Source: Desulfobotulus alkaliphilus (GTDB taxonomy: Bacteria > Desulfobacterota > Desulfobacteria > Desulfobacterales > ASO4-4). Taken from it: a stretch of DNA of 64,000 nucleotides. Each line of letters opens with the position of its first letter. Positions within the stretch are counted from its first letter, which is position 1. The position numbers and the translations under genes were made by a program. This document shows positions 1 to 64,000 of this stretch, one piece after another. The stretch covers positions 1-64,000 of the forward strand of contig NZ_VLLC01000017.1 of assembly GCF_007830435.1 (NCBI RefSeq), in the 5' to 3' direction. The notes under the pieces were generated by a model that was not told the origin of the DNA, made no database searches, and was given only the letters and a program-made list of their open reading frames with translations.

Positions 1-372
1 TTCTGTGTATTATCAAACAAAATAAAAACTGCTGATGAAGCTTTGCATGTTTATCGTGACAAGGATGTTGTAGAGAACTGTTTTGACGACCTCAAAAATC
101 ATATGGATATGAAGCGGATTCGAGTTCACTCTGCAGCCGCAATGGATGGAAGGTTGTTCTTACAATTCCTGGCACTAATCTATGTCAGTTCTATACGTTC
201 CAAAATAAAGAAAGACGAAAAAATTAAATATTTTACAGTCAAGAAGGTAATGGAAGAGATGGAAACTCTGGTCAAAATTAAATATTCCAATCGATATGGG
301 CAGGTTTTCACTGAAACAACACCGACTCATCGACGGTTAATGGATCTCTTCAATATAAAGTTGTCTCCATAG
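1..372 (+). CDS. IS1634-like (IS4 superfamily) transposase, C-terminal part
   Basis: The reading frame is open from base 1 to a TAG stop, so the gene is cut by the window edge and only about 123 residues remain. The visible part contains the YREK-type signature of IS4-superfamily DDE transposases: Y, then K two residues later in place of the usual R, then E after three residues and K after six more (in YRDKDVVENCFDDLK). The Glu of this motif is the third catalytic acidic residue of the family. The rest of the segment, with many basic residues, fits the C-terminal cap of IS1634-type enzymes. The right end of the insertion sequence probably lies near base 391, where the sequence switches to a repeat known elsewhere in the window. 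Whether the element is intact cannot be judged from here. Confidence 0.8.
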   Translation, partial: FCVLSNKIKTADEALHVYRDKDVVENCFDDLKNHMDMKRIRVHSAAAMDGRLFLQFLALIYVSSIRSKIKKDEKIKYFTVKKVMEEMETLVKIKYSNRYGQVFTETTPTHRRLMDLFNIKLSP

Positions 373-393
373 TTACAATTTTCGGGAATTCAG

Positions 394-466
394 GTGTTAA
401 AGCCAGCACCATAGGCATGACAACAACCTGACCAGCAAACTGTGGCTGAGCAGGGTAGTAATAAGA
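394..466 (-). repeat. R2 repeat, terminal fragment cut by the insertion sequence (R2e)
   Basis: Read on the minus strand this matches the left end of the R2 repeats at 41571 and 61208, including the terminal nine bases (one mismatch: TCTTATTAC for TCTGATTAC) and the stretch around CTCAGCCACAG. The inner part of R2 is missing and is replaced at about 391-393 by sequence belonging to the insertion sequence. The simplest reading is that the insertion sequence landed inside an older R2 copy. Confidence 0.7.
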
Positions 467-540
467 AAGAATATTCTCACCCAAGGGAGGGAAACAGGCT
501 TGCGACCCACCATTTCCTCTATGTCAGTCCCCCTGATTTC
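467..540 (+). repeat. R3 repeat, copy 1
   Basis: About 74 bases beginning AAGAATATTCTCACCCAAGG match, in inverted orientation, the block at 59107-59178, with scattered substitutions and a few small gaps. No open reading frame is shared. It directly abuts the R2 fragment. From 541 to 612 nothing else is recognised. Confidence 0.6.
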
Positions 541-612
541 CATGCTCCAGACTTATGCGGGTAAAAACAAGCCCAGCGCGAGAAGAGAAAACTTCTGAAT
601 CCTTAGGTTTTT

Positions 613-3600
613 TTACACAAGCCCCCTTTCACCAAGGTTGCCGTAACGGTGGTAAGTGTGGCAGATGCTCTGCTCCCTGAGGTACTGCAGCAGCTCAATG
701 CGGCCTTCCATGAAAACCGGCACCCTTGCCACATAAAAGCCCGTTTCTGCGGCTTTCTTGAGAAGTCCTTCGGGAACCCTGTCTTCTGCGGCATAACGGA
801 TGCGGTCAAGGGATGGAATACGCTCTCCAAGGGCCTGATCCGTTTCACGCAGCACAGCTGCACCCTGCAGCAGTTTTTCCGCCCAGTGGGTAGTCAGAAA
901 ATCCACCACCCTTCCTCCCATATCCGGTGCCATACTGAGCTCAAAGGGACAAGCCGTTATACGGCAGGCCGCTATTCTGGCCAGAAGATCAAAAAGACTG
1001 TCCTTTTCATGGATACGGATCACCACCCTGCCCACAGAGCGGTAACGCACAAGGTTGTCCTGACCCCGCAGCCGGAAATAATCCTTTTCCCTTGAAAATT
1101 CCTCCTGCCACCAGAAAAGGTAGCTTTCAACGGCTCTGGAAAATTTAAGGATATCTTCTTTGTCTTCGCCAAAGCCGCCCCACTTTGCCTTAAGGGCCAT
1201 ATCCTGAGCCAGACGCAGCACACCATGGTCAGCGTCAATGGGACCTGCAGAGGGCCAGTCTTTTTCCTCAAAATGCATAAACTGGCTCACATAATTGGGG
1301 CCTCCGGCCTTGATCCCGCTGCCCATGGCCGATTTGCCCATGCCACCGAAGGGCTGGCGCAGCACAATGGCTCCGGTGCTGCCCCGGTTGATGTAGAGGT
1401 TGCCAGCTTTGATGCTGTCCTTCCACAGGGCCTGCTCCCTTGGGTCCAGACTTTCCAATGCAGAGGTCAGACCATAGCCCGTGGCATTGACAATGGAAAT
1501 GGCATGTTTCAGATTTTTCGCCCGCATGACACAGAGAACAGGCCCGAAAAATTCCGTTATGTGGGAGTAACTGCCCTCTTTCGTTCCATATTTGATGCCC
1601 GGTGTCCAGAGGTAGGGATTATCGCCCACCTGTTCCGGCTTGAGTACCCATTCTTCCCCCGGCTCCAGGGTGGTAAGGGCCCGGAGAAGATCCCCCGAAG
1701 GCGGCTGTGCCAGAGGTCCCATTTTAGAACGGAAATCCCAGGGCGACCCCACATGCCAGCTTTTTGCCGCATCCACCAGCTGCTGCCTGAATTTTTCATC
1801 ATCGTAAACATCCTTTTCCAGAATCAGCAGGGAGGTGGCGGAACACTTCTGGCCCGTGTTGCTGAAGGCGGAATGGATAACATTGGCAATGGCTGCGTCC
1901 CTGTCACTCATGGAAGATACAATGGTGGCGTTTTTACCGCCCGTTTCCGCGCAGAGGAAAAGATCCGGCCTGTCCTTTAATATGCGAAGCCCCGTTTCCG
2001 TACCGCCGGTGAGAATCACAAAATCCACATCCCTGTGGTTCACAAGGCCCGCACCCACAGAAGATCCGGAACCGGGAAGAAACTGGAGGGTGTTCCGGGA
2101 GATACCCGCCTTCCAGAAGGCCTGACAGAGTATCCACGCAGCCAGCACCGCATCACTGGCAGGCTTGAAAATCACGGTATTGCCTGCGGCAAGGGCAGCC
2201 ACCACCCCGCCGCAGGGAATGGCCACGGGGAAATTCCAGGGAGAAACCACAAGGCCAACCCCCTTGCCCTTCATCTCCATACCGGAAAGCTCTGTGAAAC
2301 TTTTTGTGGACCAGGGATAAAATTCCGCAAAATCAATGGCCTCACTGATCTCAGGGTCGGCTTCGGAAAAAAGCTTGCCCGTGTTGGCAGCCGCTGCCCC
2401 CATGAGATCGGCCCTTAAGACACGAAGCTCCGCCGCCGCCTTAGAAAGATATGCGTGACGTTCTTCCCATGAAAGGGAGCGCCAGCCATCGGGATCCGCC
2501 TTGGCCGTAGCCACAGCCTTCTGCACATCCGCATCCGTACCCATGGCAAAGAGGGCTGCTGTAAGTCTCTTCTCACCACTGGCTGTGGAAGGATCCAGCT
2601 GGGTCCCTGTTTTTCTTTCCCCAAAAATCTCTTCTCCGGCAATGACAAGGGGAATCTTAAGGGCTTCCTTTTCCTCCTTCACCTCCCACTTTTCCCTTAC
2701 TTCTGCCGCCCAGATGCGGTTTTCCGCGAGGGTAAAATCCGTATCTGCCTCATTGACAAAGCACTTTTCATGGAAGGTGCCTTTTTTCGCAGAAAGATCT
2801 TCACGCCTGCGGTTCTGAATGCGGTGACCTGCAGAACCTGCGGTCTTTCTGTGCCTGCATGCGGCATGGTACTGATTCTCAAGGAACTTCCACTCTTCGG
2901 ATCCCACATTCAGCTTGCAGGAATAACGCAGGAAATTTTCAGGGCCTGTATTTTCATCCAGCCTGCGGATGAGGTAGGCAATGGCATTGATGAACTGCTC
3001 GCGGCCAGCCACCGGCGCATAATAAAGCACAGCCCCCGTGGTTTCCTGAATGGCCCGGCGAACGTGATCTGCCATACCTTCAAGCATTTCAAAGCCCACA
3101 AAGGCCGTCACACCATTGGCTTTCGCCCTTTCCCAGGCATAGGCCAGCTCAAAGAGATTGTGGGAGCCGATCCCCAGATGCACGGCCCTGATATTTTCCG
3201 GGTCCATGCCATAATCCACCATGCGGCGGTAATTGGCATCCACATCCAGCTTGTTGTCATAGGGAGCAAGGGGCCAGTTATGCAGGGCCGCATCCACCTG
3301 CTCCATCTCCATGTTGGCCCCCTTGACCAGACGGATTTTAATGGGTGCCCCGCCGGAAGCCACCCGTTTTCTGGCCCAGTCCGTCAGCTGCTGCTGCATG
3401 GGCCAGGCATCGGGAAGATAGGCCTGCAGCACCAGACCTGCGGAATGGCCCAGAAACTCCGGCTGATTCAGCGTGCGGCAGAAGGCTTCCGCTGTAATGG
3501 CAAGGTCTCTGTATTCTTCCATATCCAGATTGACAAATTTGGGGGTCAGGCTGCCGTCGGGATGGGAATAATGGTAGGCGGCGGCTGTGCGGTAGAGAAG

Positions 3601-4221
3601 GGAGAGCCTTTCCACCAGAACCTGTATGGTTTCTTCAAAGGCAAAGGAATTGATCTGGGAATAGATGGTGGATATTTTAACGGATATATACTCAATATCC
3701 GGGTTTTTCAAATCCTCCACATAGGTTTTCAGGCGCTCGGCGCACTCCCCTTCACCCAGAACCGCCTCGCCCAGATGGTTGATGTTCATGCGGACACCCT
3801 CGGCCCTGCGTGTTGCCAGATGGGCATGGAGGGCTTCCGCCTCACCCGGTACAATGGACCGGCTGCTCTGTTTGCGGATGGCATCAATCAGTTTGGGAAC
3901 GGATATTTTTGGCAGATGACGGCCTGCACGGCTGAAAATCTGTGCCAGTATCTTCTCCTGAAAGGAGAAAAAACGGGGCACACCGTCCTTTTCCAGAATG
4001 TGCACCACCTGTTCCGCCACCTTTGAAAAATCCGAAGAACGGAAACTCCGGTCAATGAGCTTGGTCAGGGTGACCTTATCTTCCGGACGGTTCAAAAGCT
4101 TTGCCATCTGGGACTGAATCCGCTTTTCTTCGTCCGTCAGAAGGCCGTTGGCCCGGTTCTGCCACTCACGGGCCAGCCCTGCGGCTTTTTCAATTACCGG
4201 ATCCAGTGTTGTCTCTGTCAT
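613..4221 (-). CDS. putA: Bifunctional proline dehydrogenase / L-glutamate-gamma-semialdehyde dehydrogenase (PutA)
   Basis: This enzyme oxidises proline to P5C with FAD and then glutamate semialdehyde to glutamate with NAD, so proline can serve as carbon and nitrogen source. The N-terminal half carries the PRODH barrel, with signatures IRLVKGANMEMEQ and NAIAYLIRRLDENTGPENF. The C-terminal half is an aldehyde dehydrogenase with SPWNFP, the Glu of ETGGK near residue 759 and the catalytic Cys in GQKCSA near residue 793. There is no N-terminal ribbon-helix-helix domain, so it should not repress itself. A longer frame reaches 4317, but the ATG at 4221 is preceded by AAAGGAGGAAGAT, an ideal ribosome site, giving 1202 residues. 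The GntR gene lies just upstream on the same strand. Confidence 0.95.
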   Translation of the reverse strand: MTETTLDPVIEKAAGLAREWQNRANGLLTDEEKRIQSQMAKLLNRPEDKVTLTKLIDRSFRSSDFSKVAEQVVHILEKDGVPRFFSFQEKILAQIFSRAGRHLPKISVPKLIDAIRKQSSRSIVPGEAEALHAHLATRRAEGVRMNINHLGEAVLGEGECAERLKTYVEDLKNPDIEYISVKISTIYSQINSFAFEETIQVLVERLSLLYRTAAAYHYSHPDGSLTPKFVNLDMEEYRDLAITAEAFCRTLNQPEFLGHSAGLVLQAYLPDAWPMQQQLTDWARKRVASGGAPIKIRLVKGANMEMEQVDAALHNWPLAPYDNKLDVDANYRRMVDYGMDPENIRAVHLGIGSHNLFELAYAWERAKANGVTAFVGFEMLEGMADHVRRAIQETTGAVLYYAPVAGREQFINAIAYLIRRLDENTGPENFLRYSCKLNVGSEEWKFLENQYHAACRHRKTAGSAGHRIQNRRREDLSAKKGTFHEKCFVNEADTDFTLAENRIWAAEVREKWEVKEEKEALKIPLVIAGEEIFGERKTGTQLDPSTASGEKRLTAALFAMGTDADVQKAVATAKADPDGWRSLSWEERHAYLSKAAAELRVLRADLMGAAAANTGKLFSEADPEISEAIDFAEFYPWSTKSFTELSGMEMKGKGVGLVVSPWNFPVAIPCGGVVAALAAGNTVIFKPASDAVLAAWILCQAFWKAGISRNTLQFLPGSGSSVGAGLVNHRDVDFVILTGGTETGLRILKDRPDLFLCAETGGKNATIVSSMSDRDAAIANVIHSAFSNTGQKCSATSLLILEKDVYDDEKFRQQLVDAAKSWHVGSPWDFRSKMGPLAQPPSGDLLRALTTLEPGEEWVLKPEQVGDNPYLWTPGIKYGTKEGSYSHITEFFGPVLCVMRAKNLKHAISIVNATGYGLTSALESLDPREQALWKDSIKAGNLYINRGSTGAIVLRQPFGGMGKSAMGSGIKAGGPNYVSQFMHFEEKDWPSAGPIDADHGVLRLAQDMALKAKWGGFGEDKEDILKFSRAVESYLFWWQEEFSREKDYFRLRGQDNLVRYRSVGRVVIRIHEKDSLFDLLARIAACRITACPFELSMAPDMGGRVVDFLTTHWAEKLLQGAAVLRETDQALGERIPSLDRIRYAAEDRVPEGLLKKAAETGFYVARVPVFMEGRIELLQYLREQSICHTYHRYGNLGERGLV

Positions 4222-4380
4222 ATCTTCCTCCTTTACCATCAAGTGTCGTGGTGACAATTCATAAGGATCACTCAGCCCGGCACAAAGGCAGGCAGACTTC
4301 GTACCTTTCAGCATCACGCCATCGCCTGCCTTAGGGACAGATCCGGCCTGCTTCCAAAAGGGACCTATAAAGCCCGCTCC

Positions 4381-5091
4381 TCACTTCCCACTGTCAACGA
4401 TGTACCCGTCATAGCGACCCAGATGGGCCTGCATGCACCTTATGGCCTCTTTTTCATCCCCTGCCGCCACCGCATCCACCAGCAGACAGAGGTCCCCATA
4501 GTTTCCCTCAAGGGTGTCTTTGTCTCTGGGTACATAGCGATCAAAGTAGGGATGAATATTTTCGTGAATGGTCGCCTGAATGGTTCTGTACACCTGATTG
4601 CCGGCTATTTCCCCAAGGGTCAGGTGGAAACGGTTGTCTGCGGCAATCACGGCCTCCCAGTCAAAGGGCTCTTCAAGGGCCTGGGCCATCTCCTTTAAAA
4701 AATCCTTCAGAATGAGAATGTCATCAAACCCGGCCCTGCGGGCGGCAAGACCGGCAATACTGGCTTCCAGATCTTTCCTGAACTCGGCCAGCTCCGCAGG
4801 GGAAACCTTGTTTCTTCTCAAAAGCAGGGCCAGCCCCTCGGTGACCGGTGCCGTTCCCACCTCCCTTACAAAGGCACCGCCACCCACCCCCAGCCGGATT
4901 TCAATGAGTCCTTTCTGCTCCAGCACGCGCAGGGCTTCCCTCAGGGTTCCCCGGCTCACGTCAAAAATTTCCTTCAATTCCCTTTCGGGCGGAAGCTTGT
5001 CTCCCTGCACCACACGGCCCTCAAGGATGGCATCCTGAATCTGTTCCACCACATCCTGAAACATCCGGTTCTGCTTTGCTTTTTCAAACAT
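4381..5091 (-). CDS. GntR/FadR-family transcriptional regulator
   Basis: The first 75 residues form a GntR winged helix, with LPPERELKEIFDVSRGTLRE as recognition region. An FCD ligand-binding domain follows, with the FadR-type metal or acid-binding His region DNRFHLTLGEIAGN. FadR-type members usually sense small carboxylates or acyl compounds. The longer frame (to 5202) runs through a good promoter, so the ATG at 5091 behind AAGGGACTTGT is preferred, giving 236 residues. It is transcribed towards putA, 159 bases away, which makes control of proline use plausible but unproven. A perfect palindrome just after its -10 box suggests autoregulation. Confidence 0.85.
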   Translation of the reverse strand: MFEKAKQNRMFQDVVEQIQDAILEGRVVQGDKLPPERELKEIFDVSRGTLREALRVLEQKGLIEIRLGVGGGAFVREVGTAPVTEGLALLLRRNKVSPAELAEFRKDLEASIAGLAARRAGFDDILILKDFLKEMAQALEEPFDWEAVIAADNRFHLTLGEIAGNQVYRTIQATIHENIHPYFDRYVPRDKDTLEGNYGDLCLLVDAVAAGDEKEAIRCMQAHLGRYDGYIVDSGK

Positions 5092-5138
5092 ACAAGTCCC
5101 TTGCCCATTTCCTTTACAGAAAAAAATAAACAGCAGAC

Positions 5139-5153
5139 GTCTAATGGTTAGAC
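5139..5153. promoter_or_regulatory. Candidate GntR operator, perfect palindrome GTCTAA-TGG-TTAGAC
   Basis: A perfect 6+3+6 inverted repeat lies one base downstream of the -10 box of the GntR gene and about 48 bases before its start codon. GntR/FadR proteins bind short palindromes of this size, and this position would block transcription initiation. Binding by this protein is inferred. Confidence 0.55.
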
Positions 5154-5154
5154 C

Positions 5155-5184
5155 TTTATACATGAACACAAAGGCCGCCGTCAA
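5155..5184 (-). promoter_or_regulatory. Sigma-70-type promoter for the GntR gene
   Basis: On the minus strand TTGACG, an 18-base spacer and TATAAA are found, close to the -35/-10 consensus. The promoter lies inside the longer alternative reading frame, which supports the shorter start of the GntR gene. Confidence 0.55.
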
Positions 5185-5223
5185 TCTTTCCTTAAAGGCC
5201 ATAAGATCTTTGACAGGCCATAC

Positions 5224-5252
5224 TTGATCGTGGTAGAGGCAATGGTGATAAT
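5224..5252 (+). promoter_or_regulatory. Candidate promoter for the M23 peptidase gene
   Basis: TTGATC and GATAAT are separated by exactly 17 bases, about 120 bases before the peptidase start codon and divergent from the GntR promoter. The match is moderate and no transcription start can be proved from sequence. Confidence 0.4.
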
Positions 5253-5371
5253 GATATATTACAATTTGAGAAGATTACAAAAGTCAGGAAAGTTTCGGGG
5301 CTGCGCCGCTCTGGCACGAACCCGGTTGACCCTAAAAAACAATAACCAGCAAAACAACAAAAGACTTAATT

Positions 5372-6694
5372 ATGAAATATATCTTTGCATCATGCCTCCT
5401 TCTTGCAGGCAGTTTTCTTTTTTTCCAGTATGGATCCACTTCAGACATCTTCTTTGGCCAGACACCCAAAACCCAGGAAATGGAAACGCTTACGGAAGCT
5501 GTCTGCAGTGAAATCCCCATGGATGATCCGGAGTTTGATCCTGCGGCATTCGCAAAAAAAACAGCACCTCTGGAAGAGATACACGAGGGAACCGTCAGGG
5601 CCGGAGACACGGCCAGCCGTATCCTTTCTCCCTGGCTTTCTTCTTCCCGCATCCATGAGCTGGCAGAAAGCAGCCGTCCTGTATTTGATTTAAGACGCCT
5701 GCGGGCAGGCAGGGAATATAAAATAATCACCCTGGACGGCGAGTTTGCAGGATTTGAGTACAGCATCAACAGGAGTCAGTACCTCAGTGTGGAGCTGGAC
5801 AAAGAAGGTTTCCATGCAGAAGTAAACGCCCTCAGTTTTGACATTGAAACGGCAACCGTAAACGGTATCATTGAAACCAGTCTGTCCGAAGCCATGCAAA
5901 CGGCAGAGGATATCACCCTTGCGGTCCGGCTGAGCAATCTTTTCGGGTGGGAAATTGATTTTGCAAGGGATCTTCGTAAAGGGGACAGCTTTTCCGTAGT
6001 CGTGGAGCGGCGCTACCACAACGATACCTTTCAGGGCTATGGCAATATCCTTGCCGCAGAGATCATCAATCAGGGGAATCGCTACGATGCCTTCCGCTTT
6101 GAAAATGAAGACGGTTCCGCAGATTTTTACAACTCCCAGGGCCAGAACATCCAGCGTTTTTTCCTGAAAAATCCGGTCCCCTTCAGCCGAATCACCTCTG
6201 GTTTCACCCACCGCCGCTGGCACCCCATCTTAAAAGAATACAGACCCCACTATGGCGTGGATTATGCCGCACCCACAGGTACACCCATTTACGCAGCAGG
6301 CAGCGGAACCATTCTGCAGACAGGCCAGAATGCAGGCGCCGGACGCTATGTCCGCATCCGTCACGGCAACGGCTATGAAACCGCCTATCTGCATATGTCC
6401 CGCTTTGCAAGGGGAATGCGCCCCGGCAGAAAGGTCAGTCAGGGGGATGTCATCGGCTATGTGGGCCAGTCCGGCCTTGCCACAGGCCCCCATGTCTGCT
6501 TCCGTATGACCAAAAACGGTGTGCCTGTGGACCCCACAAAGGTGGATTCCCCCAGAGCCTCCGAGCTTCCCGAAGAACGCAGGCAGGAGTTTACCGCTCT
6601 GGTGGCCAGTCTGCAGCCGCAGCTTGGCGTACACTATGCGGAGCTTAAAAAACCTGAACCGCAAAGCAGCAAGACAGAAAAAAAATCCATGTAA
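5372..6694 (+). CDS. M23-family (LytM) peptidoglycan endopeptidase with Cys in the HxH motif
   Basis: A hydrophobic N-terminus (about residues 3-20) is a signal peptide or anchor, so the protein acts in the periplasm. An OapA/LysM-like middle region is followed by a LytM domain at about 285-395. Zinc-site motifs visible are HYGVD (His293, Asp297), YLHMS and GPHVCF. In most family members the last motif is GPHLHF, so a Cys (about residue 376) replaces the usual third zinc ligand. Cys can bind zinc, and I recall the same GPHVCF variant in other bacterial M23 proteins, so activity may be retained. It probably cleaves peptidoglycan cross-links, as MepM does. No strong ribosome site precedes the ATG. 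A hydrolase gene follows after 36 bases. Confidence 0.88.
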   Translation: MKYIFASCLLLAGSFLFFQYGSTSDIFFGQTPKTQEMETLTEAVCSEIPMDDPEFDPAAFAKKTAPLEEIHEGTVRAGDTASRILSPWLSSSRIHELAESSRPVFDLRRLRAGREYKIITLDGEFAGFEYSINRSQYLSVELDKEGFHAEVNALSFDIETATVNGIIETSLSEAMQTAEDITLAVRLSNLFGWEIDFARDLRKGDSFSVVVERRYHNDTFQGYGNILAAEIINQGNRYDAFRFENEDGSADFYNSQGQNIQRFFLKNPVPFSRITSGFTHRRWHPILKEYRPHYGVDYAAPTGTPIYAAGSGTILQTGQNAGAGRYVRIRHGNGYETAYLHMSRFARGMRPGRKVSQGDVIGYVGQSGLATGPHVCFRMTKNGVPVDPTKVDSPRASELPEERRQEFTALVASLQPQLGVHYAELKKPEPQSSKTEKKSM

Positions 6695-6730
6695 TCATTC
6701 ATATGGCATTGCACATCAGAGGAAACAGCC

Positions 6731-7495
6731 ATGGGGACAAAACTTTCTTTCATTCACGGTATGTGGGGATCTCCGGAAATCTGGAGCAACCAGAAAAAAT
6801 TTTTTGAAAAAAAGGGTTATGCCCTGAGCATACCTGCCCTGCCCCATCACAGGCCTCCGGGAAATCCTGAAAAGGTGGCAGGCTGGGGTATTGCAGACTA
6901 TGTCAGCGCCCTTGAAGAAGAGCTGGCCCCGGATGCTGAAAACACCATACTGATCGGCCATTCCATGGGGGGGCTTCTGACCCAGATCCTTGCCCTGCGC
7001 CACCCATTCAAGGCCATCCTTCTCATCACACCGGCACCGCCTGCAGAAGTTCCCGGCTTTGATCCTTCCGCCCTCATCACCTTTCTTCCCCTTGCCTTTC
7101 TCGGTGATTTCAGGAAAAAGGCCCTGCCTCCGAACCCCAGAAGTTTTCACCGCATCAGCGGCGGCAGGCTGGCTCCGGAAACAGAAAAGCAGCTTTTCAG
7201 CTGCCTTGTTCCGGAATCCGGTAAAGCCTTTTTTGAAATGGCCTTTCCCTATTTTGCGTCCTCAGCCAGCACATCGGTTCCGGCTGCAAAAATCCATTGC
7301 CCTGTGGCCGTATTCTGCGGTGGCAAAGACCTTGTCACGCCGCCCTCAGTGGTAAAAAAAATCCACCGCTATTATCCCAAAGCCAGACTCTTTTATTACC
7401 CGGATCTTTCCCATGGCATGATATGGGAGCCGGAATGGGAAGAGGTGGCTCAGGATATGCTGCAGTGGATTCAGGAAGTCGAAAAAAAGCACTGA
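6731..7495 (+). CDS. Alpha/beta-hydrolase family protein
   Basis: The 254-residue protein has the full alpha/beta-hydrolase triad: the nucleophile elbow GHSMGG with Ser near residue 77, an Asp in GGKDLVTP and the His in LSHGMI near the C-terminus. The oxyanion region FIHGMWGS is near the N-terminus. There is no signal peptide, so it is cytoplasmic. The substrate is unknown; lipase-, esterase- and thioesterase-like roles are all possible. GAGGAAACAGCC gives a good ribosome site. It lies 36 bases behind the M23 peptidase and may share its transcript. The end converges with the next gene with only 5 bases between the stops. Confidence 0.85.
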   Translation: MGTKLSFIHGMWGSPEIWSNQKKFFEKKGYALSIPALPHHRPPGNPEKVAGWGIADYVSALEEELAPDAENTILIGHSMGGLLTQILALRHPFKAILLITPAPPAEVPGFDPSALITFLPLAFLGDFRKKALPPNPRSFHRISGGRLAPETEKQLFSCLVPESGKAFFEMAFPYFASSASTSVPAAKIHCPVAVFCGGKDLVTPPSVVKKIHRYYPKARLFYYPDLSHGMIWEPEWEEVAQDMLQWIQEVEKKH

Positions 7496-7500
7496 AGAAA

Positions 7501-8154
7501 CTATGCGGTCCCTGCCTGAAAATAAATATGGTAAATCATTCCATAATGAAATGCGCCACCAATGAGTACCATCACATGGAAAAGCTCATGGAAGCTGAAA
7601 ACCCCCGGAACCATCCGGGGTTTTTTTATGGCATAAATCAGGCCGCCAAGGGTAAAGGCAACCCCGCCTGCAAACAGAAGACTCACCTGCAGGGCCGTCA
7701 TGTTCCCAAGCACCTGATTCATGGGAAAAACAGCGGTCCATCCCATGGCCAGATAAACGCCTGCATAAAAAGTACGGGGAGCCCTTGGAAAAAAGACCTG
7801 ACTCAGAAAACCAAAGGCCACAAAACCCCATTGCAGACCGATCATTCCCCATCGCCAGCCGCCCTCCAGACAAAAGTAGGATATGGGCGTATAGGTTCCT
7901 GCAATCATAAAAAAAATGGCCATGCGGTCCATTTTCCTCCAGAAGGAAATCTCATTTTCTTCCTGTTTGAATGCATGGTAAAGGGCGCTGGCAAAAAAAA
8001 GAAAGGTTACGGAAAGGCCATAAATCAGGGCAGTAATCAAAGCCTCCCTTGATGAAGCCGCCACAGGAAGAAGGAAAAAAGTACCCGCAAGGGCGGCAAT
8101 TCCTCCAGCCAGATGGGAGTAGCAGTTAAACAGTTCCTGTCTCTTGGTTACCAT
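7501..8154 (-). CDS. Hemolysin III / YqfA-family seven-helix membrane protein (PAQR-like)
   Basis: About 217 residues form seven hydrophobic helices. The conserved polar residues of the family are visible: YSHLAGG in helix 1, ALYHAF after helix 2, and FHELFHVMVLIGGAFHYG near the end, where the His residues form the metal site of PAQR-type proteins. Bacterial members are named after hemolysin III, but their true role is unclear; hydrolase and membrane-homeostasis roles have been proposed. The frame extends to 8328, but the ATG at 8154 stands behind GGAGGAGGAAAAC, an excellent ribosome site. The coding region carries, on the opposite strand, a terminator for the converging hydrolase gene. Confidence 0.88.
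   Translation of the reverse strand: MVTKRQELFNCYSHLAGGIAALAGTFFLLPVAASSREALITALIYGLSVTFLFFASALYHAFKQEENEISFWRKMDRMAIFFMIAGTYTPISYFCLEGGWRWGMIGLQWGFVAFGFLSQVFFPRAPRTFYAGVYLAMGWTAVFPMNQVLGNMTALQVSLLFAGGVAFTLGGLIYAIKKPRMVPGVFSFHELFHVMVLIGGAFHYGMIYHIYFQAGTA
7602..7627 (+). terminator. Rho-independent terminator inside the converging gene
   Basis: CCCCGG-AACCAT-CCGGGG followed by seven T lies about 106 bases after the stop of the alpha/beta-hydrolase and reads in its direction. It overlaps codons of the hemolysin-III gene on the other strand. Confidence 0.7.
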
Positions 8155-8362
8155 GTTTTCCTCCTCCTTATCCGCAAAGGCCCCTGTCCTGAAAGGGCAT
8201 CTGCGACCGCCGGTTTCCCGGATAAAACGGTCATCCCAAAAAAGAGAACACCCCGAAAAAGCGTTCATCATGCATACAAACTTCTTTTTTAGGGCTGAGC
8301 ATAGTCTCTCTGCCGGGGAAGAAAACATAAAACAGGGTTTGTGATAATTGTTTTACAATGAG

Positions 8363-8708
8363 GTAAGTATTCAGCACAGTTTTCCAAGCACCATAGCTGC
8401 AAGACAGATGCACAGGCCCCAGGCTATTTGCCCGTGACGCAATCTTATTCGGGAGCTTCTTGCCCTGTGCGGAAGCGGCAAAAACTCCCCGCCACAGGCA
8501 GGATAAGCGTTTTGATTACCATAGCAGGCTTAAGCACGCTGCCTTTGTGGCGGCTCAGACAGTTTGCCGCTTCTTTCGCACAGGCCTGCAAAGCTCTGAT
8601 CCGAAACGATTGCAATGTCACTTGCAAATAGCCACGGAGCCTTGCAACAGTACGAAGCTGCTGTAACTGCAGCATTGGCAGTTCGGAATTACTGTGCTGA
8701 ATAATTAC
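8363..8708 (+). mobile_element. R1 MITE, copy A (full length, 346 bp)
   Basis: The element starts GTAAGTATTCAGCACAGT and ends in its near inverted repeat ACTGTGCTGAATAATTAC. Flanking octamers are ACAATGAG (8355-8362) and ACAAAGAG (8709-8716), a 7/8 match that fits a target-site duplication. The two halves are imperfectly complementary over most of the length, so a transcript would fold into one long hairpin. It carries no credible gene. Its right end is 16 bases beyond the stop codon of the Smr gene, and 8155-8362 beside it holds nothing recognisable. Confidence 0.85.
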
Positions 8709-8724
8709 ACAAAGAGCAGAAATC

Positions 8725-9504
8725 TCAGATTTCGGGAAGCTTGACCAGAACAGCACCGCTTTTCCGCTTGGTTTTAGCTTCCCAACGGAACATCCTGATT
8801 TCTCCGGTCTTTTGCATATGGGTCAGAAACTCTTCCGCATAATCCCGGAGCACCCCATTGCCCCCTTCCGAGTGAAGCCCCTTGCCGGTAATGATACGCA
8901 TCACAGAGACCCCCTCCACACGGGCCGTAAGGATGGCAGAACGCATACGCACATCTGCCTGTGCGCTGTTCAGGCCATGGAGATCCAGGGTCTTTCCCGG
9001 AGATGTCCAGACCACAGGCTTCGGCTTTTCCACAACTTCTCCTATAATCTCAGGCTCTGGCAGATCCGGCTCCTGTACGGGTCCCTCTTTTTCAGGATCT
9101 CCGCCCATCAGTACAAAAAGATCTGCATCCGTATCCAGCACAGGGATTTTTTCCTTGATTTCCGGAGAAGGAGGGGCTGCTTTTTTCCGGAAGCGCATGC
9201 GTCTTTTGGGAGCTTTTGGAAGGGATGCACCGCTGTCCTCTGGGGGAGTATCGGGGCCGGGCGCTTGCTTTTCCGGTAAAGCCTCAGGCAGAGGCGCCTT
9301 TTTTTTTATGGTATTTTTTTCGGATACCTCTTCAGAAGCCTTTGCTGGAGGCAGGACGGGAGACTTTTTTTTCCGGGTACGGGTATCTTTTGTCTTTTTT
9401 GCCCGGACCTTTCTTTTTTTTTCAGCAAGTGAAACAGGATCATCCTGTTTTTTCTCTTCCCTGTGCCAGATTTTTCTCCACAGACCCAACAACCAGTCCT
9501 TCAT
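8725..9504 (-). CDS. Smr-domain protein with long charged N-terminal region
   Basis: The last 90 residues form an Smr domain, with LDLHGLNSAQADVRM, the TGKGLHS loop and the following NGVLRDYAEEFL helix. Smr domains are DNA or RNA endonucleases, or bind nucleic acid. Residues 1-150 are low-complexity, rich in Lys, Pro and Glu, and probably disordered. A first ATG at 9510 directly touches the ribosome site, whereas the ATG at 9504 sits 5 bases behind AAGGA and is preferred, giving 259 residues. The natural role is unknown; RNA quality control or mismatch-related DNA processing are the family possibilities. The R1 copy A ends just beyond its stop codon. Confidence 0.85.
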   Translation of the reverse strand: MKDWLLGLWRKIWHREEKKQDDPVSLAEKKRKVRAKKTKDTRTRKKKSPVLPPAKASEEVSEKNTIKKKAPLPEALPEKQAPGPDTPPEDSGASLPKAPKRRMRFRKKAAPPSPEIKEKIPVLDTDADLFVLMGGDPEKEGPVQEPDLPEPEIIGEVVEKPKPVVWTSPGKTLDLHGLNSAQADVRMRSAILTARVEGVSVMRIITGKGLHSEGGNGVLRDYAEEFLTHMQKTGEIRMFRWEAKTKRKSGAVLVKLPEI

Positions 9505-9586
9505 GGGCATCCTTTCAAACGAAACAAAACACGGATTGTAAATATGGTTTGCAAAAATCAGGGCGATACTTTCTTTTTTTCCGGAT

Positions 9587-9790
9587 TCATTCCCCTGTAT
9601 CCTTCAGGCAGGAATTGCAGGGCAAGGCGTTCGGTGCTGATTGTATGCCCGCCCTTTCACAGCCGGAAGGACGGCAACTGCAGCCATGGCCACATCCCTT
9701 ATCCCCGTGCCTTGGCCTGATCCTTCGCAGGCACAGGGCTGCCAACCCAAAAACAATAAGCCCGATAATAAGGGTTTCAATAAATACCAT
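9587..9790 (-). CDS. FeoB-associated Cys-rich membrane protein
   Basis: The 67-residue protein has one N-terminal membrane helix (about residues 4-20) followed by the Cys-rich motif GCGHGCSC and further Cys residues. This architecture is typical of the FeoB-associated Cys-rich family, normally encoded beside the ferrous iron transporter FeoB. AAAGGAGGTTTTCCC before the ATG is an ideal ribosome site. No feoA or feoB is present in the window, so the gene is an orphan here. A role in iron handling is inferred only from family membership. Confidence 0.75.
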   Translation of the reverse strand: MVFIETLIIGLIVFGLAALCLRRIRPRHGDKGCGHGCSCRPSGCERAGIQSAPNALPCNSCLKDTGE

Positions 9791-9996
9791 GGGAAAACCT
9801 CCTTTTTTAAACTTATAAAATATATAGCCCCGCCTAAAAAGGTCAAGAAAATCCCAAAAAATGTCCTTTTACATCCACAGGGGAGGCATCCATAATCAGC
9901 ACCTGAAAAAAGGCAGAAACTCAGCGCGTTTTTCTGTTATACTCAGCACGGTCATTTTTGAGACAAAGTAATGAACATCATGGATATTTACTTTCT

Positions 9997-10077
9997 CCCC
10001 TCACCCCGGCACTCAGGCCAACAGTCTTCAGTTCATTGGACAAGTCCAGTTTTTGGCCTGTGTGCGGGGGGTGAGGG
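9997..10077. repeat. Large intergenic inverted repeat
   Basis: Two arms of about 25 bases, CCCTCACCCCGGCACTCAGG and its near complement ending at 10077, enclose a loop of about 30 bases. The arms match at about 21 positions. It lies in the 468-base gap 9791-10258, in which nothing else is recognised. It has no T-run and is not a normal terminator. The CCGGCACTCAGG in the left arm resembles the end of the 71-bp modules at 40393 and 43187. Confidence 0.6.
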
Positions 10078-10258
10078 CTTCATCAAAAAAGTCAGAATAG
10101 CATCCCAGTTTTTGGATGTTTCACAGATGAGCGTTTGAAGTATAACAGAATGCCAGACAGACCCATGAACACCAGACCCTTTTTACCGGCACAGACGGCC
10201 ATTGGCCTGCCCCGGACCGTTAAGACCTCAGACATAAAAATCTTAGTCCTGTCAACCC

Positions 10259-11371
10259 ATGTATCATAAAAACAAGAATGAAAACCCGCCTGCCCTGCGC
10301 AAAATCATCCATGTGGATATGGACGCCTTTTATGCTGCCATTGAACAGCGGGACAATCCGGTGCTGAAAGGTCGTCCCGTCATCGTGGGCGGCAACCCCA
10401 AAGGCCGTGGGGTTGTGGCCACATGCAGCTATGAGGCCAGAAAATTCGGCATTCATTCGGCCATGTCTGCGGCGCAGGCCATAAGAAAATGCCCCCATGC
10501 CGTTTTTATCCGCCCGAGAAAAGAGGTGTACGCCGCCGTTTCCAGACAGATTTTTGCCATATGCCAGAAATTTTCCAACTGCATTGAACCCCTTTCCCTG
10601 GACGAGGCCTTCCTTGATGTCAGTGAGGATATCCTGAACCTTGGCTCTGCCACCCGGACAGCAGAAAAACTTCTGGAAACAATCCATAAACATACGGGGC
10701 TGACCGCTTCCGCAGGTGTTTCCTTTAACAAATTTCTGGCCAAGGTGGCCTCGGACATCCGTAAACCCGCAGGCCTCACCGTCATCCGGCCCGAAGACGC
10801 CCCGGCCTTTCTGGAAAAGCTTCCGGTACGAAAATTCTTTGGCGTGGGTAAAACAACGGAAAAAAAGATGCACAGCCACAATCTTTTTACGGGTGAAGAT
10901 ATCAAAGCCATGGGCGAAGAAAAACTGAAAAACCTTTTCGGTAAGGCAGGAAAGGAATTTTATGCCTTTGCCATGGGCCGGGATGACCGGCCTGTCATGG
11001 CGCAGAGAAGCAGAAAGTCCATAGGAAGGGAAGTCACCCTGGAGAGGGATATCCGGGACACAGGGGCCATGCTTGCCATTCTAAAAACTCTGGCGGAAGA
11101 TGTGGAGGCCAGTCTTGTCCGGAAAAAACACGCCGGTCACACCCTCACGCTGAAGGTAAAGTATCCGGATTTCCGCAGCGCCACCCGTTCCATGAGCTTT
11201 CCCTGCCCCCTGTGGCGTGCGGAAGACATGATGGAAAAAATGCCGGAACTTCTGGCCCGTACCGAAGCCGGAGAAAAAGCCGTCCGTCTCCTTGGCCTTG
11301 CCATATCCCAGTTCCCGGATACGGAACAGACAAAGGGACAGATGCTTCTTCCCTTTGTATTCCATAAGTAA
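10259..11371 (+). CDS. dinB: DNA polymerase IV (DinB), C-terminus altered by R1 insertion
   Basis: This Y-family translesion polymerase copies damaged templates. Catalytic motifs are VDMDAFYAAIEQRDNP, with the first metal-binding Asp, and SLDEAFLDV with the Asp-Glu pair. Thumb and little-finger regions follow to about residue 345. The end GQMLLPF fits the beta-clamp binding consensus QxxLxF. No clear ribosome site precedes the ATG, but no internal Met fits the family better. The stop TAA is supplied by the first four bases (GTAA) of R1 copy B. If the insertion and one 8-bp duplicate are removed, the frame would continue for nine more residues to a stop at 11583. Confidence 0.92.
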   Translation: MYHKNKNENPPALRKIIHVDMDAFYAAIEQRDNPVLKGRPVIVGGNPKGRGVVATCSYEARKFGIHSAMSAAQAIRKCPHAVFIRPRKEVYAAVSRQIFAICQKFSNCIEPLSLDEAFLDVSEDILNLGSATRTAEKLLETIHKHTGLTASAGVSFNKFLAKVASDIRKPAGLTVIRPEDAPAFLEKLPVRKFFGVGKTTEKKMHSHNLFTGEDIKAMGEEKLKNLFGKAGKEFYAFAMGRDDRPVMAQRSRKSIGREVTLERDIRDTGAMLAILKTLAEDVEASLVRKKHAGHTLTLKVKYPDFRSATRSMSFPCPLWRAEDMMEKMPELLARTEAGEKAVRLLGLAISQFPDTEQTKGQMLLPFVFHK

Positions 11372-11546
11372 CTGTTCAACACTATTTTCCAGGTACCATA
11401 CCTGCAAGGCAGATGCACAGGCCTGCAAAGCTCTGATCCGAAACGATTGCAATGTCACTTGCAAATAGCCACGGAGCCTTGCAACACTACGAAGCTGCTG
11501 CAATTACAGTATTGGCAGTTCGGAATAAACCGTGCTGAATAATTCC
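11368..11546 (+). mobile_element. R1 MITE, copy B (internally deleted, 179 bp)
   Basis: Both R1 ends are present and are flanked by a perfect 8-bp duplication, TTCCATAA at 11360-11367 and 11547-11554. Compared with copy A the middle 168 bases are missing; the junction lies at a GCACAGGCC that occurs twice in copy A (8410 and 8578), so deletion by recombination between short direct repeats is likely. Confidence 0.9.
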
Positions 11547-11588
11547 TTCCATAAGACCCCGGAAAACCTCTTTACCAGAAGGTAAACC

Positions 11589-12401
11589 CTACGGCCTTTC
11601 CAGCACAATTTCTCCGGGCTGTTCCCAGGCTGAGGCATAAAAACCCGCCACCTGCCACTTTTCGTGCAGCTTTTCCAGCTCACCGGATGCCAGCAGACGG
11701 GCCATACCCCTATCAAAAAGATCCATCAGCTCCAAGGAAGAAGGCTTGTCCGAAAAGGCCAGATAGGCCTTCTGCCCCCAGAGGGGAGCAACACGGTAAA
11801 CCAGCGTATCCACCATGTGCGTATCCACATAACGGTCCACATCGATGCGGGAGTCAATGAAGGCATCCACCCGGTCTGCGGCCAGCAGACGCCAGGGATT
11901 GCCATCATGGGGAATTTCCATCCTGTGCATGACAATACCCTTGAGGGGATTTCTTAAATGGTAATCATAGCCCCTGAACCAGACAACGGAACGTCCCCGA
12001 AGGGAATTCTGCCCCTTCCAGTCCGGAAAACGCTCCCTTTTAAACACGGCCACGGTGTATTCAATATAAAGGGGCAGAGCCGGAACCCTGAGACCTGCGG
12101 CATCGGCATCCTCTCTCCATACACTGGGCATGGCATCGGCATGGGCATTTTTCACAAGGTTCAGGGAGCGGTTCCAGTTGGCAAACTCCCATGACACCTT
12201 CACGCCTTCGGGTTCATATATTTTTTTTAAAATTTCAAAGAAAAACCCCGTACCATCGGCATGGGTCTGCCCTGCCCACTCCGGCGTGGCAATGTGAATC
12301 ACCGAAGAAAAATCATCAGCCCTTGCCTTAAAAGACAGAGAAAGTAAAACCGCAGACAGCAAAAAAAGGATGCACCGGAACACATGTTTTTTTTCACTCA
12401 T
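11589..12401 (-). CDS. Periplasmic solute-binding protein, family 3
   Basis: A cleavable signal peptide (about residues 1-28, hydrophobic core ILFLLSAVLLSLSF, then ARADD) precedes a family-3 solute-binding fold of about 240 residues. The family binds amino acids or other small polar ligands and delivers them to ABC transporters or receptors. The start at 12401 has GGGGAGGATGGGG before it; the longer frame is less likely. No permease or ATPase is nearby, so the protein may serve a receptor or an unlinked transporter. Its ATG overlaps the end of the YcgN-like gene by 8 bases, so the two are translated together. The ligand is unknown. Confidence 0.8.
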   Translation of the reverse strand: MSEKKHVFRCILFLLSAVLLSLSFKARADDFSSVIHIATPEWAGQTHADGTGFFFEILKKIYEPEGVKVSWEFANWNRSLNLVKNAHADAMPSVWREDADAAGLRVPALPLYIEYTVAVFKRERFPDWKGQNSLRGRSVVWFRGYDYHLRNPLKGIVMHRMEIPHDGNPWRLLAADRVDAFIDSRIDVDRYVDTHMVDTLVYRVAPLWGQKAYLAFSDKPSSLELMDLFDRGMARLLASGELEKLHEKWQVAGFYASAWEQPGEIVLERP

Positions 12402-12876
12402 CCCCATCCTCCCCAAGAAGCCGGACCTCAGAACCATCCGCCCCCCCAAAAGAAATCAGATGGGCTTCCAGATCCAGGGCATAAAGATCCATCTCCCTGA
12501 CGGAAAAGGCCCAGTCTCCAACGCCAATACCCGGAGGCAGCTTTGTGTGCGGATTCTGCAGAAGGGGATGCCAGAAAGGCAGATCCCGCCCCTCATGCAG
12601 ACAGCGGTAGGCACAGCTTGGGGGCAGCCAGTCCGGGTGATTTTTCAGGCAGTCACAGATGGCAAGGCATTCGGCTTTGCTGCTGAAGCGTTCGGCATAA
12701 ATCCGGCACCTGCCCGATTCAAGGTCCAAAAACTCACAGGCCAGCCGGGTATAATATATACGGTTTGTCTCCTCTTCCTCCATTTTCACAAGGCAGCACC
12801 TCCCGCAGCCATCACAGAGGGACTCCCATTCCTCCCTGCTCATCTCTTCCAGCTTTTTCCTTTTCCAGAAATCCAT
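12394..12876 (-). CDS. YcgN/UPF0260 (YkgJ-type) cysteine-cluster protein
   Basis: The 160-residue protein matches the YcgN family throughout. It has CDGCGRCCLVKME near the N-terminus, CEFLDLESGRCRIY, then CLAICDCL and a tail with PPSCAYRCLHEGRDLPFWHPL. The conserved Cys residues probably bind a metal or an iron-sulfur cluster. The biological role of the family is not known. The ribosome site GGGAGACCCC precedes the ATG. It is the first gene of a two-gene unit with the solute-binding protein and is divergent from the diguanylate cyclase. Confidence 0.85.
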   Translation of the reverse strand: MDFWKRKKLEEMSREEWESLCDGCGRCCLVKMEEEETNRIYYTRLACEFLDLESGRCRIYAERFSSKAECLAICDCLKNHPDWLPPSCAYRCLHEGRDLPFWHPLLQNPHTKLPPGIGVGDWAFSVREMDLYALDLEAHLISFGGADGSEVRLLGEDGDE

Positions 12877-13079
12877 GGGGTCTCCCGGCTGCGGTCTGTC
12901 AGGCTTCTGCCATGCAGAATCTTGAAATGCTCAAAAAGAATCGAAAACAAGAAAACTGTTGAGATTTTTAATATAATAATGATAATAAATCCCTTTTAAA
13001 AAATACACCACAGATTTTTTTAATCCTAAAGATCCGTCGGTCAGAAATTAAGAAACAGACTCTTACAAGAGAATATACG

Positions 13080-14561
13080 ATGTCAATATTCGAAAAAAGC
13101 AGCAACCCGAAAATCATGGCCTATGGACTGGGCTTTTCCGCCATGGCAGTCATTCTTCTGCTCATGGCGGGCAATGCCTTTCTCCACTATCAGGACACCT
13201 TTCGGGCAGGGGAAAAAAAAGCCCTTGAGTTTTCCCGCATGCTGGCCCTCAGTTCCACCCAGAAACTGGGCGGAATACGAATTCTTTTCAAGGGCATGGC
13301 CATAACCATGGATGCCTGCCTGCAGAGCGGAAGTCAGGCGGCAGGCTGCAGGGATATCAGTCTTCATCTCAGAAAGCTGAGCCTGCATGAGCCCCATATC
13401 ATGGATCTTCTCATCATAGATCCCGAAGGAGACATCCTGCACTGGAGCGGAGATCCCCCCATACCGGATATCAAAAACCGCCCTTATGTGAGCATTCACC
13501 ATACAGACCGCCACGAAGGACTGGTCATCAGCCCGCCCATACAGTCCATAAGGGAGCATAAAAAATGGTTTTTTGCCATCTCACAGGCCTACTACTCCAG
13601 TGAGGGGCATCTGAAATATATCTTTGCCGCCCTCATAGAACTGGAAGTTCTTCTTCAGAGTTACGAAAGCATCCTCCTGCCCGAAGGTGGAACGGCGGGC
13701 CTCATTATGGACAACGGCCAGATCATCCTCCGTATACCGGATCATGAAAACTATGTGGGAAAATTTGCCCACATCATTCCCATGAATATGGAACCGGACA
13801 AAAACAGGGTCATTTATGGTATGGGCCTTGACAATACACCAAGAATCCTCGCCTTTCAGTCCATTGATCCCTACCCCATGGCCGCATGGGTGTCCCTGTC
13901 CAGAAAGCAGATGATCGGAAACTGGTGGCGACAGGGCAGGACAACAGCGGGCATCAGCCTGCTGACGCTCTTTTTTTTCTTCTTTCTCACCCACTCACTG
14001 GCCAAAGCCCTCAAGCGTCAGGAGCAGGAAAAACATGCCCTTGTCACCCTGGCAGGCACCGATGCCCTCACAGGCCTTGCCAACCGCAGACAGGCCCTTT
14101 TGAGTCTGGAGCGGGCCATGGCAAGATCCAGACGCACGGGCCGCCCCCTTTCCATCATCATGCTGGATCTGGACCATTTCAAGGCCGTCAACGACACCTT
14201 TGGCCACCCAAGAGGAGATGCCATCCTGCAGCTTGCCGCAAAAAACATCGAAAAACGGTTGCGTTCCTCGGATCTTGCCGCACGCATAGGGGGTGAGGAA
14301 TTCCTTGTCATCCTTCCGGACACGGACCTTGCCGGCGCCAAAATCCTTGCGGAATCCCTGCGCCATGGCTTCAAGGATCATCTGAAACTGCCCAAGCCGG
14401 TTCCCTGGAAGATTTCTGCCAGCATAGGGGTTTGCAGCATGAACCCCGAAGACACGGCAGACTTTCTTCTCTGCCGTGTGGATGCCCTGCTCTATCAGGC
14501 CAAAAAAAAGGGAAGGGATCAGGTTGTCTCGGAAAATGGGGAAGAATTCCAAAGCAATTAA
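13080..14561 (+). CDS. Membrane diguanylate cyclase with Cache-type sensor
   Basis: The protein makes the second messenger cyclic di-GMP from GTP. A membrane helix near residues 13-33 and another near 295-312 enclose a periplasmic sensor of about 260 residues that looks like a Cache domain. The GGDEF domain follows, with the metal-binding [14 protein letters not shown] and the active-site GGEEF near residue 403. An intact inhibitory RxxD site (RSSD) lies five residues before GGEEF, so product feedback is likely. The end overlaps the converging RND gene by 4 bases. The signal sensed is unknown. Confidence 0.9.
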
Positions 14562-17500
14562 GCACCCCTGTTCTTTTTAAAAAGATCTGCAATGTCTTCC
14601 AGCACCATATAAAAGGAAGGCACCAGAATCAGAGTAATAAAAGAAGCGAAAAGAATACCGTACCCAAGGCTGATGGCCATGGGAATGAGGAAACGGGCCT
14701 GCCTTGAGGTTTCAAAAATCATGGGAGCCAGCCCTCCGAAGGTGGTCAGGGTGGTCAGCATGATGGGACGAAACCTAGAAATCCCCGCCTCCCAGATGGC
14801 CGGAAGGGTCTCCACCCCCTGTCTCCGGCTGCGGTTGGCCCGGTCAATCATCACAAGGGAAGCATTCACCACCACACCGCAGAGGGCCACCACACCAAAA
14901 AGGCTCATCATGGAAAGGGAATACCCCATGATGAGATGACCCGCAAGGGCCCCCACCAGACCAAAGGGAATGCAGCACATGATGATCAAAGGCTGAAAGT
15001 AACTTTTAAAGGGTACGGCCAGCAGGGCATATATGGCCACCAGCGCCATCAGAAGCCCCATGAAAAGACGCTCGGTGCTTTCCTTCATATCCGCCTGTCT
15101 GCCTTCAAAGCCCGCATTCAGGCCCGGATACCTGTGCTTAAGATCCGGCAGCACCTCCGCCCTCAGGGTCTCCACCACCTCGCCTGCCCGGAAAGCCGGT
15201 GTCACATCCCCTGTTACGGTGAGAATACGGCGTCCCTCCCGCCTCCGGATTTCCGTATAGGCCCGTCCCTCTTCCAGACGCACCACCTCCCGCAGCAGAA
15301 CCTCACCCCCCGCAGGTGTACGGATAATCAGATCCTTGAGATGCTCCATACGCAGGCGTTCCTCCGCAGGAAGACGGACACGGACGGTAATTTCATTCCT
15401 TCCCCTCTGGAAACGCAGGGCCTCCACACCCTGAAAGGCAGCCCGCACCTGTCTTGCCACTTCCCTTGCCGTCAGGCCCAGACGTTCTCCCTCGGGGAGC
15501 ATGACAAAATCCAGCTGCTTTTTCCCCCTTGCCGTACCGTCATCCACGTCACTCACAAGGGGAAAGTCCATGAGCTGTGCCGCCAGATACCTCCCCGCAG
15601 CCTCCAGCGTATCAATATTCCTGTGGGAAAGCTCCACGGTCAGGGCCTTGCCCGAACCCGGCCCCCCCCGGTCCGCCTGAAAACTGATGGTTTCAATTCC
15701 AGCCAGCCTGCCCACATCGGCCCGCCACTGCTGAACCAGTGCCGTGGTCCCCACGGGCCTGACATCGGGCGGGGTAAGGTAAATTCGCACCTGTATGGTA
15801 TTTTCCCGGATTCTGGAAAAAATCCCTAAGGAAAGCTCTTCTCCGCCGTTTTCCGCCACAAGCTTTCTCGCCGAAGCAATGATCCGGTCATGTACCTCCG
15901 TGGCCCGCTGGCTGGAAGATCCATAGGGGATCACGGCCTCACAAAAAGCAAAATCCGACTCAATGCGGGGAAAAAGCTCCATGCCCATGCGACCGCTCTT
16001 CACATAGCCAAAAGTTGCCAGCAGCACAGCCACAGCCGTGGCAAGGACCAGATAACGGTGGGCCAGACAGCGGCTCAGGAGGGGTCCGTAAAACCCGTTA
16101 ATAAAACGGATGAGCCCCTGACTGAAGGCATGCTGAAAATCCGAAAACCTTGCAAAAATCCCCCCTTTGATTTTCCTCTGATGGGCCAGATGGGCCGGAA
16201 GGATAAAAAGACTTTCAATGAGGGACATGAAAAAAACGGCCACCACCACCACAGGCAGTGTGCCGAATATTTTACCCAGCATCCCCGGAATAAAGGCGAT
16301 GGGTAAAAAAGCGACGATGTTGGTCAGCACGCTGAAAGTCACCGGAACAGCCATTTCGCGGGCACCCTGAATGGAAGCATCCATAAAGGAAAGCCCCCGC
16401 TGCCGCAAAGAATACACATGTTCCCCCACCACAATGGCATCATCCACCACAATCCCAAGGGTGACGATAAAGGCAAAAAGGGTAATCATGTTTATGGTGA
16501 AATCTGTCATGGGAAGAAAAAGAAAGGCTCCGAGAAAACTGATGGGTATCCCCAGACTCACCCAGAAAGCCAGCCGGATCTCCAGAAAAACAGCCAGAAG
16601 AACAAAGACAATGAGAAGCCCGATGCCTGCATTGCGCAGAAGAAGATCCGCACGCTGCTCAAAGACTTCTGAAAAATCACGGACAACATCAACATGAATG
16701 CCTTCGGGAAGACTGCTTGCAAAATCCCTGAGAGCGGCCCGACTTGCCCTGGAAACGGAAATGGGTGTTTCATCCCCTACCCGGTACACATTGACCATCA
16801 CCGAAGGGTAGCCATTGAAATACGCCCTCACATCCGTGTCTTCAAAATCTTCCTCCACACGGGCAATATCCCCCAGCAGCAGCCGTGAACCGTCTGTGTG
16901 GGTCATAATGGCAAGATCCCTGTAACCGGCCGCGCTGTATACTCTGCCCTTCATCCGCAGAAGAATCTCGCCGCCTTGCGTATCCAGACGCCCTCCCCCC
17001 ATCTCCACGGATACTTCCGCAAGCTTTCTGGCCACTGTCTCCAGGGTGATGCCATGGCGCCTCAGATTTTTTTCAGGGATCCAGACGGAAATTTCATGGT
17101 CCCTTACCCCCTCCAGAGCTGTCTGGGTAATGCCCTCCTCTTCCAGAAGCCGGTCCCGGAGAAGTTCTGCGGCTTCCCGCAGTACCCTTTCTTCCGCTGA
17201 ACCGTAAACCGCAATGGAAAGCACCTCCCGCATTCTTGCATTCACAACAACACGGGGTCTTTCCGCACCTTCGGGGAAGGTAGTGATCCTGTCCACCTCC
17301 CTCTGCACGTCCTGGGAAAACCTGTTGATATCCGTGCCTTCAAGCACTTCAACCTGCAGCCTTCCCATGCCTTCGGAAGCAAAGGAAACAAATTTATCCA
17401 CCCCCTCCAGCCCCTGAACGGCCTCCTCAAGGGCCAGCACTATCCCCTGTTCCACTTCTTCAGGACCAGCACCGGGATAGGCCACGCTGACCGTTACCAT

Positions 17501-17644
17501 TCCCAGATCAAAGTCAGGGAAAACCTCCTGCTTGATGCCCGTGAACATGATAAGACCACCCACAAGGCAGGCCACCATGAGAAGATTGGCTGCCACATTG
17601 TTACGGGTCATCCAGGCAATGGGGCCCCCTGTCTGCTTTTCCAT
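14558..17644 (-). CDS. RND-family efflux transporter, inner-membrane pump
   Basis: The 1028-residue protein has the classic RND layout: one N-terminal helix (ARNN-like region [15 protein letters not shown]), a large periplasmic pore domain, six helices from about 335, a second periplasmic domain and a final helix block. Helix 4 contains [13 protein letters not shown] with the two Asp residues of the proton relay. It resembles the AcrB/MexF hydrophobe class rather than the metal (CusA) class. It exports toxic compounds across both membranes together with the adaptor and outer-membrane channel encoded upstream. The ribosome site overlaps the last codons of the adaptor gene, 3 bases away, indicating coupled translation. 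Confidence 0.92.
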
Positions 17645-17647
17645 ATC

Positions 17648-18907
17648 CTATTCCTTTTTTGATCTTTCAGGCTTTCGGGGAGCTTTTTCCCATTCTTTTC
17701 CCATGTTTTTTTCCTGTGAGACACTGTTTTTCTGCACCTCCGGCTCCACGGACATCCCTTCCACAGCCAGACCCAGATCGGAAATGACCAGCAGACTGCC
17801 TTCTTCAAGATCCGGGGCAATGTAGATCCCCCTCCCATCACTAAACAAAGGCTTTACGTCAATAAAACGCAGACGATTTTCCCCGTCCACAAGCCAGATC
17901 CGGGAGCCCTCCCTCAGACTGCCATGGGGCAGATAAAACCCCTCTTCAAAACGGCGGCCCGCCACTTCCATGGAAAGAAAATCACCAAGAAAAAGCGGGG
18001 GCAAAGGGCTTTTCAGGCCCAGAGGGTCTTCCACCCTGACGAGCATGCGGGCCATGCGGGTATTTTCCGTGATATCCGGAAGAATCTGAAAAACAAGCCC
18101 CTGCCGCTTCCCGCCAGCACTTCGGATATCCACATGGGAAGGTCCTTTTTCATGATTTTCCGTACGCAGGACAGAGGTCCGGTCCCTTGGAATCCGTGCT
18201 TCTATCCAGAAAGCATCCCTGCCCGCAAGACTTGCCAGAACTTCACCGACAGATACCCGGCTGCCCGCCACCACATGACGGCGGGTCAGCACACCATCGA
18301 AGGGGGCCTGAATGCGGGTTCTTTCCAGTTGAATTTCCGCCATTTCCAGATCTGCCCTTGCGGAAGCCAGAGCCGCTTCCATCTGACGCATCTGGGGCTT
18401 TCTCAGGGTCAGCTCCGTTGCTGAAAGGCTCTGGCCAGTGAGACCTTCCAAAGTTTTCACCTCGGCTTCGGCCATGGCTGCCCTGCCCCTTTCCAAATCC
18501 AGATCCGCAGCAGCCCTGTTCACGGCTGCCGCTGCCCTGTCCAGAGCAATGCGATAATCCGCAGGGTCCACCTTCAGCATCAGTGACCCCTCATCCAGAT
18601 ATCCGCCCGGAAAAAAGTCTCCGGACATATAAACCAGTGTGCCTGCCAGCGGACTCCGGATATCCACCTCCCTTTCCGCCACAACGGTACCCATCACAGA
18701 AAGCTGCTCCACGGCCGCTTCCTTCTGCAATGGCAGAACCGTTACAAGGGGAGTGGCCTGCACAGCCGGTCTCCTCTGGGCCGCAGGCCGGGTTTCCATA
18801 AAATACCGCCCAAGACCTGCCCCCATGGCAATAATCACAAGGGATAAAAAAACTATGATCCACAGGGACCGGCGGGAAGCTGGCGGCTGATGAAGGGATG
18901 GTGTCAT
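17648..18907 (-). CDS. RND efflux periplasmic adaptor (membrane fusion protein)
   Basis: A single N-terminal anchor (LWIIVFLSLVIIAMGAGL) leads into an adaptor of the AcrA/HlyD type: a split lipoyl domain (RSPLAGTLVYMSGDFFPGGY and IQAPFDGVLTRRHVVAG), a coiled-coil hairpin at about 115-185 and beta-barrel domains to about 370. It links the inner-membrane pump to the outer-membrane channel. GGAG lies 9 bases before the ATG. The gene is followed after 3 bases by the pump and is separated from the channel gene by R1 copy C. The tail beyond 385 is Lys- and Glu-rich. Confidence 0.9.
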   Translation of the reverse strand: MTPSLHQPPASRRSLWIIVFLSLVIIAMGAGLGRYFMETRPAAQRRPAVQATPLVTVLPLQKEAAVEQLSVMGTVVAEREVDIRSPLAGTLVYMSGDFFPGGYLDEGSLMLKVDPADYRIALDRAAAAVNRAAADLDLERGRAAMAEAEVKTLEGLTGQSLSATELTLRKPQMRQMEAALASARADLEMAEIQLERTRIQAPFDGVLTRRHVVAGSRVSVGEVLASLAGRDAFWIEARIPRDRTSVLRTENHEKGPSHVDIRSAGGKRQGLVFQILPDITENTRMARMLVRVEDPLGLKSPLPPLFLGDFLSMEVAGRRFEEGFYLPHGSLREGSRIWLVDGENRLRFIDVKPLFSDGRGIYIAPDLEEGSLLVISDLGLAVEGMSVEPEVQKNSVSQEKNMGKEWEKAPRKPERSKKE

Positions 18908-18973
18908 GAGAATATACTCCCGGAAAACGGTTGTTCTGATCAGAAGAAGCCCTGCTCCTGCAAAACATTTTTA

Positions 18974-19298
18974 GTAATTATTCAGAACATTTTATCTTGA
19001 AAAATTGTTCATTAACTTCAGAATTTTGGTTCCAGACAAAGGCAATCGGGCTGTTTGTGAGTGACATTGCAATCGTTTCGGATCAGAGCGTCGCAGACCT
19101 GTGCGAAAGAAGCGGCAAACTGTCTGAGCCGCCACAAAGGCAGCGTACCAAGGTCTGCCATGGTAATCAAAAAGCTTATCCTGCCTGTGGCGGGGAGTTT
19201 TTGCCGCTTCCGCACAGGGCAAGAAGCTCCCGAATAAGATTGCGTCACGAACAAATGGCTCGGTTGTCTATACACCTGATTGAAAGTATTCAATTTGT
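18974..19298 (-). mobile_element. R1 MITE, copy C (diverged outer arms)
   Basis: The core 19062-19250 is nearly identical to the other copies, read in the opposite direction to copy A. The left end starts GTAATTATTCAG, but the outer arms differ from copy A, while left and right arms still resemble each other (GACAA...GTGAC), which suggests a distinct sub-family. The right boundary is approximate and no target duplication was found. It sits between the outer-membrane channel and adaptor genes of one operon. Confidence 0.7.
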
Positions 19299-19312
19299 CA
19301 AAGACAGACTTA

Positions 19313-19344
19313 AAGGCCCGCCCTGCGAAAGATTTTTACGGTAA
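19313..19344 (+). repeat. R2 fragment at the end of the channel gene (R2d)
   Basis: The bases AAGGCCCGCCCTGCGAAAG and the following TTTTTACGG resemble the inner part of R2 copy a near 21690. The fragment covers the stop codon of the outer-membrane channel gene, so its last residues may come from the repeat. Confidence 0.45.
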
Positions 19345-20763
19345 GGTGCCTGCAGGGTCAGCCGGCCGGCCTGCCCTCGCCCCTTCCTCCCACCACTGCC
19401 CTCCCAGGGCACGGTGCAAAGCGATACGCGCCTGCATACGGACAGCCTGCTGATTCACAAGGCGCTCCTCCAGATCCCGTATCCGGCTGCGGGCCGTCAG
19501 CACGGCATCAAAGTTATCTCCGCCCAGCCGGTAACGGCGCAGGGCTTCTTCCAGTGTCACACGGGCCGCATCCAGACGCAGGCCGGTCTCCCGTAAAAGG
19601 GCCTCCTGGCGTTCTTCCCGGACAAGGGCATCCTCCACCTCCCTGATGGCGGTCAGTACACTGCGCTCATAGGCCACCACCCTTTCACGGACCACAGCCT
19701 CGCTGCGTGCCACATTGGCCCTGCGCCGGCCTCCGTCAAAGACCGGTATGGCCAGACCCGCAGCCGCATCCAGAAGCCAGCCCTCCCCCAGAAGGGAGAG
19801 GCCCGCTGCGGTCAACCCGCCCCGGCCCGAAAGGGTAAGACCCGGAAGACGCAGGGCACGGGTGGCTTCCATATCCCAGCCCGCAGCCATCAGCCGGGCC
19901 TGGGCCGCACGTATATCCGGTCTTTTTTCAATAAGTTCAAGGGGCAGACCCGGAGCAGGCAGGGCAGGAAAGGAAATATCCCTGCCTTTTTCTGCCCCTT
20001 CCATGGAAAAATCCGATGCCGCCCTGCCCGTAAGAAGGGCCATGCGATGTTCCAGCAGACGCAGCTCTCCCTTAAGATCCGGAATACGGGATCCCACACC
20101 CAGCACCACTTCCTTCTGGCGCAGGATATCCAGAATGCCTGCCATGCCCCGGTTAAAACGGGCCTCCTCAATGGCCAGAAGGGCCTTTTCCTCGGCAAGC
20201 TGCCCTTGGGCAAGATCCATGAGAAAAAGGGTGTGTACATACAGAACCCAGGTATCTGCCACACTTGCGGCCACGGTCATGGCCGCAGCTTCCAGATCCC
20301 CGCGGGTGGCGCGGAAACGCTCGCCCTCTGCGGCGGATGCTGCTGCCACACGCCCCCAGATATCCACTTCATAACTGGCAGCAAGAAAGCTGTTGTAACG
20401 TTCCGTGGTCCGGACCTGACCGCTTTCACTGTTCCTTGCCCTCTGCTGCCCGGCTTCAGCACTGAAATCCAGATCCGGCCAGAAACCGGACCTTCCCGCT
20501 TCAAAACCGGCTGCTGCGGCATCCAGCCTTGCCAGGGCTTCACGGATATCCAGACTGGAACGCAGAGCCTCTTCCACAAGGCTATTGAGCTCACAACTCC
20601 CGAAACCTTCCCACCATTTCTCTGCGGGCAGAGCACCGAGGCCCCCTTCTGCGCCGTAGGTATCCGGCAGGCCCTGGGGCAGAATCTCCGGAAGATCCGG
20701 CTGCCTCACCCCGCAGCCCCAAAAAAACAGGACCGTCAGCAGTATACAGAACCGTCTGCTCAC
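19336..20763 (-). CDS. NodT/TolC-family outer-membrane efflux lipoprotein
   Basis: A lipobox (LTVLFFWGC) at about residues 9-17 marks an outer-membrane lipoprotein. The rest shows two repeats of the outer-membrane-factor fold, with long alpha-helical segments rich in Ala, Arg and Glu, for example EALRRYRLGGDNFDAVLTAR and YEVDIWGRV. This is the exit duct of the RND pump. Translation starts with GTG, not ATG, behind AGGGGGCAGAT. The thioesterase gene ends 9 bases upstream. A 428-base gap with R1 copy C and an R2 fragment separates it from the adaptor gene. Confidence 0.9.
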   Translation of the reverse strand: MSRRFCILLTVLFFWGCGVRQPDLPEILPQGLPDTYGAEGGLGALPAEKWWEGFGSCELNSLVEEALRSSLDIREALARLDAAAAGFEAGRSGFWPDLDFSAEAGQQRARNSESGQVRTTERYNSFLAASYEVDIWGRVAAASAAEGERFRATRGDLEAAAMTVAASVADTWVLYVHTLFLMDLAQGQLAEEKALLAIEEARFNRGMAGILDILRQKEVVLGVGSRIPDLKGELRLLEHRMALLTGRAASDFSMEGAEKGRDISFPALPAPGLPLELIEKRPDIRAAQARLMAAGWDMEATRALRLPGLTLSGRGGLTAAGLSLLGEGWLLDAAAGLAIPVFDGGRRRANVARSEAVVRERVVAYERSVLTAIREVEDALVREERQEALLRETGLRLDAARVTLEEALRRYRLGGDNFDAVLTARSRIRDLEERLVNQQAVRMQARIALHRALGGQWWEEGARAGRPADPAGTLP

Positions 20764-20772
20764 ATCTGCCCC

Positions 20773-21231
20773 CTAAAGGAAAAACATCCGGGAATGTGCC
20801 TTTGCCGCCAGCCGCATGCGACTGTCTCTGGCCTCGGCTTCCATCACAAGAAAACGGGCAGATTTTTCCACAAGGCTTACCCGTATATCAAAGCTGACAT
20901 CCCTGACCATCAGGGGGCGTAAAAAGGTGCCGTTCAGTTCCAGACTCACCGCAGCCCTGCCCGACTCAAGGATGGAAAAAGGTCCGAAAACATTGTCAAA
21001 GGCAGCCATGAGAAAGCCTCCCTGCAAAGACCCTGCGGGATTGGCCAGTTTTTTTTCATGCATGAATCTGCAGGAAAGGGAAGTATCCGGAACATACTCC
21101 GTAAACATGCCGCTCAGGGTCTCAAAGCAGGGAGGCAGGACAAAGCCCTCCCCCAGATTGCGGCCCATGCTTTCCAGCTTTTTTAAAATACCTTCATGGG
21201 AATTGATTTTTTCCTGCACAGCCTTCTCCAT
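20773..21231 (-). CDS. PaaI-like hotdog-fold thioesterase
   Basis: The 152-residue protein is a single hotdog domain of the PaaI/YdiI type. The segment NPAGSLQGGFLMAAFDNVFG corresponds to the conserved substrate-site helix, where HGG is common; here the His is replaced by Gln (LQGG). It is followed by NGTFLRP and the beta strands of the fold. Members hydrolyse acyl-CoA or aryl-CoA thioesters. Why it opens an RND efflux operon is not clear; a link to export of acyl or aromatic acids is possible. The ribosome site is weak. Confidence 0.75.
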   Translation of the reverse strand: MEKAVQEKINSHEGILKKLESMGRNLGEGFVLPPCFETLSGMFTEYVPDTSLSCRFMHEKKLANPAGSLQGGFLMAAFDNVFGPFSILESGRAAVSLELNGTFLRPLMVRDVSFDIRVSLVEKSARFLVMEAEARDSRMRLAAKAHSRMFFL

Positions 21232-21455
21232 TTTCCATATTTTTCAAGGCAGCCCCAAAATATCCATCCTTCTTTTACCCGATCTGATCAAAAATGCCAG
21301 AAGCGTCAAGTAAAGTTGGGTAAAGAAAGGGCCTTGCCAAAAAAGAAAGGAGGCGTTAAAGCTGCGGATGCAAAGGGCTTTTCAGGTGTATTATGGCCGA
21401 ATCCTGAATTGCAATTCATTAAAACGAGGACAACTTCATAGAAGGGAGAACACAG

Positions 21456-21605
21456 ATGTACAGATCCGAAACAGGCAGTCCGGAGCGAACAAAGGGCATG
21501 AAAACAGAAGAAGGTGGCTCCATATCAGAAAAAAGCTGTGACATCTACACAGACCCGGAAGAACTTCGCCTCATTGAACGGGCCTTGTCCGGTATCTCAC
21601 AATAA
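21456..21605 (+). CDS. Possible small protein of 49 residues
   Basis: An ATG 5 bases behind GAAGGGAGAACAC opens a 49-residue frame, polar and acidic, ending in the amphipathic segment PEELRLIERALSGISQ. It starts 224 bases from the divergent thioesterase gene and ends at the edge of an R2 copy. No family is recognised. The ribosome site and codon composition are reasonable, but such short frames arise by chance. The remaining part of 21232-21455 holds no feature. Confidence 0.35.
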   Translation: MYRSETGSPERTKGMKTEEGGSISEKSCDIYTDPEELRLIERALSGISQ

Positions 21606-21609
21606 AAAA

Positions 21610-21757
21610 TCTGATTACCACCCTGAGCTTATCCGCCCGTTGGCAGGCCCATGGTGCGCACTTTCATTCGGGCAGGTTTGAAGGCCTGCCCTGCGAAGGG
21701 TTTTTAGGTCCCTGTTTTAAGGGGCATCCCTTACAGGTGCCCGATTAACGGTGACGG
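21610..21757 (+). repeat. R2 repeat, copy a (right end missing)
   Basis: It starts with TCTGATTACCACCCTGAG, the R2 left end, and contains the inner hairpins CAGG...CCTG and GGGGCATCCC-TTACAGGTGCCC. The R2 right end is not found; the similarity ends before the sigma-54 activator stop at 21775. Confidence 0.65.
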
Positions 21758-21774
21758 CTTCAGCTAAAAACCCT

Positions 21775-24123
21775 TCAGTTTTCATTAAGAAGGCCGAATT
21801 TCTTCATTTTGGTAAACAGGGTCTTTCTGTGAATACCCAGACTTTCTGCCGCATTTTCCCTGTGCCACTGATGACGGTGCAGGGCTTCCACAATGAGCTT
21901 TTTCTCATAGGCATCCACCCTCGGAACAAGGGCCCCAACCTTTTCAGCCTCTCCCTCATCCTCGGCAAAACCCTCCCTTTCTCCCAGAAAATCAAGGTTC
22001 CCCAATGAGAGATAACGCTGCACCGCATTCTGCAGTTCCCGGACATTGCCCGGCCAGTCATGGCTGGAAAAGGCTTCGAGAAGCTTACCCGTCACCGGCG
22101 GAAGCACCCTGCCCGCACCATATTTATTGAAAAAATGATCCATGAGAAGGGGCAGATCCTCCTTGCGGTCCCTGAGGGCAGGAAGACGTATGGGAACAAT
22201 ATGGATTCTGTAGAAAAAATCTTCACGCATACGGTTTTCCCGCAGAAGATCGTAAAGATTTCTGTTGGTTGCGGCAATGACACGGATATCCGGTTTCAGG
22301 GTTTCCGTACCGCCCACAGGGGTGAATCCTGCCCCGTCCAGCGCCCTGAGCAGCTTGATCTGCATGGCCAGAGGAATTTCTCCGATTTCATCGAGAAAAA
22401 GCGTACCTCCGTCCGCAGCGGCAAGATATCCCTGCTTATCCCGGTCCGCCCCGGTAAAGGCCCCCTTCTTATGACCAAAAAAAGCACTCTCCGCAAGATT
22501 CTCACTGATGGCTCCGCAGTTAACGGCAACAAAGGGCCCCCGCACCCTTTCACTCATATCATGGATGGCTCTGGCCGTGAGTTCCTTGCCCGTACCGGAC
22601 TCCCCGTAAATGATCACACTGCTGCTGCCCGATGCGGCTTTAAGAATCCTTTCATAGACATCCTGCATCACCTGACTTTTTCCCACCAGTCCGCCAAAAT
22701 GCCAGCGCTCCTGCATGGCGGAACGGAGCCGCCTGTTTTCTTCCCGCAGGCTTTCTTCCCTTATCATCAGGGCGGATTCGGCAGCTTTCCTTTCCGTAAT
22801 ATCCATAAAAACAGCCTGTACCCGACCAACGGTACCATCAAAGGAAGCAAGGGGTGCATAAATCACCTCATACCAGCGGCCCTCTTCGGGAAAAAAAACC
22901 TCCTTACGCACGGTCTCACCGGCAAAGACCCTTCCCACGGGACAGCCCGTGCAGGGTTTTTTACGCTTATAAAAAATGGAATAGCAGTATTCACCCTCAG
23001 GATTGTACCCGGACTGTGAAACCAGACGGTGGTTGGCAAAAATCACCCTGCCCTTGATATCCCTTACAAAAACAGGACCGGGGAGATGATTGACAATGGC
23101 TGCAAGCTGAGCTTCCCGCTCATGCAGAAGATTTCTCGCCTTCTTGGCTTCCGTGATATCCATGAAAGAGGCAACGCTCATCAGCGAACCTTCAACCATA
23201 CCCACCTTCATGAGGATATCTTTGATTTCTCCCTTCCGGTTCAGAAACTGACACTCATACACGGAAGGTGCCCGCCCCGGTTCCGTGCGCCGCCACACAT
23301 GGTAGTTTTCCATGCGTTTGACATCTTCGGGAACCACAAAATCCTTCCATTTTTTCCTGCCAAGGATTTCCTCGCGGGTATAGCCTGTCATCTTTTCAAA
23401 GGTGGCATTACAGAAACGGATGTATTCATTGTTCTCAATGAGGATGGTTCCTGTCCCTGTGTTCTCAAGCACGCCTGCGTAACGGGCCTCTGCCATGCGC
23501 AGGGCCTCTTCCACCCTTTCCCGTTCCAGCTTCTGGTGCAGATGATCAATGCCGCTGGCCACATCACCGGCAAGGTTTGACAGAAGAAGGCATTCCCTCT
23601 CCCCGAAGGCCCCTTTGGCGAAGGAATAAAGGGTCAGGGCGCCAATGGGCTTTTTCCGTCCTTCCACAATAAGGGGAATACTCAAAACAGAGCGGAAACC
23701 ATGCTCCACCGCTGCCAGAATCCACTCCTCTGAAGAACCACGGGAAGAACTCTCCAGCTCCCGGTTCAGAAAAGTCTTCCCCGTACGTGTGGCACTCCCC
23801 GTTGGTGTGCCGGAACCCGGCCCCGTCTCCGCCCATGAAACCTGCATGTTTTCCAGATAATCCTTCCCATCCCCCCAGCAGGCCACCTTACGGACGGACA
23901 GACCTTCATCCTCTTCCCTATACCCTACCCAGCAGAGGGCATAGCCGCCCATGGCCACCAGTGCCATACAGATTTCCCGCAGAAGATAGGACTCGTCGCT
24001 GGCCTTCAGAAGGGCATGGTTGCAACGCCTCAAAAAAATAACGAGGGTCTCCAGATCCTTCAGGGCCAAAGACTTTTCCTTTCCTTTTCCAGACACCATA
24101 TCCGCATATTCTTCCCAGTTCAT
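21775..24123 (-). CDS. Sigma-54-dependent activator with GAF and two PAS domains
   Basis: The N-terminal GAF domain (about 30-200) is followed by two PAS domains (about 215-330 and 335-450), so the protein senses a small ligand or redox state; the second PAS has CTGCPVGRVFAGE, a Cys pair that could bind a metal. The AAA+ domain contains GESGTGKE, the GAFTGA loop that contacts sigma-54, and the Walker B GGTLFLDEIGE. A Fis-type helix-turn-helix closes the protein (about 735-780). There is no receiver domain. Targets are unknown; the beta-oxidation operon lies on the same strand about 1 kb upstream of this gene and is a candidate. Confidence 0.92.
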   Translation of the reverse strand: MNWEEYADMVSGKGKEKSLALKDLETLVIFLRRCNHALLKASDESYLLREICMALVAMGGYALCWVGYREEDEGLSVRKVACWGDGKDYLENMQVSWAETGPGSGTPTGSATRTGKTFLNRELESSSRGSSEEWILAAVEHGFRSVLSIPLIVEGRKKPIGALTLYSFAKGAFGERECLLLSNLAGDVASGIDHLHQKLERERVEEALRMAEARYAGVLENTGTGTILIENNEYIRFCNATFEKMTGYTREEILGRKKWKDFVVPEDVKRMENYHVWRRTEPGRAPSVYECQFLNRKGEIKDILMKVGMVEGSLMSVASFMDITEAKKARNLLHEREAQLAAIVNHLPGPVFVRDIKGRVIFANHRLVSQSGYNPEGEYCYSIFYKRKKPCTGCPVGRVFAGETVRKEVFFPEEGRWYEVIYAPLASFDGTVGRVQAVFMDITERKAAESALMIREESLREENRRLRSAMQERWHFGGLVGKSQVMQDVYERILKAASGSSSVIIYGESGTGKELTARAIHDMSERVRGPFVAVNCGAISENLAESAFFGHKKGAFTGADRDKQGYLAAADGGTLFLDEIGEIPLAMQIKLLRALDGAGFTPVGGTETLKPDIRVIAATNRNLYDLLRENRMREDFFYRIHIVPIRLPALRDRKEDLPLLMDHFFNKYGAGRVLPPVTGKLLEAFSSHDWPGNVRELQNAVQRYLSLGNLDFLGEREGFAEDEGEAEKVGALVPRVDAYEKKLIVEALHRHQWHRENAAESLGIHRKTLFTKMKKFGLLNEN

Positions 24124-24329
24124 TTGATTCTATCCATTAAGCAGGTCGGGGTTACAGGATTCAGTGCAGCGCAGGTGAGCGCTGCCAGACTGTTTTCAGA
24201 TTCTCCCGGAATTTTCCCTCCCGTCATGGAAGCTGAAAAATCTATCCGGAACGCCACCAGACCATCCGCCGCACCAAAGAACATTGTTTTTTGGCATCAA
24301 ACCCCATAAAAAACAAAAATGCAAGGGTC

Positions 24330-24376
24330 TAAAAAAAAAAGAAACCCCGCAGCCTCATCATGATCTGCAGGGTTTC
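24330..24376 (-). terminator. Rho-independent terminator
   Basis: On the minus strand GAAACCCTGCAG, a loop and CTGCGGGGTTTC are followed by a run of T. It ends the transcript of the small gene at 24520-24927. The rest of 24124-24519 shows no further feature. Confidence 0.8.
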
Positions 24377-24519
24377 ATATCTGCCGGGGTTCCCCTTACC
24401 TGGCTTCCGGTATAACAAATGCGGATATTTCGACTGACGATTTCATTATAAAAAATCAGGCTTGCTGTTCTCTCAGAAAAGGGATCCTCTTCAAAAACAT
24501 CTGCTGCGTATTTCTTCCT

Positions 24520-24927
24520 CTATCCCCAGCTCCACTGGTACACGGTCAGGGCATGCTCTGCATCTTCTATGCTGGCATAAAAATTGGGGGAGACCTGTTT
24601 TCTTTTAAGGCTGCTGGCCAGCTCTTCACGCAGAAACTCATCGGATGTATAACGGGTAACCCCCGCATAAAAATGCTCCATCAGACGGTTGACCATACTG
24701 GCATAGGCATCCATCAGTTCCTGCCTGATGGTAAAGTTTTCATAATTCACAATGGCATTCACACGGTCTTTAAGATGTGAAAGCTGTTCAGCAACAAGAA
24801 ATTCAATACGTTGGATATCCCTTAGGCTTTCGATACTGTAGTTTTCAAAATTTACATAAAAACGATTTTTATCCGCATCATAGCGGAAACGCTTTTCCAG
24901 GGAGTCTTTTTGATCGGGAAGAGTCAT
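24520..24927 (-). CDS. Stand-alone protein like the C-terminal end of acyl-CoA:acetate CoA-transferases
   Basis: The 135 residues resemble, from about 25 to 105, the last part of single-chain acyl-CoA:acetate/3-ketoacid CoA-transferases: a NFENYSIESLRDI region, then AIVNYENFTI and the GVTRYTSDEFLREEL segment. The catalytic CoA-transferase core is absent, so it cannot be a transferase by itself. The family likeness is from memory and needs a profile search. Start ATG has TGAGG in front. It is flanked by two terminators and so is transcribed alone. A regulatory or subunit role is possible; the function is unknown. Confidence 0.55.
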   Translation of the reverse strand: MTLPDQKDSLEKRFRYDADKNRFYVNFENYSIESLRDIQRIEFLVAEQLSHLKDRVNAIVNYENFTIRQELMDAYASMVNRLMEHFYAGVTRYTSDEFLREELASSLKRKQVSPNFYASIEDAEHALTVYQWSWG

Positions 24928-25041
24928 GGCAGCCTCACTTTATAAAAATTAAAGGCATGGGGCACAATACAGCAAACGGGTGCTTCTTGAGTTAATTAAA
25001 CCTGCTTAAAAATTTCTTTTATTAAGAGACACGCCAGTGAG

Positions 25042-25088
25042 GAAAAAGGTTGCAGGAGGAGCACGCCTCCCGCCTGCAACCTTTTTTA
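25042..25088. terminator. Strong bidirectional terminator
   Basis: AAAAAGGTTGCAGG and CCTGCAACCTTTTTT frame a GC-rich inner stem, with A-run and T-run on either side. It lies downstream of the OFA transporter and so closes the beta-oxidation operon. Confidence 0.85.
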
Positions 25089-25146
25089 TAAGACCTGCTT
25101 CAGGTAAAACGGATGCCCTTTCATCCGTCTTTTAAAGAGTTTAAAT

Positions 25147-26394
25147 CTAGGAGGATGCATGCACCCTTTTCTCAACGGAAACTGGCTGGCGGGGAGGCTT
25201 GGTGGTAAAGGCCAGAACGGCACCCACAGCACAGAGAACCGCTGCCACCATGAAGGCTGCAGTGTAACCCAGCTGAACGGAAAAACGGGGAGCGAACATG
25301 GCAGCCACGCCGTAGGAAAGGAAAACGATACCGTAGTTGTTGCCCACGTTCTTGGTACCGTACCAGTCCGTTACAACGGAAGGTGTTGTGGAAAGATAGC
25401 CACCGAAACAGAAGCCAACGATACAGGTGGCAATCAGATAGGTGGCATAATTCATGGGAACAAGGGACATGAAGAGCATGACCACCACAAAACCTGCGGA
25501 CATGAGTGCCAGAGACTGCATGCGGCCGATGCGGTCGGAAATGGCGCCCCAGCCAAAACGCCCCAAAGCATTGAAAAGGGATATGGTGACAACGGCATTA
25601 CCCGCCTGGGCAAGGCTGAGACCGACAAGATCCATACCGATATTGGCAGCAATGGCAATAACCATAAGGCCAGCAGCCGCACCAAAGAAATAAATCAGGG
25701 TCAGGGAGTAAAACTGGGGCGTACGCATCATTTCTGAAGGCGTATACTGCTTTGCAGACTGGGTCACCTTGCCGGTCTGGGCAACCCCCTCCTTGGGAGG
25801 GGTATATCCCGGAGGTACATAACCTGCGGGCGGCTGCACCATGAAAAAGGCACCAATCACAATGAGAACCCCATAGGCAACCCCAAGATACATAAAGGAT
25901 TCCGACACACCCACATTATTGATGAGCCAGACGATGACAGGCTTGAGTGCCATCCCCCCCACACCCACAAAGGCCAGGTTAAGACCGGTAACAAAGCCAC
26001 GCCTGTCCGGGAACCACTTGGCGCAGGTGGCTACGGGAACCACGTAAACGGCACCCATGGCAAAACCCGTGATAAAACCGTAGGTCAGATACATCCCCAT
26101 GATGGAAACGGATTGTCCCGCAAGGAAAACACCCATACCCGCAACAATACCACCAACAATGGCCACATTTCTGGGCTTGAGCTTGTCCTGCACCCTCCCT
26201 GCCACCAGTACGGCAATGGTGAAGGAAACCATGGTCACCGAGAAGGTGAAGACCACATCGCCCCTGTCCCATCCGAATTTTTCAATCAAAGCGGAGTTAA
26301 AAAGACTCCAGGTATAAACCGCACCGAGAATGGCCTGCATGAGACAGGCACCCGCAACGACCAGCCAACGATTGAACAAAGTCTTTTCCTGCAT
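25147..26394 (-). CDS. OFA-family MFS transporter (oxalate/formate antiporter-like)
   Basis: The protein has 12 hydrophobic helices with a central loop near residue 205. The opening NRWLVVAGACLMQAILGAVY and the YTWSLFN segment are typical of the oxalate/formate-antiporter (OxlT/YhjX) group of the major facilitator superfamily, which moves small carboxylates. AAGGGGGAAACC before the ATG at 26394 sets the start. It is the last gene of the beta-oxidation operon, so its natural substrate is probably a short organic acid taken up or released by that pathway. Substrate and direction cannot be read from sequence. Confidence 0.85.
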   Translation of the reverse strand: MQEKTLFNRWLVVAGACLMQAILGAVYTWSLFNSALIEKFGWDRGDVVFTFSVTMVSFTIAVLVAGRVQDKLKPRNVAIVGGIVAGMGVFLAGQSVSIMGMYLTYGFITGFAMGAVYVVPVATCAKWFPDRRGFVTGLNLAFVGVGGMALKPVIVWLINNVGVSESFMYLGVAYGVLIVIGAFFMVQPPAGYVPPGYTPPKEGVAQTGKVTQSAKQYTPSEMMRTPQFYSLTLIYFFGAAAGLMVIAIAANIGMDLVGLSLAQAGNAVVTISLFNALGRFGWGAISDRIGRMQSLALMSAGFVVVMLFMSLVPMNYATYLIATCIVGFCFGGYLSTTPSVVTDWYGTKNVGNNYGIVFLSYGVAAMFAPRFSVQLGYTAAFMVAAVLCAVGAVLAFTTKPPRQPVSVEKRVHASS

Positions 26395-26484
26395 GGTTTC
26401 CCCCTTGGTTTGCAACTTGATTGATGAGGCAGAAGAGCTGCACCGGACTTCTCAGGCTCTCCGCAACCCGCTGAAAAACATTTT

Positions 26485-27270
26485 TCAACGGGTTTTGCTG
26501 AATACGGCTTTACGTTTTTCAAGGAAGGCTGACGTTCCTTCCTTTGCATCCGGGCTGGCAAAGCAGAGACCAAAGGCCTCCTTTTCCATATACGAACCCG
26601 AAATCAGATCCACCTCAATACCCCTGTGAACGGCAGCCTTGGCCAGAGCGATGGCTGCGGGCCCCATGGCTGCGATGGTTGCGGCTGTTTTCTGCGCCTC
26701 CTCCATCAACTGCTCCGGGGGCAGCACACGGTTGACCAGACCCAGCGCCTTTGCTTCTTCCGCCTTAATGCGCTTTGCCGTAAAAATCAGCTCCATGGCC
26801 ATGGCCGCCCCCACCCGCCTTGCCAGACGCTGGGTTCCCCCAAAGCCGGGAATGAGGCCAAGGGTTTCTTCGGGAAGACCGAACATGGCTTTTTCCGAGG
26901 CATAGATAAAATCACAGGCCAAAGCCAGCTCACACCCGCCGCCCAGGGCAAAGCCATTGACAACGGCGATGACGGGCATGGGAAGGAGGGCAATTTTTGC
27001 CATCATGGACTGGCCCGCATCGGCAAAAATCCTTGCTGAAAAACTGTCCATGTGGGCAAGTTCAGAAATATCCGCACCCGCCACAAAGGCCTTGTCTCCG
27101 GCACCTGTAAGGAGAACCACCCGCACGCCATCATCTGCGGCAAGGGCATCAAACAGGACATTCAGCTCAGAAATCAGTTCCGCATTCAGGGCGTTCAGGG
27201 CCTTGGGACGGTTCAGGGTAATGCGGACAATCCCTTCTTCTTTTTCATAAATCAGATTCTTGAATTCCAT
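26485..27270 (-). CDS. Enoyl-CoA hydratase (crotonase)
   Basis: This 261-residue protein is a normal-length crotonase that adds water to trans-2-enoyl-CoA. The oxyanion-hole segments are AFVAGADISEL and GFALGGGCELALACDF. Both catalytic Glu residues of classical hydratases are present, in GGGCELA and in LPEETLGLIPGFGGTQRL. AAAGGATGAAAC precedes the ATG. It lies 23 bases after the second crotonase-like gene of the operon, and provides the hydration step between acyl-CoA dehydrogenase and 3-hydroxyacyl-CoA dehydrogenase. Confidence 0.92.
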   Translation of the reverse strand: MEFKNLIYEKEEGIVRITLNRPKALNALNAELISELNVLFDALAADDGVRVVLLTGAGDKAFVAGADISELAHMDSFSARIFADAGQSMMAKIALLPMPVIAVVNGFALGGGCELALACDFIYASEKAMFGLPEETLGLIPGFGGTQRLARRVGAAMAMELIFTAKRIKAEEAKALGLVNRVLPPEQLMEEAQKTAATIAAMGPAAIALAKAAVHRGIEVDLISGSYMEKEAFGLCFASPDAKEGTSAFLEKRKAVFSKTR

Positions 27271-27293
27271 GTTTCATCCTTTTTCCATAGTAT

Positions 27294-28418
27294 TTATGAC
27301 CATCCGGAGATCAGAGCCGGTTCCGGCAGATCCTTCAGGGGATGCAGGGAAGACCAGGGCGGAGTAAAACAGTGCCGGACTTCCGAAGGATCCACCTTTT
27401 CAGGCCTGCTGTCCTTCCAGACAGGTGCCCCGTCCTTGTCCACCAGAAGCGCCCGCACACCTTCATGGAAATCCGGATGTTCAAGGCATCGGGCCGCAAG
27501 GATCAGCTCAAGGCAGAAGGCCTGCTTCAGGGAAAGGTGCCTGCCTGAACCGAGCTGTCTCCAGGTAAGGCAGATACTGAAGGGACTGGCAGAGCCAAAG
27601 GTTTTTGACGCCTCCATCAGCCTTGGTTCCCGTTTTCCCGCTTCCAGAAGTATTTCACCAAAGCTCACCGGATCCGGTGCCAGGGCCAGCTTGCGGAGGC
27701 ATTCGGGTTTTTCCGCAAGAAATCCCGGCTCCAGAGGCAGTTCAAAGTGGGCCAGTACGGCATCCACAGCCTGGGCATCCCTTTCGGGATTGCCCGTCCA
27801 GTCCAGTGCCGCAAGGCTTTCAAACAGAGCGTCCCTGTCCTCCTGCTGAACAACGCGGTCTCCGAAACCCAGAAAACAGGCATCCGCCGCATCCATGCGG
27901 TAGCCGCAGAGCCCCAGAAGCCTCCCGCAGCCTCTGGGCATGCGGTTCAGAAACCAGGTGGCACCCACGTCTGGGAAAAGCCCGATGGAAACCTCAGGCA
28001 TGGCCAGAACCACATCCGGTGTCAGCACCTTATGGCGGCAACCGGCCAGAATCCCCATGCCTCCGCCCATGACAATACCGTGGGCAAAGCAGAGGATGGG
28101 CGTTTTTGCCATGTGGATGGCATAATCCGTGCTATATTCCGTGGTAAAAAAATGCAGAACACTTTCCTTCTCCCCCTTCCGGTAATTTCCGGAAAGCATC
28201 CGAACATCGCCGCCTGCACAAAAGGCTTTCTTTCCTCCCCCCTCAATCCATATAAAGACCACACTTTCATCCTGATCCGCCCTGCGTACGGCATCCCCAA
28301 TGGCTGCGGTGGTTTCCTGACGCAGGGTATTGAGGCGTTCCGGCGCTTCAATACGGATGCACAGGAGCCTTTTTCCTCCCGCTGCAGGAAGGTATGAAAG
28401 GTGAACATCTTTGCTCAT
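27294..28418 (-). CDS. Crotonase-family protein, 3-hydroxyisobutyryl-CoA hydrolase-like
   Basis: At 374 residues it is longer than the hydratases and shows the HIBCH pattern: AFCAGGDVRML, a EYSTDYAIHMAKTPILC segment and VSIGLFPDVGATWFLNRMP. HIBCH enzymes cleave 3-hydroxyisobutyryl-CoA in valine breakdown or related hydroxyacyl-CoAs. Its ATG overlaps the end of the upstream 97-residue gene (ATGA). Together with the CoA-transferase and acyl-CoA dehydrogenase this suggests that branched-chain acids may be among the substrates, but straight-chain acyl-CoA use by a divergent member is possible. Confidence 0.8.
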   Translation of the reverse strand: MSKDVHLSYLPAAGGKRLLCIRIEAPERLNTLRQETTAAIGDAVRRADQDESVVFIWIEGGGKKAFCAGGDVRMLSGNYRKGEKESVLHFFTTEYSTDYAIHMAKTPILCFAHGIVMGGGMGILAGCRHKVLTPDVVLAMPEVSIGLFPDVGATWFLNRMPRGCGRLLGLCGYRMDAADACFLGFGDRVVQQEDRDALFESLAALDWTGNPERDAQAVDAVLAHFELPLEPGFLAEKPECLRKLALAPDPVSFGEILLEAGKREPRLMEASKTFGSASPFSICLTWRQLGSGRHLSLKQAFCLELILAARCLEHPDFHEGVRALLVDKDGAPVWKDSRPEKVDPSEVRHCFTPPWSSLHPLKDLPEPALISGWS

Positions 28419-28708
28419 GTGAATGCCCTTTCATCAAAGCAGGTCTTTTCTCCGGGACCGGCCAGCGGGATAAATCCCAGAACCCTTGCATCCTGAGGAA
28501 GGGAAAGGATGGAGGCTACAGCCTCCGCATCCCTGACCAGACCAAAGGACTCAGGAAGACGGGGAGGATTTTTTCCAAAACTCCATACCACCACCACGCC
28601 CATGCGGCAGAAACGTCCCAGGGGAGAGGCCAGCCTGAAGAGAAGGGCCGTATCCCGGACCCAGAAACTCTGCCAGCAACGGGGCGTAGAAAACATCACA
28701 TCCTGCAT
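28415..28708 (-). CDS. Unrecognised 97-residue protein in the beta-oxidation operon
   Basis: An AGGAGGTCACA site before ATG 28708 and an ATGA overlap with the next gene show that this frame is translated. The sequence begins MQDVMFSTPRCW and has a hydrophobic strand MGVVVVWSFG, then LVRDAEAVASILSLP and a short polar tail; no signal peptide or membrane helix is convincing. I do not recognise a family. Being placed between CoA-transferase subunit B and the HIBCH-like gene, it may be a small partner of one of them. The longer frame to 28810 runs without its own ribosome site. Confidence 0.65.
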   Translation of the reverse strand: MQDVMFSTPRCWQSFWVRDTALLFRLASPLGRFCRMGVVVVWSFGKNPPRLPESFGLVRDAEAVASILSLPQDARVLGFIPLAGPGEKTCFDERAFT

Positions 28709-28815
28709 TGTGACCTCCTGTTTCCCCAGTAGGGGGTGGAAAGAAAGCCGGGGATTAAAAAACATCCCCGGCCTGAGGGGGGAGAGTGCCGGTACGGGGC
28801 GTACCGGCATACCGA

Positions 28816-29628
28816 TTACGGAAGGAAAATCCCTTCCGGGTCGATCGTTTTATAAAGAAGATCCAGCTCACCCAGGGTCGGTGCCTTGGTTTCGCCACGC
28901 ACCCGGCTGATGTTTAAGTCAAAGCTGCAGTTTTCAAGGATCTGCTGGGGTGTGCATCCGGGATGATAGGTATCCAGATACATCTCTCCGTTTTCATCGA
29001 AACGGAAAACACCCATGTTGGAAATCACAGCCTCTGGTCCGCCCCGGAAAGCCTTGTTATACACTTCTTTCTTGGGCACCATTTCACCGGAAGGCCATTT
29101 GGGAACCCGCCATCCCGGAGAAGTGACAAAATCCACCTTCTCCCTGAAACGTCTTTTTTCCTGCACCATGATGAAAACAGTTTTTCTGGCAAGGCCGTTG
29201 ATGTCGGAGTTACCACCGGATCCGGTGAGTCTTTTTTCCGGAACAATGCCGTATTTACCCATACCCGTGGTGTTCACGTTTCCGTACTTGTCCACTTCCG
29301 CACCACCGAGGAAGGCCAGATCCACAACACCCCTCTGGAGCTGATTGAACACATCAAACAGCCCTGAGGCTACGGATGCCTGATAGATACACCGGGCATC
29401 ACCCACGGAGGTGGGAAGGGAAATGGGTCTGCCATCCACACTGCCCGCCTCATAAATACAGACCGCCGTGGGTGCCGTTGTGAGCTGGGCCAGACCAATG
29501 GCCAGCATGGGAAGTCCTGTGCCTGCAAAAACCACATCGCCGTCGGTCACTTCACGGGCCGCAGCCACTGCCAGAAGATCGATGGGCTTGAATTCGCCAA
29601 CTTTTGCAAGGGTCGTATCTCGACTCAT
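28816..29628 (-). CDS. CoA-transferase family I, subunit B
   Basis: The 270-residue beta subunit belongs to the glutaconate/IpdB-like branch of family I CoA-transferases. FAGTGLPMLAIGLAQ and the YEAGSVDGRP segment contain the Glu at the place of the catalytic Glu that forms a glutamyl-CoA intermediate in active members. LGGAEVDKYGNVNTT is the typical central signature. It forms a heteromer with subunit A, whose stop TGA overlaps its ATG by one base (TGATG). The likely role is activation of a free acid by transfer of CoA from acetyl-CoA or another donor. Confidence 0.88.
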   Translation of the reverse strand: MSRDTTLAKVGEFKPIDLLAVAAAREVTDGDVVFAGTGLPMLAIGLAQLTTAPTAVCIYEAGSVDGRPISLPTSVGDARCIYQASVASGLFDVFNQLQRGVVDLAFLGGAEVDKYGNVNTTGMGKYGIVPEKRLTGSGGNSDINGLARKTVFIMVQEKRRFREKVDFVTSPGWRVPKWPSGEMVPKKEVYNKAFRGGPEAVISNMGVFRFDENGEMYLDTYHPGCTPQQILENCSFDLNISRVRGETKAPTLGELDLLYKTIDPEGIFLP

Positions 29629-30602
29629 CAGCGTGTCCCCCTTTTGATTGTGGTGGAATATCCAAAGGCCGGGTTTGCCCGCAGCTGCTCCAGTCGCGTG
29701 ATACCGATTCTTTCAAGGTAGGTCTCATAATCGGGTATATCGTGAATCCATTCCTTGACCCAGGCATCCAGACCTTCCTGGGTGCGGGTGCTCTTGAAGA
29801 AATTCTGGATAAAGGTGCCATCGGTTTCATAGCAGCCAAAGCATCCTGTGGGGTGGGCACCCCAGGGCTGTTCCACAATGCAGGAAACCTGATGTCCTGC
29901 AATGAGGTTACGGGTGGGCTCCCTGCGGATATAGTCTTCGCTCACCACCTGCTCTGCGACAATGATGACATTATCCGATGCCTTGATGGCTTCGGAATCC
30001 GAATAAAGCTGACCGTCAACCCGTACCGTGCCTTCCTCGCCCACCATCTGAACATGGGCAATGCACCAGTCCGGATTGGCCGCAGGCATGTGCAGCAGTT
30101 CTCCGCCGTAGAAGGGATCCGATACAATTTCATACTTCTTTTTGGGAATTTTCGGATTACTGCCGTCCCTCAACCCTGCAATTTTCAGATGATCATAGGC
30201 AGGATTGAGCATGTCCGTACCCATACTGGCATAGGTGGGCAGATAGGGAAGACCCATGGACCCTGCGGCCATGCGGTAAAGAATCTGCACATGGCTGTAA
30301 TCCTCGATGATCACCTCACCGGCTTCGGCCCTGCGGGCCAGGTTGGCGCCGATCTTGCCGAAAAGCTCATGGCCGATCCAGCAGCTTTCCCAGATTTTCA
30401 CGCAACCTGCGCCGATGAGCAGATCGGAATGGGTGCCGCCGTTCACTTCCACAAGGTGCAGATTTTTCTTACCCTGCCGTATCATCTCATACACAGCGGC
30501 CATGGGACGCCGCCAGATGGTAAAACCGCTGAAGGTCAGCATTGCGCCGTCGGGTATCTGTGCAACGGCCTCCTTAAGATTCATTCTCACGGGTTTTGCC
30601 AT
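29628..30602 (-). CDS. CoA-transferase family I, subunit A
   Basis: The alpha subunit (324 residues) shows IPDGAMLTFSGFTIWRRP, the CoA-binding glycine-rich start of the family, and then HLVEVNGGTHSDLLIGAG, as in GctA and IpdA. The start ATG 30602 follows GAAGGAGGAGAAA; the longer frame to 30707 is not supported. It pairs with subunit B encoded immediately downstream. The substrate is unknown: glutaconate, branched-chain or other acids are all found in this branch, and ring-cleavage activity as in IpdAB cannot be excluded. Confidence 0.88.
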   Translation of the reverse strand: MAKPVRMNLKEAVAQIPDGAMLTFSGFTIWRRPMAAVYEMIRQGKKNLHLVEVNGGTHSDLLIGAGCVKIWESCWIGHELFGKIGANLARRAEAGEVIIEDYSHVQILYRMAAGSMGLPYLPTYASMGTDMLNPAYDHLKIAGLRDGSNPKIPKKKYEIVSDPFYGGELLHMPAANPDWCIAHVQMVGEEGTVRVDGQLYSDSEAIKASDNVIIVAEQVVSEDYIRREPTRNLIAGHQVSCIVEQPWGAHPTGCFGCYETDGTFIQNFFKSTRTQEGLDAWVKEWIHDIPDYETYLERIGITRLEQLRANPAFGYSTTIKRGTR

Positions 30603-30750
30603 TTTCTCCTCCTTCAAAAGAAAGCTGGCTTGCCATCCTGTCACAGAAAAAAAAACCATCATCCTGCCACAGTTACGCAGGCTGCACACAAAAACAACGT
30701 TCAGCACATGCGTATAAAAAAGGGATGCACAAAGGCATCCGCTTCGCCCC

Positions 30751-31911
30751 CTACTTCTTCTTACGCTTCTTGTCCCCGATTACTTCGCCGCTGATAACAA
30801 TCTTCTGAACCTGGGTGGTGCCTTCATAAATGGTGAAAACCCTGGCATCCCGGTACAGACGCTCAATTTCAAACTCCTTGGTATAACCGTAGCCACCATG
30901 AATCTGAAGACTCTGACCCGCCACATGATTGGCCATTTCAGAGGCATACATCTTGGCCATGGACGCTTCCTTGGAGCATTTTTCTCCCCTGTCCTTCATG
31001 GCTGCCGCATTGAGTACCAGAAGTCTTGCCGCCTCCACTTCCGTTGCCATGTCTGCGATCATCCAGCGCAGGCCCTGATTGGCGGCAATGGGTTTTCCGA
31101 ACTGGTGGCGCTGTTTGGCGTAATCCACAGCCAGATCCAGGGCGCGCATCCCGACCCCAAGGCTCTGGGAACCGATGCCGATGCGACCATCATCAAGGCC
31201 ACTCATGGCAACGAGGAAGCCTTCCCCTTCCTTACCCAGCAGGGCAGATGCGGGAACCCGGCAGTTTTCAAAGATGAGATCCGTGGTGTCAGAACCCTTA
31301 AGGCCCATTTTGTCTTCCTTACGGCCCACAATAAAGCCCGGTATGCCCGGCTCAATGAGGAAGGCAGAAATCCCCTTGTGACCTGCCGCAGGATCGGTTT
31401 TGGCAAGAATGATGAAAACACCAGAGGTGGCTCCGCCCGTGATCCAGCGCTTGGTGCCATTCAAGATATAAAAATCCCCGTCCTTTTCCGCAGTGGCTGT
31501 CATCCCCGCAGGATCACTGCCCGCCTCGGGCTCGGAAAGGGCAAAACTTGCAATGATCTCACCCTTGGCCATGGGCCTTAAATATTTTTCCTTCTGGGCA
31601 TCACTGCCGAACCGCACCAGACTGCCGCAGCCGATGGAGTTATGCACGCTCATGATAACGGCCACGGATGCGTCATAATAAGCAATCTCCGTCAGTGCCA
31701 GAGAGTAGGCCACGGTTCCCATGTTCTCACCGTCATACTCTTCGGGCACCAGCATCCCCAGAAGTCCCAGCTCCCCCATTTTTTTGAGGATCTCCCTGGG
31801 ATACTCTCCGGTATGGTCCCGCTCCATGGCTGCTTCCGCCAGTTCCTTGCGGCCGAATTCCCGGGCCATCTTCTGAATCATCTTCTGCTCTTTGCTGATT
31901 TCAAACGCCAT
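30751..31911 (-). CDS. Acyl-CoA dehydrogenase
   Basis: The FAD enzyme (386 residues) introduces the trans-2 double bond. FALSEPEAGSDPAGM and WITGGATSGVF are the FAD and substrate-binding signatures, and the catalytic base is the Glu of IYEGTTQVQK near the C-terminus, the position of short- and medium-chain dehydrogenases. QIHGGYGYTKEFEIERLYRD completes the family pattern. It needs electron-transfer flavoprotein, which is not encoded in the window. It lies 115 bases after the 3-hydroxyacyl-CoA dehydrogenase and 148 bases before subunit A. Confidence 0.93.
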   Translation of the reverse strand: MAFEISKEQKMIQKMAREFGRKELAEAAMERDHTGEYPREILKKMGELGLLGMLVPEEYDGENMGTVAYSLALTEIAYYDASVAVIMSVHNSIGCGSLVRFGSDAQKEKYLRPMAKGEIIASFALSEPEAGSDPAGMTATAEKDGDFYILNGTKRWITGGATSGVFIILAKTDPAAGHKGISAFLIEPGIPGFIVGRKEDKMGLKGSDTTDLIFENCRVPASALLGKEGEGFLVAMSGLDDGRIGIGSQSLGVGMRALDLAVDYAKQRHQFGKPIAANQGLRWMIADMATEVEAARLLVLNAAAMKDRGEKCSKEASMAKMYASEMANHVAGQSLQIHGGYGYTKEFEIERLYRDARVFTIYEGTTQVQKIVISGEVIGDKKRKKK

Positions 31912-32026
31912 AACAGCCCCCGTTCACTGATTATTCATTTCCAGACACCCTTTCATGGGATGCCCACCCATCCGAAAATCAAGGGGATACCTGCACCTGT
32001 CAGGGACAAAGGCAGGTATCTTTTTC

Positions 32027-32878
32027 CTATTTATAATCGTAAAAACCCTTACCGGTTTTACGACCCAGCCAACCAGCTTCCACATATTTCCGCAGCAGAG
32101 GGCAGGGCCTGTACTTGGAATCCCTGAAACCGTCATACAGGGTTTCCATAATGGCCAGACAGGTATCCAGACCAATAAGGTCGGCAAGCTCCAGGGGCCC
32201 CATGGGATGGTTCATGCCCAGCTTCATGACCGTATCAATGTCTTCCTTGCGGCCCACGCTGTGGTACAGGGCAAAAACCGCCTCATTGATCATGGGCATA
32301 AGAATACGGTTGGCAATGAAGCCGGGGAAATCATTGGCCTCTGCCGGGGTTTTGCCAAATTTGACGCAGAGATCCCAGGTAAGCTTGAAGGTTTCCGTAT
32401 CCGTGGCAATACCCCGGATGATTTCCACCAGTTTCATCACGGGCACCGGATTCATGAAATGCATGCCAATGACCTTTTCCGGACGTTTTGTCCTTGCGGC
32501 AATGCGACCGATGGGAATGGAGGAGGTATTGGTTCCAAGAATCACACCGGGTTTGCAGATACGGTCCAGATCCTCAAAAATTTTATATTTCAAGGCCTCA
32601 CTTTCCGTTGCCGCTTCCACCACATACTCACAGGGTTCAAGCCCCTCAAGGGAAGTTACGGTTTTCAGGCGACCAAGAATGGCATCCTTTTCACCGGCAT
32701 CCAGCTTTCCCTTTTCCACATTCCGGGAAAGATTTTTATTAATGAGGCCAATCCCCTTTTCCAGCGCAGCTTCACTGACATCCATCACAATGACATCCAG
32801 CCCGCTGGCCGCTGCCACCTGTGCAATACCACCGCCCATCTGTCCTGCACCGATCACACCAAAGGTTTTGACTTCCAT
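32027..32878 (-). CDS. 3-hydroxybutyryl-CoA dehydrogenase
   Basis: The 283-residue single-domain-pair enzyme oxidises (3S)-hydroxyacyl-CoA with NAD. The Rossmann motif GVIGAGQMGGGIAQVAA lies at residues 6-22, and MHFMNPVPVMKLVEII contains the catalytic His, with the helix domain NRILMPMINEAVF following. GGAGAAGAGAAA precedes the ATG. The size and sequence match stand-alone enzymes of the Hbd/PaaH type rather than the fused FadB. It is the second gene of the operon and connects hydratase and thiolase. Confidence 0.93.
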   Translation of the reverse strand: MEVKTFGVIGAGQMGGGIAQVAAASGLDVIVMDVSEAALEKGIGLINKNLSRNVEKGKLDAGEKDAILGRLKTVTSLEGLEPCEYVVEAATESEALKYKIFEDLDRICKPGVILGTNTSSIPIGRIAARTKRPEKVIGMHFMNPVPVMKLVEIIRGIATDTETFKLTWDLCVKFGKTPAEANDFPGFIANRILMPMINEAVFALYHSVGRKEDIDTVMKLGMNHPMGPLELADLIGLDTCLAIMETLYDGFRDSKYRPCPLLRKYVEAGWLGRKTGKGFYDYK

Positions 32879-32960
32879 TTTCTCTTCTCCTTTTTTTTAA
32901 CATCCGGCTGCCGGATATATCGGATCAAACATCCAAAAAAATTATGGAAATGCCAGTCTC

Positions 32961-34133
32961 TTATCTCTTGATAATCATGGAAACAGCCTCACCGCCGCCA
33001 AGGCAGAGGGAAGCAAGGCCGGTTCTGGCATCCCGACGCTTCATTTCATAGATCAGGGTGGTGAGTACCCTTGCTCCGGAAGCACCGATGGGATGGCCAA
33101 TGGCCACACTGCCGCCATTCACGTTGACCTTCGCAGGATCCAGCTTCAGTTCACGGTTGATGGCAAAGGAGGTACCGCTGAAAGCCTCATTGATTTCAAA
33201 AAGATCAATGGCATCCATCTGAATACCTTCCTTGGCGCAGCACTTGGGAATGGACCACGCGGGAGCCATGAGCACATACTGCATTTCAATGCCATAGGAA
33301 GCCTGGGCACCGATGGTGGCAAGGATTTCACAGCCCAAGGCTTCGGCCTTTTCCCGGCTCATGACACATACGGCAGAGGCACCGTCTGCGATGATGGATG
33401 CATTCCCTGCCGTTCCCACGCCACCCTTTTTAAAGGCACCGGACATGGCCGCCAGCATCTCATAGGGGGTTTCCTTGACGGACTCATCCTCGGCAAAAAC
33501 GGTGACACTCTTACGGGTTTTAATTTCTACGGGGACAATTTCATCTTTAAAACGGCCGGAAGCCTTGGCTTCATTGGCCCTGCGGTAGGATTCTGCGGCG
33601 TAGCGGTCCTGATCTTCCCTGGTAACGCCCCATTTTTCCGAACAGATCTCATTGCTCATGCCCATATGGAAATTATTCACATGATCCCAGAGGCCGTCAT
33701 GGATCATGCCATCCCTGATCTCTCCATGGCCCATGCGCAGGCCAAAACGGGCTTTTTCCAGAAAATAGGGAGCATTGCTCATGCTCTCCATGCCGCCTGC
33801 AATGACCACATCGGCATCTCCTGCCACCACAGCCTGAGCCGCCAGCATCACGGCCTTCAGGGCAGAACCGCAAACCTTATTGATGGTAAGGGCTTCCACT
33901 TCCCAAGGCATGTTGGCCCGCACAGCCGCCTGCTTTGCCGGGTTCTGACCGCAACCGCAGGGGAGTACCTGCCCCATGATCACTTCATTGACTTCCTTAT
34001 CTTCTATACCAGCTCTTTTTACGGCTTCACGGATGGCAATGGCTCCCAGATCCACAGCGCCCAGGGATGCGAGGGATCCGTTAAATGCCCCCAGCGGTGT
34101 CCGACAGGCACTCACAATAACCGCTTCTCTCAT
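32961..34133 (-). CDS. Acetyl-CoA acetyltransferase (thiolase)
   Basis: The 390-residue thiolase cleaves 3-ketoacyl-CoA to acetyl-CoA. The acyl-accepting Cys is in [10 protein letters not shown], the His in [18 protein letters not shown] and the second Cys in [16 protein letters not shown] stands before the ATG. It is the first gene of the operon that runs leftward to the OFA transporter at 25147, so promoter and control sites should lie in 34134-34600. Confidence 0.94.
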
Positions 34134-34277
34134 GGCTCTACTCCCCGTTTTCTTTAATGACCGCCCTTCTTATGGCAGGAAAGGCGGCCTGTATTATGGT
34201 TTTTGCCGGCAGAAAGACCGACCCTGTTCTAAATAAGATCCCAGCCTGAAATACGGACGGCTGTCTGATTCCATGGC

Positions 34278-34357
34278 TTTTGGGTGGTCTCCCTTTTATG
34301 CACACCGGCACCTCAGGAGTTAAGATACCGGTGTGCACCACCAAAGGAGACACCAAA
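34278..34357. repeat. Inverted repeat in the leader of the thiolase operon
   Basis: TGCACACCGG and CCGGTGTGCA, with further matching outer parts (GGTGGTCTCC and GGAGACACC), form an 80-base imperfect palindrome about 145 bases before the thiolase start. There is no T-run in line with a simple terminator. It could be an operator or a folded 5' leader of the operon transcript. Confidence 0.5.
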
Positions 34358-34526
34358 ACACTGCTTGCTTGTCTGAAACCCTTTTATTGCAAGCGGAATG
34401 CCAAGCATGCAGCCAGAGCGAATAAAAAAACATAAACTCTTAATATAAAAGAAATTAATATTTAAAAAAACAGCTTTCAGATGCATAAAAAACTGGTCAT
34501 GGCCCCTGCGGCCTTATCCCCTGAGC

Positions 34527-34558
34527 AAAAAAAGGGGCCAAACCGCCACAAGGCCCCG
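34527..34558 (-). terminator. Candidate terminator on the minus strand
   Basis: GGGGCC, a 12-base loop and GGCCCC followed by seven T read leftward. No gene is seen upstream on that strand, so it may stop antisense transcripts from the kinase region. The rest of 34358-34809 is A/T-rich and shows no other feature. Confidence 0.5.
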
Positions 34559-34809
34559 CCCGCCGAAAACAAGACAAGACCTTGATATAAAACAACAATT
34601 ATCCAAAGCCACATCCACAGCAAGGAATGTGGCGTTTTCGCCCATCCCCATCCGGAAGACACCCCCCCGGACAGGGGACTGAAAGATATCTGAATGAAAA
34701 AATGAAGATAGCTGTTTACCGGCAGGCCCTTCATGGTCTATATTGGTATCTAATTGATCATGAATGTTCGAGATTGATTTGCATCCACTTCCTTCCAAGA
34801 GCCGGTCCT

Positions 34810-37800
34810 ATGCCCCTTCCCCGATTCTCCAGACGCAGCCTTTCCAGAGACCTGATCTCAGGCCTGTCCCTGTCCCTGTGCCTGCTGTTCGCCATTCTGG
34901 GTGCCATTTACTATAGCTTCCTGACCTATAAGGCCAGTACGGAGCTGAAAGAACAGGCCCACACCATCAGTCAGGAAATCACCCATGTGCTTTCAGGACC
35001 TGCCTGGCAACTGGATCATGACCTGACAGAACGCATTGCCATGGCCTATCTCCACACGGAACACATGGCAGGCCTTCGGGTTGTTTTCAGTCCGGACACC
35101 ATCGTTTTTGAGCAGCTCCCGGACTCGGCAAATGCCCATATCTTCCGTGAAACCCGGACCATGGAACACATCCGGGAAGATGGCAGCCCCCTTCCCATAG
35201 GTTCCGTTGAAATCTGGTTTTCCCAGCAGGGAATACGGGATATGCAAAAAACCCTGATCCGCATGGTCGGCATTATGGTGCTTCTGTCCACCGCCCTTGT
35301 GGTGCTGGTCATCCGCCTTCTCATGGCCTCCCTTCTGGAAGGGCCCATGGGCAAACTCCTTGAAAACATCCAGTCCATTGCCGCAGGCAATTATGACAGT
35401 GCCATTGAGCCGGTTCCCCAGGAAGATATCAATGCCATCATTACTGAAATCAATGTCATGGCCACCCGCATAGCCGCCCACACCAACCAGCTGAAAAACG
35501 AGATCGGAGAGCGCAGACAGGCGGAAAAAGCCCTTCTCATCTCAGAAAAAAAGTACAGGGGCATTTTTGAAAATGCCCTGGAAGGCATTTTCCAGATTAC
35601 CCTTTCCGGAAGAATCATCAGCATCAACCCCTCCATGGCCCGCATTTTCGGTTATCAGGACATCGGGGAAATGATGGTGCTTGTGGATAATTTTGAGACG
35701 GAACTTTTTACGGATCCCGATGTACCGGTAACCATCCGCCAGATCCTTGAAAGGGAAAAAATTGTTCAAAACTTTGAAACCCGGCTGAAACGAAAAGATG
35801 GCAGGCTGATATGGGGTTCCATACAGGCCCGGCTTGAAAGAAATCCGGAAACAGGGCTTCCCTTTGTGGAAGGCATGCTGGAGGATATATCCGAGCGCAA
35901 AGAGGCGGAAGCCGCCCTGAAAAGCGCCAACCGGCTTCTGGAAACACGGGTGACGGAACGTACCGCAGCCCTGCAGGAGGCCAATGACAAGCTGAAAACA
36001 GCCAAAGAAAAAGCTGAAAAAACAGCAGAAGCCCTGAATCTCTTCGCCCGTGAGCTGGAAGCCAAAAACCGGGAACTGGCCGAAGCCAAGGACATCGCAG
36101 ACGCAGCCACCCAGGCCAAAAGTCAGTTCCTTGCCAACATGAGCCATGAAATACGCACGCCCATGAATGCCATCATGGGCATGACCTACCTTGCCCTGAA
36201 AACCGACCTCTCCCCGAAACAAAAAGATTATCTGGAAAAAATCCATACCGCCACGGACTCTCTTTTGAGAATCATCAACGATATTCTTGATTTCTCAAAA
36301 ATTGAGGCAGGCCGCATGGAAATGGAGCATGTGGATTTCAGGCTGGATGATATCTTAAGCCGTCTTGCCAACCAGACGGCCCTCAGGGCCCATGAAAAAA
36401 ATCTGGAACTGATCTTTATAACGGACCCCGGCACTCCCCCCCAGTGCGTGGGGGATCCCTTACGTCTGGGACAGGTACTGCTCAATCTGGTCAGCAATGC
36501 GGTTAAATTTACCGAAGCAGGCCAGATTACCCTGACCATTGCACCGGGACATCAGAAAAAAGATGCCATTCAGCTGATCTTTTCCGTAGAAGATACGGGC
36601 ATTGGCATGACACCGGAGCAGCAGGGAGAGCTTTTCCGTCCCTTTAATCAGGTGGACGCTTCCATGACCCGCAGGTATGAGGGCTCGGGCCTTGGCCTAA
36701 GCATATCCCAGCGCCTTGTGGAAATGATGGGAGGACGCATATGCGTTGAAAGTCAGCCCGGTAAAGGAAGTACCTTCTCCTTTGATGTATGGCTGAAACC
36801 GTCAACGGGAACTCCCGGAGAGCAGGAAAAGAACCCGGCACTTCTGAAAAACCTCAAGGTGCTGCTGGTGGAGGACAATGCGGCCAGCCGTCAGGTACTG
36901 ACGGAATATACCGAAGCCCTTTCCATGCATGTAAAGGCCTTTGAAACCGCAGAGCAGGCCCTGGCCCACCTTGCAACGGGCACAGCCCGTTATGATCTTA
37001 TTTTTCTGGACTGGAAACTGCCCGGCATGGACGGCATTGATCTGGCCCGCAGGATCATCCGGGATCATGCCGCAGACAAACCCAGAATCCTGCTGGTCAC
37101 AGCCTTTGGAAAAGACCTTAAGGAAAAGGACAGAGAAATTCTGGATGGTGTACTTTTCAAACCCTTCACCATATCCGATCTCATGGACAGCACCCTGGAA
37201 GCCCTTTGTCTTTCCGATGAAAGGACGTTGAGAAATAAAGATTTTAAAGAGGAAAAAAAGGATGCACCCACACTTCACGGCGTTCATATCCTCCTTGCCG
37301 AAGACAATGAGCTCAACCGTCAGCTGGCCAGAGAACTGCTCACCGGTGCCGGTGCCCGGGTGACCACGGCAGTGAACGGCCGTGAAGCCATGCACAAGGC
37401 CATGGAATATAATTTTGATCTGGTTCTCATGGACGTGCAGATGCCGGAAATGGACGGCTACGAGGCAACCCGGCAGATCCGGAGTACCGTGGGCAAAGAC
37501 AGACTGCCCATTATCGCCATGACGGCCAATGCCATGGTGGGCGACCGGGAAACGGCCATGATGGCCGGCATGAATGACCATGTCCCCAAACCCGTCAACC
37601 CGGCCCAGCTCTTTGAAACCATCATCCGCTGGCTGCCTGAGAGTTTCCGGAGTCAGCCCATGGCAGAGGAAAAAACTGTGAACATGCAAAACATGCTTCC
37701 CGAGATACCGGGGGTCAACACCGTATCGGGCCTCACCCGTGCCGGGGACAACATGGAGCTGTATATGGAACTGCTCCTCAAATTCAAAGAAGATTATACC

Positions 37801-38304
37801 CATACCCCGGAAACCATCAAAAACCATCTGGATACCGGCAACCTTGAAGCGGCCCAGATGGAAACCCACACCATCAAGGGGGTTTCCGGTAACTTAAGCA
37901 TGGATGCCATTTTCGAAAGCGCAGGCAGGCTTGACCATCTGCTGCGCCATCCTTCGGAAGAAGACGATATCTACGGGGCATGGGAAGATTTCCGGAATGC
38001 CATGGAAGAAACCCTCCAAGGCCTTCAGTCCCAGTCGGCTTCTGAAATCAAAAACAGGAATCTTCCCACGGGAAATGACAATGAGCTCCTCGGCATTCTT
38101 CACAGGCTGCAGCCGGAGGTGGCCAACCTGAAAGCCAAACGCTGCGCCCCCATCATGGCAGAGCTGGAAAACAGAAAATGGCCGGAATCCACCACGCCAA
38201 GGCTTCAGCACATTCTGAAACTCATTCGATCCTACCAGATGAAAGAAGCGCTGGGTCAGATCCAGACGCTGGTCCAGGAACTTGAGGTAAACCATGATGC
38301 GTAA
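34810..38304 (+). CDS. Hybrid sensor histidine kinase with PAS, two receivers and HPt
   Basis: Two membrane helices (about 13-36 and 155-180) enclose a periplasmic sensor. HAMP-like linker, PAS (about 246-365) and a coiled coil (about 375-435) lead to the HisKA box SHEIRTP with His near 445, and an ATPase domain ([25 protein letters not shown]). Two receivers follow (phosphorylated Asp near 734 in [11 protein letters not shown] and near 876 in [11 protein letters not shown]) and an HPt domain (THTIKG, His near 1020). This is a full multi-step phosphorelay in one chain. The longer frame to 34627 has no homologous start; ATG 34810 gives the same opening (RSLSRDL) as the kinase at 49438. The HD-GYP regulator overlaps its end. 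Confidence 0.88.
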
Positions 38305-39409
38305 ACCCGAAGACTGCACCCTGATGGTGGTGGACGACACGGAAACCAACATCGACCTTCTGCTGGACACCCTAGGGCCGGAGTACGAGGTTATGGTTGC
38401 CATAGACGGAGCCACGGCACTGGAGCATGCCAAGGCCAGTCCTCCGGACCTGATCCTTCTGGATATTATGATGCCGGGCATGGATGGTTTTGAGGTCTGC
38501 CGCCGCCTGAAACAGGATGCCAGAACCAAAGACATTCCCATTGTCTTTATTACGGCCATGAACGAGGTACTGGATGAACACAAGGGCCTTGCCTTAGGTG
38601 CTGTGGATTACATCACCAAACCCTTTAATCCGGCCATTGTGCGGGTTCGGGTCCACAACCACCTTTCCCTGAAACTTGCCAAGGAAGCCCTGGCCGACCA
38701 GAACGCAAGCCTTGAAGAACGGGTCCGGGAAAGAACAAAGGAACTGGAGCAGACCCAGGATGTCACCATCCAGTGTATAGCCTCCCTTGCGGAAACCAGA
38801 GACATGGAAACGGGTGAGCATATCCGCAGGTCCCAGCATTATGTCCGCACCCTGGCACGCCATCTCCGGAATCACCCGCGGTTCCGCCATGCCCTGGACA
38901 GCAGCCTCTTCATCGATCAGCTCTTTAAATCCGCCCCCCTCCACGACATCGGCAAGGTGGGTGTACCGGACAGGATTCTCCTCAAGGAAGGCCCCCTGAC
39001 AAAGGAGGAATGCGAGGAAATGAAACGCCATACCATTTATGGGTATGAGGCCCTGCAGCGGGCGGAAAAGGGAATGTCCGGCCAGAAATCCTTTCTCAGT
39101 ACAGCCGCTGAAATCGCCCATACCCACCATGAAAGATGGGACGGCACCGGCTATCCCAGAGGCCTGAAGGGGGATGAAATCCCCGTTTCAGGCCGGCTGA
39201 TGGCCATTGCCGATGTATATGACGCCCTCATATCAAAGCGCAGCTACAAAAAAGCCTTTTCCCATGAAAAAGCCGTGAGTATCATCACCGAAGGAGATGG
39301 TCGTACCCTGCCCCGTCACTTTGATCCGGATGTGCTGGAAGCATTTATGAAAGAGGCAGAAACCTTCCGCAGCATTGCAAAGCGCTTCTGCGATGGCGAT
39401 CCTTTGTAG
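38294..39409 (+). CDS. Response regulator with HD-GYP c-di-GMP phosphodiesterase output
   Basis: A receiver domain (about 8-125, [13 protein letters not shown] with Asp near 56, Lys in TKPF) is followed by a helical linker and an HD-GYP domain. Catalytic motifs are HDIGK near residue 217 and [11 protein letters not shown] near 277. Such proteins degrade cyclic di-GMP when phosphorylated. The start overlaps the kinase by 11 bases, so the kinase HPt domain is the obvious phosphate donor. Two adjacent ATG codons (38294, 38297) follow GAGGTAAACC; either could be used. Confidence 0.92.
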
Positions 39410-39439
39410 CAGCCACCTGCTGAAGATGGAAAGCCATTT

Positions 39440-40237
39440 TTAAAATAGCCCCAGCAGCATACGGGTCGCCACAACAAGCAGTAAAATGGCAAAAAATCTT
39501 TTCAAACGATCCACGGGCAGGCTGTGGGCAAGCTTTGCACCCAACGGTGCCGTCAGCACACTTGCCCCCACAATTCCCAGAAGGGCCGGCCCATAGACAA
39601 AGCCCAGGGAAAGGGGCGGGAGCATGTCATTCCCCAGCCCTCCCACCACATATCCTGCGGTACCGGCCAGAGCAATGGGCAGGCCTATGGCAGCGGAAGT
39701 TCCGATCACCGTATGAAAGGGAATATTGCACCATGTCATAAAAGGCACAGACAGGGTGCCGCCGCCAATTCCCACAAAGCTGGACATGCTGCCAATGGTG
39801 CAGCCCGCTCCAAACATACCTGCAGATCCCGGCAGCCTGCGGCTGGGCTTTGGTTTTTTATTCAAAAACATCTGAGCAGCCACATAATACAAAAAGACAA
39901 TAAAAATAACCTTCAGGGTATGGGTCGGCATCCGTGAGGCCACCATGGCACCGAAAAAAGTCCCCACCACAATACCGGGAGAAATCCTGATCACCACATC
40001 CCAGCGCACAGCGCCCCTCTGATGATGGGCCTTCAGACTGGACGTAGCCGTAAAAATAATGGCCGCCATGGAAGTACCCAAAGCAATCTGCATGAGAACG
40101 GCGGCATCCACCCCCTGCGCAGGTAACGCAAATACCAGCATGGGCACCACCACAAGCCCCCCCCCAATCCCCAGAAGTCCCGCCAGCACACCGGCTACGG
40201 CCCCTAAGGCCATGTACAGCAAAAAAGTCTCAATCAT
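39440..40237 (-). CDS. TauE/SafE-family membrane exporter
   Basis: The 265-residue protein has about eight hydrophobic helices and the paired GxGGG motifs of the TauE/SafE family (LLGIGGGLVVVPML near the N-terminus and VGIGGGTLSVPFM in the middle). Members move sulfite, sulfoacetate or other organic anions across the inner membrane. GGAGAGGATAA precedes the ATG. No sulfur-compound gene lies nearby, so the substrate is open. It converges with the HD-GYP regulator. Confidence 0.85.
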   Translation of the reverse strand: MIETFLLYMALGAVAGVLAGLLGIGGGLVVVPMLVFALPAQGVDAAVLMQIALGTSMAAIIFTATSSLKAHHQRGAVRWDVVIRISPGIVVGTFFGAMVASRMPTHTLKVIFIVFLYYVAAQMFLNKKPKPSRRLPGSAGMFGAGCTIGSMSSFVGIGGGTLSVPFMTWCNIPFHTVIGTSAAIGLPIALAGTAGYVVGGLGNDMLPPLSLGFVYGPALLGIVGASVLTAPLGAKLAHSLPVDRLKRFFAILLLVVATRMLLGLF

Positions 40238-40392
40238 TTATCCTCTCCATTCAATACCTGCAAACCATCCAAAATAAAAACGTAACTGTTCAGCACAGTT
40301 TATTTTGAACTGTCAATGCTGTAATTACAGCAGCTTCGTACTGTTGCAAGGCTCCGTGGCTATTTGCAAGTGACATTGCAATCGTTTCGGAT

Positions 40393-40463
40393 TCCGGCAC
40401 TCAAGCTCTAAAACCAAAGCTCATCATGTAAACGACGCAGCCTTTTCAGGCTTGAGTGCCGGA
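40393..40463. repeat. 71-bp hairpin module, D1
   Basis: Perfect 13-base inverted ends TCCGGCACTCAAG and CTTGAGTGCCGGA enclose a 45-base loop that contains GCAGCCTTTTCAGG, shared with module E1 at 43187. It lies in the left arm of R1 copy D. Confidence 0.85.
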
Positions 40464-40599
40464 GTGCTAATAAGAAGCGGCAAACTGCCTGACCCGCCAC
40501 AAAGGCAACGTACCAAGGCCTGATATTGTAATCAAAAAGCTTATCCTGCCTGTGGCGGGGAGGTTTTGCCGCTTCCCCACAGGGCAAGAAACTCCCGAA

Positions 40600-40670
40600 T
40601 CCGGCACTCAAGATCCATAGGCATTTCTGCTCCCGTAAAGGGGCTTGCGTTTTTTAGCTTGAGTGCCGGA
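40600..40670. repeat. 71-bp hairpin module, D2
   Basis: Same 13-base ends and exactly the same length as D1, but the loop is of a second type (ATCC...GCTCCCGTAAAGGGG), shared with module E2 at 43394. It lies in the right arm of R1 copy D. Confidence 0.85.
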
Positions 40671-40764
40671 TTGCGTCACAGGCAAATAGCCTGGGGCCTG
40701 TGCGTCTGTCTTGCAGCTATGGTACCTGGAAAACTGTGCTGAATAATTATATAAAAACAAGCTC

Positions 40765-41436
40765 TTACCCTGTTCCATTACAGACCAGAGTTTTTCTTAT
40801 GCTTTCAAGGTGCGCCTGCATGGCCTCCTGTGCTGCATGTTCGTCTCTGGATTTAAGGGCATCAAGGATGGCCCGGTGTCCCCCAAGGGAACAGGCAGCC
40901 CTTTCCGGATGTTCCCACACAGGGCTCCGGCTTTCATCCAGAAGGGTCGCAAGGGAGGCCATGACCTCCCGGACAATAACATTGCCCGTGGCCTCGGCCA
41001 GAAGGCCATGAAACCGGGCGTCCAGATCTCCAAAGCCCCCCTGCCCTGTTGCCTGTCTTTCCACAAGCTGTTCCAGCTGTCCCAGTTGATCACCGGTAAT
41101 TCTTCTGGCGGCAAAGGCCGCTATTCCCGGTTCCAGCATCAGACGGAACTCCAGAAGGGCATCCATGCGTGAGCCTGACCCGGTAAGAAGGCAGGCCATC
41201 TCCCTTGCAAGAATTCCTTCGGAGTCGGCCATCAGGTGGGTTCCTGACCCCTGACGCCGGATGACCAGGCCCCGCTCCCCCAGAGACTGCAGGGCCTGCC
41301 TGAGGGAGTGGCGTGAAACGCCGAAACGCTCTGCCAGCTCCCGTTCAGGAGGCAGGCGCTCTCCCTGCCGGATCTCGCCCTTAGCCATCATTTCACGGAT
41401 ATGCATCAATACCCGCTCATAGGCGTACACGCCCAT
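40765..41436 (-). CDS. GntR/FadR-family transcriptional regulator (PdhR-like operator)
   Basis: A GntR winged helix (LPPERELAERFGVSRHSLRQ) is followed by an FCD domain with DARFHGLLAEATGN and GGHRAILDAL, which supply the ligand- or metal-binding acidic and His residues. Such regulators sense carboxylates such as pyruvate or lactate. ATG 41436 behind AAAGGAAGAAGCG is preferred over the longer frame to 41487, giving 223 residues. An operator of PdhR type lies 52 bases upstream, so autoregulation is likely. Target genes beyond itself cannot be named; transport or organic-acid genes elsewhere are probable. Confidence 0.85.
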   Translation of the reverse strand: MGVYAYERVLMHIREMMAKGEIRQGERLPPERELAERFGVSRHSLRQALQSLGERGLVIRRQGSGTHLMADSEGILAREMACLLTGSGSRMDALLEFRLMLEPGIAAFAARRITGDQLGQLEQLVERQATGQGGFGDLDARFHGLLAEATGNVIVREVMASLATLLDESRSPVWEHPERAACSLGGHRAILDALKSRDEHAAQEAMQAHLESIRKTLVCNGTG

Positions 41437-41449
41437 CGCTTCTTCCTTT

Positions 41450-41462
41450 CCAATCCTATTGG
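41450..41462. promoter_or_regulatory. Second CCAAT-CCT-ATTGG inverted repeat near the GntR start
   Basis: A 5+3+5 inverted repeat just upstream of the ribosome site, 25 bases from the operator-like palindrome at 41488. It may be an auxiliary site or chance. Confidence 0.3.
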
Positions 41463-41487
41463 CACAATGTGAAGTCTCGGCCACCAT

Positions 41488-41502
41488 ATTGGTTCAACCA
41501 AT
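41488..41502. promoter_or_regulatory. PdhR-type operator ATTGGT-TCA-ACCAAT
   Basis: This exact 15-base palindrome equals the published PdhR consensus ATTGGTnnnACCAAT of FadR-type regulators. It lies 52 bases before the GntR start codon, a normal place for an autorepressor site. Whether this protein binds it is inferred. Confidence 0.65.
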
Positions 41503-41570
41503 TTTTCCTTAGCATCCCATTTCCAAACACACAAGGAATAAAAACAATTTCCCAAAGGCCTATTGGCTTT

Positions 41571-41700
41571 TCTGATTACTAGCCTGACTCAGCCACAGCT
41601 TGCTGATCAGGTTGTTGCCAGACCTATGGTGCGGGCTTTTAATACGGGCAGGCGCAAGGCCTGCCCCTAAGAATGGTTTTTACGGTATCATTGAAATCTG
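41571..41700 (+). repeat. R2 repeat, copy b (right end missing)
   Basis: TCTGATTACTAGCCTGACTC opens the copy, and the inner GGGCAGGCGCAAGGCCTGCCC hairpin is intact. The sequence resembles R2c until about 41700, just before the stop codon of the ArsA-like gene. No flanking duplication can be assigned. Confidence 0.7.
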
Positions 41701-41714
41701 GCCCCATTAATATC

Positions 41715-42875
41715 CTATCCCGCCCGTTTTTCAAAAAAGAGTTTTAAATCAGGCGGCTCATGCAGGATTTCCTTTATGGTATAAAAAGCCAGAAACCGTG
41801 GCAGAAAAAGATGCCGCCGCCGGGAACCCACCTGCAGGGTCACCGTATCTCCGGAACCATGAACCTTCACATCCCCTTCCTCCAGAAATGGCAGACGCAG
41901 GTTCATGACATAGCCATCATCCGTTTCTGCAAGATCCAGAGGCTTATCCTTAAACAAGAAATCATCCACCGCCCTTTCTCCGTAGAGGACCTGCCCTACC
42001 TTTTCCAAAAGGGACAGCCCGAAGACCTCTTTACCCAGATGGGGAACACGCAGGACAGGCAGGGGGGAAAAGCTTTCTTCAATTTCAGAGATATAACCCG
42101 CCTGAGAAGCCACATAGTCCGCAAAAAAACCACTGGCTTCAATATCCGGTAAAATACGGTTCATGATCACCGCATCCACATGATACCCGTAAAGCTGCAG
42201 ATAGGTATAGGCCCTCCGGGCTTCTGCAATGACCATGCGCTCAGGATTCACCAGAATACGGGTACTGGTCACTTCCGGATCCGAAAGAAGTTTCTGCACC
42301 CCCTCCACCTTTTCCAGCAGGGAATCCAGCTCCTCCAGACCTGCGGCCAGCGGCATCACGCCACCCATGAGCTTTCCCATTCCCTTCAAAGCCATGCGGG
42401 GGAAGGGAAAGAGCTTGCTGGTCCACCACTGGGTTACCTGGGGCAGGGAAAGAAGGGTCAGGGTTTCGCCCGTGGGAGCAGAATCAATCACAATGAGATC
42501 AAAGCGTTTTTCCCTGGCATATTCCTCTATCCACAAAAATGCGGAGCCCTCCTCCATGCCCGGAATGGCTGCCAGCTCTTCGGCAATCTTGCGGTCCACC
42601 CCCTGCCATCTGAAAACCTCCAGCATCAGTTTACGAAGCGATCCCCAGTGCTTACGCATGGAATAATAGATATCCAGCTCCTGAGCCCAGAGATTGGCCT
42701 CCACCTCCACAGGCTCCGGCCCCAGGGGAAGATTCAGGACATCGGCCAGGGAGTGGGCAGGGTCTGTGGACATGACAAGGGTTTTTTTCCCGGCCCTTGC
42801 CGCCTGCAGGGCCGTTGCCGCTGCCGTGGTGGTTTTTCCTGCGCCGCCTTTTCCCGTAAACAGAAGAATACGCAT
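41715..42875 (-). CDS. ArsA/Get3-family ATPase with C-terminal HSP20-like domain
   Basis: The N-terminus holds the deviant Walker A GKGGAGKTTTA and STDPAHSLADVL (switch I), then DSAPTGETLTLL, as in Get3/ArsA ATPases. Only one ATPase half is present, unlike the double ArsA. The last 90 residues (about 300-385, FLEEGDVKVHGSGDTVTLQV) look like the alpha-crystallin (HSP20-type) domain found in bacterial single-domain members. These are often linked to protein targeting or gas-vesicle-like functions rather than arsenic. No ars gene is nearby. GAGGAG precedes the ATG. Function remains open. Confidence 0.82.
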   Translation of the reverse strand: MRILLFTGKGGAGKTTTAAATALQAARAGKKTLVMSTDPAHSLADVLNLPLGPEPVEVEANLWAQELDIYYSMRKHWGSLRKLMLEVFRWQGVDRKIAEELAAIPGMEEGSAFLWIEEYAREKRFDLIVIDSAPTGETLTLLSLPQVTQWWTSKLFPFPRMALKGMGKLMGGVMPLAAGLEELDSLLEKVEGVQKLLSDPEVTSTRILVNPERMVIAEARRAYTYLQLYGYHVDAVIMNRILPDIEASGFFADYVASQAGYISEIEESFSPLPVLRVPHLGKEVFGLSLLEKVGQVLYGERAVDDFLFKDKPLDLAETDDGYVMNLRLPFLEEGDVKVHGSGDTVTLQVGSRRRHLFLPRFLAFYTIKEILHEPPDLKLFFEKRAG

Positions 42876-43186
42876 GCAAAACTCCTCTCTTTCCAGCAGA
42901 AATCCGAAAATCCGTCAACATAAGGATATAAGTAAAATCAAAATTGACAATACGCTTCAAAAAAACTAAGGTCAACGGGTTATCTTATGATTCCGCCGGA
43001 CACTTGACGTTTTCTGTTTTAAAACTTAAAAACAAGACGCTGTTTTTAAAAACAAAAAAACACTGTAATTATTCAGCATAGTTTATTCCGAACTGCCAAT
43101 GCTAAAATTGCAGCAGATTCGTACTTTATGCAAGGCTCCGTGGCTATTTGCAAGTGACATTGCAATCGTTTCGGATCAGAGTTTTG

Positions 43187-43257
43187 TCCGGCACTCAAGC
43201 CAAAAATCCAAAGACTATAATGCAAACGATGCAGCCTTTTCAGGCTTGAGTGCCGGA
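43187..43257. repeat. 71-bp hairpin module, E1
   Basis: Same perfect 13-base inverted ends as D1 and D2; the loop shares GCAGCCTTTTCAGG with D1. Exactly 71 bases. Confidence 0.85.
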
Positions 43258-43393
43258 GTGCTCATAAGAAGCGGCAAACTGTCTGAGCCGCCACAAAGGC
43301 AGTGTGCTTAAGCCTGCCATGGTAATAAAAAAGCTTATCCTGCCTGTGGCGGGGAGTTTTTGCCGCTTCCGCACAGGGCAAGAAGCTCCCGAA

Positions 43394-43464
43394 TCCGGCA
43401 CTCAAGATCCTTGAAGCACTTTTGCTCCTGTAAAGGGCTTGAGCTTTTCAGCTTGAGTGCCGGA
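43394..43464. repeat. 71-bp hairpin module, E2
   Basis: Same ends and length; the loop (ATCCTTGAAGC...GCTCCTGTAAAGGG) is related to D2. Confidence 0.85.
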
Positions 43465-43540
43465 TTGCGTCACGGGCAAATAGCCGGGGCCTGTGCATCT
43501 GTCTGGCAGCTATGGTACTTGGAAAGCTATGCTGAACAGC

Positions 43541-43651
43541 AACCCACGCCGTGTTACGGCGTTTTGTCATAAAGTAACTTGTGAAGTTACCCAGAAGCAG
43601 CTCACGCCCTGCCAGGGCGTCTTGTCATAGAGTAACTTGTGCAGGATTCAA
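43541..43651. repeat. Two tandem 58-bp units, each with a small hairpin
   Basis: The units share TTGTCATA(A/G)AGTAACTTGTG. Each has a stem of the form ACGCC...GGCGT: ACGCCG-TGTTA-CGGCGT in the first and ACGCCCT-GCC-AGGGCGT in the second, where a pair has swapped orientation. A third partial AGTTAC-CAGAAG occurs near 43720. The gap 42876-43811 contains this, R1 copy E and otherwise A/T-rich sequence. Confidence 0.55.
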
Positions 43652-43811
43652 ACTAATTTCGATCAGTGATGGATAATTGGTAATTTTTTAAGCTTTTGAA
43701 TTAAAAGAACTAAATTCAAGTTACTCAGAAGTTACAAAACATTTTATCATGGATACAATGGATACATCGGCCATGGCTGGAAAATGACCTTCTCAAAATA
43801 CCCGAGGCAAG

Positions 43812-45320
43812 ATGCGCCAGAATTTTTCTGAAACAGCAACGGACATGTCCTTTTCCTTTAAACCGGAAAAAACGGCTCCCCCTGTCTCCCCCCATCCACA
43901 GCCGCCATGGGAAGTGCTGATTGCGGATGATGACCCGGAAGTTCACCGGGTAACACGCTTTGTTCTCAGGGAATTCCGCTTTGATGACAGACCCCTGCTG
44001 CTTCACAGTGTGTATTCAGGCAGTGAAACCATCCGTTTTCTGCGCCATCATCCGGGCATTGCCGTTCTTCTGCTGGATGCTGTCATGGAAAATGATGAGG
44101 CTGGGCTTATCGCAGCCAGTCGCATAAGAAAAGAACTGAAAAATCAGAGTATCCGTATCATTTTTCGCACGGGACAGGCAGGGAAAGCCCCGGAAAGTCT
44201 GGTGGTTGATCAGTATGACATCAATGATTACAGGGAAAAAGCCGAACTCAGCGCCCAGAAACTGCGAAGTGCCATCACAACAGGTTTAAGAAACTTCAGG
44301 GAACTTCAGTCCGCACAGAGGGAAAGGGATGCGCTGCATCATATCCTGAACACCACATCCCCTGTCATCACGGGCTCCCACAGCCCTTCGGTTTTTGCCT
44401 GCACAGTCAGGGATCAGGTTCAAAGACTGCTACTTACGCAGCCCTTTCACTTCAGGAAACTGGCAGTCAGCTTCTCCGTGAAGGATCAGGCAGGCCATCC
44501 CCTCTGCACAGCGCACCATGCAGAAAATAATTTTCCAGTCCCATCAGCATCCTCTTTTTCTCAGGATCTGCTCCTGCGGGCAGAATCCATGGGCAAAAGA
44601 AGCCTGGAGCTGTCCGTCTGGGCCCTTCCGGAACTGAGAACGGAAGAAAGGACCATGCTGGATATATTCATCAGGCACATTGCCGATGTGCTGGATAAGC
44701 TGCTGGATCACCAGCCCGATATTCTGATGGAAACCCGCTTTTCCCGTCTGCTGACCCATGCCCTTTCCAACAGCCCCAGAAAGGAAAGTGCAGGCCACCT
44801 CCACAGGGTGGGGGCCTTCTGCTACCATCTGGCCCTGCAGGCAGGACTGGACCGTAAAACCGCCGAAGAGCTGAAACGGGCCGCCCCCCTCCATGACATC
44901 GGAAAACTGGCCATCCCCCAGGCCATTCTTAACAAAAGAGGCCCCCTCAACGCAGAGGAACAGGCCATCATCCGTACGCATCCGGATATCGGTTTTGAAC
45001 TTCTCCATGATGAAAACCGCCCGGATCTGAAAACCGCAGCCATCGTTGCCAGAGAGCATCACGAAAGATGGGACGGCGCAGGGTATCCCTTAGGCATTGC
45101 AGGAGAAAAAATAAACATTTTAGGAAGAATCACGGCCATTGGTGATGTATTTGATGCCCTGACCCATGACCGAAGCTATAAAAAAGCATGGCCCGTACCC
45201 AAGGCTTTGGAATTTCTCAAAAAGAAAGCCGGGAGCATCTTTGACCCCCGGCTGGTCTCCTGCTTTATTAAGGATACCGATGCTCTGGTGCAAATTCATT
45301 CCCAATGGCCGGACACCTGA
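43812..45320 (+). CDS. DUF3369-type response regulator with HD-GYP domain
   Basis: An N-terminal receiver (about 32-155, LIADDDPEVHRVT, Asp near 87 in LLLDAVMENDEAG) is followed by a DUF3369-like sensor region and an HD-GYP domain with LHDIGKLAIPQ near 361 and HHERWDGAGYP near 417. It should hydrolyse cyclic di-GMP. CGAGGCAAG precedes the ATG at 43812; a second ATG at 43845 is possible. No kinase is directly adjacent upstream, so the phosphate donor is unknown. A mono-heme lipoprotein gene starts 20 bases after its stop. Confidence 0.9.
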   Translation: MRQNFSETATDMSFSFKPEKTAPPVSPHPQPPWEVLIADDDPEVHRVTRFVLREFRFDDRPLLLHSVYSGSETIRFLRHHPGIAVLLLDAVMENDEAGLIAASRIRKELKNQSIRIIFRTGQAGKAPESLVVDQYDINDYREKAELSAQKLRSAITTGLRNFRELQSAQRERDALHHILNTTSPVITGSHSPSVFACTVRDQVQRLLLTQPFHFRKLAVSFSVKDQAGHPLCTAHHAENNFPVPSASSFSQDLLLRAESMGKRSLELSVWALPELRTEERTMLDIFIRHIADVLDKLLDHQPDILMETRFSRLLTHALSNSPRKESAGHLHRVGAFCYHLALQAGLDRKTAEELKRAAPLHDIGKLAIPQAILNKRGPLNAEEQAIIRTHPDIGFELLHDENRPDLKTAAIVAREHHERWDGAGYPLGIAGEKINILGRITAIGDVFDALTHDRSYKKAWPVPKALEFLKKKAGSIFDPRLVSCFIKDTDALVQIHSQWPDT

Positions 45321-45340
45321 CACACCAAGGAGAAACCATC

Positions 45341-45640
45341 ATGAAACACAGATTTTTTACAGTTTTAATCATCGGTTCCATGCTATTTTCCTCCTGCGGT
45401 GGTGTCCGGCTCAAATCCTACGAAAAACAGGACTGCGAAACCCTGCCCGGCCAAGCCACCCTTGAAACCATAGAAAACAGATGCATGCTCTGCCACAAGG
45501 GTGATTTTGCCACTGTGCAGGATATCTGTGAAAGAAAGGATCTGATCATTGATGCCGTGGAAACGGGAAGAATGCCCAGATTCAGCAAACTGACCCAGCA
45601 GGAACTGGAGATCATTGTCACCTGGCAGCAAAACCCGTGA
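45341..45640 (+). CDS. Small mono-heme c-type cytochrome lipoprotein
   Basis: The lipobox MLFSSC at about residues 14-19 indicates a lipoprotein, so it is located in the envelope. CMLCH near residue 50 is a heme-c attachment motif (CxxCH), and the later GRMPRFSKLT provides a Met in the position expected for the second axial ligand. The mature part is only about 80 residues, at the lower size limit for a cytochrome c. AAGGAGAAACCATC precedes the ATG. It is co-directional and close to the HD-GYP regulator and may belong to its operon. Redox partner unknown. Confidence 0.75.
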   Translation: MKHRFFTVLIIGSMLFSSCGGVRLKSYEKQDCETLPGQATLETIENRCMLCHKGDFATVQDICERKDLIIDAVETGRMPRFSKLTQQELEIIVTWQQNP

Positions 45641-45676
45641 ACAGGGTTTTCAAGATACCTGAATGTCCTCCATCTG

Positions 45677-46810
45677 TTATAAGGATGCAAGAACCTGTAA
45701 AAACCCCTCCCCCAGAATTTCCTTCTGCCAGTTCCGCATCTCCGGGATGGTTTCCAGCGCTTCCATGGAAAGGGGATTGCGCTGGGCAAGCCGGGTGAGA
45801 AGGGCTTTGTTGCATAAAAGGGCAGGATCCATATCCAGCTTCTCAGCAAGGGCATCCCGCCAGTCCTTCATGGCCTTGATACGCATGGAAACCAGCGGCT
45901 TGATCCTTGGCACCCTTGTTTTGGGATATACGGGAAGCGCTGCCTCAGGCAGGGCCAGTGCACCGTGGATACATTGCAGAAGTGCAGGCCCATACATGGA
46001 CAACTGACGGGGACTTAAAACCCTGGAGGACTTTACAGCCTCCATGGTCCGGGGCCGGAGCTGGCCCAGACGCAGAAGGGCTTCTCCTCCCAGCACCTTA
46101 AAAAGGGGTTTGTCCTTTTTTTCTGCCATATCCAGACGAAACTCCAGAAGGGCCTCCAGAACGGCAAGCCCCCTGCCGTCCAGACGACCCGCCCCCTTGA
46201 AACGCAGAAAAAGAGGCCTTTCTTCCCCTTCCGCTGCCCGCACTTCCTGCAGAATACGGCACTCTTCTGCCACCCATTCCAGCCTTCCCCTGGCCGCAAG
46301 TTCTTCTTCGAGCTGCTCCGAAAGGGGAATCAGATAGCGGGTATCCTCCGATGCATAGGCAATCATTTCCGGAGAAAGGGGTCTTTGGGACCAGTCCTTT
46401 TTCTGGTATTTTTTATCCAGACTGGCACCAAAGCGGTTTTTCAGCACCGCATCCAGCCCGGAAGTCCGGTAGCCCAGAAAGCGTGTAGCCAGCTCCGTAT
46501 CCCAGAGATTCTGTACCTCAAAACCAAAATCCCTGAAAAGAGACCGTACATCATAATCCGCACCATGAAAAATCTTACGCACAGAAGCATCGGCAAAGAC
46601 CGGGCCCAGAGGGGAAAGATCCGGTATGCACAAAGGATCCAGCACAAAATTACAATTTTCTGCGGTCAACTGAATGAGGCAGACCTTTTCTTTAAAATGG
46701 AACATGGAATCTGCTTCCAGATCCACACCTATACGGTCTGCATTTTCAAGCAGGGGCAGAATACCCTGCAGATCCTCCTGGGTCTCAATGAGCGTATACG
46801 TAGAATCCAT
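45677..46810 (-). CDS. rnd: Ribonuclease D
   Basis: RNase D is a 3'-5' exoribonuclease that trims tRNA and other small RNAs. The DEDDy signature is complete: GVDLEADS (Asp, Glu) at about 28-35, KIFHGADYDVRSL with Asp, and YASEDTRYL with the Tyr and last Asp. One HRDC domain follows at about 215-285 and a second region closes the 377-residue protein, as in E. coli RNase D. It is divergent from thrS with a 270-base gap. Confidence 0.92.
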   Translation of the reverse strand: MDSTYTLIETQEDLQGILPLLENADRIGVDLEADSMFHFKEKVCLIQLTAENCNFVLDPLCIPDLSPLGPVFADASVRKIFHGADYDVRSLFRDFGFEVQNLWDTELATRFLGYRTSGLDAVLKNRFGASLDKKYQKKDWSQRPLSPEMIAYASEDTRYLIPLSEQLEEELAARGRLEWVAEECRILQEVRAAEGEERPLFLRFKGAGRLDGRGLAVLEALLEFRLDMAEKKDKPLFKVLGGEALLRLGQLRPRTMEAVKSSRVLSPRQLSMYGPALLQCIHGALALPEAALPVYPKTRVPRIKPLVSMRIKAMKDWRDALAEKLDMDPALLCNKALLTRLAQRNPLSMEALETIPEMRNWQKEILGEGFLQVLASL

Positions 46811-46990
46811 CCTTATCCGTTATTTCATCGTCCTAGAAAAACAGGATTCCCTCGGGACAAAGGGGACTCCCGGCCTCTTTTGCAGCCTGCCATGGTTTCA
46901 TAATTTTCCTTGACCCGCAAGACCATTTCCCTTAGGTACTTCAACTGTGCCGGAAAATAGCCAGTAAAAGTGCGGCACATACCAGAATAA

Positions 46991-47019
46991 ACTGCTTTTT
47001 TCCATAACAATTCTATAAT
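46991..47019 (+). promoter_or_regulatory. Candidate promoter for thrS
   Basis: TATAAT at 47014-47019 is a perfect -10 box; the hexamer 17 bases before it (ACTGCT) is a poor -35. It lies 62 bases before the thrS start. Confidence 0.35.
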
Positions 47020-47080
47020 ATGCCCGTCTTCTGACAATGGGCATTGGAAACCGAAAAAAACCCATTCAGGAATGGTTGCC

Positions 47081-48997
47081 ATGATACGTATCACCCTGCC
47101 CGATGACAGTATCCGGGAATTTGAAAATCCTCCTTCAGGCATGGATATCGCCCTTTCCATCTCCGAAGGTTTTGCCCGCAACTGTATTGCCATGGAAATT
47201 GACGGTCTTTTAAAGGATCTGAACACGTCTGTGGACAAGGATGCCAATGTACGCCTGCTGACCCCTAAAGACACTGAATCCATTGAGATATTAAGACACT
47301 CTGCAGCCCATGTCATGGCCGAAGCCATTCTAAGGCTCTACCCCGAGGCCCGCCTCACCATAGGCCCTGTGGTGGAAAACGGCTTTTACTATGACATTGA
47401 CATGCAGAGTATTTCCGAAGAGGACTTTCCAAAAATAGAGGCGGAAATCCAGGCCATCATTAAAGAGAAAAAGCCCTTTATCCGGAAGGAAATGACCAGG
47501 AATGAAGCAAGGGAACGTTTCAAAGACGAACCCTACAAACTGGAAATCATCGACTCCCTTGAAGGGGACATTTTCAGCCTTTATGAGCAGGGGGGCTTCA
47601 TTGACCTCTGCCGCGGTCCCCACCTGCCCCACACCGGCCACATCAAAGCCATCAAGCTGATGCGGGTTTCCGGGGCCTACTGGCGCGCGGACCAGAGTCG
47701 CCAGCAGCTTCAGCGGATTTACGGAACGGCCTTTTTTGATAAAAAAGACCTGAAAGCCTACCTCACCCTTCTCGAAGAAGCCAGAAAAAGGGACCACAGG
47801 AAGCTGGGCGTTCAGCTGGATCTCTTCAGCTTCCACGATGAGGCTCCGGGCATGCCCTTTTTCCACGCCAAAGGCATGGCCGTATGGAACGCCCTTCTGG
47901 AATACTGGCGGGAAGCCCACAGGGATGCGGGCTACGTGGAAACCAAAACCCCCATCATGCTCAACCGGGTTCTCTGGGAAAAAAGCGGCCACTGGGAAAA
48001 CTACCGGGAAAACATGTATACCTCCCGGGTGGACGAGATGGAGTATGCCATCAAGCCCATGAACTGCCCCGGCGGCATGCTGCTTTTTGGCATGAAACCC
48101 CATTCCTACAAAGATCTGCCCCACCGCGCCGGAGAAATCGGCCTTGTTCACCGCCATGAAATGTCCGGTGCCCTCTCAGGCCTTTTCCGGGTCCGGGCCT
48201 TCCATCAGGACGATGCCCACATCTTCATGACACCGGAGCAGATCCAGCAGGAAATTTTAGGCGTTCTGCAACTGGTGGACCGCGTTTACGCCACCTTTGG
48301 TCTGGATTTTCATCTGGAGCTTTCCACACGTCCTGAAAAATCCATCGGCAGTGACGCCCAGTGGGAACAGGCCACCTCCGGCCTCAGATCCGCCCTCGAT
48401 GCCTACGGCAAGGGCTATCAGGTCAATGAAGGAGACGGTGCCTTTTACGGTCCTAAAATCGACATCCATATTAAAGACGCCATTGGCCGTACCTGGCAGT
48501 GCGGCACCATTCAGCTGGACATGGCCCTGCCGGAACGTTTTGATTTAAGTTATATCGGAAAAGACAATGAAAAACACCGGCCCATCATGATCCACCGGGT
48601 CATCTATGGTTCCATTGAACGCTTTTTCGGTATCCTTACCGAACACTTTGCCGGTAAATTTCCCCTCTGGCTGGCTCCGGTACAGATCATGCTGCTGCCC
48701 ATGAACGATGATCTGATTCCTGCAACGGAAGCGCTTAAAAAGGAGCTGACCGCCGAAGGTCTCCGGGTGGAGGTGGATACAAGGTCCGAGAGCCTCAAGA
48801 AAAAAGTCCGGGATGCCCAGCTCCTTCAGATTCCCCTGATGGTCACCATCGGGGCAAAGGAAATTGAGACCAAAACCTTTGCCGTAAGAACCCTTGACGG
48901 CAGGGTTATCATGGGTATGGAGCGCAGCTCTTTCCTTGAAAAGGTCAGGGAACACATCCGCAGGCGCTCCTTAAGCCCTGAGATATTTAAGGACTGA
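47081..48997 (+). CDS. thrS: Threonyl-tRNA synthetase
   Basis: A TGS domain (1-60) is followed by the editing domain with HSAAHVMAE and DLCRGPHLPHTG, and the catalytic core with NCPGG, HRHEMSGALSGLFRVR and the HRV tail of motif 3, giving the Cys and two His that hold the zinc of class II ThrRS. The anticodon domain fills the last 110 residues. Two starts are possible: ATG 47072 touches the ribosome site AGGA, while ATG 47081 stands 9 bases behind it and is preferred (638 residues). In many bacteria infC, rpmI and rplT follow thrS; here they do not. Confidence 0.95.
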   Translation: MIRITLPDDSIREFENPPSGMDIALSISEGFARNCIAMEIDGLLKDLNTSVDKDANVRLLTPKDTESIEILRHSAAHVMAEAILRLYPEARLTIGPVVENGFYYDIDMQSISEEDFPKIEAEIQAIIKEKKPFIRKEMTRNEARERFKDEPYKLEIIDSLEGDIFSLYEQGGFIDLCRGPHLPHTGHIKAIKLMRVSGAYWRADQSRQQLQRIYGTAFFDKKDLKAYLTLLEEARKRDHRKLGVQLDLFSFHDEAPGMPFFHAKGMAVWNALLEYWREAHRDAGYVETKTPIMLNRVLWEKSGHWENYRENMYTSRVDEMEYAIKPMNCPGGMLLFGMKPHSYKDLPHRAGEIGLVHRHEMSGALSGLFRVRAFHQDDAHIFMTPEQIQQEILGVLQLVDRVYATFGLDFHLELSTRPEKSIGSDAQWEQATSGLRSALDAYGKGYQVNEGDGAFYGPKIDIHIKDAIGRTWQCGTIQLDMALPERFDLSYIGKDNEKHRPIMIHRVIYGSIERFFGILTEHFAGKFPLWLAPVQIMLLPMNDDLIPATEALKKELTAEGLRVEVDTRSESLKKKVRDAQLLQIPLMVTIGAKEIETKTFAVRTLDGRVIMGMERSSFLEKVREHIRRRSLSPEIFKD

Positions 48998-49057
48998 CAG
49001 ACATATACTCTGCGTGGTCATTCTTGATACATGGGGCAGTCTTGAAACGATATTGCA

Positions 49058-49110
49058 GGGACAGGCCCCCGTGCCTGCCCTGGTTTTGGGCAACAACGGG
49101 GGCCTGCCCC
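49058..49110 (+). terminator. GC-rich hairpin after thrS
   Basis: CAGGCCCCCGT and ACGGGGGCCTG are perfectly complementary across a 23-base loop, 65 bases after the thrS stop. No T-run follows, so termination is uncertain. The remaining part of 48998-49437 is unremarkable and A/T-rich. Confidence 0.45.
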
Positions 49111-49437
49111 ACAAAAAACCCATTTCCGATTCAGAATCGGTGGATTGTGGAAGCGAGTGGCCCTGTGAAAGACCATCCGGCATTCATGATCATCATCCTA
49201 CTCCTTTACCGGATCCAATCTTTCCATTCCTCCCCTACCCATGATCATTATTATCGGCCCAATTTTCCCCTGCCAAAAATGAAGGTTCAAGAAAAAAACA
49301 TTTGTTCATATATATGAAAGGAAGCATTTGCCATTTTCCCTTCAGAATGCTAATAACGTTAATATGTCAGTGTATGCATAAAAGCCTCCGTGTGACCATC
49401 CCGTATTACCCCCTTAGAAGCATGAAAGTCAGGTTCC

Positions 49438-51672
49438 ATGCCTCCTGCATCCAAGCGCAGCCTTTCAAGGGATCTTTCCATCAGTGTTTTTCTGCTGGTC
49501 TTTCTTCTTCAGATTCCCCTTGTATTTTATTATTTTACCAGAGAAGCCCGTCAGATTTCCACGGTTTTCCGGTCCCAGACCGAAGAGAATGCCCAGCGCC
49601 TGACCGATGTACTGGCCGTTCCCCTCTGGCATATGGATATCCCCCAGCTGGAACGCATTGCCATCGCCTTTACCCAGAATGACCCCATGGCGGGCATCCG
49701 TATCCGGGACATCCATGGTCATGTCTTCTTTGACTCCATACAGGACAGAAACCCTGATCCCTCCCACATGATCAGTATGGGCATCCGCAACAACGGAGAC
49801 AGCATCGGCTCCATGGATCTCTATCTTTCCAGAGAACCCTACAAAAAAGATCTGGCCCGGCTACGCAATCAAACCCTCTGGGTACTGGGCCTTTCCCTCA
49901 TGGCCATTTACATTGGCGTTGGCCTTCTCTCCCGTCTTTTTATGAAACCGCTTCTCAAATCCCTTTCCGAAAGCCTTGAGCATGTGGGAAACGGAAGATT
50001 TGACCATGCCTTTACCCGTGTCCGCCACAGGGAAATGGAAATCCTTGCCAGCACCATCCAGCATATGGCCAGCCGCATCAAAGCCAGGGAAAACGTCCTG
50101 CACATGATGAACAGGGAGCTCCAGACCGAAGTCAGAGAAAGAAAAAAAGCCGAAGAAGAGGCCCTGCACAGCGAGGCAAGGCGCAAGGCACTGCTGGATG
50201 CCATTCCGGATATGATCTTTCAGTTTGACAGAAACGGGGCCTTTCTGGATTTTCAGGGGGACAGAAGCCAGCTTTTTATTGACGCTGAAAAATTTCTGCA
50301 TAAGCAGGCCCATGAAGTCCTTCCTGAACACATCTCCGCACTCATTGAAAAAAATATTGAAACGGCGCTGCTCACACACCAGCCCGTGGTTTTTGAGTAC
50401 AGCCTGTACATGGGTAAAAACAGCAGTGAATACTTTGAAGCACGCATGGTGGCGGCAACAGAGGATACGGTCCTTGCCATTGTCCGCAATATTTCCGCCA
50501 AAGTCCATGCCGAAGCCCAGCGGAAAAAACTGGAAAACCAGCTTACCAAAGCGCAGAAGATGGAAGCCGTGGGCATGCTGGCGGGAGGAGTGGCCCATGA
50601 TCTGAACAATGTTCTCTCAGGCCTTGTCAGCTATCCGGACCTGCTGCTTCAGGATCTTCCCGAAGACAGCACCATGCACCGGAGGATTCGCATTATCCAG
50701 AAATCCGGCCAGAGAGCCGCACAGATCGTCGAAGATCTCCTCACCCTTGCCCGCCGGGGTGTCAGCACAGAAAATGCCATTCAGATGAACGCCATCATCC
50801 TTGATTACCTTTCCACGCCTGAACACGAAAAACTATGTTCCTTTCACCCGGAAGTCCGGATTCATACATCCCTTGCACCGGAGCTGGACCTTATCCGGGG
50901 TTCTGGTCTGCATCTTGGCAAAATGATCATGAATCTTGTATCCAATGCAGCAGAAGCCATGCCCGAAGGGGGCCAGATCTTCATTGAAACCTCCAGTATC
51001 CGGGAAAAATCGGTGGCTTTTCCCCATGGTGCCATCCAGATACGGGTTCAGGACACAGGTATGGGCATCGCACCTGAGGACAAAGAAAAAATATTTGAAC
51101 CTTTCTACACCAAAAAGGTCATGGGCCGTTCTGGAACGGGGCTGGGCATGGCCGTGGTCTGGAGTACGGTACAGGATCACCATGGCCAGATTTTTGTGGA
51201 CAGTGAACCGGAAAAAGGCTGTACCATTTCCATATATCTGCCCGTCACACCGGGGCTTTTTCTCTGTACGGAAGAAGAAAGTCACAGCCCGGAGGGCGGG
51301 GGGGAGCATATCCTTGTGGTGGATGATCTTCCGGAACAGCGGGAAATCAGCAGTCTTATTCTTGAAAAGCTCGGCTACAGGGTCACAACGGTATCCAGTG
51401 GCGAAGAAGCCCTTTCAAAGCTTTCCCTGTTGTCACCGGATCTCGTTCTGCTCGACATGATCATGGGACCAAAGGGCATGGATGGCCTTGAATGCTTCTG
51501 CCACATGCGCAGCCTCCTTCCGGATGTAAAGATTCTCCTTGTTACCGGTTTTTCAGAAAACGAGCGGACAAAGGAAGCCCTGGCACTGGGAGCCATGGGG
51601 CTGATCAGAAAGCCCTACACCTTCACAGATCTTGCCCGGAGTATTCACCGGGCCATCAGTGAGGCAGGATAA
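49438..51672 (+). CDS. Hybrid sensor histidine kinase with PAS and one receiver
   Basis: The N-terminal anchor and sensor (two helices, about 14-32 and 148-170) are like those of the kinase at 34810, including the opening RSLSRDL and the later HAMP-like region. PAS (about 245-350), HisKA (GGVAHDLNNVLSG, His near 387), an ATPase (MIMNLVSNAAEAM, DTGMGIAPEDKEKIFEPFYT) and a receiver (LLDMIMGPKGMDG, Asp near 673) follow. HDLNN-type H boxes are typical of NtrB-like kinases. No regulator is adjacent; output is through the fused receiver or an unlinked partner. Usp follows on the same strand. Confidence 0.9.
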   Translation: MPPASKRSLSRDLSISVFLLVFLLQIPLVFYYFTREARQISTVFRSQTEENAQRLTDVLAVPLWHMDIPQLERIAIAFTQNDPMAGIRIRDIHGHVFFDSIQDRNPDPSHMISMGIRNNGDSIGSMDLYLSREPYKKDLARLRNQTLWVLGLSLMAIYIGVGLLSRLFMKPLLKSLSESLEHVGNGRFDHAFTRVRHREMEILASTIQHMASRIKARENVLHMMNRELQTEVRERKKAEEEALHSEARRKALLDAIPDMIFQFDRNGAFLDFQGDRSQLFIDAEKFLHKQAHEVLPEHISALIEKNIETALLTHQPVVFEYSLYMGKNSSEYFEARMVAATEDTVLAIVRNISAKVHAEAQRKKLENQLTKAQKMEAVGMLAGGVAHDLNNVLSGLVSYPDLLLQDLPEDSTMHRRIRIIQKSGQRAAQIVEDLLTLARRGVSTENAIQMNAIILDYLSTPEHEKLCSFHPEVRIHTSLAPELDLIRGSGLHLGKMIMNLVSNAAEAMPEGGQIFIETSSIREKSVAFPHGAIQIRVQDTGMGIAPEDKEKIFEPFYTKKVMGRSGTGLGMAVVWSTVQDHHGQIFVDSEPEKGCTISIYLPVTPGLFLCTEEESHSPEGGGEHILVVDDLPEQREISSLILEKLGYRVTTVSSGEEALSKLSLLSPDLVLLDMIMGPKGMDGLECFCHMRSLLPDVKILLVTGFSENERTKEALALGAMGLIRKPYTFTDLARSIHRAISEAG

Positions 51673-51801
51673 ATTTCAAGGAGAATGCTTCTGCCCCCTT
51701 GTATTGAGACGCCTCCCGTTTTAAAGTAGGATTATAATTTTTCATTTTATTGTACTCGGAAGCAGCTCCCCCCTCTTCTCTCCAACCAAAGGAGGCAGAC
51801 C

Positions 51802-52707
51802 ATGCGTATTCAGATCAACCGCATCCTCTGCACCACGGATCTTTCGGATTATGCCAGACAAGGTATCCGCTATGGAACAGCTCTGGCCCGGACCCTGAAT
51901 GCAGAACTTTTCCTTTGCTCCATCATCGACCCCATCCCTCTGGTATATGCGGAAGGCATGCGGGATCCCAATGGCTATGAAAAAAAAATGGAGCAAAGGG
52001 CCAAAGAAAAAATGGCCCTTGCCATGGAAGATTATCAGATTCCCTGGAAAAGCCTTGTCCGTACAGGGCATCCGCCCACACGGATAACGGAGCTTGCCGA
52101 AGAACTGGATGCCGATCTTGTTATTGTGACCACCCGGCCGGGATCGGGGTTGAAAAAATTTTTCATGGGCTCAACATCCGAAGAACTGATCCGCACCCTG
52201 AAAGTCCCCCTGCTCATCATGAGGGACATTGAGCCCGAAGCCTTAAAAAACACGCCTGAAGGTCCTTATCTGGATTTGAAGCATGTCCTTGTGGGCTATG
52301 ATTTTTCATACCACGCGACCATGGGCCTGCGCTACGGTCTGAGCCTCTGCCAGGAGTTTGAAGCAGAGCTTCATATTGTACATACCGTTTCGGAAAACCA
52401 GCACAAGGCTTTCCTTGCCGAAGGCCCTCCGGGAGACCGTATCCGCCATCAGAAGGCGGAGATGCAGAAACTTAAGGAAAAGCTGGATTCTCTGGTGCCC
52501 GAAGAAGCCAAAACCTGGTGCAATTTCCAGACCCGTATTCTCATGGGCGAGGCCCATACGGAGCTTCGCAAATATGCCATGACCTCAGGGATAGACATGA
52601 CCATTGTGGGTTCCAGGGGAATCTCCCTCGCCGAATCCATGCTGATGGGATCTGTTACGGACAGACTGATAAGGGAAAACCCCTGTCCCGTAATGTCCGT
52701 GCACTGA
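51802..52707 (+). CDS. Universal stress protein, tandem Usp domains
   Basis: The 301-residue protein has two Usp domains (about 1-148 and 155-301). Both end in the ATP-binding loop pattern GSxGxxxxxxxGS(V/T): VGSRGISLAESMLMGSVTD in the second, and a divergent TTRPGSGLKKFFMGSTSE in the first. Usp proteins bind ATP or AMP and help survival under stress. The AAAGGAGGCAGACC site before the ATG is strong. It stands alone after the second kinase; a functional link is only positional. Confidence 0.88.
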   Translation: MRIQINRILCTTDLSDYARQGIRYGTALARTLNAELFLCSIIDPIPLVYAEGMRDPNGYEKKMEQRAKEKMALAMEDYQIPWKSLVRTGHPPTRITELAEELDADLVIVTTRPGSGLKKFFMGSTSEELIRTLKVPLLIMRDIEPEALKNTPEGPYLDLKHVLVGYDFSYHATMGLRYGLSLCQEFEAELHIVHTVSENQHKAFLAEGPPGDRIRHQKAEMQKLKEKLDSLVPEEAKTWCNFQTRILMGEAHTELRKYAMTSGIDMTIVGSRGISLAESMLMGSVTDRLIRENPCPVMSVH

Positions 52708-52941
52708 ATCAAAAAAACAGACAGATCCCCCCTCGCATCTTTAAAAAAATCCTGAAATCATTTCCTGACGGATCTGGCTTTCAGGATTTACAATTTGCTC
52801 CTTTCATATCATAAGGTATGAGAAAAATTATCGGGATTCCGGACAGGCAACCAGCGGACGCCTGACAGGCTATTTCTCCCTGTTTCCTTAACCGTCAATC
52901 CACTTTCCCACGTAGGGTACCCAAAGTAAAAAGGAGCGACC

Positions 52942-53715
52942 ATGCTGAAGGCAGGCATCTTTCTGGACATGGAAAACTTAAGCCGCAACGGCGGGTGGGG
53001 CATCCGCTATGAAATTATCAAGGAGCTGGTGGAAACACAAGGGACCATTGTCCTCCGGGCCAATGCCTACCTTGCCGTGGATGTGGAGCGGGAACGTCAG
53101 GACACGGGTTACAGAATCCGGAATGAAAATTACAGGGCTGCCATCCGGAGAAACGGTTTCCACCTGATCCGCAAAGAGGTCCGGCGCTATTATGACTCCG
53201 AAGGAGAACTTGTGGTAAAGGCCAATGCCGATCTTGACCTTGCAGTAGACGCCATCCTGCAATCTGAAAATCTGGATTACATCCTTGTGGGCTCCGGAGA
53301 CGGGGACTTTCTCCGTCTGGTCAGAGCCCTTCAGAACCGGGGAAAACGGGTAGATCTTCTCTCCTTTGCCAATACCAGCGGCGACCTGATGCGGGAAGTG
53401 GACAATCATTTTTCAGGTTTTCTCATCCCCGGCATCCTGGGCAACGATACAGCACAGACCCGAAAAAGGGGGATTCTCCACGCGTACAATGAAGACCGGG
53501 GATTTGGCTTTATCACCATGCGCACGGGACTGGGAGTCTCCGATCTCAGACACGACATTTTTTGTCATATCAATGACATCAGCGTTGACGAAGAGCCCGT
53601 GGACACCCGCTATGTGGCAGAACTTAAACACAGACAGATCATCCTTGAGTTCGATCTGATACAGACTCCCGAAGGCCCCAAGGCCACGGATGTCTGTGAA
53701 TTCCAGTGGCGCTGA
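52942..53715 (+). CDS. NYN-domain nuclease fused to a cold-shock domain
   Basis: The N-terminal 160 residues are a PIN-like NYN domain (LabA/DUF88 type): GIFLDMENL, KANADLDLAVDAI and the VGSGDGDFLRLV with conserved Asp residues that bind metal. The last 80 residues form a cold-shock-like OB fold (RGILHAYNEDRGFGFITM and IFCHINDI). The fusion points to an endoribonuclease or RNA-binding protein guided by nucleic-acid binding of the CSD. AAAAAGGAGCGACC precedes the ATG. It converges with plsC; the stops are 16 bases apart. Confidence 0.85.
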   Translation: MLKAGIFLDMENLSRNGGWGIRYEIIKELVETQGTIVLRANAYLAVDVERERQDTGYRIRNENYRAAIRRNGFHLIRKEVRRYYDSEGELVVKANADLDLAVDAILQSENLDYILVGSGDGDFLRLVRALQNRGKRVDLLSFANTSGDLMREVDNHFSGFLIPGILGNDTAQTRKRGILHAYNEDRGFGFITMRTGLGVSDLRHDIFCHINDISVDEEPVDTRYVAELKHRQIILEFDLIQTPEGPKATDVCEFQWR

Positions 53716-53731
53716 ACAAAAAAAGATCGGC

Positions 53732-54502
53732 TCATGCGGTTTTTACAAGCATGGGTTCTTCGGCATCCTCCGTATGGGCACTGACATGGGCGCCAATTTT
53801 CTTACGGAAAAATGCTGCGGTCTCCTCCACACTCATATGCTGGAAACTCTCATAGGGAACGGGGGGCAAAATCTGTATTTTCATGGGATTTCTGCTTTTA
53901 AGCTCCAGACTGTATTTGGGAAGCACCTCCCTTGTTCCATCAATGGCAATGGGGAGAATGGGCAGTTTCAGCTCATGGGCGAGCTGAAAGGCTCCGGGCT
54001 TAAATGGGCGCAGTATGCCCGTTTCACTGCGGGTTCCTTCGGGAAAAATAAAAACGGAATTGCCCTCCTTCAAAGTCTTCCGGCATTTATCCAGCATTTC
54101 CAGAATGCTGTCCTTATCTCCTCTTTTTAAAGGGATATATTCATTAAGGCGCATATTCCACCCAATAAAGGGGAGCTTGAAGACCTCTATTTTAGATACC
54201 CATTTGAAGTGAAAAAAAGTCCGGAATGCAGCCAGAATGTCCAACTGGGACTGATGATTGGATACCACCACGTAGGTGGCATTTTTATCAATGTTTTCTT
54301 TCCCGCTTACCACAAACTTCCAGGTTGGCATGGTCCAGTAGTGGCAGGTGGACCAGAAACAGGCATAAAGATGCAGCAGGCGCATACGCCGGTCAAAGGG
54401 TCTGGTTAAAAACCTTATAATGAGAGCGCCTGTAAAAAAAAATGGGCCTGCAACCATAACAGATAAAACAAAAAGGAATGAAACCAGACGATTCCAGAAC
54501 AT
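53732..54502 (-). CDS. plsC: 1-acyl-sn-glycerol-3-phosphate acyltransferase
   Basis: The enzyme adds the second acyl chain to lysophosphatidate in phospholipid synthesis. The catalytic NHQSQLD (HX4D) box and the FPEGTRS box are intact, and IPLKRGDKD and a Pro-containing motif IAIDGTREVLP follow. One or two N-terminal membrane helices anchor it (about 5-28). The start is ATG 54502, 8 bases behind AAAGG; the earlier ATG 54511 touches that site, and the longer frame to 54571 is not supported. The substrate chain length cannot be told. Confidence 0.9.
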   Translation of the reverse strand: MFWNRLVSFLFVLSVMVAGPFFFTGALIIRFLTRPFDRRMRLLHLYACFWSTCHYWTMPTWKFVVSGKENIDKNATYVVVSNHQSQLDILAAFRTFFHFKWVSKIEVFKLPFIGWNMRLNEYIPLKRGDKDSILEMLDKCRKTLKEGNSVFIFPEGTRSETGILRPFKPGAFQLAHELKLPILPIAIDGTREVLPKYSLELKSRNPMKIQILPPVPYESFQHMSVEETAAFFRKKIGAHVSAHTEDAEEPMLVKTA

Positions 54503-54768
54503 TTTTATCATCCTTTCTTTCTGCCGGGCCTTCGATGCGGCACCGGTTCCGGAGAGCTTCATGCACAACATGGAAAAAACATCATTTTTTCATGGATTTT
54601 TCATGGCCTGTAATGCTACAAAGTATCATTAAATAAACCGTACTCCCAAATAACAAACTACCTGTGGACATAAAACAGCAGATGTACTTCAAGGTCCAGT
54701 CATAAAAAGCTGTAAAACATTAGGCCGCAAAAGAAAAGTCTTTCATCCACAAACCAAGGAGTTTTGTC

Positions 54769-55971
54769 ATGCGCTTTTTACCCTTTGGCATCCTGGCCCT
54801 GGTTTTTCCGGCCATCATGGTCATGCCCCCTGCAAGTCCGGCCCAGTCCTTTGAGGAGTACATGAAACAGCAGCAGTCTGCCTTTGTTTCCTATCAGGAA
54901 CAAATCAACAGAGATTTCCAAGAGTATCAGAGAATTATAGAAGAAGAGTTCAGCAACTTTAAAAAACAGGTTCAAGAAAGCTGGGGCGATGAAATTGTGA
55001 GCACCCCCACCCAGTGGGTGGAATACAGCCGGAATATGAAAAACCGGACACTGGTGGATTATGAAAACAGCACCATCACCGTTGAAATTCAGGCCCCTGA
55101 AAAAGCAGAGAATCTCCACAAAGAACTTCAGGAAAGGGTCAGGAATCTTGTAACTGCCACCTCTGCAAGCGCCTTTGAAAACGACACGCTGTCCCGCAAT
55201 ATTGAAAAAAGAATCACTGAAGCCTCTGATAACGTGCTAACGGATAAGGTCAAACCAGAGCCTGTGCTGACCAAAGAACTTACTGGTACGGATCGACCGT
55301 CTAACCGGCAGATCAACCGCACCGTCAATGAACTTGTTCAGAAAAGTGTGGCTACCCAAAGGCCAGCACCAGATCCAGGCAACCGCATTCACGCCTTTAC
55401 CATTACCCTGCCAGATGCCAGACTCAGTGACAAGGGGGATGCCTATGAGAGAGAAATCATAAAATACTCAAGGGAGAGAAAAATTGATCCGGCCCTTGTC
55501 GTTGCCATCATGCACAGTGAAAGCTCCTTCAACCCCATGGCCAAATCCCATATTCCTGCCTACGGGCTCATGCAGATTGTCCCCCGTTCCGCAGGCAAGG
55601 ATGCCTCCCAGCTTGTATACGGCGAGCAAAAGCTCCTTTCCCCTTCCTACCTTTACAACGCGGATAACAACATCAAAATGGGCGTCGCCTATCTACACAT
55701 TCTCTATTACCGGTATCTTTCATCCATACAGAATCCCGAAAGCAGACTTTACTGCAGTATTGCGGCCTACAATACGGGGGCCGGGAACGTGGCCAGAGCC
55801 TTCATTGGAAATACAAACATCCGTCGCGCCGCAGAAACCATCAACAGGATGACCCCAGAGCAGGTTTACAACAAACTGGTTGCAGACCTTCCCTATGAGG
55901 AAACCAGAAATTACATGAAAAAAGTAACGCCCCGCTATAAGGGATATCAGGCAAGATTTTCAGGACGCTGA
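54769..55971 (+). CDS. MltC-like membrane-bound lytic transglycosylase
   Basis: A signal peptide (residues 1-26) is followed by a DUF3393-like N-terminal domain rich in Glu and Gln helices (about 27-190) and an SLT goose-lysozyme domain (about 230-385). The catalytic Glu is in MHSESSFNP, and GLMQIVPRSAG, YNADNNIKMGVAYL and AAYNTGAGNVARAF are typical for MltC. It cleaves the peptidoglycan backbone in the periplasm. There is no obvious lipobox; the mature start is ...SPAQSF. AAGGAGTTTTGTC precedes the ATG. The LPP20 gene follows on the same strand after 192 A/T-rich bases. Confidence 0.88.
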   Translation: MRFLPFGILALVFPAIMVMPPASPAQSFEEYMKQQQSAFVSYQEQINRDFQEYQRIIEEEFSNFKKQVQESWGDEIVSTPTQWVEYSRNMKNRTLVDYENSTITVEIQAPEKAENLHKELQERVRNLVTATSASAFENDTLSRNIEKRITEASDNVLTDKVKPEPVLTKELTGTDRPSNRQINRTVNELVQKSVATQRPAPDPGNRIHAFTITLPDARLSDKGDAYEREIIKYSRERKIDPALVVAIMHSESSFNPMAKSHIPAYGLMQIVPRSAGKDASQLVYGEQKLLSPSYLYNADNNIKMGVAYLHILYYRYLSSIQNPESRLYCSIAAYNTGAGNVARAFIGNTNIRRAAETINRMTPEQVYNKLVADLPYEETRNYMKKVTPRYKGYQARFSGR

Positions 55972-56163
55972 AGAAATGTTTAAAATATTAAAATCTGAAT
56001 TTTTCAAGACAGTGCTAAAAAGCTTGTCTAAAGCGATCTCTTTTATGAAAAATTCTTCCAACCTGCTCTTAAAATGGTTTTATGATCTGTGGTATATACT
56101 CCCGGATCTTGAAAAACTAAAAACAGCCGTAAAAAAACAAACCATACCAAACAAGGAGGCTTT

Positions 56164-56748
56164 ATGAAAAAACAACTCGTAAAAATGATACTGCTGGCTG
56201 GCATCATCGCACTGGCAGGTGCCTGTACTCCAAAACAGGCTCCTGTATCGGACACAGGCATGCCCGATGAGTATAAAGATGCTCCTTCATGGGTTTTTAA
56301 TCCCGAACTCGAAGGGGGAGTTTCTGCCGTTGGAACAGCAAGAATTGGTGCCGCAGGTTTTGCCTTTGCCCGGAACGAGGCTCTGGCCGACGGGAGAGAC
56401 CAGCTGGCGCGCCAGATGAGCGTAAAAGTACAGAACATGGTAAAAAACTTTACCCAGGCCACTGGCCTCGGGGATGATGAAACCGTTGACCGTGTTTCCT
56501 CACAGGTATCCCGTCAGGTGGCGAATGAAACCCTGGCAGGATCCAGAATGCGTTCCATGTGGCGCGCTCCCAACGGAGAGCTGTTTGTATGGATGGTAGT
56601 GGAACCAGAAGCCGTTCGTGCTGCAGCAAGGGAAGCTGTCACAACATCCTATAAAAACGATCAGGCTCTGTGGCAGCAGTTCCAGGCCAAAAGAGCCCAT
56701 GATGAACTTGACGCAGTTATCAACAGAGAATTTCAGGATTTTAACTAA
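56164..56748 (+). CDS. LPP20-family lipoprotein
   Basis: The lipobox LAGAC (about residues 17-21) marks a lipoprotein. The LPP20 core covers most of the rest: PSWVFNPE, GTARIGAAGFAFARNEAL with the conserved helix, and the strand LFVWMVVEPE. Members are small envelope lipoproteins of unknown role; the Helicobacter one is an antigen. ACAAGGAGGCTTT before the ATG is strong, and a terminator follows the stop. A truncated relative lies at 56924. Confidence 0.85.
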   Translation: MKKQLVKMILLAGIIALAGACTPKQAPVSDTGMPDEYKDAPSWVFNPELEGGVSAVGTARIGAAGFAFARNEALADGRDQLARQMSVKVQNMVKNFTQATGLGDDETVDRVSSQVSRQVANETLAGSRMRSMWRAPNGELFVWMVVEPEAVRAAAREAVTTSYKNDQALWQQFQAKRAHDELDAVINREFQDFN

Positions 56749-56755
56749 GCAATAG

Positions 56756-56784
56756 GCAGACCGCTGAAAGGCGGTCTGCTTTCC
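56756..56784 (+). terminator. Hairpin terminator after the LPP20 gene
   Basis: GCAGACCGC-TGAAAG-GCGGTCTGC with a short T-run follows the stop by 8 bases. Confidence 0.7.
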
Positions 56785-56923
56785 ATTTGAAAAGCCAACG
56801 GGTCTCAGGCACCAGTATATTTTTCATAAAAACTTGCTTAAAATAATTTTTAATCCTAAACTTTCCGGCACCCTAAAACAATCAGTATAGTTATCATGAC
56901 GAAATCTGAAAGGACTTATTCTC

Positions 56924-57334
56924 ATGATTTTAAAAACACTACCTATCCTTTTAATATCAGTTCTGATCATGGCCTGTACCCACCACAATACACCTGCAGG
57001 CCCCCGAGGGAACGATAGACCTGCCTTCATCTACAACCCTTCTGTCAATGGAAAAATAGGTGGTGTTGGCATTGCACGGCCCCATATTCATGGCCCAAAT
57101 GCCCAACGCAATCTTGCCATATCCAGAGCCATTGATGAAATTGCAAGGCAAAAAGGAACCCAGGTTCAATCGTGGCAAACCGTCCAGACCACAGGGACCC
57201 GTGACAGTGCCTCAACCCATATGGATTCTGTAAGCATTCAGACAACCTCAGGAGAAACCATACATGCAGTTATAAGACAGATGTGGAATGACCCATCAAG
57301 CTCTGAACTCTATGTGTGGATGCTGACACATTAG
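56924..57334 (+). CDS. Short LPP20-like lipoprotein
   Basis: At 136 residues it is a reduced relative of the preceding gene: the same order lipobox (VLIMAC, about 13-18), RPAFIYNPSVNGKIGGVG, ALS-like NLAISRAIDEIARQKG and a C-terminal ELYVWML strand. The C-terminal tail of the longer paralogue is missing. GAAAGGACTTATTCTC precedes the ATG. The pair probably arose by duplication and divergence; function unknown. Confidence 0.75.
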   Translation: MILKTLPILLISVLIMACTHHNTPAGPRGNDRPAFIYNPSVNGKIGGVGIARPHIHGPNAQRNLAISRAIDEIARQKGTQVQSWQTVQTTGTRDSASTHMDSVSIQTTSGETIHAVIRQMWNDPSSSELYVWMLTH

Positions 57335-57474
57335 ACAAAAGGCTTTCCCGGCTACAAAAAATTTTTCTTAAGCATGGTATAGCTGGCTTTTTATTCTTAA
57401 ACAAAATAAAATACATGCCTACCCCACCCAATAAAAAATTCTCCCGTCGGCCAATCCCCGATTCTGCAATCACA

Positions 57475-57632
57475 AAACCACAAGTATCGTCCATCGGTAT
57501 GGTAATTACAAAGCGCATTCTGTATGTGGCGGGGTTTTTGCTGCTTAAGTGGCGGATTGCGTTAAAGGCAAATCCTTGGTTTGGCGGCTGCAGGCCCGAG
57601 CTTTTAGTTTATTACCTGAGCAGCAGATTTTA
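57475..57632 (-). repeat. Degenerate R1-like sequence (copy G)
   Basis: TGTGGCGGGG, GTGGCGGATTGCGTTAAAGG and GGCAAAT resemble the right half of the long R1 form, including the end of a 71-bp module. No terminal repeats or duplication are recognisable, so this is likely an old copy. It occupies most of the 306-base gap between the small lipoprotein and the diguanylate cyclase. Confidence 0.4.
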
Positions 57633-57641
57633 AAGAAATCT

Positions 57642-58862
57642 TTACATCACGCAATTCTTACCCGAAGTTTTGGCCCGGTACAGGGCCGCATCCGCCCTTT
57701 CCAGCAGATCCTGCTCATCGTTTCTCCCATCGGTAATGGCCGTGGCAACGCCAATACTCAGGGTCAGATACCCCGCCACATCAGAAAAGGCATGGGGTAT
57801 GGCCAGCCCTTCTACGGAACTCCGGATTTTTTCGGCGAAAATACAGGCCTCCTGTCCTTCTGTAGCGGGCAACAGCATAACAAACTCTTCTCCACCAAAA
57901 CGGGCAGAAATGTCCAAAGGTCTCCGGCTGTAAGCTTTCAGTATACGGGCAATGGCCTTCAGGCACTCATCCCCTGCCGGATGGCCGTAATTGTCGTTAT
58001 AGGATTTAAAATTATCCACATCCATGAAGAGAATGGACAGAGGATCGCCGGATCGTTCGGCCCTGCGCCAGTAGAGCTTCAGGCTTTCATCAAAATGGCG
58101 GCGATTGGCAAGTCCCGTGAGGGGATCGGAAAGGGAAAGCTTTGTGAGCTGTCGGTTAAGGTGTTGCAGACGGAGGGCATCGGTTTTTTTCATCTGGTTT
58201 GCCAGAAAATCCCTTCTCTGTCGGTACTCTATCTGATAACAGCCTACAAGACAAAGCAGAATGACAGTACCCATAACCAGAACGCTGTTAAATTTGGCAG
58301 GCAGGGGCATGGCAGAGATAAAAGGCAGGGCCGCCGCATAAAGGGCCAGTATCAGAAAACAGGCTCCCAGAGCCAGACGAAAACGGATGGTAATGGTAAC
58401 GAAAATAAGAACAATGAAAAGCCCTGTGTGATAATGCGCCGCCATGGGAGAATGGCTGAGAATCAAAAGGATCAGAATAACAGCAACACAGCCCATAAGC
58501 CCAGCTAGCATGAGGAGATCCACATGCTTCTGTACCCTTGGACTGGCCATGGCAATGAGCAGAGGAATGCCGACAAGGGCCATGACAAAACGGAGAATCC
58601 AGATCGTCTGGTACACATCCGGGACCATAAAATAATCCGCAATGGCATAGATGACAAAAAACAGCAGAGCCACAGCTCCCATGGGTGGAAAAAGCAGTTT
58701 CTGCCTTTTCAATTCCTTCTGCCTGTATTTTTCCTCCAGAATTTCCGGGAAACGCAACCCTGCAAAGCCTTTTTCCTTGGTGGATAAAAGTGCCTGCTCC
58801 ATGCCCTCAAGGAAGGGATCTGTACCTTTCACTTCTTTACCGTTTTTATCTTCCCTCATCAT
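57642..58862 (-). CDS. Multi-helix membrane diguanylate cyclase
   Basis: About six hydrophobic helices (roughly 60-210) without a large outer domain precede a GGDEF domain. The metal-binding region is LFMDVDNFKSYNDNYGH and the active site GGEEF near residue 324. The inhibitory RxxD (RPLD) lies five residues before it, so feedback control is likely. It makes cyclic di-GMP, perhaps in response to membrane conditions. Two ATG codons (58862, 58859) are adjacent. It is the second diguanylate cyclase in the window. Confidence 0.9.
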   Translation of the reverse strand: MMREDKNGKEVKGTDPFLEGMEQALLSTKEKGFAGLRFPEILEEKYRQKELKRQKLLFPPMGAVALLFFVIYAIADYFMVPDVYQTIWILRFVMALVGIPLLIAMASPRVQKHVDLLMLAGLMGCVAVILILLILSHSPMAAHYHTGLFIVLIFVTITIRFRLALGACFLILALYAAALPFISAMPLPAKFNSVLVMGTVILLCLVGCYQIEYRQRRDFLANQMKKTDALRLQHLNRQLTKLSLSDPLTGLANRRHFDESLKLYWRRAERSGDPLSILFMDVDNFKSYNDNYGHPAGDECLKAIARILKAYSRRPLDISARFGGEEFVMLLPATEGQEACIFAEKIRSSVEGLAIPHAFSDVAGYLTLSIGVATAITDGRNDEQDLLERADAALYRAKTSGKNCVM

Positions 58863-59106
58863 AATGGCTGCCTGAACATAAAAGGTCCGGTCCCCTGAGC
58901 TTTTTTCTTAAAATGACCTCTTTTTTAAAGATTCCAAACCATAGCAGAAAAAGAGTCCATGGGGAAAGGACGATTAAAATACGGCGGATAAAAAATGCCG
59001 GTAAAAGCAGGAGGGCTGCCGGAGAGTCTGGCGATCCAGAGGGGCTTTTGGGTGCCTTCTTTCTCCCCTCTACTCAGGGCTTATCTTCACCCATAGTCGG
59101 ATTTTA

Positions 59107-59178
59107 GAAATTCGGGGTAACTGATATGGAGGGAATGGTGGGCAGCAGGCCTGCCCCCCCTTGGGTGAGAATATTCTT
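59107..59178 (-). repeat. R3 repeat, copy 2
   Basis: Inverted match to 467-540. Part of it belongs to the hairpin at 59149-59206. Confidence 0.6.
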
Positions 59179-59206
59179 TATGGAACTCTCACCCAAGGGG
59201 CAGGCA
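59149..59206. repeat. Strong hairpin next to R3
   Basis: GCCTGCCccccCTTGGGTGAGA and TCTCACCCAAG with GGGGCAGGC on the other side give 14 perfect central pairs and further outer pairs around a 17-base loop. The stretch 58863-59148 has nothing else recognised. Confidence 0.6.
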
Positions 59207-59308
59207 CAGGGGCCTTCCTTTACAAAAACAGGGGCTGCGCAATTCATTCGCAGGTGCAGATTGTGTCTGCCCCACCTGCTCCTTTATGGCCTTGAGGCCG
59301 GTCGTTAG

Positions 59309-59370
59309 TATTGTCGTTAAGGACCTTAATGACCTTAAGGACTTTAAGGACTTTAAGGTCATTAAGGAAA
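59309..59370. repeat. Short tandem repeat of 9-bp units
   Basis: Units such as GGACTTTAA and GACCTTAAT recur about six times with small changes. It is non-coding sequence downstream of the acyl-CoA ligase; an open frame there (LKDFKDFK) is a by-product of the repeat. Confidence 0.65.
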
Positions 59371-59495
59371 GAGAGGGAAAAAGAGCATTTAAACACCCTC
59401 TTTGCAACTCAACAGGCTTGATAAAAATGTGGCCAAAGCCCTGCCCTCCGGCCGAGGGGGAAAAAGAATCTTCATCTTATAAAACGGATTTACGC

Positions 59496-61088
59496 TCAAT
59501 CCCTCCGGAAACTGGAGTAAATCCCGGCATAGCGCTTGCGCAGAACGGGTTTTTCTATTTTGCCCGTGGGATTTCTCGGCACCTCACCAAAATGGACAAT
59601 GCGGGGCCTGCGGTAACGGGGCATGCCAAGACAGTAGGAGTTCACCTCCTCTTCCGTCATTTCCATGCCGGGTTTCAGCTGAATAACGGCGGTGACCAGT
59701 TCCCCCAGACGGTCATCGGGGGTGCCGATGATGGCCACATCCTGAATTTTCTCATGGCGGATGAGATAGTTTTCCACCTCCACGGGATAGACGTTCTCTC
59801 CGCCCGTAATGACCAGATCCTTCTTGCGGTCCAGAAGCCAGTAAAAACCGTCCTTATCCTGCCTTGCAATGTCTCCGGTGCAAAGCCAGCCGTTTTTCAG
59901 ACTTTTTGCCGTTTCCTTGGGATTGCCGTAATACTCACGCATCACACCGCCGCCCCGGACAATCAGCTCACCCGGCTCCCCAAAGGGAACTTCTTGCATT
60001 TTCCTGTCCACGATGCGGCACTCCCAGCCCCATCCCGGCTGTCCGATGGCCCCAACCTTGTGAATGTTTTCCATGCCAAGGTGGACACATCCCGGCCCCG
60101 TGGCTTCGGTGAGGCCATAATTGGTGTCATACTGATGGTGCGGGAAAATTTTCTTCCAGCGTTTCACCAGACTGGGGGGAACGGGCTGGGCACCGATGTG
60201 CATGAGCCGCCAGTGGGAAAGGTCATAGTCTTCCAGATTCAGCTCGCCGGACTCGATGGCATGGAGAATATCATGGGCCCATGGCACCAAAAGCCAGACA
60301 ATGCTGGCCTTTTCTTCGTAAACAGCCTGCAGAATCCACTGGGGAGACACCCCCTTGAGCAGAACAGTGGCGGCCCCCACCTTGAAATTGCCGAACCAGT
60401 GCATCTTGGCCCCCGTGTGGTAGAGGGGCGGAATGCAGAGAAAAATATCTTCGGGCTGCTGCAGGTGGTGACGATGCTCCACCTCACATGCAAAGGCCAG
60501 ATTGCCGTGGGTAATCAGAACGCCCTTGGGGTCACCCGTGGTACCGGAAGTGAAGTAGAGAGCGGCCTCGTCATCGGGCTCCAAGGGGACAGGGGGCAGC
60601 GCTCTGGCCCTTTCGCCATCTCCTTCGGACAGAAGATCTGCCATGGGCATGGCAAACCGGGGCCGCTGATCCTCCGGGCCCGCAAACACATAAAGCTCCA
60701 CAACCGCATCGAGGCCGGGCTTTACCGCCCGGACCCTGTCCACAAACTCCGGCCCGAAAATGAGAACCTTTGCTTCTGAAAGAAGGGTACAGCGCAGAAT
60801 TTTATCCGCCAGAAAACGGAAATTCAGAGGCACTGCCCAGGAACCGGACTCCAGGATGCCCATATAATAGGGCAGCCATTCCAGGCAGTTGGTCATCAGG
60901 TGAACCACTTTCTCCCCCCTGGAATAGCCCCGCATACGCAAAGCCCGGGAAAGCCTGCGGCTCTCTTCGTAAAATTCAGACCAGGTAATGCTGCTGCGGG
61001 TTCCGGTTTCCGGTGCCCGTTCCACAAGGGAGACGGCATCCGGAAAATTCCGGGCGTTCTGTGCGAGAATTTCCGTAATTAACTGCAT
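59496..61088 (-). CDS. AMP-forming acyl-CoA synthetase (ligase)
   Basis: The 530-residue enzyme activates a free acid with ATP and CoA. The A motifs are YFTSGTTGDPKGVLITHGN, YGLTEATGPG and the GDIARQDKDGFYWLLDRKKD hinge region; the Lys for adenylation is in NPTGKIEKPVL. The sequence fits medium/long-chain acyl-CoA ligases more than acetyl-CoA synthetase. It stands apart from the beta-oxidation operon and may supply it with acyl-CoA. The start follows a weak GAGA ribosome site. Confidence 0.88.
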   Translation of the reverse strand: MQLITEILAQNARNFPDAVSLVERAPETGTRSSITWSEFYEESRRLSRALRMRGYSRGEKVVHLMTNCLEWLPYYMGILESGSWAVPLNFRFLADKILRCTLLSEAKVLIFGPEFVDRVRAVKPGLDAVVELYVFAGPEDQRPRFAMPMADLLSEGDGERARALPPVPLEPDDEAALYFTSGTTGDPKGVLITHGNLAFACEVEHRHHLQQPEDIFLCIPPLYHTGAKMHWFGNFKVGAATVLLKGVSPQWILQAVYEEKASIVWLLVPWAHDILHAIESGELNLEDYDLSHWRLMHIGAQPVPPSLVKRWKKIFPHHQYDTNYGLTEATGPGCVHLGMENIHKVGAIGQPGWGWECRIVDRKMQEVPFGEPGELIVRGGGVMREYYGNPKETAKSLKNGWLCTGDIARQDKDGFYWLLDRKKDLVITGGENVYPVEVENYLIRHEKIQDVAIIGTPDDRLGELVTAVIQLKPGMEMTEEEVNSYCLGMPRYRRPRIVHFGEVPRNPTGKIEKPVLRKRYAGIYSSFRRD

Positions 61089-61207
61089 GATTCTGTCTCT
61101 TTTCCTTCCTTTAAAAAAATCTCGTTGCCCTCACGGGTAAGGTGGGCAGAATAATCCGCTGTCTTTTTAAGATCAACCATAAAAATGTTTTCCCCGTGAA
61201 AAGAAAA

Positions 61208-61432
61208 TCTGATTACTACCCTGACTCAGCCACAGCCTGCTGGTCAGATTGTGGTCAGGCCCATGGTGAGAGCTTTCATACGGGCAGGCGCAAGGCCTGC
61301 CCCTGCGAATGTTTTTTACGGCCCCTGTTTTGTAGGGGCACCCTTTACGGGTGCCCGTCAACAATCATAAAATCTGGTCATGTCATTTCCATGGCTTAAA
61401 GTTCCTATGGCTGAAAGACAGTGGTAATCAGA
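61208..61432 (+). mobile_element. R2 element, copy c (complete, 225 bp)
   Basis: The ends TCTGATTACTACCCTGACTC and the complement of TCTGATTACCACTGTC form inverted repeats of at least nine perfect bases, and the element is flanked on both sides by AAAGAAAA (61200-61207 and 61433-61440), a perfect 8-bp duplication although of low complexity. Inner hairpins are GGGCAGGC-GCAA-GGCCTGCCC and GGGGCACCC-TTTAC-GGGTGCCC. No gene inside; it behaves like a small non-autonomous transposon. Confidence 0.75.
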
Positions 61433-61436
61433 AAAG

Positions 61437-61476
61437 AAAAAGGGGCCGAACCCTTTTGCGGGCCAGCCCCTTTTTT
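61437..61476. terminator. Terminator of dnaK, bidirectional
   Basis: AAAAAGGGGC and GCCCCTTTTTT frame a long stem-loop. It lies beyond R1 copy F, so it is about 345 bases from the dnaK stop, but before the insertion it would have been only about 35 bases away. Confidence 0.75.
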
Positions 61477-61504
61477 CAGACAGCTTTATATTCTATATTT
61501 TTTT

Positions 61505-61814
61505 GTAACTGTTCAGCACAGTTTTCCAAGTACCATAGCTGCAAGACAGACGCACAGGCCCCAGGCTATTTGCCCATGACGCAATCTTATTCGGGAGCTT
61601 CTTGGCCTGTGCGGAAGCGGCAAAAACTCCCCGCCACAGGCAGAATAAGCTTTTTGATTACCAAAGCAGACCTTGGTACGCTGCCTTTGTGGCGGCTCAG
61701 ACAGTTTGCCGCTTCTTTCGCACAGGCCTGCGAAACTCTGATCCGAAACGATTGCAATGTCACTTGCAAATAGCCACGGAGCCTTGCAACAGTACGAAGC
61801 TGCTGAATAATTAC
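61505..61814 (+). mobile_element. R1 MITE, copy F (310 bp)
   Basis: GTAACTGTTCAGCACAGT starts the element and GCTGAATAATTAC ends it; the flanking octamers are ATTTTTTT at 61497-61504 and 61815-61822, a perfect match. Compared with copy A, 36 bases near the right end are missing. The right duplicate overlaps the first two bases of the dnaK stop codon (TTA), without changing the protein. Confidence 0.9.
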
Positions 61815-61820
61815 ATTTTT

Positions 61821-63743
61821 TTAGTCTTTTTTATCACTTTTTACTTCTTCAAAATCCGCATCCACCACATCATCATCCTGGGGACGGGGCGAAGCTTCGG
61901 TTCCTTCGGCACCTGCGGCGTCTGCTGCTGCACCGGCTGCCTGCTGCTGATACATGGCTTCGGCCAGCTTGTGGGAAGCCTCGGTCAGGGCATCGGTTTT
62001 CGCCTTGATGACATCCAGATCCTCCCCTTCCATGGCTTTTTTCAGATCTTCCACAGCACCTTCAATGGAAGAGCGGGTTCCCGCATCCACCTTATCCCCC
62101 ATTTCCTTGAGGGATTTTTCCGTCTGGTAAATCATGCTGTCTGCCGTGTTTCTGGCTTCCACCAGCTCCCGCTTGCGCTTGTCATCGTCGGCATGCATTT
62201 CCGCTTCCTTCACCAGACGGTCGATATCATCCTTGGAAAGACCGCTGGAGGAAGTGATCTGGATGGACTGCTCCTTACCCGTACCCAGATCCTTGGCTGA
62301 TACATGCACAATGCCGTTGGCATCGATGTCAAAGCCCACCTCAATCTGGGGAACCCCTCTGGGTGCAGGCGGTATATCCCTCAGCTCAAAATTGCCAAGG
62401 GTTTTGTTGTCTCTGGCCATTTCCCGCTCACCCTGCAGCACATGGATGGAAACGGCAGGCTGATTGTCCGCAGCCGTGGAGAACACCTGACTCTTTTTCG
62501 TAGGAATGGTGGTGTTACGCTCAATGAGCCTTGTCATGACACCACCAAGGGTTTCGATGCCCAGAGAAAGGGGCGTTACATCCAGAAGCAGCACATCCTT
62601 CACATCCCCCTGAAGCACACCGGCCTGAATGGCTGCGCCAATGGCCACCACCTCATCGGGGTTCACACCCTTGTGGGGGTCTTTTCCGAAAATCTTCTTT
62701 ACCCGCTCCTGCACCGCAGGCATACGGGTCATGCCGCCCACAAGCACCACCTCGTTGATATTGGAAGCGCTGATGCCCGCATCTTTCATTGCCCGGACAC
62801 AGGGGCCTTCCAGATTGTCCAGCAGATCACTTACCAGAGACTCCAGTTTTGATCTGGACAGCTTGATCTGAAGATGCTTGGGACCGGAGGCATCGGCTGT
62901 GATAAAGGGCAGGTTCACTTCCGTTTCCATGGAAGAGGACAGCTCTATCTTGGCCTTTTCCGCTGCTTCCTTAAGGCGCTGCAGGGCCATCTTATCATTT
63001 CTCAGATCAATGCCCTGATCTTTGCGGAAGGTATCCGCCAGAAAATCAATAATCCGGTTGTCAAAGTCCTCACCACCCAGATGGGTGTCACCGTTGGTGG
63101 CCTTCACTTCAAAAACCCCATCCCCGATTTCAAGGATGGACACGTCAAAGGTTCCGCCGCCAAGGTCAAAAACAGCAATCTTTTCATCGGATTTCTTGTC
63201 CAGACCATAGGCCAGGGACGCCGCCGTGGGCTCATTGATGATGCGCTTGACATTAAGCCCTGCAATGGTGCCCGCATCTTTGGTGGCCTGACGCTGGCTG
63301 TCATCAAAATAGGCAGGAACCGTAATGACCGCATCCGTTACCGGCTCTCCCAGATAATCTTCTGCAACCTTTTTGATATAGCTCAGGATATAGGAAGAAA
63401 CCTCTGCGGGACTTACCTTTTTATCCTGAATTTTTACCCGCACATCCCCGTTATCCGCACTCTCAATGTGAAAGGGCAGAACACTTTTATCCTTTTGCAC
63501 GGCAGGGGAGTTAAACTTGCGGCCAATGAGACGCTTGACACCGAAGATGGTATTCTCCGGGTTGGTAATGGCCTGACGCTTGGCGGACTGACCCACAAGA
63601 CGTTCTCCGGAACCGGTTACGGCCACAATGGAGGGTGTGGTACGACCGCCTTCCGTATTTGCTATCACCTTGGGTTCACCTGCTTCCATGATGGCAACGC
63701 AGGAGTTGGTGGTTCCAAGATCTATACCGATAATCTTACCCAT
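61821..63743 (-). CDS. dnaK: Molecular chaperone DnaK (Hsp70)
   Basis: This full-length Hsp70 (640 residues) shows [13 protein letters not shown] at the N-terminus, [13 protein letters not shown], the interdomain linker [11 protein letters not shown] near 395, the substrate-binding domain and lid, and the DnaK-type tail ([16 protein letters not shown]). It folds proteins with GrpE and DnaJ. The AAGGAG site lies 9 bases before the ATG and overlaps the end of grpE by position, so grpE and dnaK form an operon. R1 copy F ends 6 bases beyond its stop. Confidence 0.98.
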
Positions 63744-63756
63744 ATTTCGTTTCTCC

Positions 63757-64000
63757 TTATGTTCTTATGTCAATGCCGACAGAGGGTTCACTTTCCTGCG
63801 CCCTGTTTTTTCCACCGTCTCCTGCTTTTTCACAAGATACGGGCATGGCCTTGGCTACGGATACCATAGCCGGGCGAATCAGCCTGTCGTGCATGATATA
63901 TCCCTTTTGAAATGTCCGGATAACCGTATCCGGATCCGCTGCATCGGTTTCTTCGTGGGCTACGGCCATGTGATAAACAGGGTCAAATTTTTTGCCCTCC
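63757..64000 (-). CDS. grpE: GrpE, C-terminal part (gene runs off the window)
   Basis: The visible frame reads [19 protein letters not shown] and then [20 protein letters not shown], which are the conserved end of the nucleotide-exchange factor GrpE. The beginning lies beyond base 64000. The stop codon is 13 bases upstream of the dnaK start. Confidence 0.95.

What the first reader, a model, noticed from the sequence alone, without database searches (positions are those of the whole stretch)
8363..8708. R1 is an imperfect palindrome over its whole length
In copy A the left half (GGCTATTTGC, GTGAC, GCAAT, CCTGTGCG, AAGCGGCAAA, CCGCCACA, GGCAG) reappears as its complement in the right half in the same order. 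If read through by RNA polymerase, it would fold into a hairpin of roughly 150 bp per arm. This would be an unusual, genome-wide structured RNA or an RNase III substrate.
Basis: seen in the sequence. Interest (0 to 1): 0.7.

Follow-up and report, generated by a model that had tools for sequence, protein, structure and literature searches.

The report
Phylum-wide hairpin carried by miniature transposons
The repeat is a small mobile DNA element that sits just after genes in hundreds of copies, and its folded, hairpin-shaped middle has relatives in many other bacteria of the same phylum whose pairing was kept while the letters changed, so the fold itself appears to matter although what it does is unknown.

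Summary
In detail: window 8363-8708 is an imperfect palindrome end to end (RNA fold -169.7 kcal/mol, z -10). It is one copy of a non-autonomous transposon: ends GTAAYTRTTCAGCAC, 8-bp target duplications, empty sites in a sister species, roughly 290 copies or fragments (extrapolated), none overlapping a called gene, mostly just after stop codons. The ends match IS66-family elements of the same order; no such element with these ends was found in the genus.

But the inner hairpin (8423-8633) has distant relatives: covariance models found it in 45 of 389 genomes of the class and 38 of 395 of the phylum. In an unfitted alignment of 25 hairpins, 34 of 42 pairs change on both sides and stay paired (0 of 500 shuffles). 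Other families carry the hairpin in different transposon ends. Helices show no excess of G-U over A-C, unlike tRNA stems, so RNA function is not shown; folded DNA, minus-strand RNA or arm-to-arm copying remain open. Rfam has no match. Best reading: a mobile element carrying an undescribed, conserved fold.

The parts
8363..8708 (+). copy A: complete element, 346 bp, imperfect palindrome
   Evidence: ends GTAA..TTAC, flanks ACAATGAG/ACAAAGAG (one mismatch); site empty in G002
8363..8384 (+). left terminal inverted repeat (GTAAGTATTCAGCACAGTTTTC in this copy)
   Evidence: alignment of 40 copies; same outer 13-bp pattern as IS66 elements L120, L122, L123
8687..8708 (-). right terminal inverted repeat (ends GCTGAATAATTAC)
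8423..8633 (+). core hairpin, the part with distant relatives
   Evidence: core arms 0.1-4% diverged among copies against 4-14% in the outer arms; model R2, built without sequences of this genus, matches 8419-8634 with E 6e-14
8355..8362 (.). left copy of the 8-bp target duplication
8709..8716 (.). right copy of the 8-bp target duplication (one mismatch)
11368..11546 (+). copy B: ends only, core deleted; TSD TTCCATAA exact; its GTAA supplies the TAA of the ORF 10259-11371
   Evidence: site empty in G002
18974..19303 (-). copy C: subfamily R1b (same core, other outer arms), shared with G002 at the same place
40282..40750 (-). copy D: 469 bp, core interrupted by two extra hairpin modules; TSD ATAAAAAC exact; empty in G002
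43065..43543 (-). copy E: like D, with an extended left end (see noticed)
   Evidence: block absent in G002
61505..61814 (+). copy F: 310 bp, TSD ATTTTTTT exact
57498..57546 (-). fragment G

Best explanation
R1 is a miniature inverted-repeat transposable element. Its ends are of the IS66 kind (GTAA..., 8-bp target duplication), so an IS66-type transposase acting in trans most likely moved it; that transposase is not seen in the genus today. SHOWN: ends, duplications, empty sites, copy number, position after stop codons. Its inner 211 bp belong to a family of hairpins found across the phylum whose helices are preserved by compensatory changes while certain unpaired, asymmetric letters (AACTC and CTCAAACAG beside the end stem, TAACGC, AATGTCGCT) stay the same; elsewhere the same hairpin sits in quite different transposon ends. 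SHOWN: covariation, shared motifs, two kinds of ends. INFERRED: the hairpin is kept because its folded single strand (DNA exposed at replication or during transposition, or else a minus-strand transcript) is recognised by some factor that helps the element spread or makes it tolerable to the host.
For: TSD of 8 bp exact in 20 of 40 copies and within one mismatch in 25 of 40, control 10 of 1560; four more copies give exact TSDs once their extended left end is used (L004, L005, L011, L012, read by eye). Strict end motif 210 times in the genome, 0 in the reversed control. IS66-family elements of the same order have ends GTAACTATTCAGC (L120, L122, L123) or GTAACTACTCAGG (L119) and exact 8-bp TSDs. 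In G002, sites A, B and D lack the element and the block with E is absent; C is shared. 67 of 67 elements lie outside called genes, median 37 bp from a stop codon against 154 in the control. Core relatives: G079 by BLAST, then model R1 in 45 of 389 genomes of the class and R2 in 38 of 395 of the phylum, 25 of 246 genera. Covariation on A4: 91.9% of 1049 cells paired, 34 of 42 pairs with two-sided changes, score 0.494 against 0.165 (sd 0.012) in shuffles, 0 of 500; slid versions at most 53.8% paired. Other end type TTGATG..TCGTAAAAAGTC with 4-bp duplications exact in 10 of 20, control 0.3.
Against: No sign of pair-keeping among recent copies. Four-gamete conflicts in 745 of 1378 site pairs point to exchange between copies, which alone could make the core uniform. 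No mobilising gene with matching ends was found in the three genomes of the genus, which are draft assemblies. Helix wobble counts are near even. The functional step is not tested at all.
Confidence: 0.6

Rival explanations
1. An ordinary MITE whose palindrome arose by inverted duplication; its arms stay complementary because replication template switching or arm-to-arm repair copies one arm from the other (a known process at quasi-palindromes, recalled). The fold has no function.
For: Helices show as few G-U as A-C oppositions (18-20 against 24-33 cells), while 10 tRNAs gave 7 G-T and 0 A-C; recent copies decay neutrally; much exchange among copies.
Against: Unpaired asymmetric motifs are nearly invariant across families, which arm copying would erase; core arms hold fewer single-copy changes than the outer arms, and the loop between them holds many.
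Confidence: 0.25
2. A structured RNA read from the minus strand (reverse complement of the reader's orientation), acting in mRNA 3' ends, for example as an RNase III or stability element, as described for Correia/NEMIS and ERIC.
For: Strong covariation; minus strand folds better in 66 of 66 full copies (mean 15.7 kcal/mol) and 31 of 36 cores; arm alignment of 53 hairpins gives 131 oppositions that are wobble on the minus strand and 47 on the plus strand; location after stop codons.
Against: No orientation bias to co-directional genes, 22 to 17; wobble excess is absent inside the helices, so the bias may come largely from conserved loop positions shared by descent; several phylum members have C(TTCG)G end loops on the plus strand; no Rfam match; no promoter-like site in the region scanned.
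Confidence: 0.3
3. A folded single-stranded DNA recombination or transposition substrate, in the manner of integron attC sites or REP sequences with tyrosine transposases.
For: Conserved asymmetry and variable helix letters resemble the attC principle (recalled; PMC3053210 seen in a search listing only); even wobble counts suit DNA; the same core in two kinds of ends.
Against: Target duplications and terminal inverted repeats point to DDE transposases, which do not need such a substrate (recalled); no integrase or tyrosine transposase was sought.
Confidence: 0.12
4. A transcription terminator or insulator placed after genes.
For: Median 37 bp after stop codons, 39 of 69 within 50 bp against 21% in the control.
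Against: No terminal T run at the element ends; terminator-like sites in the region 2 against 1.1 in shuffles. Avoidance of genes and 5' regions would give the same placement.
Confidence: 0.08

Closest known systems
MITEs, e.g. ERIC and Correia/NEMIS (PMC2229807 and PMC10969869, passages read)
   Same: Short, non-coding, terminal inverted repeats, target duplication, long stem-loop, intergenic, often near gene ends
   Different: 346 bp rather than about 100-200 bp, 8-bp duplications, IS66-like ends, and a core with covarying relatives across a phylum; the passages I read describe no such core
IS66 family insertion sequences
   Same: Outer GTAACTATTCAGC and 8-bp target duplication
   Different: No transposase gene; core not similar to the IS66 loci held
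Small repeats with the same ends in distant bacteria (L072 Thalassocella blandensis, L082 Deltaproteobacteria MAG)
   Same: GTAACTATTCAGCACAGTTT, palindromic interior, exact 8-bp duplication (L072 second copy, L082)
   Different: Interiors not similar to the R1 core
Integron attC sites and REP sequences
   Same: Imperfect palindromes whose structure is kept while letters vary (recalled; PMC3733652 on REPs, passages read)
   Different: R1 has transposon ends and target duplications; no integrase or RAYT gene was sought

Membership tests
MITE | terminal inverted repeats | tested here: met
MITE | target site duplication | tested here: met
   8 bp exact in 20 of 40, within one mismatch 25 of 40, control 10 of 1560
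MITE | no transposase gene, short, many copies | tested here: met
   145-479 bp in 20 end-paired elements; 31 clusters in 424 kb
MITE | mobilised in trans by a related transposase | tested here: inconclusive
   IS66 elements with these ends exist in the order but none was found in the genus; the one IS66 of G000 has ends GTAACTTCTCAATAAGTG
IS66-derived MITE | GTAA ends and 8-bp duplication shared with IS66 elements | tested here: met
Correia/NEMIS or ERIC | TA target duplication (recalled; PMC2229807 table lists TA at the termini) | tested here: not met
   8-bp duplications of varied sequence
Structured RNA family of Rfam 15 | match to a curated covariance model | tested here: not met
Structured RNA | compensatory changes between lineages | tested here: met
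Structured RNA | wobble pairs tolerated on one strand | tested here: inconclusive
   even inside helices, biased to the minus strand over whole arms
Structured RNA | expressed | not testable with these tools
   no transcript data
attC or REP-like ssDNA substrate | recognised by an integrase or HUH transposase | not tested

The most novel reading that the evidence does not exclude
The 160-220 nt hairpin is an undescribed, phylum-wide functional nucleic-acid module, recognised in folded single-stranded form, that has been captured by at least two unrelated kinds of transposon ends and spread to hundreds of copies per genome.
Probability: 0.4. Interest if true: 0.85.

Novelty: new variant of a known kind. 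Interest (0 to 1): 0.62.

Why it matters
Palindromic MITEs are usually treated as decayed transposons whose fold is a by-product of their ends. Here the inner fold is wider spread than any one set of ends, and its pairing was kept through sequence change. That makes the question whether the fold of small bacterial transposons is selected directly testable, and offers a covariance model for an abundant class of intergenic sequence that Rfam does not cover.

Tried and rejected
Coding function of the core: the ORF 8445-8756(-) crosses the element, but one-base indels occur inside the core region among copies; rejected as conserved coding. Rfam families: none. Viral contigs with the end motif: 17 stretches; those examined showed no close partner end and mostly lay in open frames; dropped as chance. 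Phages and plasmids: no match to one order-level hairpin, L229; exact loop word in viral contigs, 0. Terminator or promoter signals: not clearly above shuffles. MAFFT alignment of all 54 hairpins gave only 4 pairs, so it was misaligned in the helices and not used for covariation. Gene context in other genera with a crude ORF rule (12 of 33 overlaps) was judged unreliable and not used. Hammerhead and k-turn motifs were considered from memory and not pursued. Papers: searches in the held CC-licensed library found no description of this element; that library omits most subscription journals, and the Chunjie MITE paper of Geobacter is not held, so it could not be compared.

Rows left out: of the 27 matches in A3, four (L223, L225, L227, L237) were not put into A4, without a formal test; two G079 copies were added. 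TSD counts used the 40 full-length copies. One search stopped on an error after printing the divergence profile; one search repeated the rest.

Full report
WHAT WAS CLAIMED AND WHETHER IT IS THERE. It is. The stretch 8343-8728 folds into one long hairpin, -169.7 kcal/mol, z -10.0, 0 of 100 shuffles as good; with DNA parameters z -12.95 for 8363-8708. The 66 full-length copies used below fold at -120 to -165 kcal/mol, with 64-76% of bases paired.

WHAT IT IS. The coordinates are the exact ends of a transposable element. In most of 40 copies of the same genome the left end is GTAACTGTTCAGCACAG or GTAATTATTCAGCACAG and the right end its complement. Outside the ends, 8-bp flanks match exactly in 20 of 40 copies and with at most one mismatch in 25 of 40; left flanks against right flanks of other copies do so in 10 of 1560 comparisons. 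Four copies that fail (L004, L005, L011, L012) have a longer left end that begins GTAACTTC; taken from there their 8-bp flanks match exactly (read by eye). In the sister species G002 (coding DNA about 86% identical) the places of A, B and D have no element and the block holding E is absent, whereas C is present in both at the same place; F lies outside the compared stretch. An unbiased sample (window plus 18 stretches of 20 kb) has 31 clusters covering 9,156 of 424,000 bases, which extrapolates to roughly 290 in the 4.0-Mb assembly; the first look listed 288 candidates, of which 40 were scored. A strict end motif occurs 210 times, 0 in the control.

WHICH TRANSPOSON. GTAA ends and 8-bp duplications are recalled as marks of the IS66 family. 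Tested: among 30 IS66 loci of the same order, L120, L122 and L123 have ends GTAACTATTCAGC (one end GTAACCATTCAGC in L120) and L119 GTAACTACTCAGG, each with an exact 8-bp duplication; the other loci gave other ends or none that I could define. The genus holds one IS66 element, in G000, with ends GTAACTTCTCAATAAGTG. So the ends are IS66-like, but the element that moved R1 was not found; drafts of 70 to 95 contigs may hide it.

WHERE IT SITS. With a home-made gene caller, 0 of 67 elements of at least 140 bp overlap a gene although 82% of the sample is coding. The median distance to a neighbouring stop codon is 37 bp (n 69) against 154 bp for random intergenic points; 39 of 69 are within 50 bp against 21%. 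Distances to starts are near the control (161 against 182). Seven touch the 3' end of a gene; in B the element's own GTAA supplies the stop codon of the ORF 10259-11371. Orientation relative to co-directional genes is 22 to 17.

On 66 copies (44 G000, 18 G002, 4 G001), single-side changes at the 126 pairs kept a pair in 143 cells and broke it in 382. Among transitions the kept and broken kinds are equal or the broken ones commoner: C>T 94, G>A 98, A>G 36, T>C 66. Two-sided changes number 45 (20 kept) against 26.2 and 11.0 in shuffles (0 and 2 of 500 as high), but partners slid by two columns give 39. So recent copies do not show clear selection for pairing.

AN UNEXPECTED PATTERN. Divergence from the consensus of the 66 copies is 4-14% in the outer arms and 11% in the centre (161-180), but 0.3-3.4% in the core arms (61-140, 181-260); single-copy changes in the 44 G000 copies number 1-5 per 20 bp in the core arms, 7-11 in the centre and 4-22 in the outer arms. 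The same core occurs with other outer arms (subfamily R1b, e.g. window C, L054, L055, L058). Exchange between copies is heavy (four-gamete conflicts in 745 of 1378 site pairs; repeated mutation can add to this) and may homogenise the core, but it does not predict a variable centre. In G079 the ends are again the most variable part, though the contrast is weaker.

DISTANT RELATIVES. BLAST with the core found 6 of 389 genomes of the class: the three of the genus, two with one short match, and G079 of another family of the order. G079 has at least 40 copies of a 236-bp element with ends GTAACTATTCAGC, 8-bp duplications (7 of 11 exact, control 0 of 110 within one mismatch) and a core in which helices are replaced on both sides while loop motifs stay. 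A covariance model of both matched 45 of 389 genomes, 24 of 148 genera, all within the order. I aligned 25 hairpins from 23 genomes (23 of the 27 matches and 2 of G079) with MAFFT, without structure (A4). On this alignment 91.9% of 1049 cells pair, 34 of 42 pairs have two-sided changes, covariation score 0.494 against 0.165 (sd 0.012) in shuffles, 0 of 500; partners slid by one column pair in at most 53.8%. The outermost and the terminal helix were not pairs of the model that found the sequences. A second model from A4, which holds no sequence of this genus, finds window copies A, C and F with E 6e-14, 1e-15 and 9e-13 and 38 of 395 genomes of the phylum, 25 of 246 genera, 31 of the 38 outside the order. 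Since A4 members were found with a model that included the genus, this is a reciprocal check, not an independent one.

SHARED FEATURES. In the plus orientation most have helix-AACTC-short stem-CTCAAACAG-helix-TTTTTAACGC, then TTTTTCC and AATGTCGCTC, with variable helices between. The loops of the end stem are TAAC, TTCG, CAAG and others. In other families of the order the hairpin lies in ends TTGATGNNYTCGTAAAAAGTC with short duplications (4 bp exact in 10 of 20, control 0.3; 6 bp within one mismatch in 12 of 20, control 1.6; boundaries were scanned for the best fit). So one core rides in two kinds of ends.

RNA OR DNA. Inside the helices G-U and A-C oppositions are about equal (20 and 24 over 42 pairs; 18 and 24 over 41, or 20 and 33 over 47); 10 tRNAs from the loci gave 7 G-T and 0 A-C in 120 stem pairs. 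Over whole arms, aligned without regard to strand, oppositions that are wobble on the minus strand exceed those on the plus strand 54 to 16 (28 hairpins of the order) and 77 to 31 (25 of the phylum), and the minus strand folds better in 66 of 66 copies and 31 of 36 cores. Loop positions shared by descent inflate these counts. I read this as undecided between folded DNA and minus-strand RNA. Rfam 15 has no match.

VERDICT. What the conserved fold does is inferred, not shown.

Noticed in passing
window 43544-43760 (minus strand), L004, L005, L011, L012, L030, L132, L056, L067: Some copies carry an extra end module GTAACTTCTGAGTAACTTC..ACGCCGTAACACGGCGTGGGTTGCTG (L030 a related one on the right); in L004, L005, L011 and L012 the duplications start outside it, and its tip resembles the end of the resident IS66 of contig C66 (GTAACTTCTCAATAAG). 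Ends seem to be exchangeable.
   Followed up: partly
window 40282-40750 and 43065-43543; L069, L150: Two further hairpin modules (CGGCACTCAAG...CTTGAGTGCCGG) inserted at roughly mirrored places in both arms of the core.
   Followed up: partly
66 copies: The two ends of a copy are mostly unlike: CTG left with TAA right in 31, TTA left with CAG right in 16, alike in 5 (the rest other variants). The interior seems to lie in either orientation between distinct left and right ends.
   Followed up: partly
window 11368-11371: The TAA that ends the ORF 10259-11371 (looks like a Y-family polymerase, by eye) comes from the MITE end GTAA.
   Followed up: partly
L072 1662-1829 and 2008-2175; L082 4715-4870; L083 1060-1289: Unrelated palindromic interiors inside the same IS66-like ends in a Thalassocella and two other MAGs; exact 8-bp duplications in the second copy of L072 and in L082, none in L083.
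   Followed up: partly
L221 1501-1658 and 1736-1893 (G117): Two hairpins of the family lie in opposite orientation 77 bp apart.
   Followed up: no
L071 1330-2934 and 3172-4782: The IS66 transposase ORF of G000 sits beside an ORF with YD-repeat-like sequence (by eye), on a contig of 6.3 kb.
   Followed up: no

Follow-up and report, generated by a model that had tools for sequence, protein, structure and literature searches.

MITEs at the 3′ ends of bacterial genes are already known from Coxiella burnetii. QMITE1 and QMITE2 are described there as reaching into functional genes such as ubiB, mutT, recN and ruvB from the 3′ side, with overlaps that range from a few bases to about 50 bp, and as extending one gene, enhC, in frame (PMC5896051). 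In Cardinium, MITECca01 is present at 169 copies in one genome; it is mostly intergenic and lineage-specific, and derives from an IS982-family element whose intact parents are still present (PMC9769881). Members of the IS66 family have ends that start with GTAA and produce 8-bp repeats (PMC11946415).

Here we describe R1, a repeat that lies in the 3′ end of dinB in Desulfobotulus alkaliphilus, within a 64,000-nucleotide stretch of DNA that was analysed as a whole (the window). R1 and the QMITEs are both bacterial MITEs at 3′ gene ends; the elements are unrelated, and the R1 in dinB gives a clean stop that could be checked against a congener with an empty site, whereas the QMITE cases described are overlaps and the enhC extension. 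R1 resembles MITECca01 in being many-copy, mostly intergenic and lineage-specific, but differs in that no intact parent was found alongside it. What could be new is a phase bias that links the survival of insertions to the stop codon in the R1 tip.

The insertion at the 3′ end of dinB

The polymerase encoded by dinB is a complete Y-family enzyme with IMS catalytic, IMS_HHH and IMS_C little-finger domains (Pfam), and its homologues of solved structure (PDB) are named DNA polymerase IV. The clamp motif of E. coli DNA polymerase IV (DinB) is near the C-terminus. The polymerase domains are common to both proteins; in the DinB studied here, the putative clamp motif QMLLPF is followed by four residues, VFHK, and then the C-terminus. 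The features of the locus, and the other R1 copies in the window with both ends and a target duplication, are listed in Table 1.

Table 1. Position of dinB, its inserted R1 copy and further R1 copies in the window
Feature	Position	Strand	Size or sequence	Basis and remarks
dinB (DNA polymerase IV), current reading	10259..11371	+	370 aa	ORF; Pfam IMS, IMS_HHH, IMS_C
QMLLPF, putative sliding-clamp-binding motif	11339..11356	+	QMLLPF	Q invariant in 11 homologues, hydrophobic pattern retained
Target duplication, left copy	11360..11367	+	TTCCATAA	8/8 bases identical to right copy
R1 copy B, short form of IS66-like MITE	11368..11546	+	179 bp	Inverted ends, target duplication; related copies genome-wide
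dinB stop codon	11369..11371	+	TAA	From GTAA tip of R1 (11368–11371)
Right inverted end of R1 copy B	11527..11546	-	GGAATTATTCAGCACGGTTT (minus strand)	Starts GGAA, where GTAA is usual
Target duplication, right copy	11547..11554	+	TTCCATAA	8/8 bases identical to left copy
Stranded former dinB 3′ end	11555..11585	+	K370 last base, TPENLFTRR, old stop 11583–11585	Joined flanks; empty site in G002
Convergent neighbour, solute-binding protein (SBP_bac_3)	11589..12449	-		Intact; flank alignable in G001 and G002
R1 copy A, long form	8363..8708	+	346 bp	Target duplication ACAATGAG/ACAAAGAG
R1 copy	40282..40750	-	469 bp	Target duplication ATAAAAAC
R1 copy	61505..61814	+	310 bp	Target duplication ATTTTTTT

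The original prediction placed the dinB stop within the GTAA end of copy B and held that removing the insertion together with one copy of the duplication would restore the frame. Base-level inspection and joining of the flanks in silico bore out both points: deleting 11368–11554 gives a 379-residue DinB that ends in ...QMLLPFVFHKTPENLFTRR (...GQMLLPFVFHKTPENLFTRR, then the stop). K370 is encoded by AAG both before and after the insertion, because the first G of R1 replaces the original G. DinB has gone from 379 to 370 residues, with nine lost and no foreign residue gained, so its end is better described as ‘trimmed’ than as ‘rewritten’, the term first used, which is too strong. All coordinates of the range first given for the event (11360–11585) hold, with the element itself stopping at 11546 and the stranded coding tail at 11585. 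QMLLPF does lie just upstream of the insertion and is retained, as had been stated. Before the insertion, the gap between dinB and the convergent SBP_bac_3 gene was 3 bp.

The insertion site is empty in both congeners. The sister species (G002) has a DinB with 86% identity over 370 residues; it ends in ...QMLLPFIFHKTTDCTPNKG (HK-TTDCTPNKG), nine residues past the K, with a stop that is at the matching position and adjoins the same convergent gene. The DinB of the outgroup (G001) is 74% identical and ends in QLLLPFADNCPSGPF, nine residues past its motif. Because the site is empty in both species, the insertion is derived in the lineage of this genome; it is not fresh, since copy B has diverged at both ends. 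Relatives lacking the insertion were expected to carry the predicted tail. The G002 tail agrees in length and stop position but not in sequence, with one of nine residues identical to TPENLFTRR (the first T only), so that the alignment supports the prediction for position and length and not for sequence. In neither congener does an insertion-free orthologue end at the same place as this DinB.

The R1 family

The R1 repeats are dispersed, measure about 160–496 bp and have GTAAYTRTTCAGCACAGTTT as their inverted ends; they carry no transposase and leave no room for its gene. A 31-bp R1 core is present at 221 copies in this 4.0-Mb genome, 106 in G002 and 12 in G001; the reversed control pattern gave zero matches in the three congeners. 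Among 291 genomes of the order, the exact 17-bp R1 end occurs in three, all of this genus, and was not found in other genera. Loci were sampled around copies in the three species, and a copy was accepted if it had its two ends and if its 8-bp duplication showed no more than one mismatch. This gave 121 copies, 85 with perfect duplications and 36 with one mismatch. The duplications are not due to chance, because none of 602 offset control pairs came within one mismatch in 8 bp. Most sampled copies combine GTAA at both ends with the 8-bp duplication; in copy B, the left end reads GTAA and the right end GGAA.

Short length, inverted terminal repeats, target duplication, many dispersed copies and the lack of a transposase are all as in a MITE. 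The GTAA-starting ends and 8-bp target duplication are common to R1, the IS66 family and IS-derived MITEs, whereas an autonomous parent with R1 ends (GTAAYTRTTCAGCACAG) was not found in this genome, G001 or G002. Since no parent shares its ends, we call R1 IS66-like and do not file it as an IS66 member; we treat it as a MITE, and one whose sequence features look like those of an IS66-mobilised element. One IS66 transposase was found in this genome (contig C66), within perfect inverted ends GTAACTTCTCAATAAGTGTAGGCAT lacking a target duplication, and no IS66 transposase was detected in G001 or G002. The contig C66 element was considered as the R1 parent and rejected, as its ends depart from those of R1 beyond the first bases (inner ends GTAACTTCTCAATAAGTG, against TTCAGCACAG in R1).

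Copy B corresponds to copy A minus the 168 bp between two internal GCACAGGCC direct repeats. We considered whether copy B is a mere decayed remnant and rejected this in part, as R1 forms of 177–179 bp with perfect duplications of their own occur in G002 (L070 and L072). The short forms may also have arisen by repeated deletion between the internal repeats. There were no Rfam matches within the window, leaving an RNA function of R1 unsupported; the fold of copy B is not unusually stable (z −1.16) and no terminator-like site was found in it.

Other repeats were also seen. At 18973–19259 there is a diverged R1 copy in which only the left end (GTAATTATTCAGAACA) is recognisable and no target duplication was detected. 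Some R1 copies (43065–43539 in the window, L035, L038 and L042) end in GTTGCTGTTCAGC adjoining a repeated CGGCGTGG or CGACGTGG; in the window, this end is within a hairpin-like CACGCCGTGTTACGGCG followed by TTTT. Such copies may be part of a larger composite repeat that includes a terminator. A second dispersed family, an inverted repeat of the GGGCAGGCGCAAGGCCTGCCC type, is found at 19294–19341, 21662–21709, 41638–41685 and 61274–61321.

R1 at the ends of genes

Empty sites were rebuilt for all 121 R1 copies, with genes called by script using a codon-usage score trained on the window. The copies are mostly intergenic, and five cut a well-scoring gene at its 3′ end: dinB (−9 aa), a pseudouridine synthase (L056, −14 aa), a HEAT/response-regulator protein (L113, −1 aa), a histone-deacetylase-family protein (L158, −1 aa) and a sigma-54 activator (L049, length unchanged, last residue F to L). 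In every case, R1 entered in the xxG-TAA phase that produces an immediate stop, an outcome with a probability of 0.004 under equal phases in this small sample of scripted gene calls. One further 3′-end match (L033), in another phase, was left out; it is to a 45-aa ORF with a weak coding score (16). Seven hits at 5′ ends were left uninterpreted, the scripted start codons being uncertain. The empty sites in G002 match the predicted endings of L056 (...GRK) and L158 (...KKSL), each followed by a stop. In the other two phases, read-through into a typical R1 copy adds 6 to 89 residues, which suggests a reason for which insertions in those phases would be lost.

R1 copies between same-strand genes (n = 68) lie at a median of 17 bp from the upstream stop, compared with 64.5 bp from the downstream start. 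Where the gap was at least 20 bp (n = 63), the upstream stop was the nearer for 45 copies and the downstream start for 18, a difference with p 0.0009 in a sign test. For 15 of the 68 copies, the stop codon is in or touching the duplicated 8 bp (distances −9 to −2). To account for this clustering behind stops, selection against insertions that damage genes and promoters would be enough. A target preference of R1, whose duplicated sequence is 75% A+T, could also lie behind it.

A broader reading, which we put forward tentatively and think somewhat more likely wrong than right, is that the GTAA tips provide a ready stop, so that R1 is tolerated at gene ends: insertions within the last codons of genes would survive almost exclusively in the xxG-TAA phase, the others would gather behind or on stops, and R1 would act as a gene-ending cassette that has repeatedly trimmed C-termini across the genus. 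The phase bias could be new, and to claim it would first take all R1 copies and standard gene calls.

Three of the sites have features of their own. In the pseudouridine synthase (L056:764–1504, L237), R1 separates the stop from a formerly overlapping ATG; G002 and the rebuilt empty site both have the overlapping TAATG, and the insertion may have uncoupled translation of the synthase from that of the following gene. At the 3′ end of the histone-deacetylase-family gene (L158 in this genome, L240 in G001, L239 in G002), two species carry R1 at the same site, AAAAAATC, in opposite orientations, and the third is empty; one G001 copy of AAAAAATC has one base different. Either R1 hit the site twice independently, or an inversion and a loss took place. 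In L127 (element 1541–1801), R1 falls within the first few codons of a gene as called by script; the encoded protein starts like the alpha subunit of DNA polymerase III, and the real start may be downstream of R1.

Consequences for DinB and alternative explanations

Across an alignment of 11 homologues, the number of residues after the motif ranges from 0 (L006, which ends in QLLLPF) to 17 (L011) and these residues show no conservation; L004, L007, L009 and L010 have five or fewer. A structure model of the tailed G002 DinB is confident through the last strand (347–355), and the C-terminal 27 residues (360–386) have pLDDT below 50, with one residue excepted. This stretch includes the clamp motif, for which order is expected only in the bound state, so low pLDDT here would speak for flexibility, not uselessness. 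QMLLPF would, from its sequence, bind the sliding clamp, and the trimmed protein would be expected to work. The claim that its function is probably intact is well supported by alignment and model, because the Q of the motif is invariant, the region after the core is predicted to be disordered and one homologue ends at the motif.

The reading that we favour, with a probability of about 93%, is that a short-form R1 MITE entered dinB nine codons ahead of the original stop and trimmed the DinB tail beyond the clamp motif. The insertion, the duplication, the restored frame, the empty sites in two congeners and the matching tail length and stop in G002 were observed directly. As to mechanism, the genus-specific element, presumably mobilised in trans by an IS66-type transposase, duplicated TTCCATAA on entry; because the phase of its GTAA tip gives AAG TAA, translation now stops at once. 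DinB has lost nine non-conserved, probably disordered residues and gained none; clamp binding would be retained and the effect on fitness would be near-neutral.

Selection might instead have favoured the insertion, with the loss of the tail, or the 187 bp placed between convergent genes 3 bp apart, altering DinB activity or separating transcription. The spacing of the two stop codons beforehand and the gathering of R1 copies at gene 3′ ends fit such an adaptive insertion; however, copy B has neither a terminator-like site nor an unusually stable fold, the tail is not conserved in the congeners or the order, and selection against insertions inside genes explains the clustering equally, making adaptation improbable. 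It is very improbable that the lost tail matters, with truncation weakening or abolishing DinB function and the gene becoming a pseudogene: the motif is now only four residues from the C-terminus, but the frame is otherwise intact, the identity to G002 holds over all 370 residues, and L006 and the four other short-tailed homologues have little or nothing after the motif. That DinB always ended at VFHK, the open tail downstream being coincidence, scarcely deserves belief. The single residue shared with the G002 tail would be in keeping with it, yet the empty site is fixed by a perfect duplication, G001 extends nine residues past its motif, and G002 contradicts it outright, having the same frame, an equal tail length and a matching stop beside the same convergent gene.

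Trimming of the tail by R1 makes dinB a clean case, dated by relatives, of a repair polymerase whose end was reshaped by a non-autonomous element and which, from its sequence, appears not to have been broken. R1, which has about 221 core copies in this genome and can be compared across two related species, offers a natural experiment on dispensable C-termini, and on how the built-in TAA of its terminal sequence may decide which insertions survive.
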